A stretch of DNA of 64,000 nt, from positions 124,001-188,000 of the forward strand of contig JANXSF010000021.1 of the NCBI GenBank assembly GCA_025352795.1. Direction: 5' to 3'. The notes beneath the pieces were generated by a model that saw nothing but the letters and a program-made list of their open reading frames with translations, ran no database searches and was not told the origin of the DNA. A program made the translations under genes and the position numbers. Within the stretch, counting starts at the first letter, position 1, and the number at the start of each line of letters is the position of its first letter. Source of the DNA: Acidobacteriota bacterium. Its GTDB lineage: Bacteria > Acidobacteriota > Terriglobia > Bryobacterales > Bryobacteraceae. Positions 1 through 64,000 of the stretch are shown one piece after another.

Positions 1-110
1 AATAAGCTCCACACTCCGTAACCAACTGCCGTATCAAATAATATAAAGCAAACAACGAAGGCCACACGGCCTAACCAAAATTTTGTGCGTCTAACCTGTT
101 CATCGTTCAT
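1..110 (-). CDS. Small membrane protein, 5' part only (runs off the left edge)
   Basis: An ATG on the minus strand opens 36 codons with no stop before the window edge. The peptide starts MNDEQVRRTKFW, followed by a strongly hydrophobic stretch (about residues 12-36, rich in V, F, I, L), so it looks like a short basic head followed by a membrane helix. No clear Shine-Dalgarno is seen. It lies downstream of three other small reading frames on the same strand and may be the next gene of that series. I do not recognise a family. Chance cannot be excluded because only 110 bases are visible. Confidence 0.4.
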   Translation of the reverse strand, partial: MNDEQVRRTKFWLGRVAFVVCFILFDTAVGYGVWSL

Positions 111-226
111 ATGTTTGAATCGGCAATCGGATTACTCTGCTGTACACTAGACTGGAATAGGATATTTCTTACTGGAGTTAGTTCAGACCTGTAAGTTAAA
201 AGTAAGTGATACTTTGGATTCGCTTG
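111..226. other. AT-rich spacer, nothing identified
   Basis: Spacer between two small minus-strand reading frames. I see no tRNA, strong hairpin or convincing coding frame on either strand. Together with the first 1.9 kb it is visibly richer in A and T than the rest of the window. Confidence 0.4.
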
Positions 227-337
227 TTAGTACGCATTAGTATCCATGTTTTGCATGACCCTGAATTTCTTCACTCGTTTAACCTGAGTCCGAAGTTGAG
301 GGTCAGTTTCGTCGTGCCTTCTGGCTTTTCCTTTCAT
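227..337 (-). CDS. 36-aa basic small protein, translationally coupled
   Basis: A 36-codon frame starting MKGKARRHDETD and ending MDTNAY. Its ATG overlaps the stop of the preceding small gene in the arrangement ATGA (4-base overlap), typical of translational coupling. The product is soluble and very basic, with many K and R and no hydrophobic segment. No family recognised. The evidence is the overlap geometry and the non-random composition; it is too short for codon statistics. It could be chance, but two successive 4-base overlaps on the same strand argue for a real small-protein operon. Confidence 0.42.
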   Translation of the reverse strand: MKGKARRHDETDPQLRTQVKRVKKFRVMQNMDTNAY

Positions 338-489
338 TGCTTGGAAATTTGCGAAGTAGCAGGGGTCTTCAGGTAGGTGTAAGGAAGGACAGTCCGAAGA
401 CTATCCCACCAAGCTCGGAATTCAGATTCATCTAATACTGCATGAGAAAGTGTAAGTAAGTAGGTTGATGCCAATACGGCAACTGTCAC
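334..489 (-). CDS. 51-aa small protein with hydrophobic N-terminus, GTG start overlapping upstream stop
   Basis: A 51-codon frame whose GTG start overlaps the TGA stop of the 149-aa membrane protein (GTGA). Residues 1-19 are hydrophobic (MTVAVLASTYLLTLSHAVL), like a signal anchor. They are followed by a polar tail with two adjacent tryptophans (EFRAWWDSLRTVLPYTYL), which looks like real protein rather than random translation. The stop overlaps the ATG of the next small frame. It is predicted to be an inner-membrane or exported micro-protein made together with its upstream neighbour. No family recognised. Confidence 0.5.
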   Translation of the reverse strand: MTVAVLASTYLLTLSHAVLDESEFRAWWDSLRTVLPYTYLKTPATSQISKQ

Positions 490-935
490 CTTGTTCGATC
501 ACATAGTTGGTCATCCTTTTTTGAAATTACGCCGTCTTGAAAGTTCCCATCGGGCTCAGTCTGGAGATTCGCCCCCGCTATACTTATTGCCTGCGGTTGC
601 GGAAATCCGATATTCGATGATAAGGTGCGCATACTTGCATAAGGTAAGTCCTGTTCCAATAACCGCAATTGCCGATCAGCACGGCGGCGGTCACGGATCT
701 CCAATCCAAGCAAATATACTGCGGTCAAAGAAAGGGTTGCTACCAGTAGTTGGTAGGCTTCGACGATTCTAGATCGCGAATGACGAGTCGCCTGTAGAAG
801 GACCACGATTTGGGTCAGGGACATTAGACCTACGGTGAGGGCAAGCAGTTTCAGTCTGCGGTTTGCACCCCGTTTTATTAGTAATAAGGCCGATCCAGTT
901 ACAAGCAAACTCGCGAGGATGGTCAACAATTCCAT
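486..935 (-). CDS. Small integral membrane protein, three helices, unknown function
   Basis: 149 aa. Three hydrophobic segments are visible at about residues 3-21, 29-48 and 60-79, followed by a cytoplasmic, strongly charged stretch (RDRRRADRQLRLLEQ) and a polar tail of about 50 residues. An AAGGAG Shine-Dalgarno sits 7 bases before the ATG, so the start is well supported. Downstream lie two tiny frames joined by 4-base overlaps; upstream, on the same strand, is a LuxR-type regulator separated by 180 bp. No known domain recognised. Membrane-plus-charged-tail architecture next to a regulator suggests a signalling or stress role, but that is inference. Confidence 0.7.
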   Translation of the reverse strand: MELLTILASLLVTGSALLLIKRGANRRLKLLALTVGLMSLTQIVVLLQATRHSRSRIVEAYQLLVATLSLTAVYLLGLEIRDRRRADRQLRLLEQDLPYASMRTLSSNIGFPQPQAISIAGANLQTEPDGNFQDGVISKKDDQLCDRTR

Positions 936-1115
936 AAGATTTCTCCTTACTGGGTACTGCTACATGATTTGGGATTCTTGTTACTAGTTAGAAGTAACTT
1001 CCATCTCCGATGGAGTAAGTGATTCGAACATTCACATATCTTTCATCGACAGACGAAATCAACCCCCGCACATTAGTTGGGAGTAAGAAAAGTCCGAAGC
1101 AGTTTAGATTAATTG

Positions 1116-1820
1116 CTATTCTTGAGTGTCTCGCAAGACGTCAACTGGGGTTTCCATTGTCTTTGAGTCATCCATAGATTTAAGGTTGATTGCTAGTTTT
1201 ACGAGCCCTACCACGTCATGAATGTCCAGTTTTCGCATGAGGTTAGCCCGGTAAGTATCAATCGTTTTTGCGCTCAGTTGAAGACGACCGGCGATTTCTT
1301 TGGGTCTGATCCCTTCCACCATCATGGCGAAAACCTGATGTTCCCTAGCGCTCAGCGTACTCATGGGGTCTTTAAACTCGCCGCTTTGGAGAGAAGGAAG
1401 GATTCTATCCAACTTCAATTGTGGGGCCAAGTAAATTTTGCCTGACAAAATTGTAGTGAATCCCTCGAATAGATTGTTGGAACTGCTAGTTGGAAGAAAA
1501 ATGCCATTCACTCCGACCCTCAAAGACTCCACCACTTCTCTGGGAGAGCCATCGGTAAGCACAGCAATGCGGATTGACGGATTGTGGAGTCGAATTTGTC
1601 GAACAGCCTCCAGCGTATACAACTTCTCTAAATGCATATCGAGGAGCGCAATATTTGGATTTTTGTCATCAACGTGACGTAACACTTGTTCCCCGTCATG
1701 GCATTGGGCAACAATTTGGAAAGGCCCGCTTTCCACCAGCGCAACTAGACCGGCCAATATTAGGGGACTAGGATGTGCAACTAATACTGTACACCGAGAC
1801 TTCGATAACTCAAGATCCAT
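1116..1820 (-). CDS. LuxR/NarL-family response regulator with degenerate receiver
   Basis: About 234 aa. The N-terminal half (residues about 8-120) aligns with a CheY-like receiver; the C-terminal part (about 150-215) is a GerE/LuxR helix-turn-helix (LSAREHQVFAMMVEG, then RPKEIAGRLQLSAKTIDTYRANLMRKL). The likely phosphoacceptor is kept (NIALLDMH). However, the acidic pair at the start of strand 1 is replaced (VLVAHPSP instead of a DDHP-like motif), and the conserved lysine near the end is missing (GIFLPTSSS). It is probably phosphorylation-independent or an atypical receiver. The ATG at 1820 follows an AGG five bases upstream; a GTG six bases further up is possible. No sensor kinase adjoins it. 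Confidence 0.88.
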   Translation of the reverse strand: MDLELSKSRCTVLVAHPSPLILAGLVALVESGPFQIVAQCHDGEQVLRHVDDKNPNIALLDMHLEKLYTLEAVRQIRLHNPSIRIAVLTDGSPREVVESLRVGVNGIFLPTSSSNNLFEGFTTILSGKIYLAPQLKLDRILPSLQSGEFKDPMSTLSAREHQVFAMMVEGIRPKEIAGRLQLSAKTIDTYRANLMRKLDIHDVVGLVKLAINLKSMDDSKTMETPVDVLRDTQE

Positions 1821-1865
1821 AAGCACCTACTTAAAGATGGGCGTTTCCGAATCAACCACCCAATC

Positions 1866-1892
1866 ATTATATTAGGAGGCTTCCAAAAGCAA
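1866..1892 (-). promoter_or_regulatory. Candidate sigma-70 promoter of the NarL-type regulator
   Basis: Reading the minus strand, a perfect TATAAT (1871-1866) lies about 46 bases before the start codon, preceded by TTGCTT (1892-1887) with a 15-base spacer, or ACTTGC with 17. This is a pattern match only; the spacer of the better -35 box is short. Confidence 0.35.
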
Positions 1893-1921
1893 GTTGTTAC
1901 AAAGAATTTAATTATGTTAAT

Positions 1922-2266
1922 TTAAGAAAAGCTCCGGATGGCGTTGGCTTCGTCATCGTGAACTTCAAAAACGGTATAGAGTTTAGTGATTTGTAATAAA
2001 TCCTGAACCCGTTTGGTGAGGCTCAGCAGTTTTAATTGGCCATCCTGATTCGAGACAGTAGTAAACGCCGAAACCAGCTCGCCGATGCCGGAACTATCGA
2101 TGTAATTCACTTCGCCAAGATTCACCAGAATCTTTTTATGACCGCTGGCGAGAAGTTCCCTGGATGCATCGCGAAATACAGAGGATCCTTCCCCGAGGGT
2201 GATTTTACCCACTGCGTCCATAACCGTAACGTCGCCTACTTGCCGGGTGGTTAACTTCAAGCTCAT
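1922..2266 (-). CDS. STAS-domain anti-anti-sigma factor (RsbV/SpoIIAA-like)
   Basis: 114 aa, a single STAS domain. The signature around the phosphorylatable serine is present (YIDSSGIGEL, residues 56-64, S58/S59). The family acts in partner switching: the unphosphorylated protein binds the RsbW-like kinase and frees a sigma factor or other target. The ATG at 2266 is chosen over an in-frame upstream ATG because GGAGAG lies just before it and the domain begins at once (MSLKLTTRQVGDVTVMDAVG). The gene follows the RsbW-like kinase gene by 40 bp on the same strand, the expected partner pair. No sigma factor gene lies next to it. Confidence 0.9.
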   Translation of the reverse strand: MSLKLTTRQVGDVTVMDAVGKITLGEGSSVFRDASRELLASGHKKILVNLGEVNYIDSSGIGELVSAFTTVSNQDGQLKLLSLTKRVQDLLQITKLYTVFEVHDDEANAIRSFS

Positions 2267-2306
2267 CTGTTGTTCTCTCCAATTCTTTCTGGTTGTTGCA
2301 TGTACT

Positions 2307-2738
2307 TTACGCCAGGTATTTAACCATGATAACTTCAGTGCCCCCTCCGGCGGCTTTGCGCACAGAGAGTTCGTCCACATAAGTTTGCATCATCAACAGT
2401 CCCCGACCGGAAGTCTTCATAAGGTTTTGGGTGTCCAGCGGATCTGGCACAGCCTTCATTTCGAAACCGACGCCTTCATCGACAATGGTCACCCGCAGAT
2501 TATCGACAGAGTTTTGTATCACCAATTTCACTTTCTTCTCAGTGCTGTATTTATTGCCGTGGACAACGGCATTAACCATGGCTTCGCGAACGGCCAAGCC
2601 CAAGTCCAGGCGGGCATCTTCATCGAACCCAACCGATTCGGCACGGGACATAACGGACTCTTCTGCCTGGTCCACGGATTGCAAATCCGAGGTCAGAGAG
2701 AGATGAATGGGCTGAAGGTCTTCGCCTGATTTTTGCAT
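2307..2738 (-). CDS. RsbW-like serine kinase / anti-sigma factor (HATPase_c_2)
   Basis: 143 aa, the usual length of stand-alone RsbW/SpoIIAB proteins. GHKL ATP-binding motifs are visible: N-box (REAMVNAVVHGNKY, about 51-64), G1 (VDEGVGFEM, about 87-94) and G2 (SGRGLLMM, about 110-117). It is expected to phosphorylate the STAS protein encoded just downstream and to sequester a sigma factor or other target in the cytoplasm. First gene of the two-gene unit. Which sigma factor it controls cannot be told from this window. Confidence 0.9.
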   Translation of the reverse strand: MQKSGEDLQPIHLSLTSDLQSVDQAEESVMSRAESVGFDEDARLDLGLAVREAMVNAVVHGNKYSTEKKVKLVIQNSVDNLRVTIVDEGVGFEMKAVPDPLDTQNLMKTSGRGLLMMQTYVDELSVRKAAGGGTEVIMVKYLA

Positions 2739-2808
2739 ACTCAGTCTTCATGAAGTTAATCCACCAGGAAGTTCGAAGTCAACCTACAGTATTTCTGCGG
2801 GAATTCAA

Positions 2809-3420
2809 CTAGCCCAGCAGATGCCCCATTTTTTCTTTCTTCGTGCGTAAATAAAGGCCTGTATGTTCCTGCGGTTCAATCAGGCATGGCACCCGTTCCG
2901 TGACTTCGATTCCAGCTTTGGTGATGGCGTCAATTTTTTCGGGATTGTTGGAAAGCAATTTCAAACGCTTAACGCCCAAAACGTTGAGGATGGAAGTGGG
3001 CAGTTGGTAATTGCGCAGGTCCGCTTCAAATCCCAACATATGATTGGCTTCCACAGTATCGGCACCAGCGTCCTGCAACTGATATGCCTTCAGTTTGTTC
3101 ATTAGCCCAATGCCACGGCCTTCCTGATGCTCATAGATGATAATGCCTAGCCCTACGGCAGAGATCATTTCCAGGGCCATTTCCAACTGCGCACGGCAGT
3201 CGCAACGCAAGCTGTGAAAAACATCGCCAGTGAGGCATTGGGAGTGAATGCGGACCAATGGGGGTTCTGCAGAGTTGGGGTCACCCATGCGTAAAACCAC
3301 AGATTCTTCCGTCTTGTTCGGGTAGTGGCCAACAAAACCGTAGATACGGAATTGACCAAACTGGGTGGGGAAATCTGCTTCCGCCACTTTTTCCAGTCGA
3401 AAAGCGCCAGTATTGTTCAT
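2809..3420 (-). CDS. ribA: GTP cyclohydrolase II
   Basis: 203 aa, a stand-alone RibA without the RibB (DHBP synthase) domain often fused to it. It opens GTP to 2,5-diamino-6-ribosylamino-pyrimidinone phosphate, the first step of riboflavin synthesis. Zinc-binding cysteines are visible at C62, C73 and C75 (SQCLTGDVFHSLRCDC), and the catalytic/GTP-binding EGRGIGL at 100-106. The C-terminal region carries the usual LSNNPEK motif. It is transcribed away from the LytS-type kinase, with 60 bp between the start codons. No other riboflavin genes are in the window, and I see no FMN riboswitch upstream. Confidence 0.95.
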   Translation of the reverse strand: MNNTGAFRLEKVAEADFPTQFGQFRIYGFVGHYPNKTEESVVLRMGDPNSAEPPLVRIHSQCLTGDVFHSLRCDCRAQLEMALEMISAVGLGIIIYEHQEGRGIGLMNKLKAYQLQDAGADTVEANHMLGFEADLRNYQLPTSILNVLGVKRLKLLSNNPEKIDAITKAGIEVTERVPCLIEPQEHTGLYLRTKKEKMGHLLG

Positions 3421-3433
3421 GAAAATAAAGAGA

Positions 3434-3465
3434 TTGTGAGGGAGTACCTAAAAAACTATTATAAT
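3434..3465 (+). promoter_or_regulatory. Candidate promoter giving a very short leader for the LytS-type kinase
   Basis: A perfect TATAAT at 3460-3465 lies 15 bases before the ATG at 3481; TTGTGA at 3434-3439 is a possible but badly spaced -35 (20 bases). If used, the mRNA leader would be about 9 bases long, which fits the lack of a Shine-Dalgarno before this start. Confidence 0.3.
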
Positions 3466-3480
3466 ATCTCCCAGCGGCCG

Positions 3481-4806
3481 ATGCTTGATCAACACCTTGT
3501 CAACCTGCTGTTGAAGCTTGCCGTTTCGGCCTCACTTGCCAGCATTCTACTTCGTTCCAGCCTCTTTTGCCGTATGCTGCTGCGTGAACAGCGCACAGTG
3601 CAACAACGGCTGCTGATGGCCCTGGGCTTTGCCACCATCTTTGGGGCAGGCGCCGCAGCCAGGATTCTAACCAACAACAACTACGCTGCAGCCGATTTAA
3701 GCCTGGAAGGCAGTTTATTGGCTGGAGCATTGGGTGGCTACGTCACAGGCCTCACCGGGGGCGTCCTAATCTCATTACCAGCCATGCTACATGGTGAGAG
3801 CCTTTCCATGGTGCTGCTGGCGGGCGTTGGTGTCTTAGGCGGCTTCATGCGCGATGTGGCACCCAATTCCGACGAGATCTGGCGATTCTCACCTTTCTTC
3901 GACGTCACCATTTACCGGTTGATGCGCCGTAAGCCGGAAAGTGGCAGTACAATCTTTCAACTTTTCATGGCCCTCACCATTTTGTTTGCCGAGTTTCTTC
4001 GTGGGACATTGGGCCTGGTGGTTGACCCCAAATTTCTGTTCAGAATGCAAGGTAGCGGGGAAAACAATGACTGGCTTTCTACTGCTGCGGTCTATGTGAC
4101 CACGGTTTTTTGTGTCGGTGTTCCACTGAAGATCTGGAACAACACCCGAAACGAAATGAACTTGGAGGCTCAGAGCCGTCTGCTGAATGAATCTCGCCTG
4201 CGGGCTTTGACCAGCCAGATCAACCCTCACTTCCTGTTCAACACTCTGAATTCCATCTCATCGTTGGTCAGAACCAACCCGGAACAGGCTCGAACTACCA
4301 TTTTAAGACTTTCCAGCATCTTGCGGAGATTGTTGCGAAAAAATGATAATGTCACGCCTCTACGTGATGAGTTGTCTTTCATTGATGACTATCTTTCCAT
4401 TGAGATGGTAAGATTTGGCGAGAAGCTGAAATTTATTAAAGAGATTGACCCTCTGACTTTAGACCGTTTAGTGCCCAGCATGTTGCTGCAACCGATCGTC
4501 GAAAATTCGATCAAACATGGTCTGGCCAAAAAATTGGATGGCGGAACCATCTGGTTACGAAGTAGGCTGGTTGAAGGCAATCTCGAAATAGTGATTGAAG
4601 ATAATGGCGTTGGCATTGATGAATCAAAATTAGAGAACCTGTTTGAACAGGGCATCGGCGTTAGTAATGTCAATGAGCGATTGAAGGTTTTGTTCGGTGG
4701 TGATTACAGAATGTACATCGACAGTAAGCCGGGTCATGGTACCCGAACGCAACTGGAGATTCCTGACCTCTCCCAAAGTTGGGCCGTTAGGACGTACACT
4801 GTTTAA
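3481..4806 (+). CDS. LytS/YehU-type sensor histidine kinase
   Basis: 441 aa. The N-terminal 220 residues hold several hydrophobic segments, resembling the 5TM LytS sensor region. A His_kinase domain follows, with the phosphoacceptor box (TSQINPHFLFNTLNSI, H250), and then a HATPase domain: N-box LLQPIVENSIKHGL (about 335-348), G1 IEDNGVGID (about 372-380), G2 EQGIGVSNVNERL (about 388-400). The start at 3481 is chosen because the first membrane segment begins there, and the longer frame would run into the divergent ribA start. LytS kinases normally sit next to a LytTR response regulator; here the next gene is a methyltransferase, so its partner is encoded elsewhere. Confidence 0.9.
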   Translation: MLDQHLVNLLLKLAVSASLASILLRSSLFCRMLLREQRTVQQRLLMALGFATIFGAGAAARILTNNNYAAADLSLEGSLLAGALGGYVTGLTGGVLISLPAMLHGESLSMVLLAGVGVLGGFMRDVAPNSDEIWRFSPFFDVTIYRLMRRKPESGSTIFQLFMALTILFAEFLRGTLGLVVDPKFLFRMQGSGENNDWLSTAAVYVTTVFCVGVPLKIWNNTRNEMNLEAQSRLLNESRLRALTSQINPHFLFNTLNSISSLVRTNPEQARTTILRLSSILRRLLRKNDNVTPLRDELSFIDDYLSIEMVRFGEKLKFIKEIDPLTLDRLVPSMLLQPIVENSIKHGLAKKLDGGTIWLRSRLVEGNLEIVIEDNGVGIDESKLENLFEQGIGVSNVNERLKVLFGGDYRMYIDSKPGHGTRTQLEIPDLSQSWAVRTYTV

Positions 4807-4830
4807 TTGACTTGTTGAAGGAGCTCGAGT

Positions 4831-5517
4831 TTGAACCAAGTTGATTTTCCGGCATTGGCTCTGAGATCAGAGCGGTTTCCAAAGACGATTGCGGACCAGA
4901 CTCGCAAAGTTTATGACCGTGTGTCGTTTATTTATCCGGCATCGACATTTTTCTTCCATTCGAAGGCGCATAAATGCGTGATCGAAGACGCGGGGATCGC
5001 CGACGGATCGCGTGTGCTGGAAGTGGCCACGGGTTCCGGGGAAATGTTCCGGCGGCTGGTGGAGAAGAATCCTCGAGGCCAGACCATTGGCGTGGATATT
5101 TCCCCCAACATGGCCGCCAAAACCCAACGACAAGTTCGGCGGGAGTTTCCAGGGACTGGCACACATTGCCAGGCAGTGGACGCGCGCCAGCTTCCCTTTC
5201 GTGATGAATCCTTTGATTCCGTGGTTTGTTGTTACCTGCTGGAATTGTTAGGGCAAGACGATGTGGTGGCGGTGTTGGAAGAGTTCCACCGGGTTCTGCG
5301 TCATCGGGGACGATTGGCCCTAGTTTTGATTGGCCAGAATACAGAAATGTTCAACCGGGCTTACCGCGTGGCGGGATCTCTGATTCCAGCTTTCTGGGGT
5401 CGGCAAGTGGAACAAAGCGTACCTGCGCTGATTAAAGATTTGGATTTCAGGGTCCAAAGCGACCGTATCTTACGTCAGGGATTTTATCCTTCACGAGTTC
5501 TAGTAGCTCAGAAGTAA
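4831..5517 (+). CDS. SAM-dependent methyltransferase, UbiE/MenG-like
   Basis: 228 aa class I methyltransferase. Motif I (RVLEVATGSGEMF, residues 61-73) binds SAM, followed by IGVDISPNM (motif II) and DARQLPFRDESFDSVVCCYLLELL (motifs III-IV). The start is TTG at 4831: AAGGAG (4818-4823) lies 7 bases upstream, so the rare start codon is well supported. Similarity to UbiE/Coq5 is in the SAM-binding half; the C-terminal part is short, so a quinone role is possible but unproved. It follows the LytS-type kinase by 24 bp and may be co-transcribed. Confidence 0.85.
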   Translation: MNQVDFPALALRSERFPKTIADQTRKVYDRVSFIYPASTFFFHSKAHKCVIEDAGIADGSRVLEVATGSGEMFRRLVEKNPRGQTIGVDISPNMAAKTQRQVRREFPGTGTHCQAVDARQLPFRDESFDSVVCCYLLELLGQDDVVAVLEEFHRVLRHRGRLALVLIGQNTEMFNRAYRVAGSLIPAFWGRQVEQSVPALIKDLDFRVQSDRILRQGFYPSRVLVAQK

Positions 5518-5529
5518 ATCCGGAATATC

Positions 5530-5559
5530 GAGTGGGGCAGGTTCCAACTTGCCCCACTC
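5530..5559. terminator. Bidirectional hairpin between convergent genes
   Basis: Perfect 10-bp inverted repeat GAGTGGGGCA / TGCCCCACTC with a 10-base loop, placed between the convergent methyltransferase and the 163-aa protein gene. There is no long T-run, so termination strength is uncertain. Confidence 0.65.
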
Positions 5560-5564
5560 AACAT

Positions 5565-6056
5565 CTATTTCGTTTCCACCAGTTCTGTAACCAGCCGATT
5601 CATTTCTTCAATGCGCAACAGCAGCTTCTTGCGTCCTTCGATGATTGCCGGGGCTACATCAAATGACGCAGCCACCATCCGATCTACCAACTTGCCTGGG
5701 GCAATTTTCTCGCGACTAACCAACGAAGGGTTATAACGTTGCCCCAACACTGGAAAGGCATCAAAGATTCGATCCGTGTCCATTTGGGCGGCAAATGCAC
5801 CTTGCAGAGTTTCCCCGTCGGCAGTGGTCAGAATCAGGTCAACATTCTTCACTTCAAAAGTGAAATCAGCAGGATTATTCAATCGAAAATCGCAGATGAC
5901 AAGGGTACGTTTCGGATCTAATTCCTGGACTCGAACTTTTTTGATAGAGCCATCCAGCACCAGATGAGAACCCTTGTTTTGCTGCCATAGTAAAGCCAGT
6001 CCAAGGCCAACCACGCACAAGGCGATCAACGAATATCCCAGGACAGATTTGGACAT
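5565..6056 (-). CDS. Membrane-anchored protein of unknown function
   Basis: 163 aa. One N-terminal membrane anchor (YSLIALCVVGLGLALLW, about residues 8-24) is followed by an extracytoplasmic domain with beta-rich patterns (CDFRLNNPADFTFEVKNVDL) reminiscent of LEA-type/WHy domains. The C-terminal 40 residues are helical and charged. The ATG at 6056 is preferred because the upstream ATG would overlap the preceding gene's stop; AGGAG lies 11 bases before. It forms a two-gene unit with the TIM-barrel protein upstream. No confirmed family. Confidence 0.75.
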   Translation of the reverse strand: MSKSVLGYSLIALCVVGLGLALLWQQNKGSHLVLDGSIKKVRVQELDPKRTLVICDFRLNNPADFTFEVKNVDLILTTADGETLQGAFAAQMDTDRIFDAFPVLGQRYNPSLVSREKIAPGKLVDRMVAASFDVAPAIIEGRKKLLLRIEEMNRLVTELVETK

Positions 6057-6063
6057 GGCTGCC

Positions 6064-7005
6064 TTAGCTCCTGTGTTCACAAACGCGTAAAATCTCTTTC
6101 ATGGATTCGTGTGAGGCTTCCACCAGCCGCTCAAAAATATGGCACTCTAAGCCAACCTGGCCGCTGTATCCATCTTTTTCAAGGGCATCAAAGATTCCCG
6201 CCCAGTCCAGTTTTTCAGGACCAGCCAAAATGCTCTTGCCTTTGATTTGGACGTTTTGAATGCGCTTCTTCGGGAGCAGTTTGTACCCAAATGGGAACTG
6301 TTCTTCCTTGAGGTGGAACGCATTGAGCGGGTCCCAATTCAAGTTGAAAGCTTTTGACGAATTCAGTTTCAGGATGGCAGCCAGTTCAGCGCAAGTGCCC
6401 ACGTTGCAGGAATTTTCGTTTTCAATGAGCAGTTGGACGCCTTCCCTTTCGGCCACTTTGAGCATGGGTCCAAACACTTCGGCGATTCGGGGAAGCAAGG
6501 CCAATGGATCTTGCACTCGCAAAAATGCAAAAATCCGAATTTTATCCACATCCAGAATGTGCGCTGCACGAATGCTGCGGTCCAGTTCCTGCATGCGATC
6601 GTCGAACTGGTGCTGTTCACTGGCCAGACGCTTCTCTCTTGCTTCAGGCGCTTCTGGACGTCGGCGAACAGGTTCCGTGCCGGGCAGGCCGAACTTCAAC
6701 ATCCCACTGTTGAGGAATGAGACGCGCAATCCGGCATCTTTGAACTCTTTTGCCGCCACCTTCAGTTCCGCTTCAGTGAGCTGCGTATAATGCGGCTTCT
6801 TGCTATTTGGAGCGCCGGGAACGTTGCGCAACTCCACCCACTGCAAGCCATACTGCTTGGCAAAAGCGATGGCTTCGGCAGGCGAAGTAGCGTTTTCATC
6901 GGTGATGGTGGAGATGCGGTCTTTGCCGATATGATTCGTTTTGGCCCAAACGGGCAATGTAAGTGTGGAAGCGAGCAGTGCACGCCTGGATATTTGATTC
7001 ACCAT
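6064..7005 (-). CDS. Secreted sugar phosphate isomerase/epimerase-like TIM-barrel protein
   Basis: 313 aa. A Tat-like signal is visible (SRRALLASTLTLPVWA, residues 6-21). The rest fits the AP_endonuc_2/xylose-isomerase-like TIM barrel: an ELR motif near the start, LLIENENSCNVGT (metal-binding Glu) and a C-terminal GLECH motif. Acidobacteria carry many such Tat-exported proteins, usually with unknown substrate, probably a sugar or inositol derivative. It overlaps or abuts the membrane-anchored protein gene downstream. The exact reaction cannot be assigned. Confidence 0.85.
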   Translation of the reverse strand: MVNQISRRALLASTLTLPVWAKTNHIGKDRISTITDENATSPAEAIAFAKQYGLQWVELRNVPGAPNSKKPHYTQLTEAELKVAAKEFKDAGLRVSFLNSGMLKFGLPGTEPVRRRPEAPEAREKRLASEQHQFDDRMQELDRSIRAAHILDVDKIRIFAFLRVQDPLALLPRIAEVFGPMLKVAEREGVQLLIENENSCNVGTCAELAAILKLNSSKAFNLNWDPLNAFHLKEEQFPFGYKLLPKKRIQNVQIKGKSILAGPEKLDWAGIFDALEKDGYSGQVGLECHIFERLVEASHESMKEILRVCEHRS

Positions 7006-7058
7006 GAAAAGTTCCCCTGAGAGGGAAGCTTATCACATCAATTTAGGCAATGAATGAC

Positions 7059-8216
7059 TCAGTCACCGAGCAGCCGACCGTAGGCTTCGGCAGAGGGAAT
7101 GTTATCGCAGACTGCTTTAATGGCCGCAGTGACAGGCACGGCCAGCACGAGGCCAATGCCACCCCACAGAGATCCCCAAAACATCAGCGCCAAAGTGACG
7201 GCAATGGGGTTCAGATGCACTCGAGAACCGACCAATTTGGGATACATCAAGTTCAGCGCCAACAAGTGAAGAAAAGCAACGGTGGTGCCAATTACCAGAT
7301 AAGCGGAAAGATTTGAAAACACGGTAACGCCTGCCAAAAACGGAGGAATCAAGGCTAGAGGCAAACCTATGTAAGGAGCAAGGCTGAAGAACCCGCTGAG
7401 CGGTCCAACCAGAGGCCAATAGGGAATTTTGGCGATCCAAAAAAACAGTGTGCTGGCAATTGCCAACAGCATGCCCAGAATGAAATTGCCCACCACGTAG
7501 GCCCGGGCCACATGGGCTACATCTTCCATGGAGCGCGCCACCCAATCGCGATTTTCTCCCTTGAACAGCTTCATCACATTGCGGATGAAGTGGTCACGCC
7601 AACTGAGCATGAAATAAACCAGGAAGGGCACGAAGGAAGACATCAACAAAATGTTGTAAAAATCCTCCATATGAGCGTATAAATAGTCGAAAATCGGCGA
7701 TTTTTCAGTCTTTATGCGCACTTCTTGTACCGGCGGAGGCGGGATTGGGGAGGGCGTAACAGCTACTCCTCGACGACGCGGTAACGTGTTCGTCTGCGGA
7801 CTTCGCTGATCCTGATCGCGCACTCTTTTGGGAACCACAACCTGGTAAATGGCTTTTTCTGCAGACTCAATTTCAATCAGAACCTTATCGGTTAGCTCAT
7901 TGATACGTTGCGTGTAAGCTGGCAGTTCCTCAAGCAGGACTGAGATCTGGGTGTAGGCTCCAAACAAAGAGCCATAAATGGTCAACAGTGCCAGACTGCA
8001 AACCAGGAAGCTGGCTGGTGCACGAGGAATACGCAGACGTCCAAATAAACCAACCAGGGGATCTAAAATGAAGGCGCTAAGAATGGCGATGATCAAGGTG
8101 ATGATCAGCACTCGACCGATGTATAAAATGGCTATCAGGCAGGCGAGTGAGATCAGGAAAGAGGACGATATCCTGACGCGGACGTTCGGAATGGAAGAGG
8201 TATCGAGCGTCTGCAA
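7059..8216 (-). CDS. AI-2E family transporter (PerM/YhhQ-like permease)
   Basis: 385 aa. N-terminal membrane segments (residues about 15-50 and 60-85) are followed by a soluble loop and a C-terminal bundle of membrane helices, as in UPF0118/AI-2E exporters. The conserved GPLSGFFSLAPYIGLPLALIPP and FWGSLWGGIGLVLAVPV-type stretches are visible (about 265-290 and 345-365). The extracytoplasmic loop (about 125-175) carries a proline- and arginine-rich insertion (TPSPIPPPPVQE). The family name refers to autoinducer-2 export, shown for few members; the substrate here is unknown. A second, longer member is at 58842-60668. Confidence 0.88.
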   Translation of the reverse strand: MQTLDTSSIPNVRVRISSSFLISLACLIAILYIGRVLIITLIIAILSAFILDPLVGLFGRLRIPRAPASFLVCSLALLTIYGSLFGAYTQISVLLEELPAYTQRINELTDKVLIEIESAEKAIYQVVVPKRVRDQDQRSPQTNTLPRRRGVAVTPSPIPPPPVQEVRIKTEKSPIFDYLYAHMEDFYNILLMSSFVPFLVYFMLSWRDHFIRNVMKLFKGENRDWVARSMEDVAHVARAYVVGNFILGMLLAIASTLFFWIAKIPYWPLVGPLSGFFSLAPYIGLPLALIPPFLAGVTVFSNLSAYLVIGTTVAFLHLLALNLMYPKLVGSRVHLNPIAVTLALMFWGSLWGGIGLVLAVPVTAAIKAVCDNIPSAEAYGRLLGD

Positions 8217-8265
8217 AACTTTGTGGGTCCCCTAAGAGCCAGATGACTCCAATTTAACATGGACA

Positions 8266-9168
8266 CTAACTAATCCGAAATAGTCGCGAGGCATTTCCAT
8301 AGATCAACTTTCTTTCCACTTTCTTATCCGATGCTAAGCGTCGTACTGCCGATAGCTGCTGGCTGCCGGAACACTTTTCGCCTTCGCCGAATTTGTCACT
8401 GCAATCGGACCCGTAAATCAGCTTGTCCTGATATAACTTCAAGAACTGGCGGGCATGCGTTTCATCGCGAATTAAAGCGTTCAAACCGCTGCCCGCCGAA
8501 AGATCGCCAAACATGTTGGGGTAATCTTTCAGATACCTGCTGCTGATGCCGCCGGGGCTGACTTTCCCTTTGGGGTAGAGCGCTGGTTCCTGTTGTTCCG
8601 AATCAATATTGGCCCACCACGTCTGAGCGTGACCAATGAAATTCACTTTCGGATACTTTTCCAGAATCTTGTAGAAGTGGTCAAAGTGCAGGTTATAGGT
8701 GTTGTATTGAAAGTGCAGCAGAACAGGTACGTTGAATTCCTGGGCCATCTGGGCAATTAAATGGATGTGGGGGGAATCGGAATCTACTGGAAATTTCTGT
8801 TCCCCAATTCCAATGGCACCCATCTTCAAATACCTGGTGATCACTTCACGACACTGCGGAATATCGGGCATTTCATTGGCGCAAAATACGTATTCCTGAG
8901 GAAAGCGTCGGCACAGTTCCAGGCATTCCTCGTTCCCACCGGCCCCTGCGGCAAGACCATACTTTTGTCCGGCGGGGAGCAGAATTGTTTTGGTGATGCC
9001 CATTTTTCGTTGATGAATCACCAATTCATCAGCAGTCCGGCCCGAGTATGGCGTATGTTGGTGGATGTCAATCACCGGTTCCTTGGTCTGAGCGTTGGTC
9101 TGATTTACCAGACTAGCCGCCCCTAAAAGTCCTGCAAATTGACGACGATTAAAAATGGAACTTTCCAT
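8266..9168 (-). CDS. Tat-exported amidohydrolase-family (TIM-barrel) hydrolase
   Basis: 300 aa. A twin-arginine signal (NRRQFAGLLGAASL, residues 7-20) leads into an amidohydrolase_2 domain with the metal motif DIHQH (residues 34-38), later histidines in VLLHFQY and FIGHAQT, and the metal aspartate in YGSDCSDK. Related proteins are decarboxylases or lactone hydrolases; the substrate here is unknown. The start codon lies only 21 bp from that of the divergent DUF885 gene, so the two promoters must reach into each other's coding regions. Confidence 0.85.
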   Translation of the reverse strand: MESSIFNRRQFAGLLGAASLVNQTNAQTKEPVIDIHQHTPYSGRTADELVIHQRKMGITKTILLPAGQKYGLAAGAGGNEECLELCRRFPQEYVFCANEMPDIPQCREVITRYLKMGAIGIGEQKFPVDSDSPHIHLIAQMAQEFNVPVLLHFQYNTYNLHFDHFYKILEKYPKVNFIGHAQTWWANIDSEQQEPALYPKGKVSPGGISSRYLKDYPNMFGDLSAGSGLNALIRDETHARQFLKLYQDKLIYGSDCSDKFGEGEKCSGSQQLSAVRRLASDKKVERKLIYGNASRLFRIS

Positions 9169-9189
9169 GCGGAATACAATAACAGTTTT

Positions 9190-10911
9190 ATGAAGCGATC
9201 TGCGATTTTGGTTTTAATTACCGTTTTCCTAACCAGTTGTGGGAGGCAAAATGAGAAGTTAGAAATGGGCAAACTGGTGGAACAGTTTGTTTACCAGTCA
9301 CTGGCCTTTTCACCATCAGCGGCTACTGCGGCTGGCTATCACTCCCATAACGGTATTCCGTTGGATCAGTTGCTGGACGATATGTCTGAGCAAAGCTTTG
9401 CCGAACAACGCCAGTTTTATATGGCAACAAAGGAAGAGTTACATAAGATTCCCCAAGATAGTGCCGATCCTGAAGCTGATGCCGATGGGATGATTATCCG
9501 CAACCTGGTGGAACTTTCCCTGTTGGAACTGAACGAAATCAAATCCTATAAACACAATCCAACCATTTATGTGGAGATGATTGGGAACGCTTTGTTCAAT
9601 CTTCATGCATTAGAATCTGCACCCAAGGAAAAGCGGTTCCAAAGCATGATTGCAAGGCTGGAAAAAACTCCAACTGTCCTGGAACAGGCCAAAGCAAACC
9701 TTACCGATTCCCCGGAAATATGGAATCAAGTGGCCAGACAGGAAAACGATGGCAATATTGATTTGATTGACCAGGAACTTCGTAAACAATGTCCCCTAGA
9801 GTTGCGGGGAAGGTATGACAAAGCAGCAGGGACAGCGCTTGATTCCCTGAAAGCGTTTCAAACCTTCCTTGAAAAAGATCTTTCCAAAAAACCATCGGAT
9901 TGGCGTTTGGGAGCTGATAAGTATGCCAAGAAATTTCTTTACACCATGGTGGTGGATACAAGTGCCAGCGGTGCACTGACTGAGGCGGAAACCAAGTTTA
10001 AGCAAGTGAAACAGGAAATGGAATTTTTGTCGCGCGACGTGCAGGGCGACGTCAGGAAAAAACTGGATCTTATTTCCCGCAAGCAATCTTCTGTGAACCG
10101 CTATTTTGATGACGCCCGTGCGGACCTTGACGGGGCGCGTCGTTTCGTAAAGGAATCGGACCTGGTGGCGTTGCCGGGTCGGGACAACCTGAAGGTGATT
10201 GAAACGCCGGAATTCATGCGGGGAATTTATGCAGTAGGTGGCTTCAACGCGGCTCCTGCACTAGAGCCAGCGAGTGGTGCCTTTTATTGGTTAACACCCA
10301 TTCCTAAAGATTGGCCGAAGGAACGAATTGCATCGAAACTGCGTGAGTACAATATTTACGGTCTGAAACTGTTGACGCTTCATGAGGCTATGCCGGGTCA
10401 TTATGTGCAGGCCGAATATGCCAATAGCATGGAACCGCAATGGCGCCGTCTGCTACGTAGTGTGTATGGCAATGGCCCTTATGTGGAAGGCTGGGCGGTT
10501 TATATCACAGAGCAAATGTTGGATGCAGGGTATCTGAATAAATCTCCTGAACTCCGGATGACATTTCTAAAGCAGCAACTGCGGATGATCGCCAATACTA
10601 TCCTGGATATTCGTTTGCACACTTTGGGCATGAGTGACCAAGAGGCGATGAAGTTAATGATGGAAGGGGCATTCCAGGAAGAAGAGGAAGCCCGGGCCAA
10701 ACTGCAACGCGCAAAATTATCTTCCTGCCAACTGCCAACTTACTACCTGGGTTACCGGGAATGGAAAAACTTACGGCAACGTTCGCTGAGGATAAACCCC
10801 GGACAGAGCCTGGCTACTTTTCATAAGCGGGCGCTTTCCGAAGGTGCTGTCCCGATGACGGAGCTCACGAAGTTGATGGAGTCCACCACAAACGTAAAAT
10901 TACCCAAATGA
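9190..10911 (+). CDS. DUF885 family lipoprotein, putative zinc peptidase
   Basis: 573 aa. A lipoprotein signal is visible (MKRSAILVLITVFLTSCG; lipobox LTSC). The DUF885 signature HEAMPGH lies at residues 398-404, followed by YGNGPYVEGWAVYITEQML, an HExxH-like zinc metallopeptidase arrangement with a downstream glutamate. The family is predicted to be peptidases; few have been studied. The ATG at 9190 is chosen because the signal peptide starts there. The 3' end overlaps the convergent glycosyltransferase gene by 47 bp. Confidence 0.88.
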   Translation: MKRSAILVLITVFLTSCGRQNEKLEMGKLVEQFVYQSLAFSPSAATAAGYHSHNGIPLDQLLDDMSEQSFAEQRQFYMATKEELHKIPQDSADPEADADGMIIRNLVELSLLELNEIKSYKHNPTIYVEMIGNALFNLHALESAPKEKRFQSMIARLEKTPTVLEQAKANLTDSPEIWNQVARQENDGNIDLIDQELRKQCPLELRGRYDKAAGTALDSLKAFQTFLEKDLSKKPSDWRLGADKYAKKFLYTMVVDTSASGALTEAETKFKQVKQEMEFLSRDVQGDVRKKLDLISRKQSSVNRYFDDARADLDGARRFVKESDLVALPGRDNLKVIETPEFMRGIYAVGGFNAAPALEPASGAFYWLTPIPKDWPKERIASKLREYNIYGLKLLTLHEAMPGHYVQAEYANSMEPQWRRLLRSVYGNGPYVEGWAVYITEQMLDAGYLNKSPELRMTFLKQQLRMIANTILDIRLHTLGMSDQEAMKLMMEGAFQEEEEARAKLQRAKLSSCQLPTYYLGYREWKNLRQRSLRINPGQSLATFHKRALSEGAVPMTELTKLMESTTNVKLPK

Positions 10912-11575
10912 TTTTGACGCCAGCCATGATGCTGGCTCGGAAATTACCGCTGACTTTGTTTTCGCCAGCGGCACGAAGTCGGTAGCTTACAGGAATTTCC
11001 AGGATGCGTAATTTATTGCGGACAGCTTTCACCTGCATCTCAACGGTCCACCCATAGTTACGATCCTGCATTTCCAACGATTTCAGTTTTTTGGTGGAAA
11101 TAGCGCGGAACGGTCCTAAATCGGTAAAGTTGTGTCCCCAAAAGATACGGATCAAAACGGTGGCTATTCGATTTCCGAATTGTTGATGAGCCAACAAAGA
11201 TCCTACTTCGGCTTTCCCTAATATGCGCGAACCCAGAACAAAATCGGCTTGGCCGCGCGCAATCGGTTCCAACAACATCCGGGCTTCTGCGGCAATTTCG
11301 GAATTATCAGCCTGCATGAAAACCACCGCTTCAATGTCGGGAGGTAAGGTGGAGATAGCTTTCAGGCAAGCAGCGCCATAACCCCGTTCCGGTTCACTGA
11401 CAACGATTGCTCCGCGCCCTGCAGCCAGTTCGGCAGTGCGATCGGTGGAACCATTGTCGGCCACAATGACGAATCGGTACAAACCTGCAGGGATGGAGTC
11501 TAACGTTTGGCAGATCACTGCTTCTTCATTTAGAGCGGGAATGATCAACACCGCTGGCAATGCTTCTGTCATCAT
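10865..11575 (-). CDS. Family 2 glycosyltransferase (DPM1/DPG synthase-like)
   Basis: 236 aa GT-A fold protein. Motifs: LIIPALNEE (start), VADNGSTDRTAELA (about 39-52), an acidic metal/nucleotide site in VVFMQADNSE (about 84-93), and LGSRIL. It most resembles polyprenyl-phosphate glycosyltransferases that transfer a sugar from a nucleotide sugar to a lipid carrier at the cytoplasmic face of the membrane. It has no C-terminal membrane domain. The start ATG lies 22 bp from the TTG of the divergent lepB. The stop lies inside the end of the convergent DUF885 gene, an unusually long 47-bp overlap. Confidence 0.88.
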   Translation of the reverse strand: MMTEALPAVLIIPALNEEAVICQTLDSIPAGLYRFVIVADNGSTDRTAELAAGRGAIVVSEPERGYGAACLKAISTLPPDIEAVVFMQADNSEIAAEARMLLEPIARGQADFVLGSRILGKAEVGSLLAHQQFGNRIATVLIRIFWGHNFTDLGPFRAISTKKLKSLEMQDRNYGWTVEMQVKAVRNKLRILEIPVSYRLRAAGENKVSGNFRASIMAGVKIIWVILRLWWTPSTS

Positions 11576-11597
11576 AAGAGCTGAAAGGGAGAACTAA

Positions 11598-12149
11598 TTG
11601 AGCGACAAGCCAGAGAACGAAACTCGCAACTACCTTCCCATCGTACTCGCTTTAACGCGAGATCTGATGATATCTGTTGTGCTGGCTTTTGTTATCATCC
11701 TGTTCCTATACCCTCCAGTTAAGGTGGAAGGCACCAGTATGATGCCGGTGTTGGAAGATCAGGAAAGGATCTTCATCAACAAGTTTATCTACCAATTCAA
11801 CATCAGTTCTGTGGAACGTGGCGACGTGGTGGTTTTCTATTACCCGCATGATCGGTCGAAATCGTACATTAAACGGGTGATTGGAATTCCTGGCGATGTG
11901 GTGGAAGTGGTTGAGGGTCAGGTGCTGGTGAACGGCGTCAAGATTGAAGAACCTTACGTGCCAGCCGAATACCGGGACCAAATGTCCTACCCTGCAACAA
12001 AAGTAGAATTCGCCCAGTACTACACAATGGGCGATCATCGCAGTTCATCGAACGATAGCCGATCCTGGGGATTGGTTCCACGGGACAACATTTACGGCAA
12101 GGCTGTCTTTGTCTACTGGCCATTACAAAAGCTCGGCTTGCTGCATTAG
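11598..12149 (+). CDS. lepB: Signal peptidase I
   Basis: 183 aa. One N-terminal membrane anchor (about residues 20-40) is followed by box B with the catalytic serine (EGTSMMPVL, S47), box D with the catalytic lysine (YIKRVIGIPGD, K92) and box E (MGDHRSSSNDSR). It cleaves signal peptides of exported proteins outside the inner membrane. The start is TTG at 11598, preceded by AAAGGGA 7 bases upstream; no ATG fits, because the next in-frame ATG lies inside the anchor. Length is normal for short, single-anchor enzymes. Confidence 0.94.
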   Translation: MSDKPENETRNYLPIVLALTRDLMISVVLAFVIILFLYPPVKVEGTSMMPVLEDQERIFINKFIYQFNISSVERGDVVVFYYPHDRSKSYIKRVIGIPGDVVEVVEGQVLVNGVKIEEPYVPAEYRDQMSYPATKVEFAQYYTMGDHRSSSNDSRSWGLVPRDNIYGKAVFVYWPLQKLGLLH

Positions 12150-12167
12150 TACACGGTCCCCCAATAA

Positions 12168-12764
12168 CTACTGCATTGGAAGAGTAGATAAAATATTCCG
12201 CACGTAATTGGTGGTTTCCAGAATATCCGGTACCTTCCCGGTACGATCCACGCGGGCCGGGCCGGCGTTATAGGCGCTGAGTGCCAGTGAAAGATCTCCT
12301 CCATAGCGATCAATCAACTGTCGCAACAACGTAGCCCCAGCTTCCACGTTCTGTTTTGGGTCGAACGGATTGGACACCCCCAATTGCCGAGCTGTCTGCG
12401 GCATCAACTGCATTAAACCCAGCGCCCCTTTAGGCGATACAGCGCAGGGGTCAAAAGCGGATTCTTGCAGAATCACCGCCCGCACCAGTTCAGGCGACAC
12501 TCCGGCTTTGGACGAAGCCAGTGAGATCACCGGCTCAATAGGCTCAAGCGGACTGCAGATTGGTTGCCGAGCCAGTTCATCAGCCGGAAGCCGGGTAATA
12601 TTAAAGGCAACCGGATAGGTCTTTCTGATGGATTCAATCTGTTTGTGAATACTATCGCGCTGCTTCAACAGCGACCCTTCCATGGAACCCGGTTGGCCAA
12701 ACCCAATCAGCGGAATAAAGAGCAGGAATGGAATAAACTTAGAATTAGGCACTGTTCTATCCAT
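12168..12764 (-). CDS. Lytic transglycosylase (SLT domain)
   Basis: 198 aa. An N-terminal hydrophobic signal (PFLLFIPLIGFG, about 12-23) leads to an SLT domain from about residue 80: catalytic glutamate in VILQESAFDP (E101), GLMQLMPQTA (about 116-125) and ALSAYNAGP (about 161-169). It cuts peptidoglycan glycan strands in the periplasm with formation of 1,6-anhydro-muramic ends. Small SLT enzymes of this type often serve envelope assemblies such as flagella or secretion systems, but this gene stands apart from the flagellar cluster at 44.6-51.1 kb. Confidence 0.92.
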   Translation of the reverse strand: MDRTVPNSKFIPFLLFIPLIGFGQPGSMEGSLLKQRDSIHKQIESIRKTYPVAFNITRLPADELARQPICSPLEPIEPVISLASSKAGVSPELVRAVILQESAFDPCAVSPKGALGLMQLMPQTARQLGVSNPFDPKQNVEAGATLLRQLIDRYGGDLSLALSAYNAGPARVDRTGKVPDILETTNYVRNILSTLPMQ

Positions 12765-12840
12765 CGTTTTATAGTCCGAAAATGTTCATGGCTGAAAGGG
12801 TAGGAAGATGCCGTAGTGGGCTATAGGAAGTGATAGGGTA

Positions 12841-13404
12841 TTGACCTCATTCTTACGAAAACAGCGGGCAATGCCTCGTGGACCAATCGGGCGCATCGTC
12901 GCCCGTATGATGGAAAAGTCGAACCGGGATCGCAATAGCTTTGTGATTTCTCTGCTCAACTTACAGCCTGCCGATTATGTTCTTGAAGTGGGCTATGCCT
13001 GCGGAATGGATATGATTCGGGTGTCCCGAGAAGTGACCAGCGGTCTGGTGATGGGCGTGGATCATTCTGAATCCATGTTCAACCTTGCGTCCAAGCGCAA
13101 CAAGAAATTATTGGAGTCGGGCAGAATGCAATTGCACGTCGGGCCAGCTACCAAACTTCCATTCGCCTACCCTTACTTCGATAAAGTATTTTCCATTGAC
13201 GTAGCGCAATATGCCAAAGATCCCGTGAAAGACTTCAGGGAACTGAAGCGTGTTTTACGAGAGGGGGGCATGGCGGTGGTCGCCATGGAAGGTCAGGATG
13301 AGCAGACTGCCGAACGGTTGCGGGCCGATTTCGAAAAGGCCGATTTCAAAAATGTGAAGTTAGACCAGAGCGCGCATTTAATTTGTGTGTCAGGCCGCAA
13401 ATAA
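12841..13404 (+). CDS. SAM-dependent methyltransferase (class I)
   Basis: 187 aa. SAM-binding motif I appears as YVLEVGYACGMDMIRVSREV (about residues 41-60), motif II as VMGVDHSESMF, and a motif-IV-like FDKVFSIDVAQY. The typical DxGxGxG is changed to EVGYACG, which still fits the class. The start is TTG at 12841; an in-frame ATG at 12871 (residue 11) is the alternative. The substrate is unknown. The convergent M50 protease gene begins (3' end) four bases after the stop. Confidence 0.8.
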   Translation: MTSFLRKQRAMPRGPIGRIVARMMEKSNRDRNSFVISLLNLQPADYVLEVGYACGMDMIRVSREVTSGLVMGVDHSESMFNLASKRNKKLLESGRMQLHVGPATKLPFAYPYFDKVFSIDVAQYAKDPVKDFRELKRVLREGGMAVVAMEGQDEQTAERLRADFEKADFKNVKLDQSAHLICVSGRK

Positions 13405-13407
13405 CAA

Positions 13408-14118
13408 CTATCTTCCGAACCCTGCATAAAGAACATACACGCCGCTCCAAAATAGACCAATGCCGTATTCGCCAAAAACTTTCCAGGCAATGAGCAAGCC
13501 CACAAAGGAAAAGCGGCTATATTGAAATCGGAATTCTTCCAGCTTCCTGGCCATGTGCTCCGGTAGAAACAAACCCATCACCGAATAACCATCCAGCGGT
13601 GGTACTGGCACCAAATTAAAAAGTCCTAAAAGCAGGTTGAGGCCAAACATTAAACTGACAAAGGTGGCAATGCCCTCGGCCGCAGGAGTGGTCCCCACAA
13701 TCAGGCTTTCAATGGCGAAGCTATGGGGCGGAGCAAAGTAGCCCACGGAAAGTCCAATGCGAATGATCAGTCCTGAAATCAGTACCAGAGCGAAGTTGGC
13801 TAGCGGTCCGGCAAGCGAAACCAGGGATGCCTTCTTTGGATTGCGCAGAGTCCAATAAGGATCAATGGGAACCGATGCCCAGCCCATCATCCAGCCGCCT
13901 GTGACGTACGTGAGTACCGGGAACAGAATCATGCCCATCGGTTCGCGTTGCATGTGAGGCACCGGATTCAAAGAGACCTGCCCGCCCAAATAGGCAGTCA
14001 TGTCTCCCAGCCGGGTAGCCATGTAGGCGTGACCTGCTTCGTGGCACACGGTGGAAAACAAAAATACCACGTACCACAGCAATCCTAAGAACAAAAATTC
14101 CGGTGTAATGTGACTCAT
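13408..14118 (-). CDS. M50-family site-2-protease-like membrane metalloprotease
   Basis: 236 aa, mostly hydrophobic, without a PDZ domain. The zinc site CHEAGHAYMATRLGD (HExxH, residues 26-30) sits in the first membrane segment; the second metal motif NLVPVPPLDGYSVMG (the LDG aspartate) is near residues 175-190. The compact form resembles the SpoIVFB/Rv-type minimal M50 group seen in many soil bacteria, which cleave membrane-embedded anti-sigma factors or other proteins. Substrate unknown. It directly follows the MFS gene on the same strand. Confidence 0.9.
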   Translation of the reverse strand: MSHITPEFLFLGLLWYVVFLFSTVCHEAGHAYMATRLGDMTAYLGGQVSLNPVPHMQREPMGMILFPVLTYVTGGWMMGWASVPIDPYWTLRNPKKASLVSLAGPLANFALVLISGLIIRIGLSVGYFAPPHSFAIESLIVGTTPAAEGIATFVSLMFGLNLLLGLFNLVPVPPLDGYSVMGLFLPEHMARKLEEFRFQYSRFSFVGLLIAWKVFGEYGIGLFWSGVYVLYAGFGR

Positions 14119-14142
14119 TCCACTTCAGGTTCTCACGAAACT

Positions 14143-15336
14143 TCAAGTTTTTGCATAACGAGTTAGCAGCAACCAGATTAAATAGCCAATCAGTGGGAGT
14201 GCGGCAGCAATCTGAAAGGCCAATGCGTAATTGTGTTGATCGAATAACCTGCCGATGAATGGCATCATTAACCCCACCACTCCAGACCACGACCCGGCAC
14301 CCAGCCCGGCAATCAGGCCCGCATGTTCAGCGGTGTAAATCGTCGTGGCATAGCTTACGCCGACAATGACGAAGCCAGCGGTGACGAACATGGCCAGGAA
14401 TAGTTCAGCCATCAAAAATGGCAATGGTCGCATTTGAGGAGCGAAAGCCAGGGGCAGGCTGAGGATCGTCAGAACTGTGAATAGGCGTCGAAAAACGGGC
14501 ATGGTTTCCGAAGTGCGGGAAACCGTTCGGTCCGTCACCCAGCCCCAAAAGAAGTAGCCCAGTTCCCAACCGAAAGGGGGAATCCAAAGTAGCTTGGCCA
14601 TTTCCCCTTGCGACAATCCCAACGTCTTCAAGTAGAGTGCCGATGTGTAAAGGACGAATCCCAAGGGGAATGCGCCAAAGGCATAAGTGAACAGAAAGCT
14701 CCAGGCTTTGCGATCAAAGAAATGAGGTGGTGCAACCAACCTTGCCGGTGCCTGGCGCGGCTTGCGCATGGCTGGAAGTCGATTAACCAGTGTCCAGATC
14801 AGAAGCCAGATAATCCCAATGATGCCTGTGAACCAGAACGCTCCACGCCATCCCCATTTCGCGGCAATGGGGATGATGATCAACGGCGTGATCACCGCTC
14901 CCAAGGATCCACCAGAGTAGGCCACGGCAACACCTTTGGAACGATTCTCCACAGGAAGCGTTTCCACAACGGTTCGATATCCACCGGGGAAGGTGGCTCC
15001 TTCACCGAACCCCAGGGCGGCGCGGGCAAAGCCGAAGCTCCAAATGCCCTGGGCAAAGGCGTGGGCCATGGAAGCCAGTGTCCAAAAGGTAACGGCTGTG
15101 GTCATGCCCAGCCGCAATCCGAAGCGATCAATCCAGCGGCCCCACACCGGGTTGCCGATCATATAAAGAATGGAAAATGCTGCAACAATGTAGCCGTACT
15201 GTTCATTGGACAGTTTCATTTCTTCAAGAATCGTAGGCGCCAGTGCTGCCATCGTATTGCGATCAATGTAGCTGATCAAAGACAGCATCATCATGCTGAC
15301 GGCTGGAATCCAAAGAGTGATGCGGCGGATGTTCAT
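14143..15336 (-). CDS. MFS transporter, anion:cation symporter (ACS/ExuT-like)
   Basis: 397 aa with twelve predicted membrane segments. MFS motif A is visible between helices 2 and 3 (GRWIDRFGLRLG), and the helix 4-5 region (ALGFGEGATFPGG) is characteristic of the ACS group (hexuronate, glucarate, phthalate transporters). The start at 15336 overlaps the stop of the preceding gene by 4 bp (ATGA), so the two are co-translated; upstream in-frame ATGs would lie inside that gene. Substrate inferred as an organic acid or sugar acid only. Confidence 0.88.
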   Translation of the reverse strand: MNIRRITLWIPAVSMMMLSLISYIDRNTMAALAPTILEEMKLSNEQYGYIVAAFSILYMIGNPVWGRWIDRFGLRLGMTTAVTFWTLASMAHAFAQGIWSFGFARAALGFGEGATFPGGYRTVVETLPVENRSKGVAVAYSGGSLGAVITPLIIIPIAAKWGWRGAFWFTGIIGIIWLLIWTLVNRLPAMRKPRQAPARLVAPPHFFDRKAWSFLFTYAFGAFPLGFVLYTSALYLKTLGLSQGEMAKLLWIPPFGWELGYFFWGWVTDRTVSRTSETMPVFRRLFTVLTILSLPLAFAPQMRPLPFLMAELFLAMFVTAGFVIVGVSYATTIYTAEHAGLIAGLGAGSWSGVVGLMMPFIGRLFDQHNYALAFQIAAALPLIGYLIWLLLTRYAKT

Positions 15337-16076
15337 TGGGATTTCAACTTGAAAATCATGCCCGACCAAGTGTCGCTGATGGAACAAACTTTGTAATCCA
15401 CCAGCCCCATTTCGTTGGCTGCCCGGCGGATCATGGGTAGTTTTACAGAGGTCCCTTTCATCCAGCAGATCCACAGTGGAGAGCGCAAACCCATGTATCC
15501 CATTTCGGTATGCAACTCTTCGGAGGAGCGTACGAACCAGAACCACAAATCGGCTTTACCACGATCAATAAAGCGCAGACCTTCGGGAAGATCTCCTAAG
15601 AGTTCTTCAAATCCATCAGGCGCTCCGGCAAGGCCAACGCGCATGTTGGCGATCAGGCCCAACTTGTTTTGTAGCGGTTTGTCCGATGCGACGTTCAAGC
15701 CGGGAACGATAGGATCTACTACAGGGGACAACGTCTTAAGAACGTCGCCAAGACGGGCCCAACTGGTGAAGATAGCATCGGGAAGCACATTCCGCACTAG
15801 AGACGTTTTTTCTTCTGATGGGCTTTCAATGTAAATCAACGGCAGATAGCGGGTGGACTTCACTTCGCGTAGAAACTTGCCCACTTCTCGGCCGTGTGAA
15901 GGCATTCGTTCCAAGCTGATGACAAAGGCATCAATGCCCGGCGACTGTTTGAGAGTCTTCATGGTATCGCCACCGGATGAGACGATAGCCACTACGGAAA
16001 CGCCTTCCTGATTCAGCAACATTGCTCGCTCGTTGGCTTCAACTTTGTTCCAATGTACTAGCAACACACGGGGCAT
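15333..16076 (-). CDS. Pseudo-receiver domain fused to a DUF3052-like domain
   Basis: 247 aa. Residues about 3-115 have the size and hydrophobic pattern of a response-regulator receiver, but the acidic pair is lost (VLLVHWNKVEA) and the phosphoacceptor aspartate is replaced (FVISLERMPSHG). Residues about 135-245 resemble DUF3052 (LGLIANMRVGLAGAPDGF near its start, ADLWFWFVRS in the middle, LVDYKVCSISDTWSG at the end). The ATG at 16076 is chosen because the domain begins directly. It is joined by a 4-bp overlap to an MFS gene and follows another MFS gene by 13 bp. The function is not known; a protein-interaction role is inferred. Confidence 0.7.
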   Translation of the reverse strand: MPRVLLVHWNKVEANERAMLLNQEGVSVVAIVSSGGDTMKTLKQSPGIDAFVISLERMPSHGREVGKFLREVKSTRYLPLIYIESPSEEKTSLVRNVLPDAIFTSWARLGDVLKTLSPVVDPIVPGLNVASDKPLQNKLGLIANMRVGLAGAPDGFEELLGDLPEGLRFIDRGKADLWFWFVRSSEELHTEMGYMGLRSPLWICWMKGTSVKLPMIRRAANEMGLVDYKVCSISDTWSGMIFKLKSQ

Positions 16077-16089
16077 TATAAGGATTCGG

Positions 16090-17301
16090 CTACTCTGCTG
16101 TTTGAACTTTGGCGTTGGAACGGAAGAACAGCGCAATCATCATCAGGATCACAAAGGCACCAGCTGAAGAGGTGAGCCAGAAGCTTTGCCAATCGCGAGA
16201 GACGATTCCGCCACTGGTCTTGCTGAAGTAATCGACAGCACTTCCGGAGAGTAGGGACCCGATAAACATGCCCACGCCGTAGGTAAGGAAAATGATCAAG
16301 CCTTGTGCAGCGCTGCGCAGTTTGGGTGGCGCCTGCATGTCTGTATACAGTTGCCCGGTCATGAAGAAAAAGTCGTAACAGACACCGTGAAGCAGAATGG
16401 CCAGGTAGAACATCCACATACCGGCATCGGGATTGCCATAGGCCAGCAAGGCGTATCGAACGGTCCAGGCGGCCAGGCCCATCAGCAATATAAATTTGAC
16501 GGAGACTTTGCGGAAAATCAGTGGCATCAGCAACATCATGCCGATTTCCGATACCTGACCCAGCGCCATGATTCCGGCGGCGTTGGACACCTTCAGTTCA
16601 TTGAGGTAAGCGTTGGTGAAGGAGAAGTAAAAAGTGAGTGGGATGCAGGCCAGAATGGATGCGATGACGAAGATCAGAAAAGATCGGTCCTTCAGCATTT
16701 CCAAAGCGTCTAAACCCAGAATGCGTCGCACGGTGATGGTCTCACCTTTATTTTCCGGCGGCGTATGCGGCAGAGTTAGGCTGAAAATACTCATCAGCAA
16801 AGAAGCGCCAGCAGCTATCAGAAACGGCACATGGGTTGCTTCCACACCCAATTTACCGATGATCAATCCAATGACCACCCAGCCGATGGTGCCGAAGACT
16901 CGAATGAGCGGGAAGTCTTTTCCTGGATCTTTAATCTGACGAAAGGTGATGGAGTTGGTTAGTGATACGGTGGGGAAATAGCAAAGGCAGTAGGCCAGCA
17001 TGATTCCATACACGGAACCGAATGTGGTTTGGGTGGTCACCAGGTAGAGCAGCACGGCACCAACCAAGTGCAGTACTGCAAGAACTCGTTCGGAGGAAAA
17101 GAAGCGATCAGCAATCATGCCTACAAAGAATGGAGAGATCATGGAAGCCAGCGCCGTGGTTCCAAATATGGCACCGGTTTCAGTTCCTGAAAACTTCAGG
17201 GTAGCGGTGAGATAAGTTCCAATGGTTACGTACCATGAGCCCCAGATGACGTAATTCAGGAACATCATGAAGCTGAGGCGAGTGCGATCCCAGATAGGCA
17301 T
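16090..17301 (-). CDS. MFS nucleoside:proton symporter-like transporter
   Basis: 403 aa with twelve predicted membrane segments. The start (LSFMMFLNYVIWGSWYVTIGTYL) and the FVGMIADRFFSSERVLAVLHLVGA loop are typical of the NupG/XapB nucleoside symporter branch of MFS. The C-terminal half has FFMTGQLYTDMQAPPKLRSAAQGL, also shared by that group. It is the first gene of a three-gene unit with the pseudo-receiver protein and an ACS-type MFS transporter. Nucleoside uptake is inferred from family only. Confidence 0.85.
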   Translation of the reverse strand: MPIWDRTRLSFMMFLNYVIWGSWYVTIGTYLTATLKFSGTETGAIFGTTALASMISPFFVGMIADRFFSSERVLAVLHLVGAVLLYLVTTQTTFGSVYGIMLAYCLCYFPTVSLTNSITFRQIKDPGKDFPLIRVFGTIGWVVIGLIIGKLGVEATHVPFLIAAGASLLMSIFSLTLPHTPPENKGETITVRRILGLDALEMLKDRSFLIFVIASILACIPLTFYFSFTNAYLNELKVSNAAGIMALGQVSEIGMMLLMPLIFRKVSVKFILLMGLAAWTVRYALLAYGNPDAGMWMFYLAILLHGVCYDFFFMTGQLYTDMQAPPKLRSAAQGLIIFLTYGVGMFIGSLLSGSAVDYFSKTSGGIVSRDWQSFWLTSSAGAFVILMMIALFFRSNAKVQTAE

Positions 17302-17333
17302 CTAGCCAGTTTACACTGTGGAACAGGCCAGAC

Positions 17334-17693
17334 CTATTGGCTTTTTTCCAAGTAGACGTGCACGCCGTCAAAGGATCGGTCAGGAGCTATTTGGACTTCG
17401 GCAGATATTTTGACACCCTCTTTGAAATCAGCCAGCGTTACCTGCTTTTCACCGTTGAAGAATTTTGTCTTCTTGGTGATGTTCACTTTTTGAGTATTGC
17501 CATCTTCACTTTCCAGAAGAATGAATTTCTTGTCAATCAACTTCAGAATGCCGGTGAAGCTGGGCAATACCATCTGGGCGGTTTTATCGTTGGGGTTGCC
17601 ACTTTGCTTTGTACCGCCGCCGCGCTGCCGCTGAGGCTTGGGCTGCGCTGAAATCGTCAAAGTCAAAAAACAGAGCAGTGCAATCAGTTTCAT
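17334..17693 (-). CDS. Small secreted protein, unknown function
   Basis: 119 aa. A signal peptide (MKLIALLCFLTLTISAQ) is followed by a basic low-complexity stretch (PKPQRQRGGG) and a beta-rich domain of about 75 residues (FTGILKLIDKKFILLESEDG, then KTKFFNGEKQVTLADFKEG) resembling DUF5666/OB-like folds that occur singly or in repeats in exported acidobacterial proteins. It lies 32 bp upstream of the MFS gene at 16090-17301 on the same strand and diverges from the broken ADOP permease. No ligand can be named. Confidence 0.75.
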   Translation of the reverse strand: MKLIALLCFLTLTISAQPKPQRQRGGGTKQSGNPNDKTAQMVLPSFTGILKLIDKKFILLESEDGNTQKVNITKKTKFFNGEKQVTLADFKEGVKISAEVQIAPDRSFDGVHVYLEKSQ

Positions 17694-17705
17694 CTTTAAG
17701 TACAG

Positions 17706-20018
17706 ATGCGCCAGAGCTTCCGGGGGTTACTAGCAGTGTTCGGCACCGCACACTGCGTCCCCTCGGTGAACAGTCTCCCCACGCCAAGTGATTGTCGATC
17801 AACCACTTCACATGGCCTTAGCCCTGCAGATTTTGAAGATTTTCGACGACAGACCAAGTTGCTTGAGGGCATTGCTGGTTACGACGTGATCAGCAAGACA
17901 CTCACCGGAGATCACGAACCGGAGCGAGTGGAAGCAGCATCTGTTTCCAGTGAGTTCTTCCATATTCTTGGAGTGAAGCCGCTATTGGGAACTATCTTCG
18001 TGAAAGATCAGGAAGTAACCGGTCGCGATGCAGTAATGTTGATCAGTCATGGCATGTGGAAGACGCGCTTCGGCGGTGATGCTGGAATCATTGGTCGCAA
18101 GGTGAGATTAGATGGCCAGGAAGTGCAAGTCATCGGCGTACTTCCTGAATAGTTCCACTTCATCCTGATTGGTGTTGTCAATGTGATTGTGCCGCTTTCG
18201 TTTTCTGACAGCCAACGCGGAAATAGAAACACGCGCGCCATTCGGGTAATCGGAAAACTTCGACCCGGAGTGAGTGTGGAACAAGCTGGCGCAGAACTGG
18301 ACAGCATTGCATCGGGTTTGGAAAAAGCTTTCCCCGATTCCAACACCAACAAGGGATGCCACATCACCAGTTTGGCCAATGAGTTTGGACAACATCAGGA
18401 GAACAATTATATTCTTGCCTGCTTCATTGTGGCTTGCCTGGTGTTATTGATTGCGGCGACGAATGTCGCGAATTTATTGCTGTCACGGGCGGTTGCTCGG
18501 CAGCGTGAAATTGCCGTGCGCTTCGCCCTGGGTGCAACAAAAGCCAGAGTAGTCCGGCAATTAATTACGGAAAACATGATTATGGTGCTTGCCGCAGCAG
18601 GCCTCAGTCTTCTCATTGGAAGCTGGGGCCGCGACTTATTGCAATCTATGATTTCCGAAGACACCCGAACCTATTTACACAATTTCGGAGTGGTGAGTTT
18701 AGATGGGCTGGGGATTGCATTCACTATCCTGATGGCTATTGTTGTGGGCATTGGAACGGGCCTTGCTCCAGCATTTGCCGGCGCGAATTTAGACCTAAAT
18801 ACTATGTTGAAGGAAGGCGGACCAAACTCGTCAGAATCGCGTAGTCGCAACCGGCTGCGAGCATTTTTGGCAAGCGGACAAGTGGCCTTGGCTTTAGCGT
18901 TAGTTGTCACTACCGTCTTGATCGTCATCGGCATGCGTAATTATTGGGATGCTAATCCGGGCTTTGAAATTGACCATCTGCTTACAATGCGCATTGCCAT
19001 ACCGGAGAAAGAGTATAGCAACGCTCGCACGTTGCAATTCTTCGATCAATCACTGGAGCAAGTTGTGACGCAACCCGGAGTGAAATCGGCAACAGCATCG
19101 AGCGGAGTCCCCTACCAAGGAGTTGATGAAATTGATTTTCGCATTGCCGGGCAAGCTGAGCCGCGCCCTGGTGAAATTCCTCGCACGGTGATTTATAGTG
19201 TGATGCCAAATTACTTTGAAACACTGAAAATTCCGTTGACTGCAGGCCGCGTCTTTAACCGGCAAGATGGGCCTGATTCTCCGCGTCGGATTATTGTGAA
19301 TGATGTTGTTGCTCGTCGACGCTTTCCCAAGGGATCCCCCATCGGACAAAAAATACATTTAGGAAAAGCATTGGACGAATGCGAAATTGTGGGTGTTGTT
19401 GGGAGCGTCAGCCGAAATCCGGGAACCCCTGCGGAAACGGATGAGCAGATGTATGTTCCCCTTGCCCAGGATCTACCGCGTCAGGCATTCATTACACTAC
19501 GGACCCACGATGAGCCACTGACTTTGGCGAAGGCGGTCCGCAGTCAACTGATGGTGTTTGACCGGAACCTGCCTATTTACGGTGTAAGCACAATGGACAC
19601 TTACCGATCCCAGCAATCGTCAGGGTTTCGGATTATTATCCGCGTCTTGATCGCCAACGGATTCTATGCGTTGCTACTGGCCGTGGTGGGCATCTACGCG
19701 GTCGTCAGCTATTCCGTGTCGCGAAGGATGCGGGAGATGGGTATTCGTTCGGCATTGGGAGCATCGCGACGGCAACTTGTGGAATTGGTGGTGGGCCAAG
19801 GTGTCAGGTTGGCGGTTCCGGGTTTAGTTTTTGGCGTGGTTCTGGCCATGGGCCTCATGCGGCTTATGAAATCCATCATCGCGGAATTAAAGAACGATGA
19901 CCCACTCGTGTACGTGGGAGCATTGTTGATTCTTGCGGCCTCAGTGATTGTAGCCAGTATAGTGCCACCATGGAGAGCCGCCAGAGTGGACCCGCTGCCC
20001 GCCTTGCGTCACGAATAA
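17706..20018 (+). pseudogene. Broken ADOP-type ABC permease (MacB-like, FtsX domains)
   Basis: Acidobacterial duplicated orphan permeases are about 800-860 aa with two MacB_PCD-FtsX modules and no ATPase partner. Here the first membrane segment and start are missing: recognisable sequence begins only at LSPADFEDFRRQTKLLEGIAGYD (about 17814). A TAG at 18150-18152 then interrupts the frame, which continues unbroken as FHFILIGVVNVIVPLSF to 20018. Both FtsX regions are otherwise intact (REIAVRFALGATKARVVRQL; MREMGIRSALGASRRQL). A piece of the lost N-terminus may survive in another frame near 17735-17788 (RTLRPLGEQSPHAK). Two independent lesions mean it is very probably not functional as a full permease; the 3' part (18183-20018) could still be translated. 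Confidence 0.85.
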
Positions 20019-20043
20019 GGGCTCAAGGTATGATGGGGAAACA

Positions 20044-21651
20044 ATGCCTCTCTTCCTGCTTGTATGGGCCCAGCTATTTATTTTAGGAACTGCTTTTGCG
20101 CAAGGCATCCACTTTGAAAACGTGGCCAAACAGGCGGGAATCCAGTTCGTTCTGGAAAATTCACCCACACCGCAAAAGCACATGGTGGAGACCATGGCCG
20201 GGGGTGTTGCCACGTTCGACTACAATAACGACGGCCTTCCAGACATCTTCTTCACCAACGGGGCTGCGCTGCCGAGTCTGCAAAAATCCGCTGATAAATT
20301 CAACAATCGCTTGTATCGTAACGATGGGAATTGGAAGTTTACGGACGTCACCAAGCAAGCAGGTCTTGCCGGGGCCGGTTACTCCATTGGTGCTGCTGTT
20401 GCAGATTTCAACAACGATGGGCATCCCGATCTTTTCGTGGCTGGGGCCTTTCGAAACATCCTCTATCGCAACCGAGGCGACGGTACGTTTGAGGACATCA
20501 CCGCCACATCGGGAATTGATTCGAAACACTTTTCCGTAGCCGCCGGTTGGTTCGATTTTGATAACGACGGCTTACTTGATTTGTTCGTCGTAAACTACGC
20601 CAAGTGGACTCCAGAATTCAATCGCTTCTGCGGTGATGCGGCAAAAGACATCCGCGTCTATTGCCATCCGAAATACTTTCCGGCCATTGCCAATCAGTTA
20701 TATCGCAACCTGGGCAACGGTAAGTTTCAGGATGTGAGCGCGGCCACTCGACTGGATAAATTCACTGGTCGCGGCATGTCGGTAGCCTTTGCAGACTATG
20801 ATGGCGACGGTTTTATGGATGCCATTGTCACCAACGATAATTTGCCCAACTTCCTGTTCCATAACAAAGGTGGCAAGGTGTTTGAAGAAGTGGCTTTGGA
20901 AGCTGGTGTTGCGCTGCTGGACAATGGCAAACCCGTCGCCAGTATGGGTGCCGATTTCCGCGACTACAACAACGACGGCTTGCCCGATATATTCATCACC
21001 GCCCTCAGTGGCGAGACGTTTCCGCTGTTTGAAAATCGTGGCAAAGGCCAATTTCGCGATGCTACCCACTTATCCAAAATAGCCGCAGCCACCAGTCCAT
21101 TCGCCGGCTGGGGACTGGGCATTGTGGATTTCGATAACGATGGTTGGCGTGATCTGTTCACTGCCAATGCCCACGTCAACGATCTTGTGGAACAGTTTGA
21201 ACCCTATACCTATCGTCAACAGAACGCGGTTTTTCGCAATCAGAAAGATGGTACCTTCGCCACCGTAGATGCGGGCTTCAATAGCAAAGCGGCCCATCGG
21301 GGTAGCGCTTTCGCCGATTTCGATGGTGACGGGCTGATGGATATTGTCGTCGCTTCCTTAGGTGAGCCTGCCGAGCTTTGGCGCAATCGCAGCACTCCGC
21401 AAGGGGCATGGTTGAAAGTAAAGTTGACCGGTCGCAAGTCAAACCGCGATGGCATTGGCGCCACTATCCGCATCGGAAAGCAGACCAATATTATGACCAG
21501 CGCGGTAAGCTATGCATCGTCCAGTCATGGTCCGGTTCACTTCGGTGGATTGCCTGCAAACGTTGACGTTGAAGTGTTTTGGCCTACCGGGAAAAAGCAG
21601 ATTGTAAAATCAGTCAGTACCAATAAAACTGTGACTATTTTGGAGGAGTGA
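20044..21651 (+). CDS. CRTAC1 family protein: VCBS/FG-GAP propeller with ASPIC/UnbV domain
   Basis: 535 aa. A signal peptide (MPLFLLVWAQLFILGTAFAQ) is followed by repeated calcium-binding propeller blades (FDYNNDGLPDIFF, FNNDGHPDLFVAG, FDFDNDGLLDLFV, YDGDGFMDAIV, YNNDGLPDIFI, FDNDGWRDLF, FDGDGLMDIVV). The C-terminal 75 residues are the ASPIC/UnbV domain (NRDGIGATIRIGKQ, near residue 460). Such exported proteins are abundant in Acidobacteria and Planctomycetes and are often found near TPR proteins and TonB receptors, as here. Binding of glycans or surface proteins is likely; no enzyme function known. It converges with the TPR gene with a 17-bp overlap. Confidence 0.92.
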   Translation: MPLFLLVWAQLFILGTAFAQGIHFENVAKQAGIQFVLENSPTPQKHMVETMAGGVATFDYNNDGLPDIFFTNGAALPSLQKSADKFNNRLYRNDGNWKFTDVTKQAGLAGAGYSIGAAVADFNNDGHPDLFVAGAFRNILYRNRGDGTFEDITATSGIDSKHFSVAAGWFDFDNDGLLDLFVVNYAKWTPEFNRFCGDAAKDIRVYCHPKYFPAIANQLYRNLGNGKFQDVSAATRLDKFTGRGMSVAFADYDGDGFMDAIVTNDNLPNFLFHNKGGKVFEEVALEAGVALLDNGKPVASMGADFRDYNNDGLPDIFITALSGETFPLFENRGKGQFRDATHLSKIAAATSPFAGWGLGIVDFDNDGWRDLFTANAHVNDLVEQFEPYTYRQQNAVFRNQKDGTFATVDAGFNSKAAHRGSAFADFDGDGLMDIVVASLGEPAELWRNRSTPQGAWLKVKLTGRKSNRDGIGATIRIGKQTNIMTSAVSYASSSHGPVHFGGLPANVDVEVFWPTGKKQIVKSVSTNKTVTILEE

Positions 21652-23101
21652 TTTCACCCGTCTGTTCGGCGTCATCAATGGCCTTGCGTAATTCCTGGCT
21701 CTTTTTTAGGAGCGCTGCCACACGTTCCGTATTGCCCGTTGATTGCAGCGCACGGCTCAGTTGAAAGTGCAGACTGCCATCACGGTCAATGGGCAGCGCA
21801 GCTTCCAAATGGAGCACCGCTTCTTGTGCGCGATTCAATGCCATCAAAGCTCGTGCTAATGAAGCTCGCACTGGCAGCACCTGCGCGGCAACTTTCACCG
21901 CTTTTTCAAGAGGCTCAATTGCTTCCTCATTTTTTTGCTGACCGGCCAGGGCATCACCCAATAACCACAGCAATTCGGCGTCTTCTGGGGACTGGCTCAG
22001 CAAGCCGCGCAAGTTCATTTCTGCCGGCACAAAATCTTTAGTGGCCAGCAGTGAAGTGGAAAGCTCTTTGGCTAGCTGCACATCATCGGGGCGCTTTTCA
22101 AGAGCAATACGCCATTCCACCACGGCTTCTGCATGCTTGCCTTGATTGCGATACAGCGATGCCAGAAATTCGTGCCACTCAGCGGAATCAGGAAACTTAC
22201 TCAGCCTGGCGAAGGCTTCACGCGCCAATTCGTTATAGGCTTTCGACCGCCAATATTCCGAATCTGCTGTTTTGGTAGCGGCTGATTCAGCGGCTGCTAA
22301 ATATCGCTTAGCCTGAAAATGGCACTCCGCCGTAGGCTTTGCACAAGCCCCAGCCAGCGGGGCATTCTTGCGTTCCAATGCAGCCCAATCCTTGTGATCG
22401 CTCTTTTCGTAAATCTCGGCAATGCGCTCATGCCAGTCACGCCGGTTCAACTTGACCAACGCCTCACGATACAACGCCAGCGCCCCGCGCAACTGCTGCT
22501 GCTTCATGCGAGTTTCAGCAACTAATGCCAGCCAATAGGGTGATCCTTGCGCTTGCGCATCCAACTTGGCGTAAGCCTCTTCGGCCAATGCTTCATAGCT
22601 GCGACCAAGTTCCAGCCATCCACGCGGCACTTCCGGCTGCAACTTCACGACAGTCCGAAACGCTACTGCCACAGCCTGCGGACGCCCAGCCACTAACCCG
22701 GCTTCAGCCAGCATACGGGCTAATTCCATATCGTTAGGCATGGCCCGAACGGCACGTTCCAAATATTCAGCAGCCTTTTCCGCATTGCCTAGCCGCATGT
22801 AGGAGACTCCGCACATTGCCACGGCTCGCGGGTCTGCCAGTGCGCCCAGAGTGGCCACTGCATCGCCATCTTTCCCTGCCATATGCTGTGCAATGCCCAG
22901 GTTCAAACGTAAGCCCTGGTTGGCTGGCATCGCCTTCACCAGATCCTGGTAAATTGGAATTGCTTCGGCAAATCGACCGGCACTCATCAACTGTTTGGCT
23001 TGCTGCGATTTTACTGCTGCCGCATCTTGAGCCGTTAAAACGGATGCCGCAAATAGAAAAAGGGCGGCTCCTTGTGAGAGCCGCCCTGCTGTTACCGTCA
23101 T
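21635..23101 (-). CDS. Exported TPR-repeat protein
   Basis: 488 aa. A signal peptide (RLSQGAALFLFAASVLTAQ, about 7-25) precedes many tetratricopeptide repeats over the whole length (for example AGRFAEAIPIYQDLVKAMPA and GKHAEAVVEWRIALEKRPDD). It is a periplasmic or outer-membrane scaffold. The ATG at 23101 is chosen because the signal peptide starts there; it is 4 bp from the stop of the TonB receptor gene, so both form one operon. Together with the convergent CRTAC1 gene it makes a common acidobacterial neighbourhood, probably for handling polymers or peptides at the cell surface (inference). Confidence 0.9.
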   Translation of the reverse strand: MTVTAGRLSQGAALFLFAASVLTAQDAAAVKSQQAKQLMSAGRFAEAIPIYQDLVKAMPANQGLRLNLGIAQHMAGKDGDAVATLGALADPRAVAMCGVSYMRLGNAEKAAEYLERAVRAMPNDMELARMLAEAGLVAGRPQAVAVAFRTVVKLQPEVPRGWLELGRSYEALAEEAYAKLDAQAQGSPYWLALVAETRMKQQQLRGALALYREALVKLNRRDWHERIAEIYEKSDHKDWAALERKNAPLAGACAKPTAECHFQAKRYLAAAESAATKTADSEYWRSKAYNELAREAFARLSKFPDSAEWHEFLASLYRNQGKHAEAVVEWRIALEKRPDDVQLAKELSTSLLATKDFVPAEMNLRGLLSQSPEDAELLWLLGDALAGQQKNEEAIEPLEKAVKVAAQVLPVRASLARALMALNRAQEAVLHLEAALPIDRDGSLHFQLSRALQSTGNTERVAALLKKSQELRKAIDDAEQTGEITPPK

Positions 23102-23105
23102 GCTT

Positions 23106-26100
23106 CTAGAATTGCACACGCAAACCAAAACGAATCTGCCGTTCCCCAAACGCACTGCGAACGCTAAGGAAGTTATTCCCCTTGTTCGCCACGCTGGTGC
23201 TGGCAAAGCCGCCGAAGTGCGATGTGTTTTGGAAGTTGGTTGCTTCCCCGCGGAATTCAACCTTTACTTTTTCGGTCACAACAAACGTTCGACCTATAAG
23301 CAAATCAGTATTCCACACACCTGGGTTCCGAAGAATGTTGCGGCCTGTGCTGCCGAAACGTGTGGTTGTCACTGGCACAAACGCATCCGGATTGTACCAA
23401 TACGTTCCCGGTCCAACCTGGAAGGAGCGGGTTACATCGCTCAATACCTGATCAGCCGTCTGTGCGTTGCCGCCACCAATGTTCAAAGAGGCACCCGATG
23501 CGCCCACTGTGAACGGCGTGCCTGTGTATGCGGCCATAATGCCGTTTACAGACCAGCCACCAACAATGTGCGAAATAACACCACTGCTGGCGAATGGCTT
23601 ACCTTTACCAAAGGGAAGTTCATACACCCAACCCATATTGAAAATGTGGGTACGGTCGTAACCAGCTAAAGCACGATTACGATTAAACACCGGACCCCAA
23701 TTCCAACCGACTCCGGCCCAGCCATCTTCATCGGTCATATTGATCGCCTTCGACCATGTATAGGACCCTTGCAGCATTACGCCTTTGGAAAACTGCTTGC
23801 GGATGCTGGTCTGCAACGAATGATAGTGAGAGCTAAGATACCCATCCCACATGTTGGTTGCGATTTGACGCCCGAACAATGCGTTGAATGGACGGCCTGC
23901 ATTGCCCAAACCAGGAGACGATGAGTTAATGTCACGGTCAGCCAGTTGGTGAACAGTCTGCGTTCCCACATAAGCCACCGTTCCTACAATACTCATTGGC
24001 AAGCGACGTTCAAAAGTGGCGTTCCACGATTGAATGTAGCCACGGTGAATCTGTCCCAAATTAGGGCTACGCATGTCGGCCACTGCGGGCAGATTTACGA
24101 TCCCACTGGAAAGGTCCGGACCAACCGTCGGCGGCAATCCCGTAGCTAGCGTGCCAGCTTGAGAGAAAGCGTTCGGCGCGTCGAAGTTAAAATTCACAGT
24201 GAGTGGATAGAAACCTCGCAAAGGACGGGAGAAGGGTAGCGGATCATAATTGATGCCATAGCCTGCGCGGAACACAGTCTTTTCATCAATACGATAAGCC
24301 AGCCCAATTTTAGGTGCAAACAGTTTGTGACTGACACTTACGCCAACATCTTTCGGTTGATTGCCACGACCACCCAAAAACACCTGATTGGTCAATGGCT
24401 CCAAACGTTCAATCCCCTTGCCAGTGGCGCGGGTCATTAACGGATAGAGTTCGTAGCGCAGGCCAAGATTCAACGTCAGCTTCTTGGTAAGCTGCCAACG
24501 ATCCTGGGCATACCATCCAAACTGAAATTCGCGAGGAGTCATCAGAATGTACTGAATGCTCTTCTGCATATTGTTGGTCAAACCAAGTAGGAATGCCGCA
24601 TAACCATTGAAGTTATCTCCAGAACCACTAGGTCCCAAAACAGTCGGCCCACCAGAAAAATCGAAGGCACCACGGGGGCCGCCGCCGAGCTCTGGCTGAT
24701 AGTGAGTCATACGATGATTCACACCGTCAAATCCGAAACGGAACACATGGGCACCCTTGGTCCAGCTTAAGTTATGGCTGGTAGTGTAGCTTTCTTCAAT
24801 ACGATTCAAAGGCATCCAACCGGGGACGCCAAAACCGTTGTAGCCATTGATCGTAATGTTCGGGAAACCACTCTGCATGATGTCGGCAGGATTGTTGATG
24901 CCAGGAATGCCCAGCGAAGCGCTGTAATTTTTGCCGAAGTCCACACCACGAACCGTCTGATCCTGCCGCTGGTAACCAAACACACCATCCAGCAAAAGGT
25001 TAGAGCTGAGAGTGTAGTTGTGGCCGGCGGACATGTTCTGCACGCGAGTGTCACCAGTGCCAGGATCGGCACCTGGGCTGGGTCCAACGCCATCACCAAA
25101 AATTGCTTTGCCCACAACTAGGGCTTTCATTCTGCCGTAATGTCCCCAAACCTGCGACCGTTCGTTGCGGGTCCAGTTGATTTTGACATCGTTATAGTCG
25201 CGTTTGAAAACGGGTCCACCAACAGCATCGTAGTTGCTTAAAGGTCCAGTTTTATTGGGTTGCGGATAGTTAGCCTGAATCTTTTGAGCTTGCGACGAGA
25301 TTCTGTTCCCAGGAATCACATTATTTGGAAACGGTGTACGCCCGACGCCAGTGAGAGCATTGCCAGTGGCCGGATCATAGATGGTAGTTCCGGTTGCACC
25401 GAAATCACCGGTCCGAATGTCAGCCGTAGGAACCGAATAGGTGCCAAACGCGCCGTCTCGCTGACGGGAGCCATCAAAGCTGTAGAAGAAAAAAAGTTTG
25501 TTCTTCTTAATGGGTCCACCAATGGTTGCACCATAGTTGTTATAGATGCGCAGGGGTTTCTCCGGAACGGCTTTAGTAGGAGTAAAAAAGAAGTTACGAG
25601 CCTTCAAATGTTGATCATCATGGAACTCAAATGCGCTTCCATGAAACTGATTCGTACCGCTCTTTGTCGATAGCGAAATTGCCGCGCCGCCAGAAGTGCC
25701 CTGTTCCGCATCGCTGGCCGACGTGGTCACATTCACTGTGTCCACCATTTCTGCAGGCATCACGTAACCGGTGTGGTGCGGCAACCACAGGTTCACCGAA
25801 GCCGCGCCGTCAATACGGGTCATGTTGTTGTTCTTGTTCGTACCATTAATATTGGTTGCCAGCGAACGGCCAGGTGAATCCGTTACTGAATTCTGGAAGC
25901 CTGCCGGGGTTGCCCCTGGGACCAGGTTAATCAAGCTCTGATAGTTGCGGTAACCGGGCAACGGCAAGCTGGAAATCTGTTGAGAATTCAAAGCTGTGTG
26001 CGTATCCGACTTATCCGTCTGCAACGCCGTTGTTTCCGCCTGCACTGAAATGGATTCGTTCAGCGATCCTACTTCAAGCTTGGCATTTTCACGGGAAACG

Positions 26101-26411
26101 AAGCCAGAAGTGATTCTGACACTCTTCACCGTCTCTGGCCGAAAGCCAGATGCGACAATCTTAACATCGTATTCACCAGGCAATATATTTTGGATGGTGT
26201 AGCGGCCAGCCTCGTCGGACTTAGCTTCGTAAGTCTGACCTGTTCCTTTGTTTGTGATTGAAATGGACGAATTGGGAACTGAACCACCCGACGCGTCTTC
26301 CACCAATCCCGTGAGTGAACCGTACAAAAGTTGAGCCGCAACAGGTGCAGCCCAGTATGCCGTCATAGCCAATGCCATGAGGGTTATCGTCAAGCGTTTC
26401 CGCATGTTCAT
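23106..26411 (-). CDS. TonB-dependent receptor, Oar-like, with carboxypeptidase-regulatory domain
   Basis: 1101 aa. A signal peptide (about residues 1-26, ending APVAAQ) is followed by a CarboxypepD_reg domain (LTGLVEDASGGSVPNSSISI, about 34-115), a plug domain (SLPLPGYRNYQSLINLVPGA, about 150-165) and a long beta-barrel that ends in the outer-membrane signature (RQIRFGLRVQF, terminal Phe). Oar-like receptors are expanded in Bryobacter/Solibacter-type Acidobacteria and import or sense large substrates with TonB energy. First gene of the operon with the TPR protein. A run of six G lies about ten bases before the start. Substrate unknown. Confidence 0.94.
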   Translation of the reverse strand: MNMRKRLTITLMALAMTAYWAAPVAAQLLYGSLTGLVEDASGGSVPNSSISITNKGTGQTYEAKSDEAGRYTIQNILPGEYDVKIVASGFRPETVKSVRITSGFVSRENAKLEVGSLNESISVQAETTALQTDKSDTHTALNSQQISSLPLPGYRNYQSLINLVPGATPAGFQNSVTDSPGRSLATNINGTNKNNNMTRIDGAASVNLWLPHHTGYVMPAEMVDTVNVTTSASDAEQGTSGGAAISLSTKSGTNQFHGSAFEFHDDQHLKARNFFFTPTKAVPEKPLRIYNNYGATIGGPIKKNKLFFFYSFDGSRQRDGAFGTYSVPTADIRTGDFGATGTTIYDPATGNALTGVGRTPFPNNVIPGNRISSQAQKIQANYPQPNKTGPLSNYDAVGGPVFKRDYNDVKINWTRNERSQVWGHYGRMKALVVGKAIFGDGVGPSPGADPGTGDTRVQNMSAGHNYTLSSNLLLDGVFGYQRQDQTVRGVDFGKNYSASLGIPGINNPADIMQSGFPNITINGYNGFGVPGWMPLNRIEESYTTSHNLSWTKGAHVFRFGFDGVNHRMTHYQPELGGGPRGAFDFSGGPTVLGPSGSGDNFNGYAAFLLGLTNNMQKSIQYILMTPREFQFGWYAQDRWQLTKKLTLNLGLRYELYPLMTRATGKGIERLEPLTNQVFLGGRGNQPKDVGVSVSHKLFAPKIGLAYRIDEKTVFRAGYGINYDPLPFSRPLRGFYPLTVNFNFDAPNAFSQAGTLATGLPPTVGPDLSSGIVNLPAVADMRSPNLGQIHRGYIQSWNATFERRLPMSIVGTVAYVGTQTVHQLADRDINSSSPGLGNAGRPFNALFGRQIATNMWDGYLSSHYHSLQTSIRKQFSKGVMLQGSYTWSKAINMTDEDGWAGVGWNWGPVFNRNRALAGYDRTHIFNMGWVYELPFGKGKPFASSGVISHIVGGWSVNGIMAAYTGTPFTVGASGASLNIGGGNAQTADQVLSDVTRSFQVGPGTYWYNPDAFVPVTTTRFGSTGRNILRNPGVWNTDLLIGRTFVVTEKVKVEFRGEATNFQNTSHFGGFASTSVANKGNNFLSVRSAFGERQIRFGLRVQF

Positions 26412-26615
26412 GTGTACTTACCCCCCTGAAAAAATCTTCCAACTAACTTGCTAAATCCCGTCCCGATTCTCCATACAGTTTCAGATGCCAAGCTTGCTGA
26501 GACAGGTCGACTGTGTAAAATATGAAAAACCTCCGTTGGGGCAATTATTACTCAACTTGTTACAGAGATCAATGGGGGGAGTAATATTATTTTGATGAGT
26601 GGTAAAATTGTGATT

Positions 26616-26709
26616 GGAAGCTAACCTTGGCCGGTGCTGGGCCTGGTCTTCAAAACCAGCGTGCGCTACTTTGTGGCGCGGTGGGTTCGACCCCCACTAG
26701 CTTCCGCCA
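26616..26709 (+). tRNA. selC: tRNA-Sec (anticodon UCA)
   Basis: 94 bases including GCCA. It shows every hallmark of bacterial tRNA-Sec: an 8-bp acceptor stem (GGAAGCTA with TAGCTTCC), a 6-bp D-stem around a four-base CGGT loop (CTTGGC-CGGT-GCTGGG), an anticodon arm CTGGT-CTTCAAA-ACCAG with anticodon TCA, a long variable arm (GCGCTAC-TTT-GTGGCGC) and a T-arm GTGGG-TTCGACC-CCCAC. The CGGT loop, the CTTCAAA anticodon loop and the GCCA end equal those of E. coli selC. Possible promoter boxes upstream are TTGTTA (26557) and TAAAAT (26603). It stands alone: selA/selB/selD do not adjoin. It decodes UGA as selenocysteine, for which the peroxiredoxin at 60820-61335 is a substrate. Confidence 0.97.
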
Positions 26710-26798
26710 ACTCATTAATAACCAAACGTCCGGTTACCTATCCACACCCAAGATCCTCCTCAAACTGATAGAATTGAGCCGTTTGGAGAACCCTGTCC

Positions 26799-29700
26799 TT
26801 GAAATCCTTGTTGATCTTAGCCCTCCTTGGCGTCATCCCCGCTTTTGCTGTACCTCCACCGCTATCCACATTTGAGCAGTACTGCTTTCAATGTCATGGA
26901 AAATCGGCATCCATGGGTGGGGTGAATCTGCAAAAGCTGGTGACGGAAAATTCCATCGCCAATGGATTCCGTCATTGGGAAAAGGTGGCCACTGCCCTTG
27001 AGCAAAAACGCATGCCTCCAGAGAAGATGCCCCAGCCAACGGATGCCGAACGTCTGCAAGCGGTCACATGGATCCGTTCCGAACTGAGCACCTACGCAAA
27101 GAAACATGACGGAGATCCAGGGCGTGTCACTGTGCGTCGGCTCACCAGTGGTGAATATGGCTACACCGTTCATGACCTGACAGGCATTGAGTTGGAGACT
27201 GGCATTGATTCCTCTAGCGATGCCGCCGGTGGTGAGGGTTTCACTAATTTTGGTGACGTCCAGTTCATGCAGGATGCCAACCTGGAACGTTATTTGGATG
27301 CAGCCAAGCGCATTGCCAACCATGCCGTAATTGGTGCCGGTCCTCTTGCATTTTTCGGTGATCCCGATAAGACTGGCTTTGAGCTTTCAGCGATCAATCG
27401 CATAAAGGACATCTATACCAGTAGCGGCTTTCGTACGGTTTCCGGCGAAGGTGGCAGACCGTTTGGACTCGATAAATATGGCAAAGCTTTGTATGCCGCA
27501 TGGCGCTATCAGCATCGAACTGTGCCTACCAAATCGTTGAAAGAGTTCGCTATTGAAGAGGATGTCAACGCTCGCTTCGTCCAACATATTTGGACGGTAT
27601 TAAACAAGCCGTCGCTAGGCTTTCCCTCCTCTGAAATTGCTGCCAGATGGCGGAAACTTTCTGGTGATGCAAAAGCAGTCCGCAGCCAATGCGAAGAAAT
27701 TCAACAGTTCTTGGTGACATGGCCCAGTTGGCTTTTTGCGAGGGGGGACGTGGCGGCAGGTGGGGCAGGGGATGAAAGCCCTCTCTACTTCAATGATAAA
27801 TCGCTGGCGGTGGAAACCCTGCATCACTTCCGCTTCAATACTGGAGGCCGTGGGTCACGGGCGCGCACTCCCGGTCCGACCAAGCTTTATTTAAATGTTG
27901 CCACGGTGAACCCAGGTCCCAATGCTAAACCACTCATCATCTGGCGCAACGCCACAATTTCCATTCGCCCTGCGGCGGCGCCTCGTAAGGCAACGGATAC
28001 AACTGCTGTGGTGCAACCGAACGCGCTGCGTAACTTTCCACCAGCCGGACCCAAGCAATCATTACGCGCATCGGTCAGTGAGGAAACTGCGAAGAGGTTG
28101 AACTTCGGCATAAGTCCCGACGGCACACCCATTGGACCTGACGACTTCGCCTCAACCTCCTCCGTCTGGTTTGAAGTGATTGTCCCGGAAGGATCCTTCG
28201 GCGTGGAATTTCAAGTGGACGCCCAGGTAGGACCGGATCGCGATCCAATTTATCGCGTGACATTTTCCGACCGTGAAGACGGCGGTGCCAGAGGGATTCC
28301 CACTCGTGCATTGTTAGGTGATCCGCAAAGTGATGGCTACAAAAAGTTCAAAGCCGGGGTGCTGGAAATGGCCAGTATTCTGCCACCCAACACGCATGGG
28401 GAACCAACGCCTGCCGATAAAGATCCGGTACCTCAGCCATTCGATAGCACCTTCAACGTTCCCGAGCATGACGACTTTGTCCTGAAAGTGAAGTACGTCC
28501 GCGACGACCCGTTTGTATATGACAACCTGATGGACGATGCCACTCGGCAGCGTTTGAACAATGCCTGGAATGACCTTTACACGTCGTTCGATTATCACGA
28601 CAACTATCTACGACTCATCGCAGAGCATTTCAAGATTGACCTGAAGGGCAAGCACATTCAAGACATGGGTAAGTCTCAAATTGAAGGTTTGCCCATAGAG
28701 TCGCGCCAGTACGTTACGCCGCTGGTTGCCAAATATCAGGAAGCTCAATCCGCCCAACTGGCAGCCCGTCCTGGTCATGTGGAAGATAGTCTGCACTTTG
28801 CCAGCCGGGCCTGGCGGCGTCCGTTAACCGCTGTTGAAAAGCAGAATCTGCGCGCGTTCTATGAAAAAGCGTTGACTTCAGAAAAGGATCATCGTAAGGC
28901 CATCCGGGCGTTGCTGACGCGCATCTTAGTGGCACCGGAATTCCTGTATCGGGTGGAGCAGACTGCCCTGGACAGTTCGCCAGCTAGGCCACTCTCCAGT
29001 TACGAACTGGCCAGCCGCATGAGCTATTTTCTGTGGTCGTCAATTCCTGACAGCGAACTGAGTCGCGCTGCTGGGGCAGGGGAGTTGAACAATCCGCAAC
29101 TGCTTCAAAAACAGGTGAAGCGCATGCTGGGGGATGCCAAGGCTCGCCGACTATCGACAGAATTTTTCGGTCAATGGCTAGGCTTCTATCATTTCGATCA
29201 GCACCGCGGCGTGGATACTGGTCGCTTCCCGGAATATACTGCCGAAGTGCAGTCCGCCATGTATGACGAAGCTGTTTCGTTCTTTGAACACGTGGTCCGC
29301 AAAGATCGTCCAGTGCGTGAGCTTATATTTGCCGATTACACGTTCCTCAACAAGCCCCTTGCCAAACACTACGGTGTGAAGCAGGAAGTGAAGTCCACAG
29401 GCAAAGTGGAATTGGTGGAAGGTGCGAATGCGTTTCAGCGTGGTGGCCTGTTAAGGTTGGGCGCGTTACTTACTGCCACGTCAGCCCCGCTACGAACTAG
29501 CCCCGTGAAGCGTGGCGATTGGGTGTTGCGCCGTGTGTTGGGAACTGCCGTGCCTCCTCCGCCAGCCAACGCCGGCGTATTGCCTGCCGATGATAAAAAC
29601 TTCGGCGATATGACCGTGTTTGAACGTCTGGAATCTCATAAACGCAATGCCACCTGTGCCAACTGCCACGTCCGCATTGACCCGTTGGGCTTCCCGTTAG

Positions 29701-30056
29701 AACACTACGATTCAGTAGGCCGCTGGCGTGAAAAGTATGCCGATGGCAAGCCTATTCACGATTCCGGTACTCTTTCCGACAAGAAAGAAATCAATGGGAT
29801 TGATGGGCTGCTAAACTATCTGTGCACCCAGGAAAAGCAGGTACTTCGTACGGTTGCCTATAAACTTTCCGGTTACGCTTTGGGCCGCACAATTCAGCCT
29901 TCTGATGAACTGCTGATCAGCCGCATTGCAGAAGGCGGCGGGGATACTACGTTTTCGCAACTGGTTGCGGAGATTATCAGCAGCAAACAGTTCCGCAACA
30001 AGCTGGGCAAGGATCAAAGCCCGCCAGCAATCGCATTCGCAAAGGGATCAAAATGA
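26799..30056 (+). CDS. DUF1587/DUF1592/DUF1588/DUF1585 protein with heme-type CxxCH motifs
   Basis: 1085 aa. A signal peptide ([16 protein letters not shown]) is followed by a cytochrome-c-like motif CFQCHG (C29, C32, H33). Then come DUF1587 ([20 protein letters not shown], about 110-130), DUF1595/DUF1592 ([38 protein letters not shown]), DUF1588 with a second CANCH motif (C953-H957, [20 protein letters not shown]) and DUF1585 ([16 protein letters not shown]). Such PSD-type proteins are typical of Planctomycetes and Acidobacteria. They are always paired with DUF1552 proteins and presumed to be secreted oxidative enzymes; substrate unknown. The start is TTG at 26799, with GGAG ten bases before it. 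It overlaps the DUF1552 gene by 4 bp. Confidence 0.9.
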
Positions 30057-31387
30057 AACAACAACAATCACGCCGCAATTTTTTGCGCGGAACCGGCGTC
30101 GCACTGACGCTACCCTGGCTGGAATCTTTGCCGCTGCTTGCTGCTGATGAGAAACCTTCTAAAGCAGCCAATAAACCGCCGCTACGTTTTGGTTGCGTCT
30201 TCTTTTCAAACGGTGTGGAACCGGAACATTGGTGGGCCAAGGGCAGTGGTGCATCCATGGAATTCGGCCCTGCCGCCAAGCCCCTAGCCTCTTTTGGCGA
30301 TGACCTGGTTTTCCTCCGTGGGCTCTATCACCAGACCGCCTTTGTTTCCACAAGTCCGCACCTCGGCCGCATGAATTTGCTTTCCGGTGCACCCGTGAGT
30401 CTGGATCCCAATGATATCCGCGTCGGCACGTCGTTCGATCAAATTCTTTCACGGCAGATCGGCGGCCAGACCACTGTCCCGAGCCTTGTCCTGGGCATTG
30501 AGCCAAACGAATTGCGTCTGGAAGATGGGTTGTCCATGCTCTATGGCTCGTCTGTTTCCTGGGCCACTCCCACCAAGCCAGCGATGAAAGAAATTTATCC
30601 TTCGCGCACCTTTGATCAACTGGTTGGGGATGGGTCAGGGCGCAGAATGGATCGCAGTATTCTGGATGCCGTGCTTGCTGAAACCAACAGCCTGAAACCG
30701 AAAATCAGCCGCACTGACAAAGTGAAGTTGAACGAGTATTTGGAATCTGTCCGCGATATTGAAAAGCGCATTGATCGTGCATCAAAAGAAGAGCGGCTGG
30801 AAGGTTGGCGGCCAACTCTGGCGAAACCCAACATGCCTCGCCCTGCGGATGAAATTCCACAAGACGTACCAGCGCACATGAAGCTGATGCTGGATCTGAC
30901 GGTGTTGGCCTTCCAGATGGACAAGACCCGCATTGCCACGTTGATGCTGAACAATGATCTGTCGCAAATGAATTTTAAGTTTCTGGAAGGCGTTCGTGGA
31001 GCGTTGCATTTGGACCTGACCCACAACGGTCGCGCACCTTTGCTGGAAGCCATGTACTTGAAGACCAATCAATTTCATGTGCAGCAATTCACTTATTTGC
31101 TCAAGCGGATGAAAGAGATCGACGAAGGCGGAACGTCGCTTCTGGACAACTCCTTGCTGATGCTCAGCTCCAGCCTGTTCGATGGTGATACCCATGGTGC
31201 GGATCAGTTGCCGATTATTCTGGCAGGCAAAGCAGGCGGAGCTTTGAAGACCGGTCGCATTTTGGACTACCTGGAAAAGGGTAACGAAAATAGAAGAGCT
31301 TGCAGTTTGTATCTTTCGTTGATGGATCGGATGGGAGTGAAGCTGGATCGCTTTGGCGATGCCGATACCCGTCTGGCTGATTTGTAA
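30053..31387 (+). CDS. DUF1552 family Tat-exported protein
   Basis: 444 aa. A twin-arginine signal ([20 protein letters not shown], residues 5-24) is typical of DUF1552. The domain covers the rest ([20 protein letters not shown], about 44-63; GEPN-type metal-like residues are not obvious). The family is alkaline-phosphatase-superfamily-like in overall pattern and occurs with DUF1592 proteins in one operon; here the ATG overlaps the stop of that gene (ATGA). The pair probably works together outside the inner membrane. Its enzymatic reaction is not established. Confidence 0.9.
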
Positions 31388-31425
31388 GCCAGATAGTTCA
31401 AGTTGAAGGGTACAATAAAGCTTCG

Positions 31426-32625
31426 ATGCCATATCTGCTTCCGAAGCATACGGGCACATTAGACGCCGCAACCGCTCGAAGGGCCTTGGTCGGCTTCTTC
31501 CTTTCAGGTGTTTTGGTTTCATTACCAGGATCGCTTCTGCCTGCTTGGGGACACCACCTGCAATCTGGTTTCCTATGGGTGGCCTTCTATTTTTTCAGTT
31601 TGAATCTGGGATTTCTGATCGCTGTGCAAGCTGCGCAAATGGCGCTACCCCGTTTTGGAACTGGTTTCATTCTTAAAGTAGCGGCACTGATCGGTGCCAT
31701 TTCATTGGGCTTGCTGGCCTTTGCATCGGCCCCTATGATTGACCCTTCCTGGCGGGCTGTGGGGCTTTTTGGTGCTGGAATGTCCGCAGGCCTAACCAAT
31801 ACCGCAGTCTTCCAGGCGATCATCTCCATTTATCGACACGATGCCGCTTCCACCACAAACATTGCCGGTCTGCTGTTCACAATGGGATCGATGTTGACCG
31901 CTTTGCTGGCAGGCGGAGCTTTTTATGCTTACTCAGTCACCACCATTTTATTGGTGATGGCGATCATTCCTTTGCTGCTGGGAATGATGTACGCTCGCAC
32001 TGACTTCAGCCCCGTTCAACCGGTAATGAGTCTTCCCCTGGCGGAAACAATGCTGGACTTCTGCAAGCCGGGAGCAATTCTTTTTGCTCTGCTCTTGTTC
32101 TTTCAGTTTGGGAATGAATGGACCATTGCTGGATGGTTGCCCATCTTCCTAATTCAAAGGTTAGGGATCAGTCCGGAAACAGCGCTAAAAATGTTGGCCT
32201 TTTATTGGTTCTCATTGCTGGTTGGGCGGACGGTGGCACAGGCAGTATTGCCTAGAATGAATCACGCATGGCTACTCGCGAGCAGCGCGCTGGCCTCCAT
32301 TTTAGGCTGTTCCATTTTAGGATCTACCAACAATCTGCAAGGTGCATTTGTCGGCACTCTGTTGGTTGGAGCCAGTTTTGCGCCGATTTTTCCAATTGTG
32401 GTGGAAAAGCTGAGTCACCGGTTTCCGTACTATCATCCGGCCTACTTGAATGGAATTTTCGCTCTGGCTTTGACCGGGGGAATGATGGCTCCGGCAATGC
32501 TTGGCTTGGTCGCTCACTATTTCGACATCCACGTGATGATCTACGTTCCTTTGGTGGGATCCATGATGGTGTTCATTCTGATTGTGCTGATCTGGCTGGA
32601 ATCGAAGCTCCGCAAGCTGGGCTAG
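31426..32625 (+). CDS. MFS transporter (sugar-permease-like)
   Basis: 399 aa with about twelve membrane segments (for example ARRALVGFFLSGVLVSLPGS, VAALIGAISLGLLAFA, TILLVMAIIPLLLGMMYA). The central loop between helices 6 and 7 is short. The arrangement recalls the FucP-type or YbjJ-type sugar permeases of MFS; the charged motif A is weak. It lies 38 bp downstream of the DUF1552 gene and may be co-transcribed, perhaps importing a product of that system (inference). Confidence 0.8.
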   Translation: MPYLLPKHTGTLDAATARRALVGFFLSGVLVSLPGSLLPAWGHHLQSGFLWVAFYFFSLNLGFLIAVQAAQMALPRFGTGFILKVAALIGAISLGLLAFASAPMIDPSWRAVGLFGAGMSAGLTNTAVFQAIISIYRHDAASTTNIAGLLFTMGSMLTALLAGGAFYAYSVTTILLVMAIIPLLLGMMYARTDFSPVQPVMSLPLAETMLDFCKPGAILFALLLFFQFGNEWTIAGWLPIFLIQRLGISPETALKMLAFYWFSLLVGRTVAQAVLPRMNHAWLLASSALASILGCSILGSTNNLQGAFVGTLLVGASFAPIFPIVVEKLSHRFPYYHPAYLNGIFALALTGGMMAPAMLGLVAHYFDIHVMIYVPLVGSMMVFILIVLIWLESKLRKLG

Positions 32626-32641
32626 CATATAGCTCCCTATC

Positions 32642-32701
32642 CGATACCGAGCCGTGAAAGCACGAGAAACACCGCTCCCTCGCGGTCACGGCTCGGTATC
32701 G
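32642..32701. repeat. Long palindrome between convergent genes (terminator or REP-like element)
   Basis: Perfect 16-bp arms CGATACCGAGCCGTGA and TCACGGCTCGGTATCG enclose 28 bases that hold a second small hairpin (ACCGC-TCCCTC-GCGGT). A short T-run follows (GTTTTA). It lies between the convergent MFS and HNH genes, so it can terminate both. The arm length and the inner hairpin are more than a simple terminator needs and suggest a dispersed palindromic element. Confidence 0.7.
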
Positions 32702-32719
32702 AGTTTTACCCGTTCGCCA

Positions 32720-33247
32720 TTAATAGAAAAGATACTTGCGCCACTGATCATCGGTGTGTCCAAGCATCCTCATTAAGTGTCTGCTGGTGTGCAGGCTAAA
32801 AGACCTTGGTTGCTTGGCAAGCTTCATTCCTGCTTCTTCCGGAGTTCGGTTGCCTTTGCGGTTATTGCACCCAACGCAACATGCCACCAGATTCTCCCAA
32901 CTGGAATCACCCTTGCGCGATCGCGGCATTACGTGATCGAGCGTCAATTCTGTTGAGGGCAGGGCTCGATGACAGTATTGGCAGGTATAACGGTCACGCA
33001 TCAAAATGTTTTTACGGGAAAGTGCTCTGGTCTGTTGTGGAATCCGACGGTATTCCAGCAAGCGAATCACACTGGGCAAGGGGAGGCTGTTGCGGTGGCC
33101 ATGCACCATCAAGTAGGAACTTTCTTCAGCGCGAGCCACGCCTTTCAGAACCAGCACCAACGCACGCCGCGCTGCGCAAACGTTGATCGGCTCATAGCTG
33201 GCGTTCAGTACAAGCACCGGTTGGTGCAATCGATCGAGACTGGGCAT
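32720..33247 (-). CDS. HNH endonuclease family protein
   Basis: 175 aa. A small N-terminal domain ([20 protein letters not shown], residues 11-30) precedes an HNH_5-type zinc finger/nuclease: CQYC (C89, C92), catalytic [13 protein letters not shown] (D104, H105), [20 protein letters not shown] (C124, C127, N128). This architecture is widespread in Acidobacteria, Cyanobacteria and Deltaproteobacteria as a solitary chromosomal gene of unknown role, possibly in DNA repair or restriction. It is 4 bp upstream of comF's 3' end in tandem orientation (comF first). Confidence 0.9.
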
Positions 33248-33251
33248 AAGG

Positions 33252-34235
33252 CTAAGCAGCTCCCATAGACGTCGTATTTGCTGGTGAGAAACGAAATTCG
33301 GCCATAGCGGGCCGCCTGTCTACTCTCGCCAAAGTAAGCAAGGAAACGTGTTTGGCACCAGCCAGCTTCAAGGCTGCGGCGCAAGCACTGGCCGATGCGC
33401 CAGTGGTAAAAACATCATCCACCAGCAACACCCGCTGGCCAATAATCTCTTTTTGTTTATTCACGGCAAACGCCCCGCGCACATTATCGCGCCTCTGCGC
33501 ATTTGTCTTGCCCACTTGCGAAGGCCGGTAGTGCGGACGACGCAGCGCTCTCACCAGCGGGATGCTCATATATTTGGCCAGCGGCGTGGCAATCAACTCC
33601 GCTTGGTTGAACCCGCGGCTGATGCGCCGGAACCAATGAATGGGCATGGGCACAATACAATCGAAGCGCTGATCCAGCGGTAACGCCTTAATCAACAAAT
33701 TCGATAGCGGCTTGGCCAATGGTTCAATGCTTTGGTACTTCAGCAAGTGAATCAGATCGCGAAGTTTACCATCGTAGGACCCAAAGCAGTAAGCAGCATC
33801 GAACGCCGTGAATCCGTGCCGACACATTCCGCACGCCCCTTGTTCATCCAGCGGATGTTCTGAAAGAAATGGGGTTCGGCAAATGGCACAGAAATACTCG
33901 GCCACCAGTGCTTGCGGGGCGGCTAAACAGGATGGGCAAACAGGGATTCGGGTAAAGTTTAAGAGAGGTTCACCGCACAAGCGGCAATCATCGGGCAGGA
34001 CCTGATTTAAAAGTGTGTTGGCAAGGGATGCCAGAAGCTGTTTGGCAGACGAGCTGATTGAGGGCGGGACAGCGCCGTCCAGAGGTTGTGAATGCGACGG
34101 TCTCGAATTTGAGAAAGCCCACCTCCGTTTTCTTAATTCTACACTATCGGAAGCTGGAATACAGCGAAAACAGCGCTGCCGACGGTTTGCACCCCATACG
34201 AAGGCTGATAAGATGTTTCCATGTCTTTCCGCCAC
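33252..34235 (-). CDS. comF: ComF family phosphoribosyltransferase-like protein
   Basis: Up to 327 aa. The conserved part starts near residue 78 ([17 protein letters not shown]), with two zinc-ribbon-like cysteine pairs (CRLCGEP, CPSC, CAIC, CGMC), and ends in the PRPP-binding motif [13 protein letters not shown] (about 270-282). ComF proteins serve DNA uptake or amidophosphoribosyl-type chemistry. The start is a problem: the only ATG in frame is at 34235, giving a 75-residue non-conserved N-terminus and overlapping the start of the divergent DUF1080 gene by 15 bp. No GTG or TTG lies between, so a CTG start (near 34035) or a real N-terminal extension must be assumed. Confidence 0.85.
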
Positions 34236-34874
34236 TTACTTTTATGTCTGACTCTAGCCAGTCTGTCGTTGACGGCCGCTGATAAAACGGAGAAAGGATT
34301 TTCCCCTCTGTTTGACGGTACAACTCTAAAAGGCTGGATTTTAATGCATGGCAAAGGTCCTGGTTATGTTGTTCGCGACGGGACCATCTTATGCCCAACC
34401 GATGGTGGGGGCAATCTATTCACCGACAAGGAGTACGGCAATTTTGTTCTTCGATTGGAGTTCAAATTCGAGGCCGGTGGAAACAACGGTGTGGGCATTC
34501 GCGCCCCGCTTGAAGGCGATGCAGCCTATGCCGGAATGGAAATTCAAATTCTGGATCACGACCACGAAAAATACAAAGGATGGCTGAAACCCACCCAACG
34601 CCACGGTGCCGTTTACGATTCCATTCCTCCCATCGCCGACGCCTTGAAGCCCGCCGGAGAATGGAATACTGAGGAGATCACTGCTGATGGCCGAAAGGTG
34701 CGAGTGATACTCAATGGCGTCCTGATTACTGATGCCGATCTGGATTCCGTTACCGATCCCGCTATCTTGAAAAAACATCCCGGTCTGGCACGGACCAAAG
34801 GCCACATTGGCTGGCTTGGACATGGTTCCAACGTGCAGTTCCGCAACATCCGCATTAAAGAACTTGGGAATTAG
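34221..34874 (+). CDS. DUF1080 (3-keto-disaccharide hydrolase-like) exported protein
   Basis: 217 aa. A signal peptide ([20 protein letters not shown]) is followed by the DUF1080 signature ([20 protein letters not shown], about 26-45), [20 protein letters not shown] (about 74-93), GAVYDSIPP and a C-terminal [12 protein letters not shown]. The family adopts a concanavalin-like jelly roll and some members hydrolyse 3-keto-glycosides. The start codon lies inside the 5' end assigned to comF on the other strand, so one of the two 5' ends is probably shorter in reality. A terminator follows directly. Confidence 0.9.
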
Positions 34875-34888
34875 AACCTTGAAAAGTA

Positions 34889-34918
34889 GCCAGAGGATCT
34901 TCATCCTCTGGCAATTTT
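34889..34918. terminator. Intrinsic terminator, usable in both directions
   Basis: 10-bp perfect stem GCCAGAGGAT / ATCCTCTGGC with a CTTC loop. AATTTT follows on the plus strand, and TACTTTT follows when read on the minus strand, so it can serve both the DUF1080 gene and the convergent PEP-CTERM gene. Confidence 0.85.
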
Positions 34919-34953
34919 CTTGGAGTTAACTCAATTCGCCTGGCAGGTTAAGG

Positions 34954-35643
34954 CTAGTTGCTCACCTTGCGTCGTCCAACTAAACCCATTCCAAACAAAC
35001 CGGAAACCAACATTAAATAGGTGGTTGGCTCTGGAACTGTGTTATCGGTGACCGAACCCTGGAAGGTGGTCGAATCTGGGGTACCACCAACGGCAGTGGC
35101 GCGAATCGCGTAGCCATTGGCGGGCGGTGCGGCGGGATTAGCAGGTGTTTGTAGTTTGTAGGTGATGCTGGGCGCTCCACTGCTATACACGATGGATTCC
35201 ACCTGGTTGGCACAGGAATTTGCGATGAAGCAAATAGAGGCAAAGCCAGTGGATGACCCTGCGGTGAGCCCCACAGATCCGGTCACGATTCCGGTGAAAG
35301 AACCATTGTTCTGCGCATAGGGGTTGGTCTGGTTAACGGTCATCACCAATAGAAGATTGTTCAGGGCAGTGAGTGCCGTATTGGTGGCGCCACTGACGGT
35401 GATGTTGCCGTAGTTGGCAGCAGCCGTAGGGGCCGCTGTTACGTTGGTGGACGGCTGACCATTATAGGTAACAGTCAAACCACCAACAGTGGCGACATTT
35501 CCAGCAGCAGAGCAACCGGCTAAGCCGTTACATTGAAATACGCCGCTCGTTGTATAGCCGATTACTGCCGCATTGGCTGATCCGGCAAGAGTCCCAAGAG
35601 CCAGAATGGCAACAGGGGAAATAAGTCCAAAAAATTTACGCAT
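34954..35643 (-). CDS. PEP-CTERM sorted exported protein (copy 1)
   Basis: 229 aa. A signal peptide (FGLISPVAILALGTLAGSANA, about 5-25) leads into a Ser/Thr/Gly/Asn-rich body, and the C-terminus is a classical PEP-CTERM tripartite signal: VPEPTTYLMLVSGLFGMGLV followed by GRRKVSN. Exosortase would cut and anchor it to the cell surface, often with exopolysaccharide. Two cysteine pairs (CNGLAGC; CFIANSC) match those of its neighbour. AGGAGG lies seven bases before the ATG. It is a paralogue of the gene at 35908-36600. No exosortase gene is in the window. Confidence 0.9.
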   Translation of the reverse strand: MRKFFGLISPVAILALGTLAGSANAAVIGYTTSGVFQCNGLAGCSAAGNVATVGGLTVTYNGQPSTNVTAAPTAAANYGNITVSGATNTALTALNNLLLVMTVNQTNPYAQNNGSFTGIVTGSVGLTAGSSTGFASICFIANSCANQVESIVYSSGAPSITYKLQTPANPAAPPANGYAIRATAVGGTPDSTTFQGSVTDNTVPEPTTYLMLVSGLFGMGLVGRRKVSN

Positions 35644-35856
35644 TGAATTCCTCCAGGAATTTACTTGAGAACACTTAGGATTTGGTGCGATTCCTAATGT
35701 GTCCGCAAAGTTAATTTAAGGTTTATTCTTGAGTGCGACAAGCCGTTGAAAGTCCTATTTTTGGGGAACTAGTACGGATTACGATGTGCCGAAATCGGAG
35801 ACTGTAGTACTAGGCTTGCAATGGAATCAGCGAGTTAGAGTGGGCATAAATTAAAG

Positions 35857-35882
35857 GGCCGACTCCTTGAAAGAAGTCGGCC
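35857..35882 (-). terminator. Intrinsic terminator of the upstream PEP-CTERM gene
   Basis: 8-bp stem GGCCGACT / AGTCGGCC with a 10-base loop. Read on the minus strand it is followed by CTTTAATTTATG, a T-rich tail. It lies 26 bases after the stop of the PEP-CTERM gene at 35908-36600, so the two paralogues are separate transcription units. Confidence 0.75.
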
Positions 35883-35907
35883 AGGAACCCGATGAGGATT
35901 TATTACC

Positions 35908-36600
35908 TTAGCTGTTACGACGACGTCCAAACAGGCCAACTGTGAACAATCCGGAAACCATCAACAGGTAAGATGCTGGTTCTGGAATTGTGTTGTCTAC
36001 GACTGAACCCTGGAATGTGGTGCTTTCAAAGGTTCCGCCATTGGAATAAGCGCGCAGTGCATAACCGTTGGAAGGCGGAGGAGCGCTGTTCTGTGGGGTC
36101 TGAATGCGATAGGTCACCGAAGGGGATCCAGCACTGTAAGTAAAGGATTCAATTTGGTTGCCACAAGCTGTGGAAATAAAGCAGATAGAGGCGAAGCCAG
36201 TGGACGATCCGTTAGCTGCCAAACCCAAATTTCCGGTGATAATTCCTGTCCATCCGCCATTCGATTGGCTGAAAGGAGATGTCTGAATCACACTGATTGC
36301 CAGGGTGATACCGGTCAACGTGACGTTGTTTGTTGGTACCGGACCGCTGACGCTGATTTCACCATAGTTAGCTGCGCTAACAGGAGAAGGCGTGACATTG
36401 GTGGTCAATTGGCCAGTATAGGTAAGTGTTAAGCCATTCAAAAATGCTTGGTTTCCGATCGTTGTACAGCCAGCAATTCCGTTGCAAGCAAATACGCCTG
36501 TGGTTGTGTATGTGATTAAGGCCGCACTCGCAGTGTCAGCCGAAAATGTTCCAAGGGCAACAATACCCATCGGAAGCAGTAGTTTTGTAATAAGTCTCAT
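35908..36600 (-). CDS. PEP-CTERM sorted exported protein (copy 2)
   Basis: 230 aa. A signal peptide (LLLPMGIVALGTFSADTASA, about 6-25), a beta-rich body, and a C-terminal PEP-CTERM signal (IPEPASYLLMVSGLFTVGLF, then GRRRNS). The body follows the same plan as the neighbour: TTTGVFACNGIAGC near the start, SSTGFASICFISTACGNQIES in the middle and STTFQGSVVDNTIPEP before the sorting signal, showing a tandem duplication that has diverged. The ATG at 36600 is preferred over one six codons upstream because the basic signal-peptide head starts there (MRLITK). Function unknown, probably a surface or matrix protein. Confidence 0.9.
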   Translation of the reverse strand: MRLITKLLLPMGIVALGTFSADTASAALITYTTTGVFACNGIAGCTTIGNQAFLNGLTLTYTGQLTTNVTPSPVSAANYGEISVSGPVPTNNVTLTGITLAISVIQTSPFSQSNGGWTGIITGNLGLAANGSSTGFASICFISTACGNQIESFTYSAGSPSVTYRIQTPQNSAPPPSNGYALRAYSNGGTFESTTFQGSVVDNTIPEPASYLLMVSGLFTVGLFGRRRNS

Positions 36601-36854
36601 AGTCAATTCCATCCCCAAAAAGTTTCTACACCCTAAAATTGCAGTCAGTCGTATTCCTTCACGATCTAAGGTGCTTTCGTCAGACTACAAGAATTGATTT
36701 ACAAATACAATATGCTTGTACGGTATATGTCTTTTGTAATGAATAGGATAGATGTAATAATGATACTAGTACTTCCGGGTCTACCACCTTCCTTTTTTCG
36801 CGGAAAAGTTGAGTTTTCTTTCCAAGCGCGCTACTCTTCCTCTAGGCTTTTCAT
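36601..36854. other. AT-rich divergent intergenic region
   Basis: 254 bases between the divergent PEP-CTERM and amidohydrolase genes. It is AT-rich and must hold both promoters, but I see no pair of boxes with good spacing. A 62-codon plus-strand frame here runs into the amidohydrolase start in another frame and looks like chance. Confidence 0.5.
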
Positions 36855-37685
36855 ATGCTTACCCGTAGATACTTACTACTAGGACTAGCCGGGGCTAACG
36901 CCGGTAAAGTAATCGATACCCATACCCACTTCTATGACCCTAGTAGGACTCAGGGAGTACCGTGGCCCCCTTCCAACGACGAACTTCTTTATCGCACCAC
37001 GCTACCCGACCAATTTCAGCAACTCACCCGACCCTTCAACGTGCTCGGCACCGTGGTTGTGGAAGCTAGCCCGTTATTTGAAGACAATCAATGGATACTG
37101 GATCTGGCGCTCCAAAACCCCATCATTTGTGGATTCATTGGCAGGCTTGATCCTACAAAATCAGAATTCGCAGGAAATCTGGCGACGCTCAGTTCAAACC
37201 GATTATTTCGTGGCATTCGATTAGGAGAAAGTGCAATAAAACAAGGACTTGAGAGTAAGTTATTCATCGACAACATGAAGTTATTGGCGGATCGGGGTAT
37301 GACACTGGATGCCATCGGAACCTCGACCATGTTCCCGCTGGTATTGCGACTTACGGATCGCCTACCCAAGTTGAAAATCTCGCTCAACCATCTCCCACTG
37401 GATGGCGAGTCTGCGGCCTTGGCTGAACTTGGCCGACGTCCGCACGTGTACGCCAAAGTCTCCGGCCACTTTCCTAAAACCAGTCAACTGGATCTGCTGT
37501 GGCATACTTTTGGAACCAAGCGTCTGCTTTACGGAAGCAACTGGCCGGTGAGCAACAAGCAGGCCCCCTACGCCACTGTTTTCAATACCGTGCGAGACTA
37601 TTTCCAAACCAAAGGGTCCGCCGCCACGCGCAACTTTTTCTACCGCAACTCGGTCGATTGTTATCAATGGATCAAACGACGCTGA
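36855..37685 (+). CDS. Amidohydrolase-family (COG3618-like) hydrolase
   Basis: 276 aa. After a short basic, hydrophobic head that may be a weak signal (TRRYLLLGLAGANA) comes the metal motif VIDTHTHFYDP (D21, H23, H25), a histidine in ISLNHLPLDG and a C-terminal LLYGSNWPVS, where many relatives have an Asp in place of this Asn. Related enzymes open lactones (fuconolactonase, PDC hydrolase). Asn at the usual metal-ligand position suggests altered metal binding or another substrate. It is followed after 12 bp by the 298-aa protein gene. Confidence 0.82.
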   Translation: MLTRRYLLLGLAGANAGKVIDTHTHFYDPSRTQGVPWPPSNDELLYRTTLPDQFQQLTRPFNVLGTVVVEASPLFEDNQWILDLALQNPIICGFIGRLDPTKSEFAGNLATLSSNRLFRGIRLGESAIKQGLESKLFIDNMKLLADRGMTLDAIGTSTMFPLVLRLTDRLPKLKISLNHLPLDGESAALAELGRRPHVYAKVSGHFPKTSQLDLLWHTFGTKRLLYGSNWPVSNKQAPYATVFNTVRDYFQTKGSAATRNFFYRNSVDCYQWIKRR

Positions 37686-37697
37686 GGTAAATGGACC

Positions 37698-38594
37698 ATG
37701 CAACAGATAGGAATGATAATGCCCCGCATCACCCCCTTGATAATCCTCTTCGCAACGCTGTCGGCGTTTTCTCAAAGCGAAGGTGCTCTAAAGTCATTTT
37801 TTGAAGGCAAACAGGTACGCGTAAAGATCGATATGCCAGCCACCCACAACGGTATCGACATTAACTATCGTGGAACTCCGCCATTGGACTTCAAATCTTA
37901 TTCCCAGCGTTTAAAAAACTATGGGGCGTCACTGCGCAACGGGGATTCGGTGATGGTTACTGCAATTCGATTGAAAGGTAAGAACATTGAGTTCCAATTG
38001 GGTGGCGGTGGCTACGGCACGCTCGGCGACGATACAGGCACGGTGTCGCTACCAGCCATCAGAAAAAGTCGTCGGGAAACCGATTTGGAACGGGATATAC
38101 GCGATGAAAAGGATGCCCGCGTCCGGGATCGCTTGATTCGGGAATTGAGCAGAGTAAGGGATGATCGCCGACGCGATGAGGAGCGTCGCCGTGCTGAGGA
38201 AGCTCGGTTGAAAGAGAATAGGCGTCGTGAGATTCAGGAAAAAGCCATGCAGGCAGGCTCACGTTTCAACCTTTGGTTTCCCAATAATTACTTGAAGGAA
38301 TCAGTTCCAACTCCGCAGGAAATAAAGGACATGTTGGCTGAGTATGTGGACTTCGGATCAGCGCCAATCAGCATGAGTCAACCGCAGCAGACTCCCTCAA
38401 CCAATTTGCCGCAACTAAAGCGAGGAATGACGCCAGAGCAGGTTTACGCCATTGTCGGACGTCCAGTAGATTTTCGCGACGCAAGCGAAGGCCAACTTTC
38501 TATCCACACCGAGCGCTTCTACACTAAAACGGAAAGCATTGAAGTGGACTTTGTAGAAGGCGTGGTCATCCGCTTCAGAATTGCATCTCGTTAG
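37698..38594 (+). CDS. Exported protein with charged coiled coil and SmpA/BamE-like C-terminus
   Basis: 298 aa, or 291 if the third ATG (37719, with AGGA six bases before it) is used. A signal peptide (TPLIILFATLSAFSQS) is followed by a beta-rich region (residues about 25-115), then a highly charged helix of about 60 residues (DLERDIRDEKDARVRDRL, continuing with many R and E) that should form a coiled coil. The C-terminal 60 residues (LKRGMTPEQVYAIVGRPVDF) resemble the SmpA/BamE fold, in which a helix-turn motif precedes beta strands. Family not certain; an envelope role is inferred. Confidence 0.78.
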   Translation: MQQIGMIMPRITPLIILFATLSAFSQSEGALKSFFEGKQVRVKIDMPATHNGIDINYRGTPPLDFKSYSQRLKNYGASLRNGDSVMVTAIRLKGKNIEFQLGGGGYGTLGDDTGTVSLPAIRKSRRETDLERDIRDEKDARVRDRLIRELSRVRDDRRRDEERRRAEEARLKENRRREIQEKAMQAGSRFNLWFPNNYLKESVPTPQEIKDMLAEYVDFGSAPISMSQPQQTPSTNLPQLKRGMTPEQVYAIVGRPVDFRDASEGQLSIHTERFYTKTESIEVDFVEGVVIRFRIASR

Positions 38595-38697
38595 CATTGG
38601 CCTTTGACGTCCCCGTTTTAAATACGGCGCAGTTAGGCTATACTGTAATTTACGTCGCTACAGCGTCGCTGCTGCTAGTGTTTGCGTGGAGGTGTGC

Positions 38698-39234
38698 ATG
38701 TTCCTGAGTGTTCGGGAATTAGAGATACGCCCGCTGCGCTTCGAGGTTTCCTACCCTGTAGGCGATTTCGTATTTGATCAGCCTGGCAGACCTGGTGGGG
38801 TGCTTCAAAGTGAGCCGGTTACCGTTGTTGGTACGGGTGAACTGGAAAGTTCCATTGGCGACATTCGAGTACGTGGCCATGTGAAAACCGTTCTGGTAAC
38901 AGAATGTGTGAAGTGCCTGGAAACAGCTGCCATTCATGTGGATTCCGATTTTGATCTGATGTATTTGCCTGAGGGAACTGAACCTCAGGGGCGTGAAGTG
39001 GAGATCAACGATAAAGAAGCTGAGGTCGGATTCTACCAAGGACACGGCCTTGCATTGCGGGGAGTCATTGAAGAGTTGCTGATGCTGGCCGTTCCCATGC
39101 GGCCGGTTTGCAAAGAAGATTGCTGCGGGCTTTGTCCAGTCTGCGGAGTCAACCGCAATGAAACAGAATGTAATTGCCAGACCCCCGTCATGGACGCCCG
39201 GTGGTCAGGTTTAGATGCTCTTAAAATTAAGTAA
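38698..39234 (+). CDS. yceD: YceD/DUF177 family protein
   Basis: 178 aa. The conserved DUF177 core (VTECVKCLETAAIHVDSDFDL, about 70-90) is followed by a C-terminal cysteine cluster (CKEDCCGLCPVCGVNRNETE, about 137-156) that probably binds zinc. The gene is almost always upstream of rpmF, as here (18 bp), and its product is linked to 23S rRNA processing or ribosome assembly. The ATG at 38698 is chosen over an in-frame GTG 12 bases earlier, because GGAGG lies five bases before the ATG. Confidence 0.92.
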   Translation: MFLSVRELEIRPLRFEVSYPVGDFVFDQPGRPGGVLQSEPVTVVGTGELESSIGDIRVRGHVKTVLVTECVKCLETAAIHVDSDFDLMYLPEGTEPQGREVEINDKEAEVGFYQGHGLALRGVIEELLMLAVPMRPVCKEDCCGLCPVCGVNRNETECNCQTPVMDARWSGLDALKIK

Positions 39235-39252
39235 TACGCAGAAGGAAATAGA

Positions 39253-39435
39253 ATGCCAAATCCCAAACGACGCCACTCCAAACGCCGCACCTCCATGCGC
39301 CGCGCGCACGACTTTCTGACAGTCCCCGGTGTTTCCGAGTGTCCTCAGTGCCACGAAACGAAACTACCTCATCGGGCTTGCCCCCATTGCGGGTTCTACA
39401 AGGGCCGCGAAGTTGTAGAAGTCGAGCAGCAATAG
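39253..39435 (+). CDS. rpmF: 50S ribosomal protein L32
   Basis: 60 aa. Typical L32: basic N-terminus [20 protein letters not shown], then a zinc ribbon with four cysteines (CPQC ... CPHC). It belongs to the conserved yceD-rpmF-plsX order. A purine-rich GAAGGAAAT precedes the ATG. The zinc-binding (C+) version is present. Confidence 0.97.
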
Positions 39436-39456
39436 TCTGACATCCCGGAGCCACTT

Positions 39457-40479
39457 TTGCAGACTATGGTGACAATTGCCGTAGACGCAATGGGCGGAGA
39501 TCATGCCCCTAAGGCGGAAGTTGAAGGGGCAATTAGAGCCGTGCGCCAGTACCCTGTCCAGGTGATCCTGGTTGGCAGGGAAGAAATTATTCGCCCCGAA
39601 CTGGATCATCACCCAGGTTGGAAAAGCCTACCCATCACCGTTGTGCATGCCAGTGAAGTGGTCACAATGGAAGATTCCGCCGGTAAATCGCTGCGCAGCA
39701 AGAAAGATTCCTCCATTCGAGTTGCCTGCCGTTTAGTGCGCGAAGGCCAAGCTCAAGGCGTGGTTTCCGCTGGCAATACCGGCGCTGTGATGGCCACCGC
39801 GAAAATGGTCCAAGGGGTTGTCCCCGGCGTTGATCGACCAGCATTAGCAACAGCATTTCCCACCCTTACAGGCAAGCCGGCAGTCATTGTGGATGTTGGT
39901 GCCAATGTGGATTGTAGCGCTGAAATGCTGGCCCAGTTCGCCTTGATGGGTCATCTGTACTCCAAGCTGATTTTCAAGGAAGAGCGACCGCGCGTCGGCA
40001 TTCTTTCTATCGGCGAAGAAGAACATAAGGGCAACGAACTCACCCGTACGGCCTCGGCATTACTCAAAACTATGCCCATCAATTTCATCGGGAACGTTGA
40101 GGGCCGCGACGTCTATTCAGGCCTTGCCGACGTCATTGTTTGCGATGGCTTCATCGGCAATGTGGCCTTGAAAGTCAGCGAAGGCCTAGTTGAAGTGATC
40201 AAGCACATTCTTAAAGAATCGCTGCAATCGACGATTTCCGGTCAGATTGGTGCTGTGCTTTCCAGATCTGCATTCAACAATTTCAAGAAACGTTTGGATT
40301 ACACTGAATACGGCGGGGCACCGTTGTTGGGCGTAAAAGGTGTGACGATCATCAGCCATGGTCGGTCCAATGCCAACGCCATGAAAAATGCAATTCGCGT
40401 TGCATCCGAATTTGCTAGTGAGCATCTGAATAAGATGCTACAAGACAACCTGGATCAATGGCGTAACGGATTGACGTGA
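39457..40479 (+). CDS. plsX: Phosphate acyltransferase PlsX
   Basis: 340 aa. It converts acyl-ACP to acyl phosphate for phospholipid synthesis. Family motifs are present: [10 protein letters not shown] near the start, [10 protein letters not shown] (about 103-112), DVGANVDC (about 147-154), [11 protein letters not shown] (about 229-239). The frame opens with TTG at 39457, with GGAG seven to eight bases before; an ATG three codons later (39466) is the alternative. The stop overlaps the dsbD start by 4 bp. In this window plsC-like acyltransferases occur far away, at 62.7-64 kb. Confidence 0.96.
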
Positions 40480-42350
40480 AATTCCTTCGTATTTTTGGCA
40501 TCATCGGGTTCGCCGCATCGCTTCAGGCACAGCCCCAGAATCCTGTCCAATGGGAACTAAGTCCGCAAGTTGCAAAAGTAGCCCCTGGTTCTGTTGTTAC
40601 CCTACACTTAAAAGCCAAGATCGACGCAGGTTGGCACCTCTATTCCATGACTACGCCCAAAGGCGGCGCGCCGGGTACGAAAATCACTGTTGCTGAAAAT
40701 CCATCGGTTACTTTTCAGAGGTTCTATCAACCCAAACCGGAATCGAGGCTGGATCCAAATTTTGGCGTGCAAACAGAAAGCTATGAGCACGCAACAGAGT
40801 TTCTGATTGAGGCAGTTGTTTCCGCCGATGCCGTTGCTGGTGCGCTGCCGGTGAAGGCTCAACTTCGCTATAGTGCCTGTTCGGAAACACAGTGTCTGCC
40901 TCAGCGGCGCTCCGCTGAGACAACTTTAACCATTGATCCCACCGCGCCCAAATCAACCGCGATCACGGCGCCACCTGAATATCAACTGGTGGACTTGAAC
41001 GTCAAGCCTGCCGAATCTTCTGCTCCGATACCTGCTGCTAAACCGGTTGCCCAGCCCCTGGCCCCATTCCTGTGGCTGGCCTTCGGGCTGGGACTTGCCT
41101 CCCTGTTTACGCCTTGCGTTTTCCCGATGATTCCGTTCACGGTAGGCGCTTTCCTGGATCAAAAAGAGGGTGCCTGGAAGCGAGCGGCTGTGTTCTGTTT
41201 GGGAATCGTTTTCATGTTTACAGCGCTGGGATTTGGCCTGACTTTACTGCTGGGCCCATTCGGCGTGAAAACTTTGAGCGCCAACCCCTGGGCAAACACT
41301 TTCACTGCGCTTATCTTCCTGGCTTTCGGGCTCAGCCTGTTGGGAGCCTTTGAGCTTACCTTGCCCTATGCGGTGGTCAATAAGATGAATGCAGCCTCGG
41401 GTCAAGGCGGCTATGTTGGCGCGTTGCTTGCCGGATTCACATTCACTCTGACTTCGTTTGCATGCGTTGGACCCTTCATGGGAACGTTGCTTGCCGCCAG
41501 CGCACAAGGGCCCAAGCTGCAACCAGTCTTGGGCATGGCTTCCTTCGCCTTTGGTTTGGCGCTGCCGTTCTTCTTTCTGGCACTGTTCCCTGGCGTCCTC
41601 CGCAAAATGCCTCGCAGTGGCGATTGGTTGATGCGCGTGAAAGTTGTCATGGGCTTTATCGTCCTGGCCTGGATGCTGAAGTACCTCAGTAATGTGGATG
41701 CGGTTCTCCAATTGGGCCTGCTGCCTCGGGAACGTTTTCTGGCATTCTGGATTGTTCTGTTCGCCCTTCCTGGAACTTACCTGTTGGGTTGGCTTCCCTT
41801 GGAAGGCATTGATCGGAACGAAAAAATGGGCGTGGCCCGTCTTTGTTTTGGTGCTGCATTCCTAATTTTTGCAGTCAGCCTGATTCCCGGCATGTTTGGT
41901 GGACAGTTGGCTAATTTGGATTCCATGGTTCCCGTCGCCACCCAAACATTAGGTTCCGGCGGCTCTACCAAATCGGAAGGTGCGCTGCAATTTATCAAAG
42001 ACGATTACGCTGGGGCTCTAGCGCAAGCCAAACAGCAAAACAAATTACTATTCGTCGAATTCACTGGCTACGCCTGCAGCAACTGCAAATGGATGAAGGC
42101 CAATATGTTCCCACGTCCTCAAATTCAGGCTGCCTTAAGTAAGCTGGTACTGGCCGACCTCTACACCGATGGTGCCGAACCGGTCAACGATCAGAACGCT
42201 AAAATGCAGGAATCCCGATTCCAAACAGTCGCCACTCCTTTGTATGTCATCCTCAACGGAGATGAAAAAGTGATCGCCACCTTCGCTGGGTCCACCAAAG
42301 ATACTGCTGAGTTCCTCAAATTCCTGCAATCAGGCCAGCCCGCACAATAA
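40476..42350 (+). CDS. dsbD: DsbD-like thiol:disulfide interchange protein
   Basis: 624 aa in three parts. A signal peptide and N-terminal DsbD-alpha-like domain carry a cysteine pair C135/C140 (CSETQCLPQ). The CcdA-type membrane region (about 195-480) has its redox cysteines in [11 protein letters not shown] (C214) and [10 protein letters not shown]. The C-terminal thioredoxin domain has the active site ACSNCKWMK (C534, C537). The protein passes electrons from cytoplasmic thioredoxin to periplasmic thiols, which could include the cytochrome and the peroxiredoxin made in this window (inference). It overlaps plsX by ATGA. Confidence 0.93.
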
Positions 42351-42363
42351 CTGCATAATCAAA

Positions 42364-44544
42364 ATGACAAGCTCTGAAAAAATAGATTCTCAAACGAGTG
42401 ATCGACTTTCGTGCAGGCACATTTTCCTGCCATCTTTATCTTTTTCAAAACTATACTGCGCCGCACTCTTGCTGCCACTAACGTTAGCGGCGCAAGAACC
42501 CATCCGAGGCTTCTCGCAGAGCAGTGCCAAATCGCAATTGGATTTGGAAGCAAAAGCTGTTGCTGCTCTGGACGCCAATCGCATTGGGTCTCATATAAAA
42601 GTGATGTCGGCCAAGCCCCACGCCGCTGGCTCCCCGGCATCGAAGCAAGTGGCCGAGTATGCACTGGAACAGTTCCGCAAATGGGGCCTGGACGCCAGGA
42701 TTGAAACCTTTGAAGCCTTGCTGCCATACCCCTTGGAACGATCTCTGGAAATGATTTCCCCGGTTCACTATAAAGCCAAATTGACCGAACCCGTGATCAA
42801 GTCCGACCCCGATTCCAGCAACGCTCACCAACTTCCCACCTTCAACGCCTACTCCGCATCAGGCGACGTTACTGCCCAAGTGGTTTACGTCAACTACGGT
42901 GTTCCCGAAGATTACGAGTATTTGAAAAAGATGGGAATTGATGTCCGCGGGAAAATTGTTCTGGCCCGTTATGGAAAAAGTTGGCGGGGCACAAAGCCGA
43001 AAGTGGCTGCGGAAAACGGTGCTGCCGCCTGCTTGATTTATTCCGATCCCAAAGACGACGGTTACTGGCGTGGTGACGTCTATCCCAACGGTCCGTTCCG
43101 ACCTTCGCAAGGTGTGCAGCGAGGCAGTGTAATGGATATGCCCCTTTACGTAGGCGATCCGCTGACCCCTGGTTGGGCATCGGAACCAGGCGGCAGGAAA
43201 CTGACCATTGCAGAGGCGAAATCGCTGATGAAAATCCCGGTGATGCCGATTAGTTACGGCGACGCTCGCCCCATTCTGGAAAAATTAGGCGGTCCCACTG
43301 CTCCTGACGATTGGCGCGGTGCTTTGCCCTTCACCTACCACATTGGAGCCGGACCGGCGACGGTTCATTTGAAGCTGAAACTCGATAGCGGGATTCGTCC
43401 CGTGCACAATGTGGTAGGAATGATTGTTGGACAGTTCCCGGATCAGTGGGTGATTTACGGCAATCATCACGATGCCTGGGTGAATGGCGCACACGACCCA
43501 ATCAGCGGTGCGGCAGTGGTTCTGGAAACCGCCTACGCCCTAAACAATCTTCGTAAGACCGGCTGGAAACCGAAACGGACGATAGTTTTCACGCTGTGGG
43601 ATGCTGAGGAATTTGGGCTAATCGGTTCTACAGAATGGGTAGAAAAACATTTGGCAGAATTGAAAAGCAAGGCTGTTGTTTATGTGAATTCCGATACCAA
43701 TGGGCGGGGTTCGTTGGGCAGTGCGGGTTCGTGGTCGCTGGAACAGTTCATGGAACAAGTGGCTCGTGATGTGAAAGATCCCGATTCGGGGAAGAATCTT
43801 TTAGACGCTCCTCGCCGCGTCACTGCGGATAAGCAGAAAGGATTTCGGCTGGAAGCGTTGGGGGCTGGTTCGGACTATGTGGCGTTTTATCATCATGCGG
43901 GAATAGCCAGTTTGAACCTCGGCTTCGCTGGCACAGATTCCGGTGGAGTGTATCATTCCATCTACGATACCTACGCCTGGTATACCCGCTTCGGCGACAA
44001 CAAATTTGTCTACGGCAAGGCACTGGCTGAAGTGATGTCGCGAACCATTTTGCGCATGGCTGAAGCGCAGGTTTTACCATTTGAGTTCGGCAGGCTGGCT
44101 ACAGCAATTCGGCTGCAGGTTGAAGATATTGAAAAGATCAATGCCAAGGGTAACCAGAAAATGGATTGGCAGACGGTTAAGGCTGAGCTGGCGCGCTTGG
44201 AATTGTTGGCCAAACAATTTGAGGCACAAATGATTCGGCTGACTGCTGGAAATGGGAACGGACATCCGGCGCTGTTGGTTGCAAATGCCTCGCTAGCCAA
44301 AGCCGAGCAGGCCTTGTTGATCGATAAAGGCTTGCCCGACAGGCCCTGGTACAAACAGGCATTGTCGGCACCGGGGATGTATACCGGATACGGTGCGAAG
44401 ACGCTTCCAGGCATTCGGGAAGCCGCCGATCGCAACCGGTGGGACGATGCTAATGAGCAAGCCAAAGTGCTGGGGAATGTGCTGAAGAAGTTCAATGGCG
44501 TGCTGGAAGAAGTGACCAGCCAATTTGATCGAGTGCGCCCTTAA
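42364..44544 (+). CDS. M28 peptidase, glutamate carboxypeptidase II / transferrin-receptor-like
   Basis: 726 aa. An N-terminal signal or anchor (KLYCAALLLPLTLAAQ, about 29-44) precedes a PA domain (about 150-330), the M28 zinc domain and a C-terminal helical dimerisation domain (about 580-720), the full GCPII plan. Two-zinc site: NHHDAWVNGAHDPISG (H368, D378), LWDAEEFGLIGSTEW (Glu pair) and VYHSIYDTY (His). It is an exported aminopeptidase or carboxypeptidase for peptides. It follows dsbD by 13 bp. The 3' end meets the flagellar operon with a repeat element between them. Confidence 0.94.
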   Translation: MTSSEKIDSQTSDRLSCRHIFLPSLSFSKLYCAALLLPLTLAAQEPIRGFSQSSAKSQLDLEAKAVAALDANRIGSHIKVMSAKPHAAGSPASKQVAEYALEQFRKWGLDARIETFEALLPYPLERSLEMISPVHYKAKLTEPVIKSDPDSSNAHQLPTFNAYSASGDVTAQVVYVNYGVPEDYEYLKKMGIDVRGKIVLARYGKSWRGTKPKVAAENGAAACLIYSDPKDDGYWRGDVYPNGPFRPSQGVQRGSVMDMPLYVGDPLTPGWASEPGGRKLTIAEAKSLMKIPVMPISYGDARPILEKLGGPTAPDDWRGALPFTYHIGAGPATVHLKLKLDSGIRPVHNVVGMIVGQFPDQWVIYGNHHDAWVNGAHDPISGAAVVLETAYALNNLRKTGWKPKRTIVFTLWDAEEFGLIGSTEWVEKHLAELKSKAVVYVNSDTNGRGSLGSAGSWSLEQFMEQVARDVKDPDSGKNLLDAPRRVTADKQKGFRLEALGAGSDYVAFYHHAGIASLNLGFAGTDSGGVYHSIYDTYAWYTRFGDNKFVYGKALAEVMSRTILRMAEAQVLPFEFGRLATAIRLQVEDIEKINAKGNQKMDWQTVKAELARLELLAKQFEAQMIRLTAGNGNGHPALLVANASLAKAEQALLIDKGLPDRPWYKQALSAPGMYTGYGAKTLPGIREAADRNRWDDANEQAKVLGNVLKKFNGVLEEVTSQFDRVRP

Positions 44545-44550
44545 GACTGT

Positions 44551-44613
44551 CCGCAGATGAACGCAGATAACACCAACAACATTGCTGTTTTAGTTAATCT
44601 GCGTCATCTACGG
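44551..44613. repeat. REP-like imperfect inverted repeat (copy A)
   Basis: Left arm CCGCAGATGAACGCAGAT (44551-44568) and right arm ATCTGCGTCATCTACGG (44597-44613) are imperfect inverse copies. A close relative lies at 53137-53194. The right arm forms the last codons and stop of fliJ. It sits between convergent genes and can fold as a terminator-like hairpin. Confidence 0.6.
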
Positions 44614-45046
44614 ATAATCGTCTTTGCAGGCTGTTGTGGCTTTCTTCGGCTAGCGTTTGCAGTTCTTTATCTGCGGTAATTTGCCACTCTTTGCGGGATT
44701 TAGTTTGCAGTGTTTCGAGCAGTTCAACACGTTGCGTGGCTTCTCGGATAAGACCCTTTGCCGCCGTGATTCGGTGGAATAGTTCCGCTTCGCGAGCTAG
44801 GATTCGGATTTTCTCTTTCTTCAGAAAAGCTGACCGGCTATCGATCTCCACCAGTTCTGGACCAGTAATATATCCGAAATTAGAAAGCGCTTCCGGCCGC
44901 TCCCGGGCTGCCATGCCGATATCGTTGAGTTGCCTTTGACAGTCACCCAGTTCTGCGGTTAAGCGGAACAGTTTCATCTTTTCAACCTCGGCCTGCATCC
45001 TGCGTATCCGCAGTGCCGATGCAAGTGGGAAGAGGAAACGTTTCAT
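44594..45046 (-). CDS. fliJ: Flagellar FliJ-like protein
   Basis: 150 aa, nearly all helical and highly charged, with heptad-like patterns typical of the FliJ coiled coil that links the export ATPase to the export gate. Sequence identity in this family is low, so the call rests on length, composition and position: its ATG overlaps the fliI stop by 4 bp (45043-45046) at the end of the flg/fli operon. The last residues (SVDDAD) and the stop codon come from a REP-like repeat, so the natural C-terminus may have been longer or different. Confidence 0.85.
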   Translation of the reverse strand: MKRFLFPLASALRIRRMQAEVEKMKLFRLTAELGDCQRQLNDIGMAARERPEALSNFGYITGPELVEIDSRSAFLKKEKIRILAREAELFHRITAAKGLIREATQRVELLETLQTKSRKEWQITADKELQTLAEESHNSLQRRLSVDDAD

Positions 45047-46386
45047 TTGATTTGCGCGGCCAATTGGGTCAGTTGTTGCAGGGTGTCGTCCAGCCCGTTG
45101 TTGGCATGTGAATCTTGCCGTAGGAAATTTTCCAGATTCGGTTTCACGCGGATTGCCGAATCAAGGTCGGGGTCGGACCCGGAAACATAGGCTCCCAGTC
45201 GAATCAGATCGGCAGAGCGATGGTAGGAGGCCAGTACCCCTCTAATTTTGCGGGCAGCTTCTTTCTGCTCAGGCGTTGAAATTTGGTTGGCCAACCGACT
45301 CACCGATTGCAACACGTCGATTGCCGGATAGTGGCCAGCGGCACCCATTTCTCTGGACAGTATAATGTGTCCATCGACAATTCCGCGCACCGCATCGCAG
45401 ATGGGTTCATTGAAGTCATCTCCTTCCACCAGGACTGTGAAATAGCCAGTGATGGACCCGGTCTTGAAATTTCCCGCTCGTTCCAGAATTTTGGGAAGTA
45501 AGTTGAATACGGATGGCGTGTAGCCTTTCTGGCTGGGAGGTTCTCCGGCTGCCAAGCCGATTTCCCGTTGGGCCATGGCCAACCTTGTCACTGAGTCCAT
45601 GAACAAAAGCACCTTGGCCCCTTGATCACGAAAGTATTCGGCAACTGCAAGTGCCACAAAAGCTGCTCGAATGCGCAACGGGGCAGGACGATCACTGGTT
45701 GATACCACCAGTACAGAACGCTTCATCCCTTCAGGACCCAGGTCGCGCTCAATGAATCCACGAACCTCGCGGTTGCGTTCGCCGATCATGGCGATCACAC
45801 TGACATCGGCTGAATTTTGGCGACAAATTGTACCCATTAGAGTGCTTTTACCGACTCCACTGCCGCCGAAAATGCCGATTCTTTGCCCTTCGCCGCACGG
45901 CAACATACTGTCGATTACTTTGATCCCGGTGGCTATCGGATTGGTGATATCCACCCGTTCCAGGGGACCCGGAGGTGCACCGAACATTGGGTAGTGGGCC
46001 TCGGGGACAAACGGATCGAGCCCATCCATAGGTCGGCCAAAGCCGTCCAGTACCCGTCCTAGCATCGCGCGCGCCACTGGGACGCTCCCTTCGCCAGTAC
46101 GAGCCACTACTCGATCACCCAGGTGTAACCCTCCCGTTTCCTCTAGCGGCATGGAGAGGACTTTTCCTTTGCGGAAACCTACCACCTGCGTGCGGATCGA
46201 TTGCCCCGATTTCGTGCGGATTTCGCAAAAATCTCCGACACCAGCAGCGGGACCATCGGATTCCACGAGAAGACCAACCATTTCCGTCACAGACCCTGTG
46301 GAAAGGTGAGTTGGGGCTTTTTCGAGGATTTCGAGATATGGAGCCATGCTCCAGCGTTCGGACTGGTTGAGTAATAATTGACTCAT
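45043..46386 (-). CDS. fliI: Flagellum-specific ATP synthase FliI
   Basis: 447 aa. A cytoplasmic ATPase of the flagellar type III export apparatus, related to F1-beta. Walker A is GGSGVGKST (residues 174-182); Walker B (VLLFMDSVTRLAMAQREIGL) carries the DSVTR signature, and PPSQKGYTPSVFNLLPKILE is typical of FliI/YscN. It overlaps fliH upstream by 4 bp and fliJ downstream by 4 bp, so export ATPase, stator and stalk are translated together. Confidence 0.97.
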   Translation of the reverse strand: MSQLLLNQSERWSMAPYLEILEKAPTHLSTGSVTEMVGLLVESDGPAAGVGDFCEIRTKSGQSIRTQVVGFRKGKVLSMPLEETGGLHLGDRVVARTGEGSVPVARAMLGRVLDGFGRPMDGLDPFVPEAHYPMFGAPPGPLERVDITNPIATGIKVIDSMLPCGEGQRIGIFGGSGVGKSTLMGTICRQNSADVSVIAMIGERNREVRGFIERDLGPEGMKRSVLVVSTSDRPAPLRIRAAFVALAVAEYFRDQGAKVLLFMDSVTRLAMAQREIGLAAGEPPSQKGYTPSVFNLLPKILERAGNFKTGSITGYFTVLVEGDDFNEPICDAVRGIVDGHIILSREMGAAGHYPAIDVLQSVSRLANQISTPEQKEAARKIRGVLASYHRSADLIRLGAYVSGSDPDLDSAIRVKPNLENFLRQDSHANNGLDDTLQQLTQLAAQIK

Positions 46387-47087
46387 CTCCCCTCCAAACG
46401 ATCGGCAAACCCGCGTTCGATTTCTTGCAACTGAGTGCCAACGCCAGCGTCCAGTTCGCCACGCACCGTGTCGAATCGAATTGCCCCTTTTTCCAAACTC
46501 CCATCGGCGATGATTTCAATGGACGGGGGCAGCCCTGCGGCGAGAAGTGAATTTCGCAGGATTTCAACTTCCAGGGGGTGCATGCGGATGCACTGGACTT
46601 CGCGGATCGCAATTCGTTCCAGGGCAGCTTTCACTACGCCGGAAAGGGCGTGCGGATCAATGGACAATTCCCGATGGAGTATTTTCTTGGCGATAGCGAG
46701 TGAAAGATTGACGATATCCTGCTCTGCTTCCTGTCGGATGCGACGGCGTAGAGTCGCAAATTCGGTAATGGAAACTGCCATTTGATCGTAAATCTGTTTT
46801 GCAGCCTGTGCCGATTTTTCAAACCCAGTGCGCTCTCCTTCACGATGGCCTTTGTCGTATCCTTGCTGGTTGGCCATTGCCAGGCAAGCATCGCTGACGC
46901 CGGGTTCCTGTTGTGGCGCGGCAATGCCGGGAAAATCGTAGAGTTGCGCTTCGCCGCTGTCGTTGAGAATTCTGGGGAGTTCAGAAGGTACAAAGGGGTG
47001 CGGTACACCACTGCCCACCCCGGCATTGGACCATGCAATTCGATGCAATGTTCTAGCTTGGGTGCGTCCAATAATTCTAGTCGACAT
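46383..47087 (-). CDS. fliH: Flagellar assembly protein FliH
   Basis: 234 aa. FliH proteins are variable. The call rests on the conserved helical region (DKGHREGERTGFEKSAQAAK, about 77-96), the C-terminal V/F-ATPase E-subunit-like part (AIAKKILHRELSIDPHALSG, about 130-149; GELDAGVGTQLQEIERGF near the end) and its place between fliG and fliI with overlaps of 11 and 4 bp. It binds and regulates FliI at the export gate. Confidence 0.92.
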   Translation of the reverse strand: MSTRIIGRTQARTLHRIAWSNAGVGSGVPHPFVPSELPRILNDSGEAQLYDFPGIAAPQQEPGVSDACLAMANQQGYDKGHREGERTGFEKSAQAAKQIYDQMAVSITEFATLRRRIRQEAEQDIVNLSLAIAKKILHRELSIDPHALSGVVKAALERIAIREVQCIRMHPLEVEILRNSLLAAGLPPSIEIIADGSLEKGAIRFDTVRGELDAGVGTQLQEIERGFADRLEGR

Positions 47088-48111
47088 ATTGGTCGCTACC
47101 GCCCCCGCGCATGCTGATTACCCCTTCTGATTCCAATTGACGAACGACTGCGATAATTTGCTGTTGACCGCTTTCCACCTCTTTAATTTTGACCGGACCC
47201 AAAGAATCCAGATCTTCTTTCATCATCTCTGCGCCGCGTTGGGACATGCATTGCAGGAAATGACCTTTCAAATTTTCACTGGTTCCTTTTAACGCCAGCG
47301 TCAGGATTTTCTTATCTACGCGAGTGAGCACTTCTTTGATGGCATTTTGATCCAGCGCCAGAAGATCTTCAAAGACGAACATCAGTTGTCGAACGGTTTC
47401 GACCAGTTCCGGGGCATCGCCCTCAATATTGTCGAGGATCTCACGGCTCGATTTCGTATCCAGACGGTTAAACATTTCCGCAACGGCCCGAACGCCTCCG
47501 TAGGACTTGCGGTCGACAACCCCCAAGGACTTCAATTTCTGACTGATGATGTTGGCAATTCGAGCAATAATATCGGGAGAAATCTGATCCAGATTGCTCA
47601 TCCGCAGTGCGACATCGGATCGTATTTCGACCGGTAAAGAGGTGAGCAGCGCGGCCGCCTGGGCGGGATTCAAATTGCAAAGAATCAGAGCAATGGTTTG
47701 TGGATGCTCACCATGAATGAATTTGGCCAACTGTTGTGGGTCAGCTTTTTGAAGGGCGTCAAAGCTCCCGGATTCAGAGCCAAGCGTCTTCATCAAACGA
47801 TCCAGCAAAACACCGGCATGTTCTGGCCCAAAGGCTGAAATCAGGATTTTTCGGGCATAGCTTATGCCTCCTTTCAAAACATATTCATGGGCCAGGGTCA
47901 TCTGGTGGAACTGCTCCAATACCTGTTCCCCAATTTCACTGGTCACAGAAGACACACGAGCGATCTCCTGTCCAAGATGTTGCACTTCGCCGTCATCGAG
48001 GTGCTTCAGGATCTCAGCACTGGCATCTTCTCCCAACATCAATAGGACAATGGCCGCTTTACGGATCCCGGAAAGTTCCTGTTTCTCTTCAGCTTCAGCG
48101 ACGGCGGTCAT
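47077..48111 (-). CDS. fliG: Flagellar motor switch protein FliG
   Basis: 344 aa, normal length. N-terminal domain (GIRKAAIVLLMLGEDASAEI, about 15-34) binds FliF; the middle EHPQTIALIL motif (HGEHPQTIALILCNLNPAQA, about 133-152) binds FliM; the C-terminal torque helix carries charged residues facing MotA (DKKILTLALKGTSENLKGHF, about 272-291). Part of the C-ring/rotor. It lies 24 bp after fliF and overlaps fliH by 11 bp. Confidence 0.97.
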   Translation of the reverse strand: MTAVAEAEEKQELSGIRKAAIVLLMLGEDASAEILKHLDDGEVQHLGQEIARVSSVTSEIGEQVLEQFHQMTLAHEYVLKGGISYARKILISAFGPEHAGVLLDRLMKTLGSESGSFDALQKADPQQLAKFIHGEHPQTIALILCNLNPAQAAALLTSLPVEIRSDVALRMSNLDQISPDIIARIANIISQKLKSLGVVDRKSYGGVRAVAEMFNRLDTKSSREILDNIEGDAPELVETVRQLMFVFEDLLALDQNAIKEVLTRVDKKILTLALKGTSENLKGHFLQCMSQRGAEMMKEDLDSLGPVKIKEVESGQQQIIAVVRQLESEGVISMRGGGSDQYVD

Positions 48112-48135
48112 AGCTTCTCCATATTGATTTTGCTG

Positions 48136-49944
48136 CTATTTTTCTGCCAGCCAGGTGCGAATCAGTTGCGCCATACCTTGGGGATTCTTTTTCGTTTCTT
48201 CGCTCAAATGCTTGGCCAGGACTTCTCCGCGCTGGGTGGTGGCAGCGGGTTTTTTCAACTGCGAAACAGCATCTTCGGTCAGCTTTCGATGGAGACGATC
48301 AGCCTCGCTGAGGGAACTTTCGTATTCCTTCAATGCCTGCTCCGGATTTAGTGAGATCGCTTGTGCTCCAGGAGGCAAAGCTTGACCGGGTGCAGCAGTT
48401 TGACCGGCGGGCACTAAAATCTGCTTTTGCTCTGTAGATTCGGAGCCGGCAATGGCCTTTTTACGACTCACCATGCCGCCCACTTTCCTGCCGATTGCGC
48501 GTAGGATGAGCAGCGGGATTGCCACCACAAACAAGGCGAATAAGATGATGGTTGCCGTAAAGTATTTCCATTGCACAAGATCGTTCAACTGCTCTTCCAG
48601 TTGCGGTTTGAGCCAGCCCGGCACCCAATTAGGCAAAGCGATCTTTTGTTTTTGGCCATCTAGTTTGATTGGCGCCGGACCCTGCGTTGCCTGGGTTGCT
48701 TCAAAGGGAATAGCTTCTACAATCAATTGATCTCCGCGGTCGGCAGTGAACCCGATTGCCGCCGCGACAACATCTTTAATGGCTTTCAGACGTTCTGGCG
48801 TAGGAGGTTCGACGATCTTCTTTGCCTTGTCCCCGACGCCTTCAAAACGTACATTATGATCTACCAGAACGGAGGCGGATACCCGTTTGACCATCCCTTG
48901 TGGAAGCTTCAAGTGACGGACCAGTCGACTGGTTTGGTAGTTGATGTTTTCAGTCTTGCGCTGCTGTCCACCCGACCCGCCGCCCGCTCTCGCGATTGGC
49001 CGGGGAAGATTACTGGGTGTACCGGGAACTCCCGCAGCCGCCGCGAGCGCACCCACATCCTCAGTTTTTTGCGATGTGGACATGACACTTTTTGACGGAT
49101 CGAATGTCTCTTCACTTTGTTCGCCACTGGTGAAGTCACATTCCACAGAAATCCCCGTTCGAAAGTGATCCAGTCCTAAAATTGGCTCCAGCGTCTGGTT
49201 GATTTTTGTCTGAATCGCCGATTCCACTTTTTGCCGGTAATCCAGCAGTGCTTCAGAATTCGTTGCACTATCGGCATCCGTTCTGCGAGACGGATTCAGC
49301 AGAGCGCCACGCATATCAAGGACAGCTACATCATCGGGATTCAGGCCTTCCACAGCATTGGCGGTGAGCCGCATTATGGCCACTACATTGGTGGAGATCA
49401 GTCTGGACCCGGGCTTTACTTTGAGGAGAACACTAGCTTTGGCCGGTTGACGATTTTCAAGGAAGATACTTTGTTTAGGGAATGTGATGTGAACCCTGGC
49501 CGTTTCCACTTCACTGATGGACATAATAGACCGTTCCAGTTCGCCTTCCACTGCGCGATGGTAATTTACCTGTTCGGCAAATTCGCTGGATCCGAAATTG
49601 TTACGGTCGAAGAGTTCATAGCCGATACGACCTGTTTTCGGCAATCCAACCGAGGCCATATTGATTCGCAATTCGTCGAGCTTCGCCGCAGGAACTTTGA
49701 TGGTGGTTCCGCCATCGGCCAAACGGAATTCCACGTTCGATTCCTTCAATTTGGTGAGTATTTGACCGGCCTCTTCCCCGCTTACATTGGTGAACAATGT
49801 TTTGAAACCGCTCTCTTTATTCCAGTTCAGCAGGAAAGCGAAGAACGCAACAGCCACAATGGCAGCGATTGCCACCACCGTTCGCTGCCGAATGGTGAGG
49901 GAAAGTACAACACGACGAAATTGTTCCAGGAGTTGATTGGGCAT
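48136..49944 (-). CDS. fliF: Flagellar MS-ring protein FliF
   Basis: 602 aa. Two membrane segments (VVAIAAIVAVAFFAFLL, about 23-39, and TATIILFALFVVAIPLLILRA, about 451-471) enclose the periplasmic ring-building motifs (TLFTNVSGEEAGQILTKLKE, about 50-69; HRAVEGELERSIMSISEVET, about 129-148). The C-terminus is cytoplasmic and binds FliG. The periplasmic beta-collar region holds a glycine-rich insert (GGGSGGQQRK). It is the base on which the flagellum is built. fliE precedes by 13 bp. Confidence 0.97.
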   Translation of the reverse strand: MPNQLLEQFRRVVLSLTIRQRTVVAIAAIVAVAFFAFLLNWNKESGFKTLFTNVSGEEAGQILTKLKESNVEFRLADGGTTIKVPAAKLDELRINMASVGLPKTGRIGYELFDRNNFGSSEFAEQVNYHRAVEGELERSIMSISEVETARVHITFPKQSIFLENRQPAKASVLLKVKPGSRLISTNVVAIMRLTANAVEGLNPDDVAVLDMRGALLNPSRRTDADSATNSEALLDYRQKVESAIQTKINQTLEPILGLDHFRTGISVECDFTSGEQSEETFDPSKSVMSTSQKTEDVGALAAAAGVPGTPSNLPRPIARAGGGSGGQQRKTENINYQTSRLVRHLKLPQGMVKRVSASVLVDHNVRFEGVGDKAKKIVEPPTPERLKAIKDVVAAAIGFTADRGDQLIVEAIPFEATQATQGPAPIKLDGQKQKIALPNWVPGWLKPQLEEQLNDLVQWKYFTATIILFALFVVAIPLLILRAIGRKVGGMVSRKKAIAGSESTEQKQILVPAGQTAAPGQALPPGAQAISLNPEQALKEYESSLSEADRLHRKLTEDAVSQLKKPAATTQRGEVLAKHLSEETKKNPQGMAQLIRTWLAEK

Positions 49945-49957
49945 TCAGAGGACGCTG

Positions 49958-50269
49958 CTACATCTGCATGCGCATGATTTCCTGATAGGCATTCACAACT
50001 TTATTGCGTACCTGCAAAAAGGCTTCGAACGCTAATTCAGCTCGCTGAGTATTCAGAACTACGTTATGAATTTCTTCGTTTTCTCCGGCCAGGAACCGGT
50101 TGACACTATCCACAGAAGTGGTCCGGGCTTCTTCTACACGGCCAATCGCTTCAGCCAAAGCTGCTTTAAATTCACCGCCGCCTTTCCCTTCTGGCTGAAA
50201 AGTGGGGGACCGAATCGGGTCAATCGGTAAGGATGCTTGTCCCAGAACTTGCTGTAATAAATTGGCCAT
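49958..50269 (-). CDS. fliE: Flagellar hook-basal body protein FliE
   Basis: 103 aa. The C-terminal half has the family pattern (LNTQRAELAFEAFLQVRNKV, about 73-92; VNAYQEIMRMQM at the end). FliE joins the MS ring to the rod. Position between flgC and fliF supports the call. Confidence 0.95.
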   Translation of the reverse strand: MANLLQQVLGQASLPIDPIRSPTFQPEGKGGGEFKAALAEAIGRVEEARTTSVDSVNRFLAGENEEIHNVVLNTQRAELAFEAFLQVRNKVVNAYQEIMRMQM

Positions 50270-50287
50270 GATGTTTTGATTGCGAAG

Positions 50288-50725
50288 CTACCTCAACATA
50301 TCCAAGGATCGATGGATCATATCTTTCACGGCGGACATAGCCGATACGTTGGCCTGATAGCCGCGGGTGGCGCTGATCAGATCTACCATCTCTTCAGCCG
50401 GATTCATGTGTGGAAAGGAGACATAGCCTTCAGCGTCGGCATCGGGATGGCCTGGCAGATAGCGTTTATCGGGTGCGCGGGCGTCTTCTATCACTTCAGA
50501 AACTCGCACGCCGTTCGAGGCTTCCCCCATTTCATTCCTCAAAATGGATTGAAAAGGAGACTGTTGTGATGCCGATTCAAAAATCACATCCCGACGTTTG
50601 TAGGGGCCACCTTGGGAAGTTCTGGTGGTTTCCGCATTGGCCATGTTTTCGACAAGGATTTCCGCTCGCGTGCGTTGCGCCGCCATCCCCGACGCGCTGA
50701 CAGACAGTAGATTGAAGAGGCTCAT
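50288..50725 (-). CDS. flgC: Flagellar basal-body rod protein FlgC
   Basis: 145 aa. N-terminal rod motif LFNLLSVSASGMAAQRTRAE (3-22) and C-terminal EEMVDLISATRGYQANVSAM (about 112-131) are standard FlgC. It forms the proximal rod in the periplasm. It lies 5 bp downstream of flgB. Confidence 0.96.
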   Translation of the reverse strand: MSLFNLLSVSASGMAAQRTRAEILVENMANAETTRTSQGGPYKRRDVIFESASQQSPFQSILRNEMGEASNGVRVSEVIEDARAPDKRYLPGHPDADAEGYVSFPHMNPAEEMVDLISATRGYQANVSAMSAVKDMIHRSLDMLR

Positions 50726-50730
50726 TGATT

Positions 50731-51081
50731 TTATCCTTTGCCTTCCGAAAGGGCGTTTTTAATCGCTTTGAATTCCCCACGCGCCAGAATAGAAACCATT
50801 TGAAAGCGCATGGCGTTTTCCGCGAGCAAGCGCATTTCGCGATCCATATTTACGTTGTTGCCGTCATTCTTTGCCAGTAGATTGCCCGGTTCAATCACTT
50901 CTACGGAGTCTTTCACTGGACCTGAGTTGTGCAGCGTGGAGAGAAATTCGTATTGAAAATCGATGTCTTTGGTACGGTACCCAGGAGTGTCGGCATTGGC
51001 CACGTTGGATGCCACCGTCTTCTGCCTTACGCTAAGCAAGTCCATGTAGCGTTCCAGGTTGTGGGCGATTTGGGGAAGCAC
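50731..51081 (-). CDS. flgB: Flagellar basal-body rod protein FlgB
   Basis: 116 aa. The rod signature VRQKTVASNVANADTPGYRT lies at residues 18-37. The start used here is GTG at 51081, because family members have about 10-15 residues before this region (LPQIAHNLERYMDLLS). An ATG at residue 13 (51045) is the alternative; neither has a strong Shine-Dalgarno. First gene of the flagellar operon flgB-flgC-fliE-fliF-fliG-fliH-fliI-fliJ. Rod, hook, flhAB and motor genes are not in the window. Confidence 0.94.
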   Translation of the reverse strand: MLPQIAHNLERYMDLLSVRQKTVASNVANADTPGYRTKDIDFQYEFLSTLHNSGPVKDSVEVIEPGNLLAKNDGNNVNMDREMRLLAENAMRFQMVSILARGEFKAIKNALSEGKG

Positions 51082-51220
51082 GGAAGGGTTAAGGCAGGTA
51101 AGGGGCCAAAGGTGGGGGGCACGTTATTGCCACCGAATTAGCCCTGTTAAGGGGGGAAATGTGTTGAAAAAATGCCGACGTGCTAAAAAAATGACGGAAG
51201 TAGCCGGGTTGAGTAAGGGG

Positions 51221-51667
51221 CTACCACCCCTCGTAAATAGTGGGGTAGGCTGTTTCCATTTCGGAAGCGATTTCAATTGCTGTCCCAATTTGAACCAATT
51301 CCCCGGTCCCGATGCCGGGGCAGTATCGTCCGGCCAGGGTCCATTCTTTGCGGCTCTTAACCAGTTCCGGCCAGAACGGGAAGGTACGGCACTGAACTGG
51401 TTTCACGGGATGAATGGAACAGCCACCTTGGAGCAGAAAATGGCATTGTGATTTTTGGGGCTTGCGCAAACGAAGCAGATGTTTTGTGCGGTAGACGTAT
51501 TTGGATTCGAACGCCTGCACAGTCATGCCGACGAATTTCGCAGCGTTGGCCATGTCTTTCTCAGTCAGGTATACGTAGCCTTTTTGATCGCAGCAGTTGA
51601 TGCATCCGGGAACACAACTGAATTGCAGTGCACCTGTTTTAATGGGATTTGTTTTTAACCGTGGCAT
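51221..51667 (-). CDS. YkgJ family cysteine-cluster protein
   Basis: 148 aa. The YkgJ/UPF0153 pattern of cysteines is complete: FSCVPGCINCCDQKGYVYLT (C18, C22, C25, C26), QCHFLLQGGCSIHPVKPVQC (about 75-93) and a late RYCPGIGTGE. The cluster probably binds iron-sulfur or zinc. The ATG lies inside the end of the preceding cytochrome gene (13-bp overlap), so translation is coupled. Function in the family is not established. It precedes the flagellar operon by 139 bp. Confidence 0.9.
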   Translation of the reverse strand: MPRLKTNPIKTGALQFSCVPGCINCCDQKGYVYLTEKDMANAAKFVGMTVQAFESKYVYRTKHLLRLRKPQKSQCHFLLQGGCSIHPVKPVQCRTFPFWPELVKSRKEWTLAGRYCPGIGTGELVQIGTAIEIASEMETAYPTIYEGW

Positions 51668-52218
51668 TGTTTGCAGGCGACGTTCCGCGGATATTTCAAG
51701 TGGAAGGCTTCCGTGGATCCGTGAGGATTATGGCACATCCCGCATTCTGCAAGTTGGCCGGTGTTATGGGTGTGCGTTTTAGCGAATTCTTTCAAATTGT
51801 GACAGCCAGCGCAGGTTGCCTCCAGCGGGTCAGTCTTAAAACTCCAGATGCCAGCTTTCACTGCATGGCAAGTTTCGCAGGATGCTGACGGAGGATGAAC
51901 GCGGAAGGTCTTTCCTGTTGCTTCGGCGTTACCCGAATAGAAGTCGATTTTCTGGCTGCCTCCTTCGAAGCGTAATTCCAAAACGTGTTGGCCCGTAGTT
52001 GAAGTTAAGCCGAAGGTAAGCACTCCAGGAAATATTTCATTTGTCGGCAACGGGACTCCATCCAGGAAAAGTTGGCCGGTTTTTACTACTTTGGCAATGC
52101 CGTCGATCTTCCCTGTCAGCGTAGCGCCGTCTGTCGGGCGAAGGATGCGGTTAGGTGCAGGGTCCTGAGCCAGCAGGGCAGTGCACAGCAAGGTGATGGG
52201 TAGAATCCGGTTGAGCAT
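51655..52218 (-). CDS. Exported tetraheme c-type cytochrome (doubled CxxCH)
   Basis: 187 aa. A signal peptide (ILPITLLCTALLAQ) is followed by a beta-rich domain of about 80 residues and then four CxxCH heme sites: CETCH (114-118), CAGCH (136-140), CGMCH (159-163) and CKQCH (182-186), arranged as in doubled-CxxCH proteins. It probably carries electrons in the periplasm. The last heme motif is only one residue from the stop, and its codons contain the start of the YkgJ gene. The partner oxidoreductase is not in the window. Confidence 0.9.
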   Translation of the reverse strand: MLNRILPITLLCTALLAQDPAPNRILRPTDGATLTGKIDGIAKVVKTGQLFLDGVPLPTNEIFPGVLTFGLTSTTGQHVLELRFEGGSQKIDFYSGNAEATGKTFRVHPPSASCETCHAVKAGIWSFKTDPLEATCAGCHNLKEFAKTHTHNTGQLAECGMCHNPHGSTEAFHLKYPRNVACKQCHG

Positions 52219-52269
52219 CGGGCTTAGGTTATAGGTTACCTGTTTTTCAATCTTTCCTTAGCCGTGAAT

Positions 52270-52974
52270 CTACTGAATGGCTAAAGCTTTCATTTCCTCT
52301 TTCGACCGCACCAGTGTCAACTGATCCCCGCGTGGGACTTGAAATCTTTCAGACAACAAAACCATTCCATCGGCAATTGGATCTTCCACAATGGTGAGGT
52401 CGTTCAGCCCACGAAAATGCCACTGACCTCCAGGTTCGGCAGGGGGCAGGCGCATGCTTCGATCTTTCCCAAACACTACGGCTCGGTAAAAAGCTCCGTC
52501 GGATTCGTCAGCATTGATCAGCACCAACTCTTTCAGTACTTTTTGGCGTTCCACTGCCAATTCCCATTGGGGACAACTGGAAAAAACCAATTGGGCCAAA
52601 TACCAATGACTACCGCCGTCCAGTTGCATTGCTTCTTCCTGGCTGCGAGCGGTTAAATCTGTTTTTGCAGCTAAAAACAGGTCAATCAATTTCGTGGCAA
52701 TGGCGTCCGACGATGCGTCAATCACCGCTCCATCGTGAATGCCTGTGGTCAAAGGCATCAGGTCGGTCAAACCTTGAAAGTGAAGATTGAAATCCCCATT
52801 TGTGTACAGTCTTGTTTTCCCAATCTGATTCGCTTTTTCAAAGGCGGTTTCGGGTTCGCCAGATTCCACCAACACCAAATCCTGTCGGACGCGAACGGTT
52901 CCAATACCGGTGTCGTCAGGAATTGTATCGAAGTAGATCAAGTATGCTGCGTACCACATATCCAGGATCATCAT
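52270..52974 (-). CDS. Two tandem DUF4288-like domains
   Basis: 234 aa. The start (MWYAAYLIYFDTIPDDTG, from residue 6) and LYTNGDFNLHFQGLTDLMPL look like a DUF4288 domain. The second half repeats the pattern (HWYLAQLVFSSCPQWELAVE, about 122-141; GGQWHFRGLNDLTIVEDPIA, about 182-201), so the protein is an internal duplication. No signal peptide. The role of DUF4288 proteins is unknown. An AGGA lies about 11 bases before the first ATG; the sixth residue is another possible start. Confidence 0.7.
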   Translation of the reverse strand: MMILDMWYAAYLIYFDTIPDDTGIGTVRVRQDLVLVESGEPETAFEKANQIGKTRLYTNGDFNLHFQGLTDLMPLTTGIHDGAVIDASSDAIATKLIDLFLAAKTDLTARSQEEAMQLDGGSHWYLAQLVFSSCPQWELAVERQKVLKELVLINADESDGAFYRAVVFGKDRSMRLPPAEPGGQWHFRGLNDLTIVEDPIADGMVLLSERFQVPRGDQLTLVRSKEEMKALAIQ

Positions 52975-53028
52975 ATACGCGATTCCTATCCAATGGGAAA
53001 TGGTGTGTTGATTTAATAAAAATAAAAG

Positions 53029-53157
53029 TTATTTATAGGAAGGAATTTTCTGCTGTCTGGCGACTTGGTGCATGGGTTCCAGACTTTGACTCGGAGCTAC
53101 ATTTCTTGTAAACCAACCCTGGCCCAAATTGTTGTAATCAGCGTACATCGCGTCCAT
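53029..53157 (-). CDS. Possible 42-aa small protein or gene remnant
   Basis: A 42-codon frame (MDAMYADYNNLGQGWFTRNV ... RQQKIPSYK) with protein-like composition, 54 bp upstream of the DUF4288 gene on the same strand. Its ATG and first eight codons lie inside a REP-like repeat and there is no Shine-Dalgarno, so it may be the tail of a gene whose front was replaced by the repeat rather than an intact gene. No family recognised. Confidence 0.28.
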   Translation of the reverse strand: MDAMYADYNNLGQGWFTRNVAPSQSLEPMHQVARQQKIPSYK

Positions 53158-53194
53158 CAGCGGCCCAGATTAATGGCCGCTGATGAACGCTGAT
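53137..53194. repeat. REP-like inverted repeat (copy B)
   Basis: The right arm CCGCTGATGAACGCTGAT (53177-53194) matches copy A's left arm except for two A-to-T changes. Its inverse is present as ATCAGCG (53137) and CATCAGCGG (53155), split by ten bases. The core CATCAGCGGCC / GGCCGCTGATG (53155-53185) is an 11-bp perfect stem. Confidence 0.65.
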
Positions 53195-53229
53195 AACACT
53201 TGAAGCGAAACTGCCTGCCCCACCCAAAG

Positions 53230-54069
53230 TTACTGAATCTTGTCCTCATGGTTCTTGAACATAGCACTGAGTTCCGAGAAACTTACAGCATCTTCCGCAA
53301 ACGTAAATGTACCGTGTTCGCGCATTTCCTTTGCAGCACGGAGAAAGGCTCCCAAGGCGCTGCGGGATAGGGCGCTGCCTACACTCACTCGCTTCACTCC
53401 CATTGCCGATAGTTCTTCCAGGCTCAGGCTAATACCCTTGAGTCCCGCCAATACGTTCACTGGGAGATCGACAGAACTGACCACGGCGGTAATCTCCTCC
53501 TTGCTGGTTAATCCTGGAGCGTACAAAACATTTGCACCCGCTTCCTGATAACTTTGCAGCCGCTTGATCGTCTCTTTCAGGTGAGGCTGACCTACCAGAT
53601 AATTCTCAGCACGTGCGGTCAAAGTGAAAGGGAAGGGAAGTGCTTGTACTACTTCGGCAGCCGCGCGGATTCGCTCCACTGCGTGTTCGAGATCATAAAT
53701 AGGATGATCTGATTGCTGGGTTGCATCTTCAATGGAACAGCCCACCAGCCCCGCCGCTACCGCAAGTCGGATCGTCTCTGCCACCACGGTGGGGGCGTCG
53801 CCAAAGCCATTTTCAAGATCGGCACTAACGGGCAGTTCCGTGGCCGCCGCGATTGCCGATACGTGCGTTATCATCTGCTGACGATCCGTCGTGTTGTCTT
53901 GCTGTCCCACGGAGAATGCAAAACCGGCGCTGGTGGTGGCCAATGCTTCAAAACCTAAATGTGCCAGTAATCGCGCCGATCCAATGTCCCACGGATTGGG
54001 AATGAGGAAGGCCCCTGCGCGTTGATGCAACCCACGAAATATGTGTCCCTTCTCAGCCTGAGTGGTCAT
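53230..54069 (-). CDS. Isocitrate lyase / PEP-mutase superfamily protein
   Basis: 279 aa. TIM-barrel signature motifs: [20 protein letters not shown] (about 23-42), [32 protein letters not shown] (about 79-98) with metal-binding acidic residues, and [10 protein letters not shown] (about 105-114). Members of this branch are oxaloacetate decarboxylase- or phosphonopyruvate-type C-C lyases; the KKCGH active-site motif of true isocitrate lyase is absent. The gene overlaps the NIPSNAP gene upstream by 4 bp and forms a unit with it. Substrate unknown. Confidence 0.88.
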
Positions 54070-54410
54070 TCAGATTTCCCCATCATGGATGGAATGTCCG
54101 TCGTTCCATCTACATTCTCCACAAAATTTCTTTCCTCTTTCAAAATGAGCCGATTGGTTTGCGCCATGGCAAAATTATCACGTCCCTCGGGGTCGGATTT
54201 CAATCGAGTGCGGTACGCCTCATACTGGGCAAGGCTATTGAACGCAATCAACCCCCAGGCTACATGGTTGGTGCCTTCATGAGGTAGAAAATATCCAATC
54301 AAATGTCCTCCACAGCGGGGAATAATGCGACCCCAGTTTTGGGCGTACTTCTTGAATAGGTCGCGCTGAAACGGATCGATCTCATATCGGATGATGCAAG
54401 TGATTGCCAT
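54066..54410 (-). CDS. NIPSNAP family protein
   Basis: 114 aa. The NIPSNAP ferredoxin-like fold is visible: [20 protein letters not shown] (5-24), [20 protein letters not shown] (about 27-46), [20 protein letters not shown] (about 58-77). The ATG at 54410 is preferred because the domain begins there; an upstream in-frame ATG would lie within the start region of the divergent receptor gene. Function unknown; such proteins often accompany small-molecule catabolic genes, here a PEP-mutase-family enzyme. Confidence 0.85.
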
Positions 54411-54487
54411 ATCAAATAGTATGCCTTCTACCAAAAAAAGAAGCCTACTTACGATTAGTGATAATATGCACTTCACTGGGTTCTTGC

Positions 54488-57400
54488 ATGTCTACATTCA
54501 CCATTTCACGTTTATCCGCACTTTTTCTATTCACTTCTTTGTTCATGCTGGCGCAGGATTCCAGAGGCACTGTTGCCGGTCAGGTTACCGATCAACAAGA
54601 CTCGGCGATACTTGGTGCTCGCGTGATGATTCGCAATGTGGAAACGGGGATTGATACTGTTCTCACCACGAACCAGCATGGCAGCTACGCCGCTCCGCTT
54701 CTGATTCCAGGCAGCTACCAGATCTATGTTGAACATCAGGGATTCAAGAAATTCATGCGTCGCGGCATTACGGTCAGCGTCAACGACAATTTACAGATTG
54801 ACGTAAAGCTGGAATTAGGCGACGTTGCCCAGACGATTGACGTCACCGATTCAGCCCCGTTGGTTGAATCTTCCAACGCCACCCTGGGCATCTTAATCGG
54901 CACCAAAGAATTAACTGAAATGCCCATTGCCCATGGCAATCCTTATGCGTTGATCGCATTGGCCCCAGGCACAACATTTGAAGGTGACCCCAAACTGAAC
55001 CGTCCTTACGAACCCACTCATATTGTGGATTACAGTATGAGCGGAAGCGCCAGCGGCACCACTGATATTACGCTGGATGGTGTTTCCAATACTTCAAAGG
55101 GCAGCAATGGCAAGGTTGCCGCAGGATATGTTCCTCCTGTGGATGCCATTGGTGAAGTGCGTGTGGAAACCAGCTCCTTTGACGCCCGCACGGGGCAGAG
55201 TTCTGGTGGGCTGGTCAACATCAGCCTGCGCTCTGGAACTAATAAGCTGCATGGCAGTGGCACTTACACCAAAATGAAACCGCAGTGGATGGCTAACGAT
55301 TTCTTCGCCAACAGGGCGAACATAGGCCGTGGCGATTTCGAGTACGACCGTTGGAGTGGCGCACTCAGTGGTCCCATCTTCATTTCCAAAGTCTACAACG
55401 GCCGCAACAAGACCTTCTTCATGTGGGCTTATGAAGCCCTCTCCGATAGCCGTCCGCGCAGTGGTGCCACGCTTACCGTTCCTAATGCCGACATGCGCAA
55501 AGGCGATTTTTCAGAGCTTACGAAGATTGCCGCCAATTATCAGATTTACAATCCGTTCACCCGCCGACGGGTTGACAATAGCACCATTCGCTATCAGCAG
55601 GATCCGTTTCCCGGTAACCTGATCCCGCCAAGTCTCATCAATCCGGTGTCCAGCAAAGTGCAGACTTATTTCCCGCTGCCAATCAATGTGGGAACCACTT
55701 CGGACCACCGCAACAATTTCCCGAAACCCACCAGTCCAGAGCTTGCTGATTACTTTACGCACACCGTTCGTGTGGATCATAACCTCAGCGCCAGGAACCG
55801 GATTTTCATCCGCGGCAACATGTACGAACGCGATACGCGCCGCAACGATTACTTTGAAAATCAGGCCACCGGATTGCGGGAAGCCTATTCGCCAAGGGGT
55901 GCGTCGTTTGATGAAGTTCTGGCAATTTCTCCAACTCTGGTGCTGAACTTGCGATACGGCTATACGCGCTTCACACGAAGAACCACTCCCTTGCATGGGC
56001 TAAACTTCGACCTCACCAGTCTGGGATTTCCAAAGTCATTTGCCAGCCTGATTAGTCCTGATCAAAGTGAATTTCCAGTGTTCAATATTAATGGATACTT
56101 CACCACGAACAATGCTGGTGAGGCTCGGTTCATGGATACCCATTCTGTTGTAGTGGCCTTCAATAAGTTGCGAGGCAACCACAATGTGGACTTCGGCTTG
56201 GAAGCGCGTGCCTACCGTCAGAACCGTTATAACGGCAACACGACTCGCAGCGGCAGTTTTATTTTCGACACCACTTGGACCAAAGGGCCAATGGACAACG
56301 CAGTGGCATCACCGTTGGACCAAGGGTTCGCTGCGTTCCTGTTGGGCCTGCATGCTGCCACCAGTTTCATTGCCAGAAACGGCGACTTAGCGGAGCAATC
56401 CACACTATGGGCTGGCTATGTGCAGGACAATTGGCGGGTGAAACGGAATCTGACTTTAACCATTGGTCTGCGATACGAAATTGAAGGCCCGTTGACGGAA
56501 CGTTATAACCGTAGCGTGCGTGATTTTGATTTCAACACGTCGCTTCCTATAGAGAAGGAAGCACAGGCCGCCTACGCCGCCAGTTACGCGGCTAATCCGA
56601 CGAAAGAACTGCTGCCCAGCCAATTCAACGTTCGCGGTGGATTAGTTTTTGCAGGAGTCAATGGACAGCCTCGGGAGTTATGGGCGCGTGACAAAAACAA
56701 CTTGATGCCGCGCATTGGCCTGGCTTACACTTTTCTCAAGCAGACAGTTTTTAGAGCTGGCTATGGAATGTATTTCAGCGGTCTGGGTCTGCGACGAACC
56801 GACGTGCTGCAGAACGGGTATGAGCGCAACACTTCCTTGATTCCCAGCCGCGATACTGGGCTGTCTTTCGTCGGAACCTTGTCTAACCCATTCCCCGATG
56901 GCATTTTGGATTCGGTAGGGAATCGCGGGGGATTGATGACCGATGTCGGCAACTCCATCACATTCTTCACTCCCGCGGCGAAGGCATCTTACAATCAACG
57001 GTGGCAAGCCAGCTTACAACGTCAACTGGGCCGCACCACCATGGTGGAGGCTGCTTATGTGGGCAATCGCGCCACGAAACTGGAAGTGGCTCGCGACCTG
57101 AATGTGGTGGGTAACGACCTCCTATCCCGCAGTCCGTTTTTCGATGTCGAGCGGGTCAATTATTTGGGTGCCAATGTGGCCAACCCCTTCGTACGTCTTG
57201 CTGGTGTGAATGGAGGGTTAGGTAACAACAACACCATCACACGGGAAACCTTGCTGAAACCCTTTCCGCAATTTGCGGCGGTGAACACCAGCAATGTTAA
57301 AGGCTATGCCTGGTATCATTCTCTGCAACTGCGCGCTTCTCGTCGATTTTCCACTGGCCTGGGACTGAATGGATCTTACACCTGGGCAAAAAATATGGAA

Positions 57401-57994
57401 GCAGTAGGCTATTTGAATCCCGGTGATGCCATGCCTTATGAATCGTTGGCCGGTGCTGATCGACGTCACGTGTGACGTTAGCTGCAATGTATGAATTGCC
57501 TTTCGGGCGGCGTGGTAAGCTGCTGCGATCCGTTCCCCGTGTGGTGGATGGAGTGATTGGCGGCTGGCAACTTTCTACCATCTGGATTTTTCAATCGGGC
57601 ATTCCGCTGGGTTGGGGTGATGTGGTTTTTCAAGGCAATACGGACGATATTCGCAATGGTGCGCAAACCACTGAACAATGGTTCAACACCAACGCAGGGT
57701 TCACCCGCAATACCGCTACCAGACCCGCCGCATATCATTACCGCACCTGGCCGTTCCGATTCGCCAATGTGCGTGGACCTTCCATGGACAACGTGGATCT
57801 ATCCATCAACAAGCGTTGGAAGTTGAACGAAAAAGGTGCTGAGGTCCAATTGCGCGGTGAGGGTCTGAATGCCTTCAACCACGTTCTGTTCGCCGCCCCG
57901 ATTACGGATCAGTTCAACACAGCGTTTGGGCAGATCAATGGTTCAGCGAACTATCCTCGCCAAAATTCAGGCCGTGCTGCGGATTAGCTTTTAG
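54488..57994 (+). pseudogene. TonB-dependent receptor (Oar-like) with two single-base frameshifts
   Basis: A signal peptide (ISRLSALFLFTSLFMLAQ) is followed by a CarboxypepD_reg domain (GTVAGQVTDQQDSAILGARV), a plug and a barrel. The frame stops at a TGA (57473-57475) directly after ADRRHV, while the barrel continues one frame over as TLAAMYELPFGRRGK. One missing T would restore HVLTLAAMYELPFG. Near the end, an extra A in AAAA (57962-57965) turns the expected NYPRQIQAVLRISF (stop 57992-57994, terminal Phe) into a hydrophilic tail. The two changes compensate each other in frame. Either the gene is recently broken or both are homopolymer sequencing errors in an intact 1168-residue receptor. Confidence 0.85.
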
Positions 57995-58832
57995 ACTCGC
58001 CTGTTTCAATGCCACGTAAGGGATCGCTAATCCAATCGGACCAACTGCCTGCATAGAGTTTGGCCCCTTTCACGCCGGCCAGTTCCAACGCGAACAGATT
58101 CGCTGTGGCGCTGATTCCACTGCCGCAATAGAAGACGATTTCTGCATTCCCTTTGATGGGATCGTCAATGCGATCCTGCTGAGCTTTCGGGGATCTCCAT
58201 TGGCCCTGTTCCATAGCGCTTGCCCAGTTGAGATTGATTGCGCCAGGTATATGCCCGGCTTTCCAATCGAGCGGCTCCACGTCACCGCGAAAACGTTCGG
58301 GGGCCCGTGAGTCGATCAGCACGGTGTTCTGTGCGCGGTTTTGAACGTAGTTGGCATCTACCAGCATTTCGGCTCTTGGTTTGGCGATGAAAGTTGCGGG
58401 CACATGGGTCGGGATTTCGGTAGTGAGTGACCCGCCAGCTGCGAGCCAGGCAGGAAGGCCACCGTCCAGCACGCTGACCATGTCATGACCCATGTAGCGC
58501 AACATCCACCAAAGATGCGTGGCACAAAAGGCGGCACCATTGCTGGGGTCATCGTAGGCGATTACGTGATGGCGATTAGAAATTCCGAGTTGCGAAAGCG
58601 TTGCAGCGAGCGTTTCCACAGCGGGCAACGGATGGCGTCCGCCCGCACGATTCGGCTGGACAGGTGCGCTAAGGTCACGTTCCAGATCGGCGAATCGCGC
58701 ACCCGGGATATGGCCAAGCTGATAGGCATCCAGCCCGGCTTGGGGACTACCCAGGGTGAAGCGCGCGTCAATTGCCAGGACATTTGGGTCGTCAAGTTTT
58801 GATAGCAGCCAGGAAGCGTAAACAAGTGCCAT
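57984..58832 (-). CDS. sseA: Rhodanese-type sulfurtransferase (3-mercaptopyruvate/thiosulfate)
   Basis: 282 aa with two rhodanese domains. The N-terminal one is inactive (about 5-135); the C-terminal one holds the active-site loop VFYCGSGISATAN (Cys about 240). CGSGIS is the loop type of 3-mercaptopyruvate sulfurtransferases. Other family motifs: DARFTLGSPQAGLDAYQLGH, PGARFADLERDLSAP and DSRAPERFRGDVEPLD. It moves sulfane sulfur to acceptors such as cyanide or thiols; supply of sulfur or selenium chemistry to the selenoprotein neighbour is only speculation. It converges with the receptor gene with a short overlap. Confidence 0.92.
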   Translation of the reverse strand: MALVYASWLLSKLDDPNVLAIDARFTLGSPQAGLDAYQLGHIPGARFADLERDLSAPVQPNRAGGRHPLPAVETLAATLSQLGISNRHHVIAYDDPSNGAAFCATHLWWMLRYMGHDMVSVLDGGLPAWLAAGGSLTTEIPTHVPATFIAKPRAEMLVDANYVQNRAQNTVLIDSRAPERFRGDVEPLDWKAGHIPGAINLNWASAMEQGQWRSPKAQQDRIDDPIKGNAEIVFYCGSGISATANLFALELAGVKGAKLYAGSWSDWISDPLRGIETGESKS

Positions 58833-58841
58833 GCCACCATT

Positions 58842-60668
58842 TTACAAGGTGGAATTCGTGGTGTTGGTGTCAGGGGAAAGCAGATAGTTCAGTGCCGATG
58901 AAAAGCTGGTGATAAAGTGATGCGGCTTGGCTGGTTGAAACCGTTCGACAGCGCGAATAGTTTCGCCAGTGTATCCCCATACACAGACAATAATTTTGGT
59001 CTTAGGGTACCATCGCCGCAAATTGATGCAAAGATCGCGCGCCCTGGTAAAGGCGAATGGCGGCAACGCGGATACGCAGAAAACATCATCCTCGGTTGGC
59101 GAGATGGTACGGATAGTTTGCGGCAATCGGCCGTCTTTTGGAATGGAAATAGTAACGCGTCCTGCAGCTTCCAACAGTTGGGCCAACATGGCAGCGGTGA
59201 TCTCGTCAGACTCATCGTTAGCGGGCAGGCACAAAAAGCGTCCAGCTTCAGTAATTTCGGCGGGTGTATCGTCTTCAGCAGGTAACGTTCGCACGGATAA
59301 CTCGCCGATCATCTCGCGCATACTCATAAATATAAATTCTTCACGCCCTGGATCCAGCGCACCCTTATGGCGATCTTTTTCTACCATGCTCATGGTTGGA
59401 ATCATCACCGCATCGTAAAGTTGCAGCATGGTGTGCTGAGTAAGATATTGATCCACAACGGCACGAGCACCCTGATCATCCATGGCCAGTAAACGCTGGT
59501 AAAGCTGAGCTTCAGTTTCCAATACAGGTTCGTCACCCAGTAGGACATGTAGAAAAGAAAATTGCGGTACATGACGACCCAGCACCACCAAACAAACCGT
59601 CAATGGTGTGGAAAGAATAAGGCCGGAAGGTCCCCATAACGTGGTCCAAAACACCGTGGTCAGCAGCAGCGCCAGGGATGAAATTCCGGTGTGCATTCCA
59701 TATAGCCACGGTTCAATAAAATTGCCTGTCACAAGTTCCAGAAGCATGAACATCAGAAATACTAGCAGCGGTGGCAGCCAACTATCAAACACAGCCAGGG
59801 AGAGCATCAAGGGAAGTACGCCGGCGATCAAAGAACCCACGTAGGGCACGATGCGCAGCAGTGCTGCCACCGTTCCCCACAAAGCAGCGTAGGGCACTCC
59901 GATGAAGTACAGGCCGACCCCAATCAAGATGCCGAAGCCTCCATTCACAAGGAATTGCAGTAGTAAGTATCGGCTAACTCGGATTGTGGCGTCATCCAAA
60001 GCTTGCGTCATTAAATTTAAGCGACTCAAACCAGCCAGCCGGAACAATCGATTGCGAAGGTCGTTTTGTTCGATCAGAAGAAAGACAGTAAAGATGAGGA
60101 CGATTCCCACGGTGCCAAGTGGAGTGAGAAACGACTTGCTCAGATCACGAAGATATTGAAGCTCATTGGCCGGTTCGTTGACAATCTGCACGGGCATAGG
60201 ACGATCCGACTGTTTCGGCGCATTGCCTCGTATGGTTCGTTCTTTCTGCTGCGGTGCTGTGGTTGGCTTTTGCGGGGTAGACAGTTCGTTAGCCAGGTCC
60301 TTAACATTTTCAGTAGCCCGCCCCAGCGCCCCTTTGGCAGGCGATTGGATGGCTTCAATTTTGTTGTGAATATTTTCTTTATAAACCGGCAGTTCATCCA
60401 ACACTTGGATCAGTTGGTTGAAAATAACGTACCCAACCGCTCCAGTTGTGACGATGGTGAGAACCACCACAACCAAGGCCGCAGGAGCCCGTGTGAAGCG
60501 CAGCTTCATGAGCCAGGCTACAGCGGGCGCCAGAATAAATGTCAGAGTCACCGCAAACGCCAGAGGAATAAGAATTTCACGAGCCAGATAAAGGGTCGCG
60601 ATCACCGCCATGAGGATGGGGAACGATAAACTATTCGAGGATCCACGAGTGGAACGAGGCGGGGTCAT
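58842..60668 (-). CDS. AI-2E family transporter fused to a B12-binding-like C-terminal region
   Basis: 608 aa, some 220 residues longer than usual. Residues 15-375 are an AI-2E permease (ILMAVIATLYLAREILIPLA; YVGSLIAGVLPLMLSLAVFD), with a soluble Pro/Gln-rich loop at about 130-165. The C-terminal part has a helical stretch (about 385-460) like the B12-binding cap domain and then a Rossmann-like segment: FLCLPANDESDEITAAMLAQ, VFCVSALPPFAF, TKIIVCVWGYTG (about 478-570). The corrinoid-ligating DxHxxG is absent. A degenerate sensor-like domain controlling the permease is inferred. Its stop is 10 bp from the sulfurtransferase start, so both may be co-transcribed. Confidence 0.85.
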   Translation of the reverse strand: MTPPRSTRGSSNSLSFPILMAVIATLYLAREILIPLAFAVTLTFILAPAVAWLMKLRFTRAPAALVVVVLTIVTTGAVGYVIFNQLIQVLDELPVYKENIHNKIEAIQSPAKGALGRATENVKDLANELSTPQKPTTAPQQKERTIRGNAPKQSDRPMPVQIVNEPANELQYLRDLSKSFLTPLGTVGIVLIFTVFLLIEQNDLRNRLFRLAGLSRLNLMTQALDDATIRVSRYLLLQFLVNGGFGILIGVGLYFIGVPYAALWGTVAALLRIVPYVGSLIAGVLPLMLSLAVFDSWLPPLLVFLMFMLLELVTGNFIEPWLYGMHTGISSLALLLTTVFWTTLWGPSGLILSTPLTVCLVVLGRHVPQFSFLHVLLGDEPVLETEAQLYQRLLAMDDQGARAVVDQYLTQHTMLQLYDAVMIPTMSMVEKDRHKGALDPGREEFIFMSMREMIGELSVRTLPAEDDTPAEITEAGRFLCLPANDESDEITAAMLAQLLEAAGRVTISIPKDGRLPQTIRTISPTEDDVFCVSALPPFAFTRARDLCINLRRWYPKTKIIVCVWGYTGETIRAVERFQPAKPHHFITSFSSALNYLLSPDTNTTNSTL

Positions 60669-60762
60669 TATTTGCTTGCTCCGATTAAAAGGTGCCGGAA
60701 AGTGTCTGCCGTCATATTCTTCTATATTGGACCATCAGTTATAAAAAGTGATCGCGGTAATC

Positions 60763-60799
60763 AAAAAAAGCCCGCCGTGGCCTGAGCCAGGACGGGCTT
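60763..60799 (-). terminator. Intrinsic terminator of the selenoprotein gene
   Basis: On the minus strand an interrupted stem (AAGCCCG...CGGGCTT with GGC-type inner pairs) is followed by seven T. It lies about 20 bases after the stop of the peroxiredoxin gene and confirms that the gene's end is at 60820. Confidence 0.88.
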
Positions 60800-60819
60800 C
60801 TCAGCTCCGAATAAGTCGA

Positions 60820-61335
60820 TTAGGGTTTCTTGACGACCCTCCTGCAAGCTTCCTCAGAACCTGCCGCATCCAGTGCCGCTGAACCTTCAATGATCTCGAC
60901 AATCTTCCCGTCGGTGTCAATAATAAAGGTTGTCCGACTAAAGAATCCAGCCGGTAAAAGCACTCCATACTTCATCCCCGTGCCGCGCATATGATCACTC
61001 AACAATGGAAATGTCGCGCCCAGTTCTTTCGCCCAATGTGCCAACGTTGGTTGGTTGTCTGCTGACACGGCTAAGACCTTTACGTCCATTCCTTCAAATT
61101 TGGAGATACCAGCCTGGTATCCAGTTATTTCTTTTGTTCAACCACCGGTGAAAGCGAGCGGGAAAAATGCCAGCACTACTGGATTTTTGCCTTTGAATTG
61201 CGATAGCGTATACGTCTTGCTATCGGAACCGGTCAGGCTGAAATCCGGAGCTGAATCTCCCGGCTTCAGGGTGGTCTTGCCTGCTTGTCCAAAAAGGGCA
61301 AGCGAGGTGGTTAGCAAGAGCACTAATTTTTTCAT
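60820..61335 (-). CDS. prxU: Selenocysteine-containing exported peroxiredoxin (in-frame UGA read as Sec)
   Basis: 171 aa when the TGA at 61138-61140 is read as selenocysteine (U66); ordinary translation stops after 65 aa. A signal peptide ([18 protein letters not shown], residues 2-19) is followed by an AhpC/TSA domain. The peroxidatic motif PxxxTxxC is PLAFTGGU (P59, T63, U66) followed by TKE, and the conserved arginine is in [10 protein letters not shown] (R134). No cysteine follows at +5; C164 is the only cysteine. It reduces peroxides in the periplasm. Support: TGA exactly at the peroxidatic position, same frame before and after, SECIS-like hairpin 23 bases downstream, selC in this window, intact RBS (GAGG) and terminator. 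Related to the PrxU selenoproteins known in anaerobes. Confidence 0.95.
61105..61121 (-). promoter_or_regulatory. Bacterial SECIS-like hairpin after the UGA
   Basis: On the minus strand GATACCA-GGC-TGGTATC forms a perfect 7-bp stem with a GGC loop; the loop starts 24 bases after the UGA. Bacterial SECIS elements are expected about 16-37 bases from the UGA, with a short apical loop that has G in its first two positions; this hairpin fulfils both. SelB would bind it. Confidence 0.8.
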
Positions 61336-61406
61336 TTGTTCATAACCTCTGATAGGAAGCGTAACACAGCATCATCTGTCATCCTGATAGAAGCTGACTC
61401 AAGCCC

Positions 61407-62657
61407 ATGAATTATTTTGATTCTGTAGGATACCTATACTCTTTAGGCAATGAAATGCGCGGTGCCAAATTAGACCTGGATCGCATGCTTCTGCTGCTTG
61501 ATGCCATGGACCATCCGCAACGTCACGGACGCATAGTTCACGTTGCCGGTACCAATGGTAAAGGCTCAACCAGCGCCATGATCGCCTCCGGTTTGTGCGC
61601 CGCCGGATTGAAGACCGGGCTTTACACATCGCCTCACCTGCAGCAACCTACCGAACGAATCCGCATTAATGGCGTACCTGTTGGTCCCACTGAATTCTCC
61701 TCTGCCTTCGACGTCGTCCATCAAGCTGCGGAACGTCTGCTTGAATCCTGTGCTCTTGAAATTCACCCTTCCTATTTTGAAACCGTCACTCTAATGGCCT
61801 TCCATCTTTTTCGCAAGAACAATGTAGATGCTGCGGTGTATGAGGTCGGACTTGGCGGTCGTCTGGATGCAACCAATGTGGTCATCCCGGAAGTGGCCGT
61901 GATCACGCCTGTTGATTACGATCACGAACAATTTTTAGGCTCCAGTATCGAATCCATTACTGCAGAAAAAGCCGGCATTTTGAAAAGTGGACGGCATGCG
62001 GTCATTGCCAAACAAAACGATGTTGCGATGAACGTGATTCAGCAGCGCGCCAGTCAATTGGGCTGCCCATTACACCTCACTCAGCGTTGGATTCCTAACG
62101 ATGTGCAACTGGATGAACGTGGCTGCCGCTATCGGTTTGAGAACCTGCACATTACTTGCCCCCTGGCTGGCGACCATCAATTGGATAACAGCATTACCGC
62201 TGCGTTGGCTTTACGCGTAATGGGCGTGGACGATAGCGCCATAGGGCAGGGCATTGCCTCCGTTGCCTGGCCAGGTCGCCTGGAACAAGTGTGCGACTCA
62301 CCGCGCATCATTGTGGATGGCGCTCACAATCCCGCCGGGGCTCGAGCCTTAGCTGATTACATCAAGCGATTTTTCAACAACAAGAAAATCGGCATCATCT
62401 TTGGTGCCATGCGTGACAAATCCATTGACGAATTAGCGATAACGCTTTTCCCACTGGCTCATAAATTGATTCTCACCGCGCCCAACATACCACGCGCTTT
62501 ACGACCCGAAGCGCTGCTGGAATTTTCATCCAATACCAACGTATCTATCCATCCCCGCCTGTCCGATGCCATCGCCGCGATTGCCGATGTGGATGTTACT
62601 TTTATCACCGGATCACTTTATTTAGTGGGTGAAGCACGCTCACTCCTCATACAATAG
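61407..62657 (+). CDS. folC: Bifunctional folylpolyglutamate synthase / dihydrofolate synthase
   Basis: 416 aa Mur-ligase-type enzyme. P-loop VAGTNGKGSTSAMIASGL (about 47-64), the folate loop TSPHLQQPTERIRINGVPV (about 73-91), VYEVGLGGRLDATNVV (about 144-159) and C-terminal VDGAHNPAGARAL (about 301-313). It adds glutamates to folate and makes dihydrofolate from dihydropteroate. The gene is transcribed away from the selenoprotein gene. It is directly followed by two acyltransferase genes, which may share its transcript. Confidence 0.95.
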   Translation: MNYFDSVGYLYSLGNEMRGAKLDLDRMLLLLDAMDHPQRHGRIVHVAGTNGKGSTSAMIASGLCAAGLKTGLYTSPHLQQPTERIRINGVPVGPTEFSSAFDVVHQAAERLLESCALEIHPSYFETVTLMAFHLFRKNNVDAAVYEVGLGGRLDATNVVIPEVAVITPVDYDHEQFLGSSIESITAEKAGILKSGRHAVIAKQNDVAMNVIQQRASQLGCPLHLTQRWIPNDVQLDERGCRYRFENLHITCPLAGDHQLDNSITAALALRVMGVDDSAIGQGIASVAWPGRLEQVCDSPRIIVDGAHNPAGARALADYIKRFFNNKKIGIIFGAMRDKSIDELAITLFPLAHKLILTAPNIPRALRPEALLEFSSNTNVSIHPRLSDAIAAIADVDVTFITGSLYLVGEARSLLIQ

Positions 62658-62667
62658 GAACTGGCGC

Positions 62668-63408
62668 ATGTTGGCTATTCTGCGAACTTTCCTTCTCACC
62701 GACCCATTCTTTTTTGGTTCTACTGCCATTATGGGAACTATCAGTTTGCTTGTTTCCCCATTCGATAAAGATGGCAATCGACAAATCCGAATCGCTCGTT
62801 TTTGGGCGAAAATGAACTGCTGGTCCATGGGAATCCGTGTGAAGTTCGAAGGCTTGGAAAAACTGGATCTATCGCGCAATTACATCTTCGCATCCAACCA
62901 TCTAAGCTATACAGACACTCCTGCACTTTTAGGAAATCTGCCTCTGAATTTTCGCTTCCTGGCCAAGAGTGGATTATTTTCCATCCCCTTTATGGGTAGC
63001 CATCTACGCACTGCCGGTCACATCCCGGTGATGTTGGAAAACCCTTTCGCTGCTGTGCGCACTTTGGGTGCCGCAGGTCGCATTGTCCGGGAAAAAAGTC
63101 TCTCTCTACTGATCTTCCCTGAAGGCGGACGCTCTGCCGGTAAGTTCGGGAAATTCAAAGGCGGTGCCGCTTATTTGGCTATTCAATCCGGGGTGCCTGT
63201 GGTCCCCGTGGCGCTCATCGGCACTCGTGAGATTCTACCCATGCACGGGTCTATCTTCCATCCCGGAAACGTACTGATCAAAATTGGCGATCCGTTACCC
63301 GTCGCCCACTTGACCCGCAAAGATCGCAAGCAGTTCACCAGGGAACTGGAACATCAAGTGGCCACTTTGCTGGATGGCAAGTACGGGTCTAAGGAACGGT
63401 CCATCTGA
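62668..63408 (+). CDS. plsC: 1-acyl-sn-glycerol-3-phosphate acyltransferase (PlsC), copy 1
   Basis: 246 aa. Acyltransferase motifs: I, SNHLSYTDTPAL (HxxxxD, about 76-87); II/III, FPEGGRSAGKFGKFKGGAA (about 151-169); IV, VPVVPVALIGTRE (about 175-188). It acylates lysophosphatidate at the inner membrane. The ATG at 62668 is chosen because AGGA lies eight bases upstream, and an earlier in-frame ATG would sit within folC. It is followed after 5 bp by a clear paralogue. Confidence 0.93.
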   Translation: MLAILRTFLLTDPFFFGSTAIMGTISLLVSPFDKDGNRQIRIARFWAKMNCWSMGIRVKFEGLEKLDLSRNYIFASNHLSYTDTPALLGNLPLNFRFLAKSGLFSIPFMGSHLRTAGHIPVMLENPFAAVRTLGAAGRIVREKSLSLLIFPEGGRSAGKFGKFKGGAAYLAIQSGVPVVPVALIGTREILPMHGSIFHPGNVLIKIGDPLPVAHLTRKDRKQFTRELEHQVATLLDGKYGSKERSI

Positions 63409-63413
63409 AAAAT

Positions 63414-64000
63414 ATGTTCGCTGCCTTTATCACCATCGTCTATCGAGCGCCGCTGATCATCGTCGCTACTATGTTGATGGGCTCGTGCAGCCTCGCCGTG
63501 ATGCCGTTCGATAAGGGTGGACGGATGCAGCTGTGGTGCGCTCGCGTCTGGGCCAGAATGCTGTGCCGACTTATGGGAATTCGAGTGACCGTTGAAGGAC
63601 TTGAAAAGCTGGATTTGTCGCAAAATTATATCTTCGTTTCCAATCACCTCAGCTATGCCGATACGCCCGTTTTACTAGCGAATATTTCCTCTAATTTTCG
63701 TTTTATGGCCCGTGCCGGATTATTTCGAATCCCATTCCTGGGTCATCATTTGCGAACTGCCGGGCATATACCTGTGGAAACAGAAAATCCTCGCGACGCC
63801 GTCCGCAGCATGAACGATGCAGGCAGGACTGTTCGGGAAATGGGGATTTCCCTGCTGATATTTCCCGAAGGTGGCCGTAGCAATGGTGTGTTCGGCCAAT
63901 TCAAGGGCGGGGCTGCGTTCGTCGCCATTAAAGCCGGAGTGCCCGTTGTTCCTTTAGGCCTTATTGGTACTCGCCAAATCATGCCTCGCGATAGCAAAGT
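63414..64000 (+). CDS. PlsC-type acyltransferase, copy 2 (3' end outside window)
   Basis: 195 codons are visible without a stop before the window edge. It repeats the layout of the preceding gene: a hydrophobic N-terminus, GLEKLDLSQNYIFVSNHLSY, LRTAGHIPV, LLIFPEGGRSNGVFGQFKGG, VPVVPLGLIGTRQIMP. HxxxxD is kept (SNHLSYADTP). The start ATG at 63414 lies 5 bp after the stop of copy 1. It arose by tandem duplication; the two may differ in chain-length or head-group preference. Confidence 0.93.
   Translation, partial: MFAAFITIVYRAPLIIVATMLMGSCSLAVMPFDKGGRMQLWCARVWARMLCRLMGIRVTVEGLEKLDLSQNYIFVSNHLSYADTPVLLANISSNFRFMARAGLFRIPFLGHHLRTAGHIPVETENPRDAVRSMNDAGRTVREMGISLLIFPEGGRSNGVFGQFKGGAAFVAIKAGVPVVPLGLIGTRQIMPRDSK

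Follow-up and report, generated by a model that had tools for sequence, protein, structure and literature searches.

Background

Peroxiredoxins that carry selenocysteine (Sec) are already known, namely PrxU and the peroxiredoxin (Prx) family with the TxxU motif, according to the accessible parts of the papers cited here. PrxU of Eubacterium acidaminophilum (NCBIfam model NF040737) has Sec at the peroxidatic position within TxxU (PMC13188914, PMC9312934), and its source is a strict anaerobe, judging by the title of a 2001 paper cited in PMC13188914. The surveyed Sec Prx family comprised 12 proteins in 2006 (PMC1794560) and 91 proteins in 78 organisms in 2016 (PMC5029168). Prx-SUH (NF045827) is also a Sec thiol peroxidase, with the Sec motif CxxU (PMC13188914). 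Among Cys enzymes, AhpE of Mycobacterium tuberculosis (Rv2238c) has the active site PLAFTGxC, and the AhpE group of the Prx atlas is described by the signature P-x-A-F-T/S-x-x-C (PMC5302317). As for Acidobacteriota, the 2006 survey reports 4 selenoproteins in 3 families (PMC1794560) and deep-Sep reports 3 known selenoproteins in Occallatibacter riparius (PMC12013277), none of them named in the accessible parts of either paper.

The gene described here lies in a stretch of 64,000 nucleotides from an acidobacterial genome, hereafter the window. It very probably encodes an exported AhpE-like peroxiredoxin, in which the peroxidatic residue Sec66 would be decoded via a downstream hairpin and resolved by Cys164 or by an outside thiol.

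The gene and its surroundings

The original prediction had described a single minus-strand frame with a TGA as its sole interruption, and both the coordinates and the frame (Table 1) are correct. Gene calling indeed yields two pieces, which appear in the plain list of open reading frames as 61138-61335 (65 aa) and 60820-61089 (89 aa).

Table 1. Features of the peroxiredoxin locus and of related genes in the window (positions are those of the window)
Feature	Position	Strand	Basis or remark
Sec-containing peroxiredoxin gene	60820..61335	-	171 sense codons + TAA, TGA at codon 66
In-frame TGA, codon 66, read as selenocysteine (putative peroxidatic residue)	61138..61140	-	TGA or Cys codon here in relatives
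SECIS-like hairpin GGATACCAGGCTGGTATCT, 8 pairs, GGC triloop	61104..61122	-	fold and covariation; 15 nt between TGA and hairpin
Codon of Cys164, C-terminal Cys, candidate resolving residue	60844..60846	-	invariant, 34/34
Likely N-terminal export signal	61282..61335 (end approximate)	-	two basic residues, hydrophobic core of 2.15 (Kyte-Doolittle) over 8 residues
AGAGG, Shine-Dalgarno-like, 10 nt 5' of ATG	61346..61350	-	read from sequence
Terminator-like hairpin with T run, 3' of the TAA of the full-length ORF	60768..60783	-	consensus match only
Divergent neighbour gene, Mur-ligase family	61407..62657	+	profile match; adjoins the gene in the sister species too
tRNA-Sec (selC), anticodon UCA	26616..26705	+	Rfam 67.6 bits, gathering score 47; ARAGORN
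DsbD-type thiol:disulfide interchange protein	40476..42350	+	Pfam DsbD_TM, DsbD_N, Thioredoxin_7

Regarding flanking signals, the peroxiredoxin region contains 4 terminator-like consensus matches versus 1.1 expected, and a second match on the strand of the gene, at 61182-61170, falls within the ORF before the TGA. The promoter scan of the same region gave a single match, on the opposite strand, versus 1.2 expected. The Mur-ligase neighbour, which by our reading is folylpolyglutamate synthase-like, also stands beside the Sec peroxiredoxin at L025 and L054 of the sister species (protein 70% identical). Among the 104 loci considered below this adjacency is seen in the sister species only, many loci having too little flank to tell. 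The nearest relatives of the window peroxiredoxin, on which the naming of the phylum rests, carry the names Acidobacteria bacterium (77% identical) and Bryobacteraceae.

Distribution among relatives

The set of relatives consists of 61 genomes, i.e., the source genome and 60 others from its genus, family, order, and class. The TGA form with a C-terminal Cys is found in 45 of them, 6 have the Cys form only (G014, G016, G026, G027, G033, and G053), and 10 have no full family member. Nine of these 10 were assigned by match strength (best E-value 3.9e-18 or weaker), while the tenth, G058, was read and carries TGA peroxiredoxins without the C-terminal Cys (L090-L092). Both forms occur together in 3 genomes: the source genome (G000), G001, and G044.

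According to the codon at the peroxidatic place, the 104 loci divide into 92 with TGA, 10 with TGC, and 2 with TGT; since loci are best or TGA-flagged matches, these counts do not represent an unbiased rate. Twelve loci, of which 9 have TGA and 3 a Cys codon, were set aside because they do not belong to the family; one of them, L097, is a misplaced alignment. The 92 family loci thus comprise 83 with TGA and 9 with a Cys codon, and the comparison with relatives that the original prediction had proposed reveals no scattered stops before the end of the frame. The 83 family TGA rows correspond to 78 distinct nucleotide segments, and the protein of L054 is identical to that of L025. Loci L003-L024 and L058-L062 are left out of the counts, and L054-L057 come from named contigs.

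A larger sample of 396 genomes from the phylum contains 137 with a match at an E-value of 1e-20, and the 29 top-ranking loci among these (L103-L131, ten further family codes) all have TGA and the C-terminal Cys (29/29). Judging by these sequences, the same peroxiredoxin gene is widespread in Acidobacteriota.

Other TGA-bearing peroxiredoxin sequences were noticed in the relatives. In G005 the Sec gene adjoins another stretch that resembles a peroxiredoxin (L063, G005:C8:143199-143540), and the match to it contains one TGA and one TAG. In L096 and L098-L102 the peroxidatic codon is TGA (DTPG-U or NTPG-U), and some of these loci also encode a Cys at +5; by our reading they are BCP/PrxQ-type peroxiredoxins, and possibly further Sec proteins of the phylum.

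Protein family and fold

With the TGA translated as Cys, the protein matches AhpC-TSA (PF00578, 1e-32) and Redoxin (PF08534, 1.3e-25) of Pfam over residues 24-152. Its active site reads PLAFTGGU, followed by TKE, and in the alignment with M. tuberculosis AhpE residue 66 falls on the peroxidatic Cys, in agreement with the original prediction. The signature P-x-A-F-T-x-x-U (T or S) and Arg134, presumably the distal Arg of the peroxiredoxin active site, are conserved or nearly so in 34 aligned proteins.

The AlphaFold2 model, built on 34 proteins of the window and the loci, has pLDDT of 88.7 and pTM of 0.83, being less sure at residues 61-70 (mean pLDDT 73). The top structure match is M. tuberculosis AhpE with Z of 25.2, rmsd of 1.5, 150 aligned residues, and 35% identity (Foldseek, VIA-align); matches within 1 Z of it, Sulfolobus Bcp4 and Bcp1 as well as BcpB among them, count as tied. 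By sequence and model, the active site and the fold appear nearest to AhpE. We call the protein AhpE-like rather than AhpE because its Cys164 is invariant, whereas the AhpE subfamily is 1-Cys.

As for the NCBIfam models, PrxU gives 56.5 bits for the window protein versus a cut-off of 270, and Prx-SUH gives 22.2 bits versus 298. All 34 aligned members match the PrxU model at an E-value of 0.001 or better (best 2.9e-23). Membership of PrxU and of the other matched NCBIfam peroxiredoxin models is rejected, all scores being below the cut-offs.

Cys164 and the catalytic cycle

The original prediction had noted that a Cys at +5 is missing and had proposed a one-Sec enzyme. The absence of that Cys is borne out by the window protein; Cys164 near the C-terminus was overlooked. 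None of the 34 aligned proteins lacks Cys164, although these 28 TGA forms and 6 Cys forms are 45-78% identical to the window protein. At a spacing of 97-105 residues past the peroxidatic codon, a Cys is encoded by 92 of the 104 loci. The peroxiredoxin is therefore not simply a one-Sec enzyme, as the conserved Cys near its C-terminus could be the resolving residue. In the AlphaFold2 model Cys164 sits in the last helix (158-169). In the structure match with human peroxiredoxin 2 (1qmv), the last residue of the model, 171, is paired with residue 167. Cys164 therefore comes earlier than Cys172, the resolving Cys of the human enzyme, a point against resolution by Cys164.

The cycle that these features suggest would run as follows. 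SelB with Sec-tRNA-Sec would bind the hairpin just 3' of the UGA and decode the UGA as Sec66, both the machinery and the hairpin being present at the sequence level. By analogy with the family, Sec66, in a PxAFTGGU pocket with Thr63 and Arg134, would attack the hydroperoxide and become selenenic acid. The selenenic acid could be resolved most simply by Cys164, within or between subunits; that Cys164 forms a selenenylsulfide with oxidised Sec66 is a proposal for which we see an even chance. Alternatively, an outside thiol could resolve it. An envelope thioredoxin-like partner, perhaps fed by DsbD, might then restore the reduced state.

The most serious alternative is that Sec66 alone does the chemistry, with an outside thiol reducing the selenenic acid and Cys164 being structural or unrelated. 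The nearest structure is that of a 1-Cys enzyme, AhpE, the +5 position has no Cys, and Cys164 is placed in the last helix of the fold, all of which would suit such an enzyme. Against it stand the invariance of Cys164 despite identities to the window protein of only 45-78%, and the Cys at a similar distance in most of the loci. We regard this alternative as plausible, if somewhat doubtful; overall, the one-Sec enzyme and the Sec-Cys cycle are about equally likely.

An envelope thiol-disulfide oxidoreductase, or some other redox role than that of a peroxidase, is improbable. The window protein is probably exported and gives weak profile matches to the ResA and TlpA models, below their cut-offs, but it has no CxxC or UxxC motif, the peroxiredoxin signature and Arg134 are retained, and the top-ranked structures are all peroxiredoxins, though of different types.

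Reading of the TGA codon

Judging from the comparisons of sequence, the TGA is almost certainly a selenocysteine codon. Its position is not a matter of chance, because 92 of the 104 loci share the codon and 45 of the 61 genomes have both TGA and the C-terminal Cys. In the eight pairs compared, non-synonymous change stays much lower than synonymous change whether upstream or downstream of the TGA, with synonymous sites near saturation in some pairs. For L001-L025, pN and pS are 0.097 and 0.507 before the TGA, and 0.164 and 0.686 after it. Purifying selection thus acts beyond the TGA, which would not be expected if the gene ended there.

TGA is also an ordinary stop in the window, where it ends 13 of the 36 open stretches longer than 250 aa, and a true stop in a dead gene or one created by a sequencing error would agree with this usage. 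Such a reading is very improbable and was rejected, as the same codon is TGA in relatives, purifying selection persists past it, and the downstream hairpin is conserved. Decoding as another residue, e.g., Trp or Cys by a suppressor tRNA, is just as improbable and was likewise rejected: the one tRNA found in the window (anticodon UCA) is tRNA-Sec, the 92 family loci show only TGA, TGC, or TGT, TGA functions elsewhere as a stop, and nothing was found in favour.

SECIS-like hairpin

The hairpin downstream of the TGA fits a bacterial SECIS element, as it lies just 3' of the TGA and has a G in the apical loop. Its support is comparative, and the stretch in the window folds no better than shuffled sequences (single-sequence fold of 66 nt of the window gene, z of -0.13). 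Among the 83 family TGA genes, all five upper pairs form in 70, four in 11, three in one (L120), and one in one (L126). Of the alignment cells in the stem, 95.9% are paired, versus 13.3-55.1% with the partner slid by 1-3.

Covariation is most visible at pair 23-31, which in the 78 distinct segments is C-G in 37, U-A in 37, U-G in 3, and G-A in 1; at the neighbouring pair, 2 segments have U-A instead of A-U. In terms of codons, the silent third base of Tyr (TAC/TAT) tracks Gly or Asp three codons on, with TAT-GAT in 39 and TAC-GGT in 37 of the 83 genes (Fisher p of 2e-19, relatedness ignored). The control on a tree, built with a quick method and SH-aLRT supports, has 3 supported independent pairs, of which a mean of 1.8 agree, 0 oppose, and 1.2 show no difference, and it cannot reach significance. 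Statistics without relatedness overstate the covariation, since only these 3 pairs exist. The outgroup of the tree is four set-aside rows, which are not one side of a branch, and L090 and L092 fall inside the family on long branches.

Codon usage in the hairpin is also distinct. The wobble base is T in 112 of 114 Ala/Ser/Gly-box codons of the hairpin versus 412 of 2957 in the remainder of these genes, and in 44 of 47 Asp codons versus 321 of 802.

Sec machinery and other Sec genes

The source genome (6.05 Mb, 140 contigs, 96.6% complete) contains selA, selB, and selD according to profile search, with scores of 493, 387, and 365.5 bits versus cut-offs of 268, 242, and 125, respectively. The original prediction had made its case depend on these genes, and all three are there together with tRNA-Sec.

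Across the relatives, selB was accepted at E-values up to 1e-60 and tRNA-Sec at 60 bits or more, a limit set by us since at the search's own E-value limit the tRNA-Sec model matches all 14 control genomes too. At these limits 43 of the 45 TGA-form genomes have selB or tRNA-Sec and 37 have both; the 2 with neither are assemblies 80% and 64% complete. Two genomes of other kinds are also below both limits: G024 (99% complete, no family member) and G053 (93%, Cys form). Among the 61 genomes, those with the TGA form do not have Sec machinery significantly more often than the others (43 with and 2 without, versus 13 and 3; Fisher p of 0.11), because 56 of the 61 have machinery at the limits used.

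Two other genes of the source genome carry an in-frame TGA. In selD (L021, G000:C79:76278-77201) it is near the start (AAG-U-ASK), with a hairpin downstream. A molybdopterin enzyme (L134, from G000:C12:57453 onward, on the contig of the window) has it in RL-U-HGPT; by our reading this is a formate dehydrogenase alpha subunit, scoring 185 bits to TIGR01591, below the cut-off of that model. Sec decoding would therefore serve at least 3 genes, and the view that the peroxiredoxin and SelD are the sole Sec proteins of the genome was dropped once the formate dehydrogenase-like gene had been found. The hairpins of selD and of the formate dehydrogenase-like gene have a top like that of the peroxiredoxin hairpin, namely a triloop starting with G and closed by A-U (GGU and GUC, with GGC in the peroxiredoxin). 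Counted from the T of the TGA, this G is 22-26 bases away. The formate dehydrogenase-like hairpin forms when 13-26 nt are folded, while a 40-nt fold prefers another pairing.

Exchange of Sec and Cys

The source genome also encodes a Cys-form paralogue (L002, G000:C12:53497-54009), which is 68% identical to the Sec form, has no hairpin, and lies ~131 kb away from it and ~3.4 kb from L134. The sister species has a corresponding pair of genes, with which the two genes of the source genome cluster in the tree. Sec and Cys must have replaced one another at least 7 times on this tree, of which 3 replacements are forced by supported branches; it does not give their direction.

Among the 9 Cys-form genes, 8 form 0-4 of the five hairpin pairs, and L029 forms all 5, with TACCAGGCTGGTATT; its genome, G027, retains selB and tRNA-Sec. 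As the hairpin is kept behind a Cys codon, the sequence suggests that L029 changed recently from Sec to Cys and that its hairpin is a remnant SECIS. PMC1794560 describes such remnants for two other families, FdhA and HesB-like proteins, and the table of that survey gives for Prx 5 Cys-to-Sec events and no Sec-to-Cys event, as far as its accessible part goes.

Export, electron supply, and oxygen

Judged by hydropathy, the peroxiredoxin is likely exported. The N-terminus, where the original prediction had seen a signal peptide, has a basic start and a hydrophobic core, and of the 92 family members 86 exceed a simple hydropathy threshold (1.6, set by us). Start codons were picked by our own rule, which may account for some of the 6 failures.

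A DsbD-like gene had been named as a possible route of recycling, and Pfam confirms the identity of this gene (Table 1). Its product might be an envelope source of electrons for the peroxiredoxin. The organism had also been called aerobic; three COX1-family genes in its genome make an oxygen-respiring life likely, without being proof of it.

Taken together, these points could describe an exported Sec-Cys peroxiredoxin across Acidobacteriota, in which Cys164 resolves Sec66, a DsbD relay recycles the enzyme, and repeated Sec-to-Cys reversions leave SECIS remnants. As a whole this picture falls a little short of probable. If true, it would mean that oxygen-respiring bacteria employ Sec against peroxides beyond the cytoplasm.

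Comparison with known systems

In our searches of the open-access literature we found no acidobacterial or AhpE-type Sec peroxiredoxin, nor an exported AhpE-like subfamily with a C-terminal Cys. The window protein shares the active site and the fold with M. tuberculosis AhpE, and its P-x-A-F-T-x-x-U matches the signature of the AhpE group. In contrast to AhpE, which structure titles file as 1-Cys, it would have Sec in place of Cys, is likely exported, and has an invariant C-terminal Cys. Compared with typical 2-Cys peroxiredoxins (AhpC/Prx1), this Cys is located in the last helix, before the arm that bears their resolving Cys.

Among Sec enzymes, the gene resembles PrxU in having Sec at the peroxidatic position within TxxU, but it scores far below the cut-off of the PrxU model. 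Prx-SUH is likewise a Sec thiol peroxidase, with a different Sec motif and an even lower score. As for the surveyed Sec Prx family, the likeness is PF00578 with TxxU, and acidobacterial genes may well be counted there, although the accessible parts of PMC1794560 and PMC5029168 name no acidobacterial Prx.

Standard gene calling halves the enzyme, and annotation may thus easily overlook a means of peroxide defence that is conserved throughout a phylum. The natural Sec and Cys versions of one enzyme, found even within one genome, offer a test of what selenium gains. In contrast to the Prx entry in the table of PMC1794560, which in its accessible part has no Sec-to-Cys event, L029 with its hairpin behind a Cys codon is a likely case of such a change. 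According to the same survey, the Sec forms of Prx and HesB-like proteins are disfavoured by oxygen, an idea to which the acidobacterial Sec peroxiredoxin would run counter.
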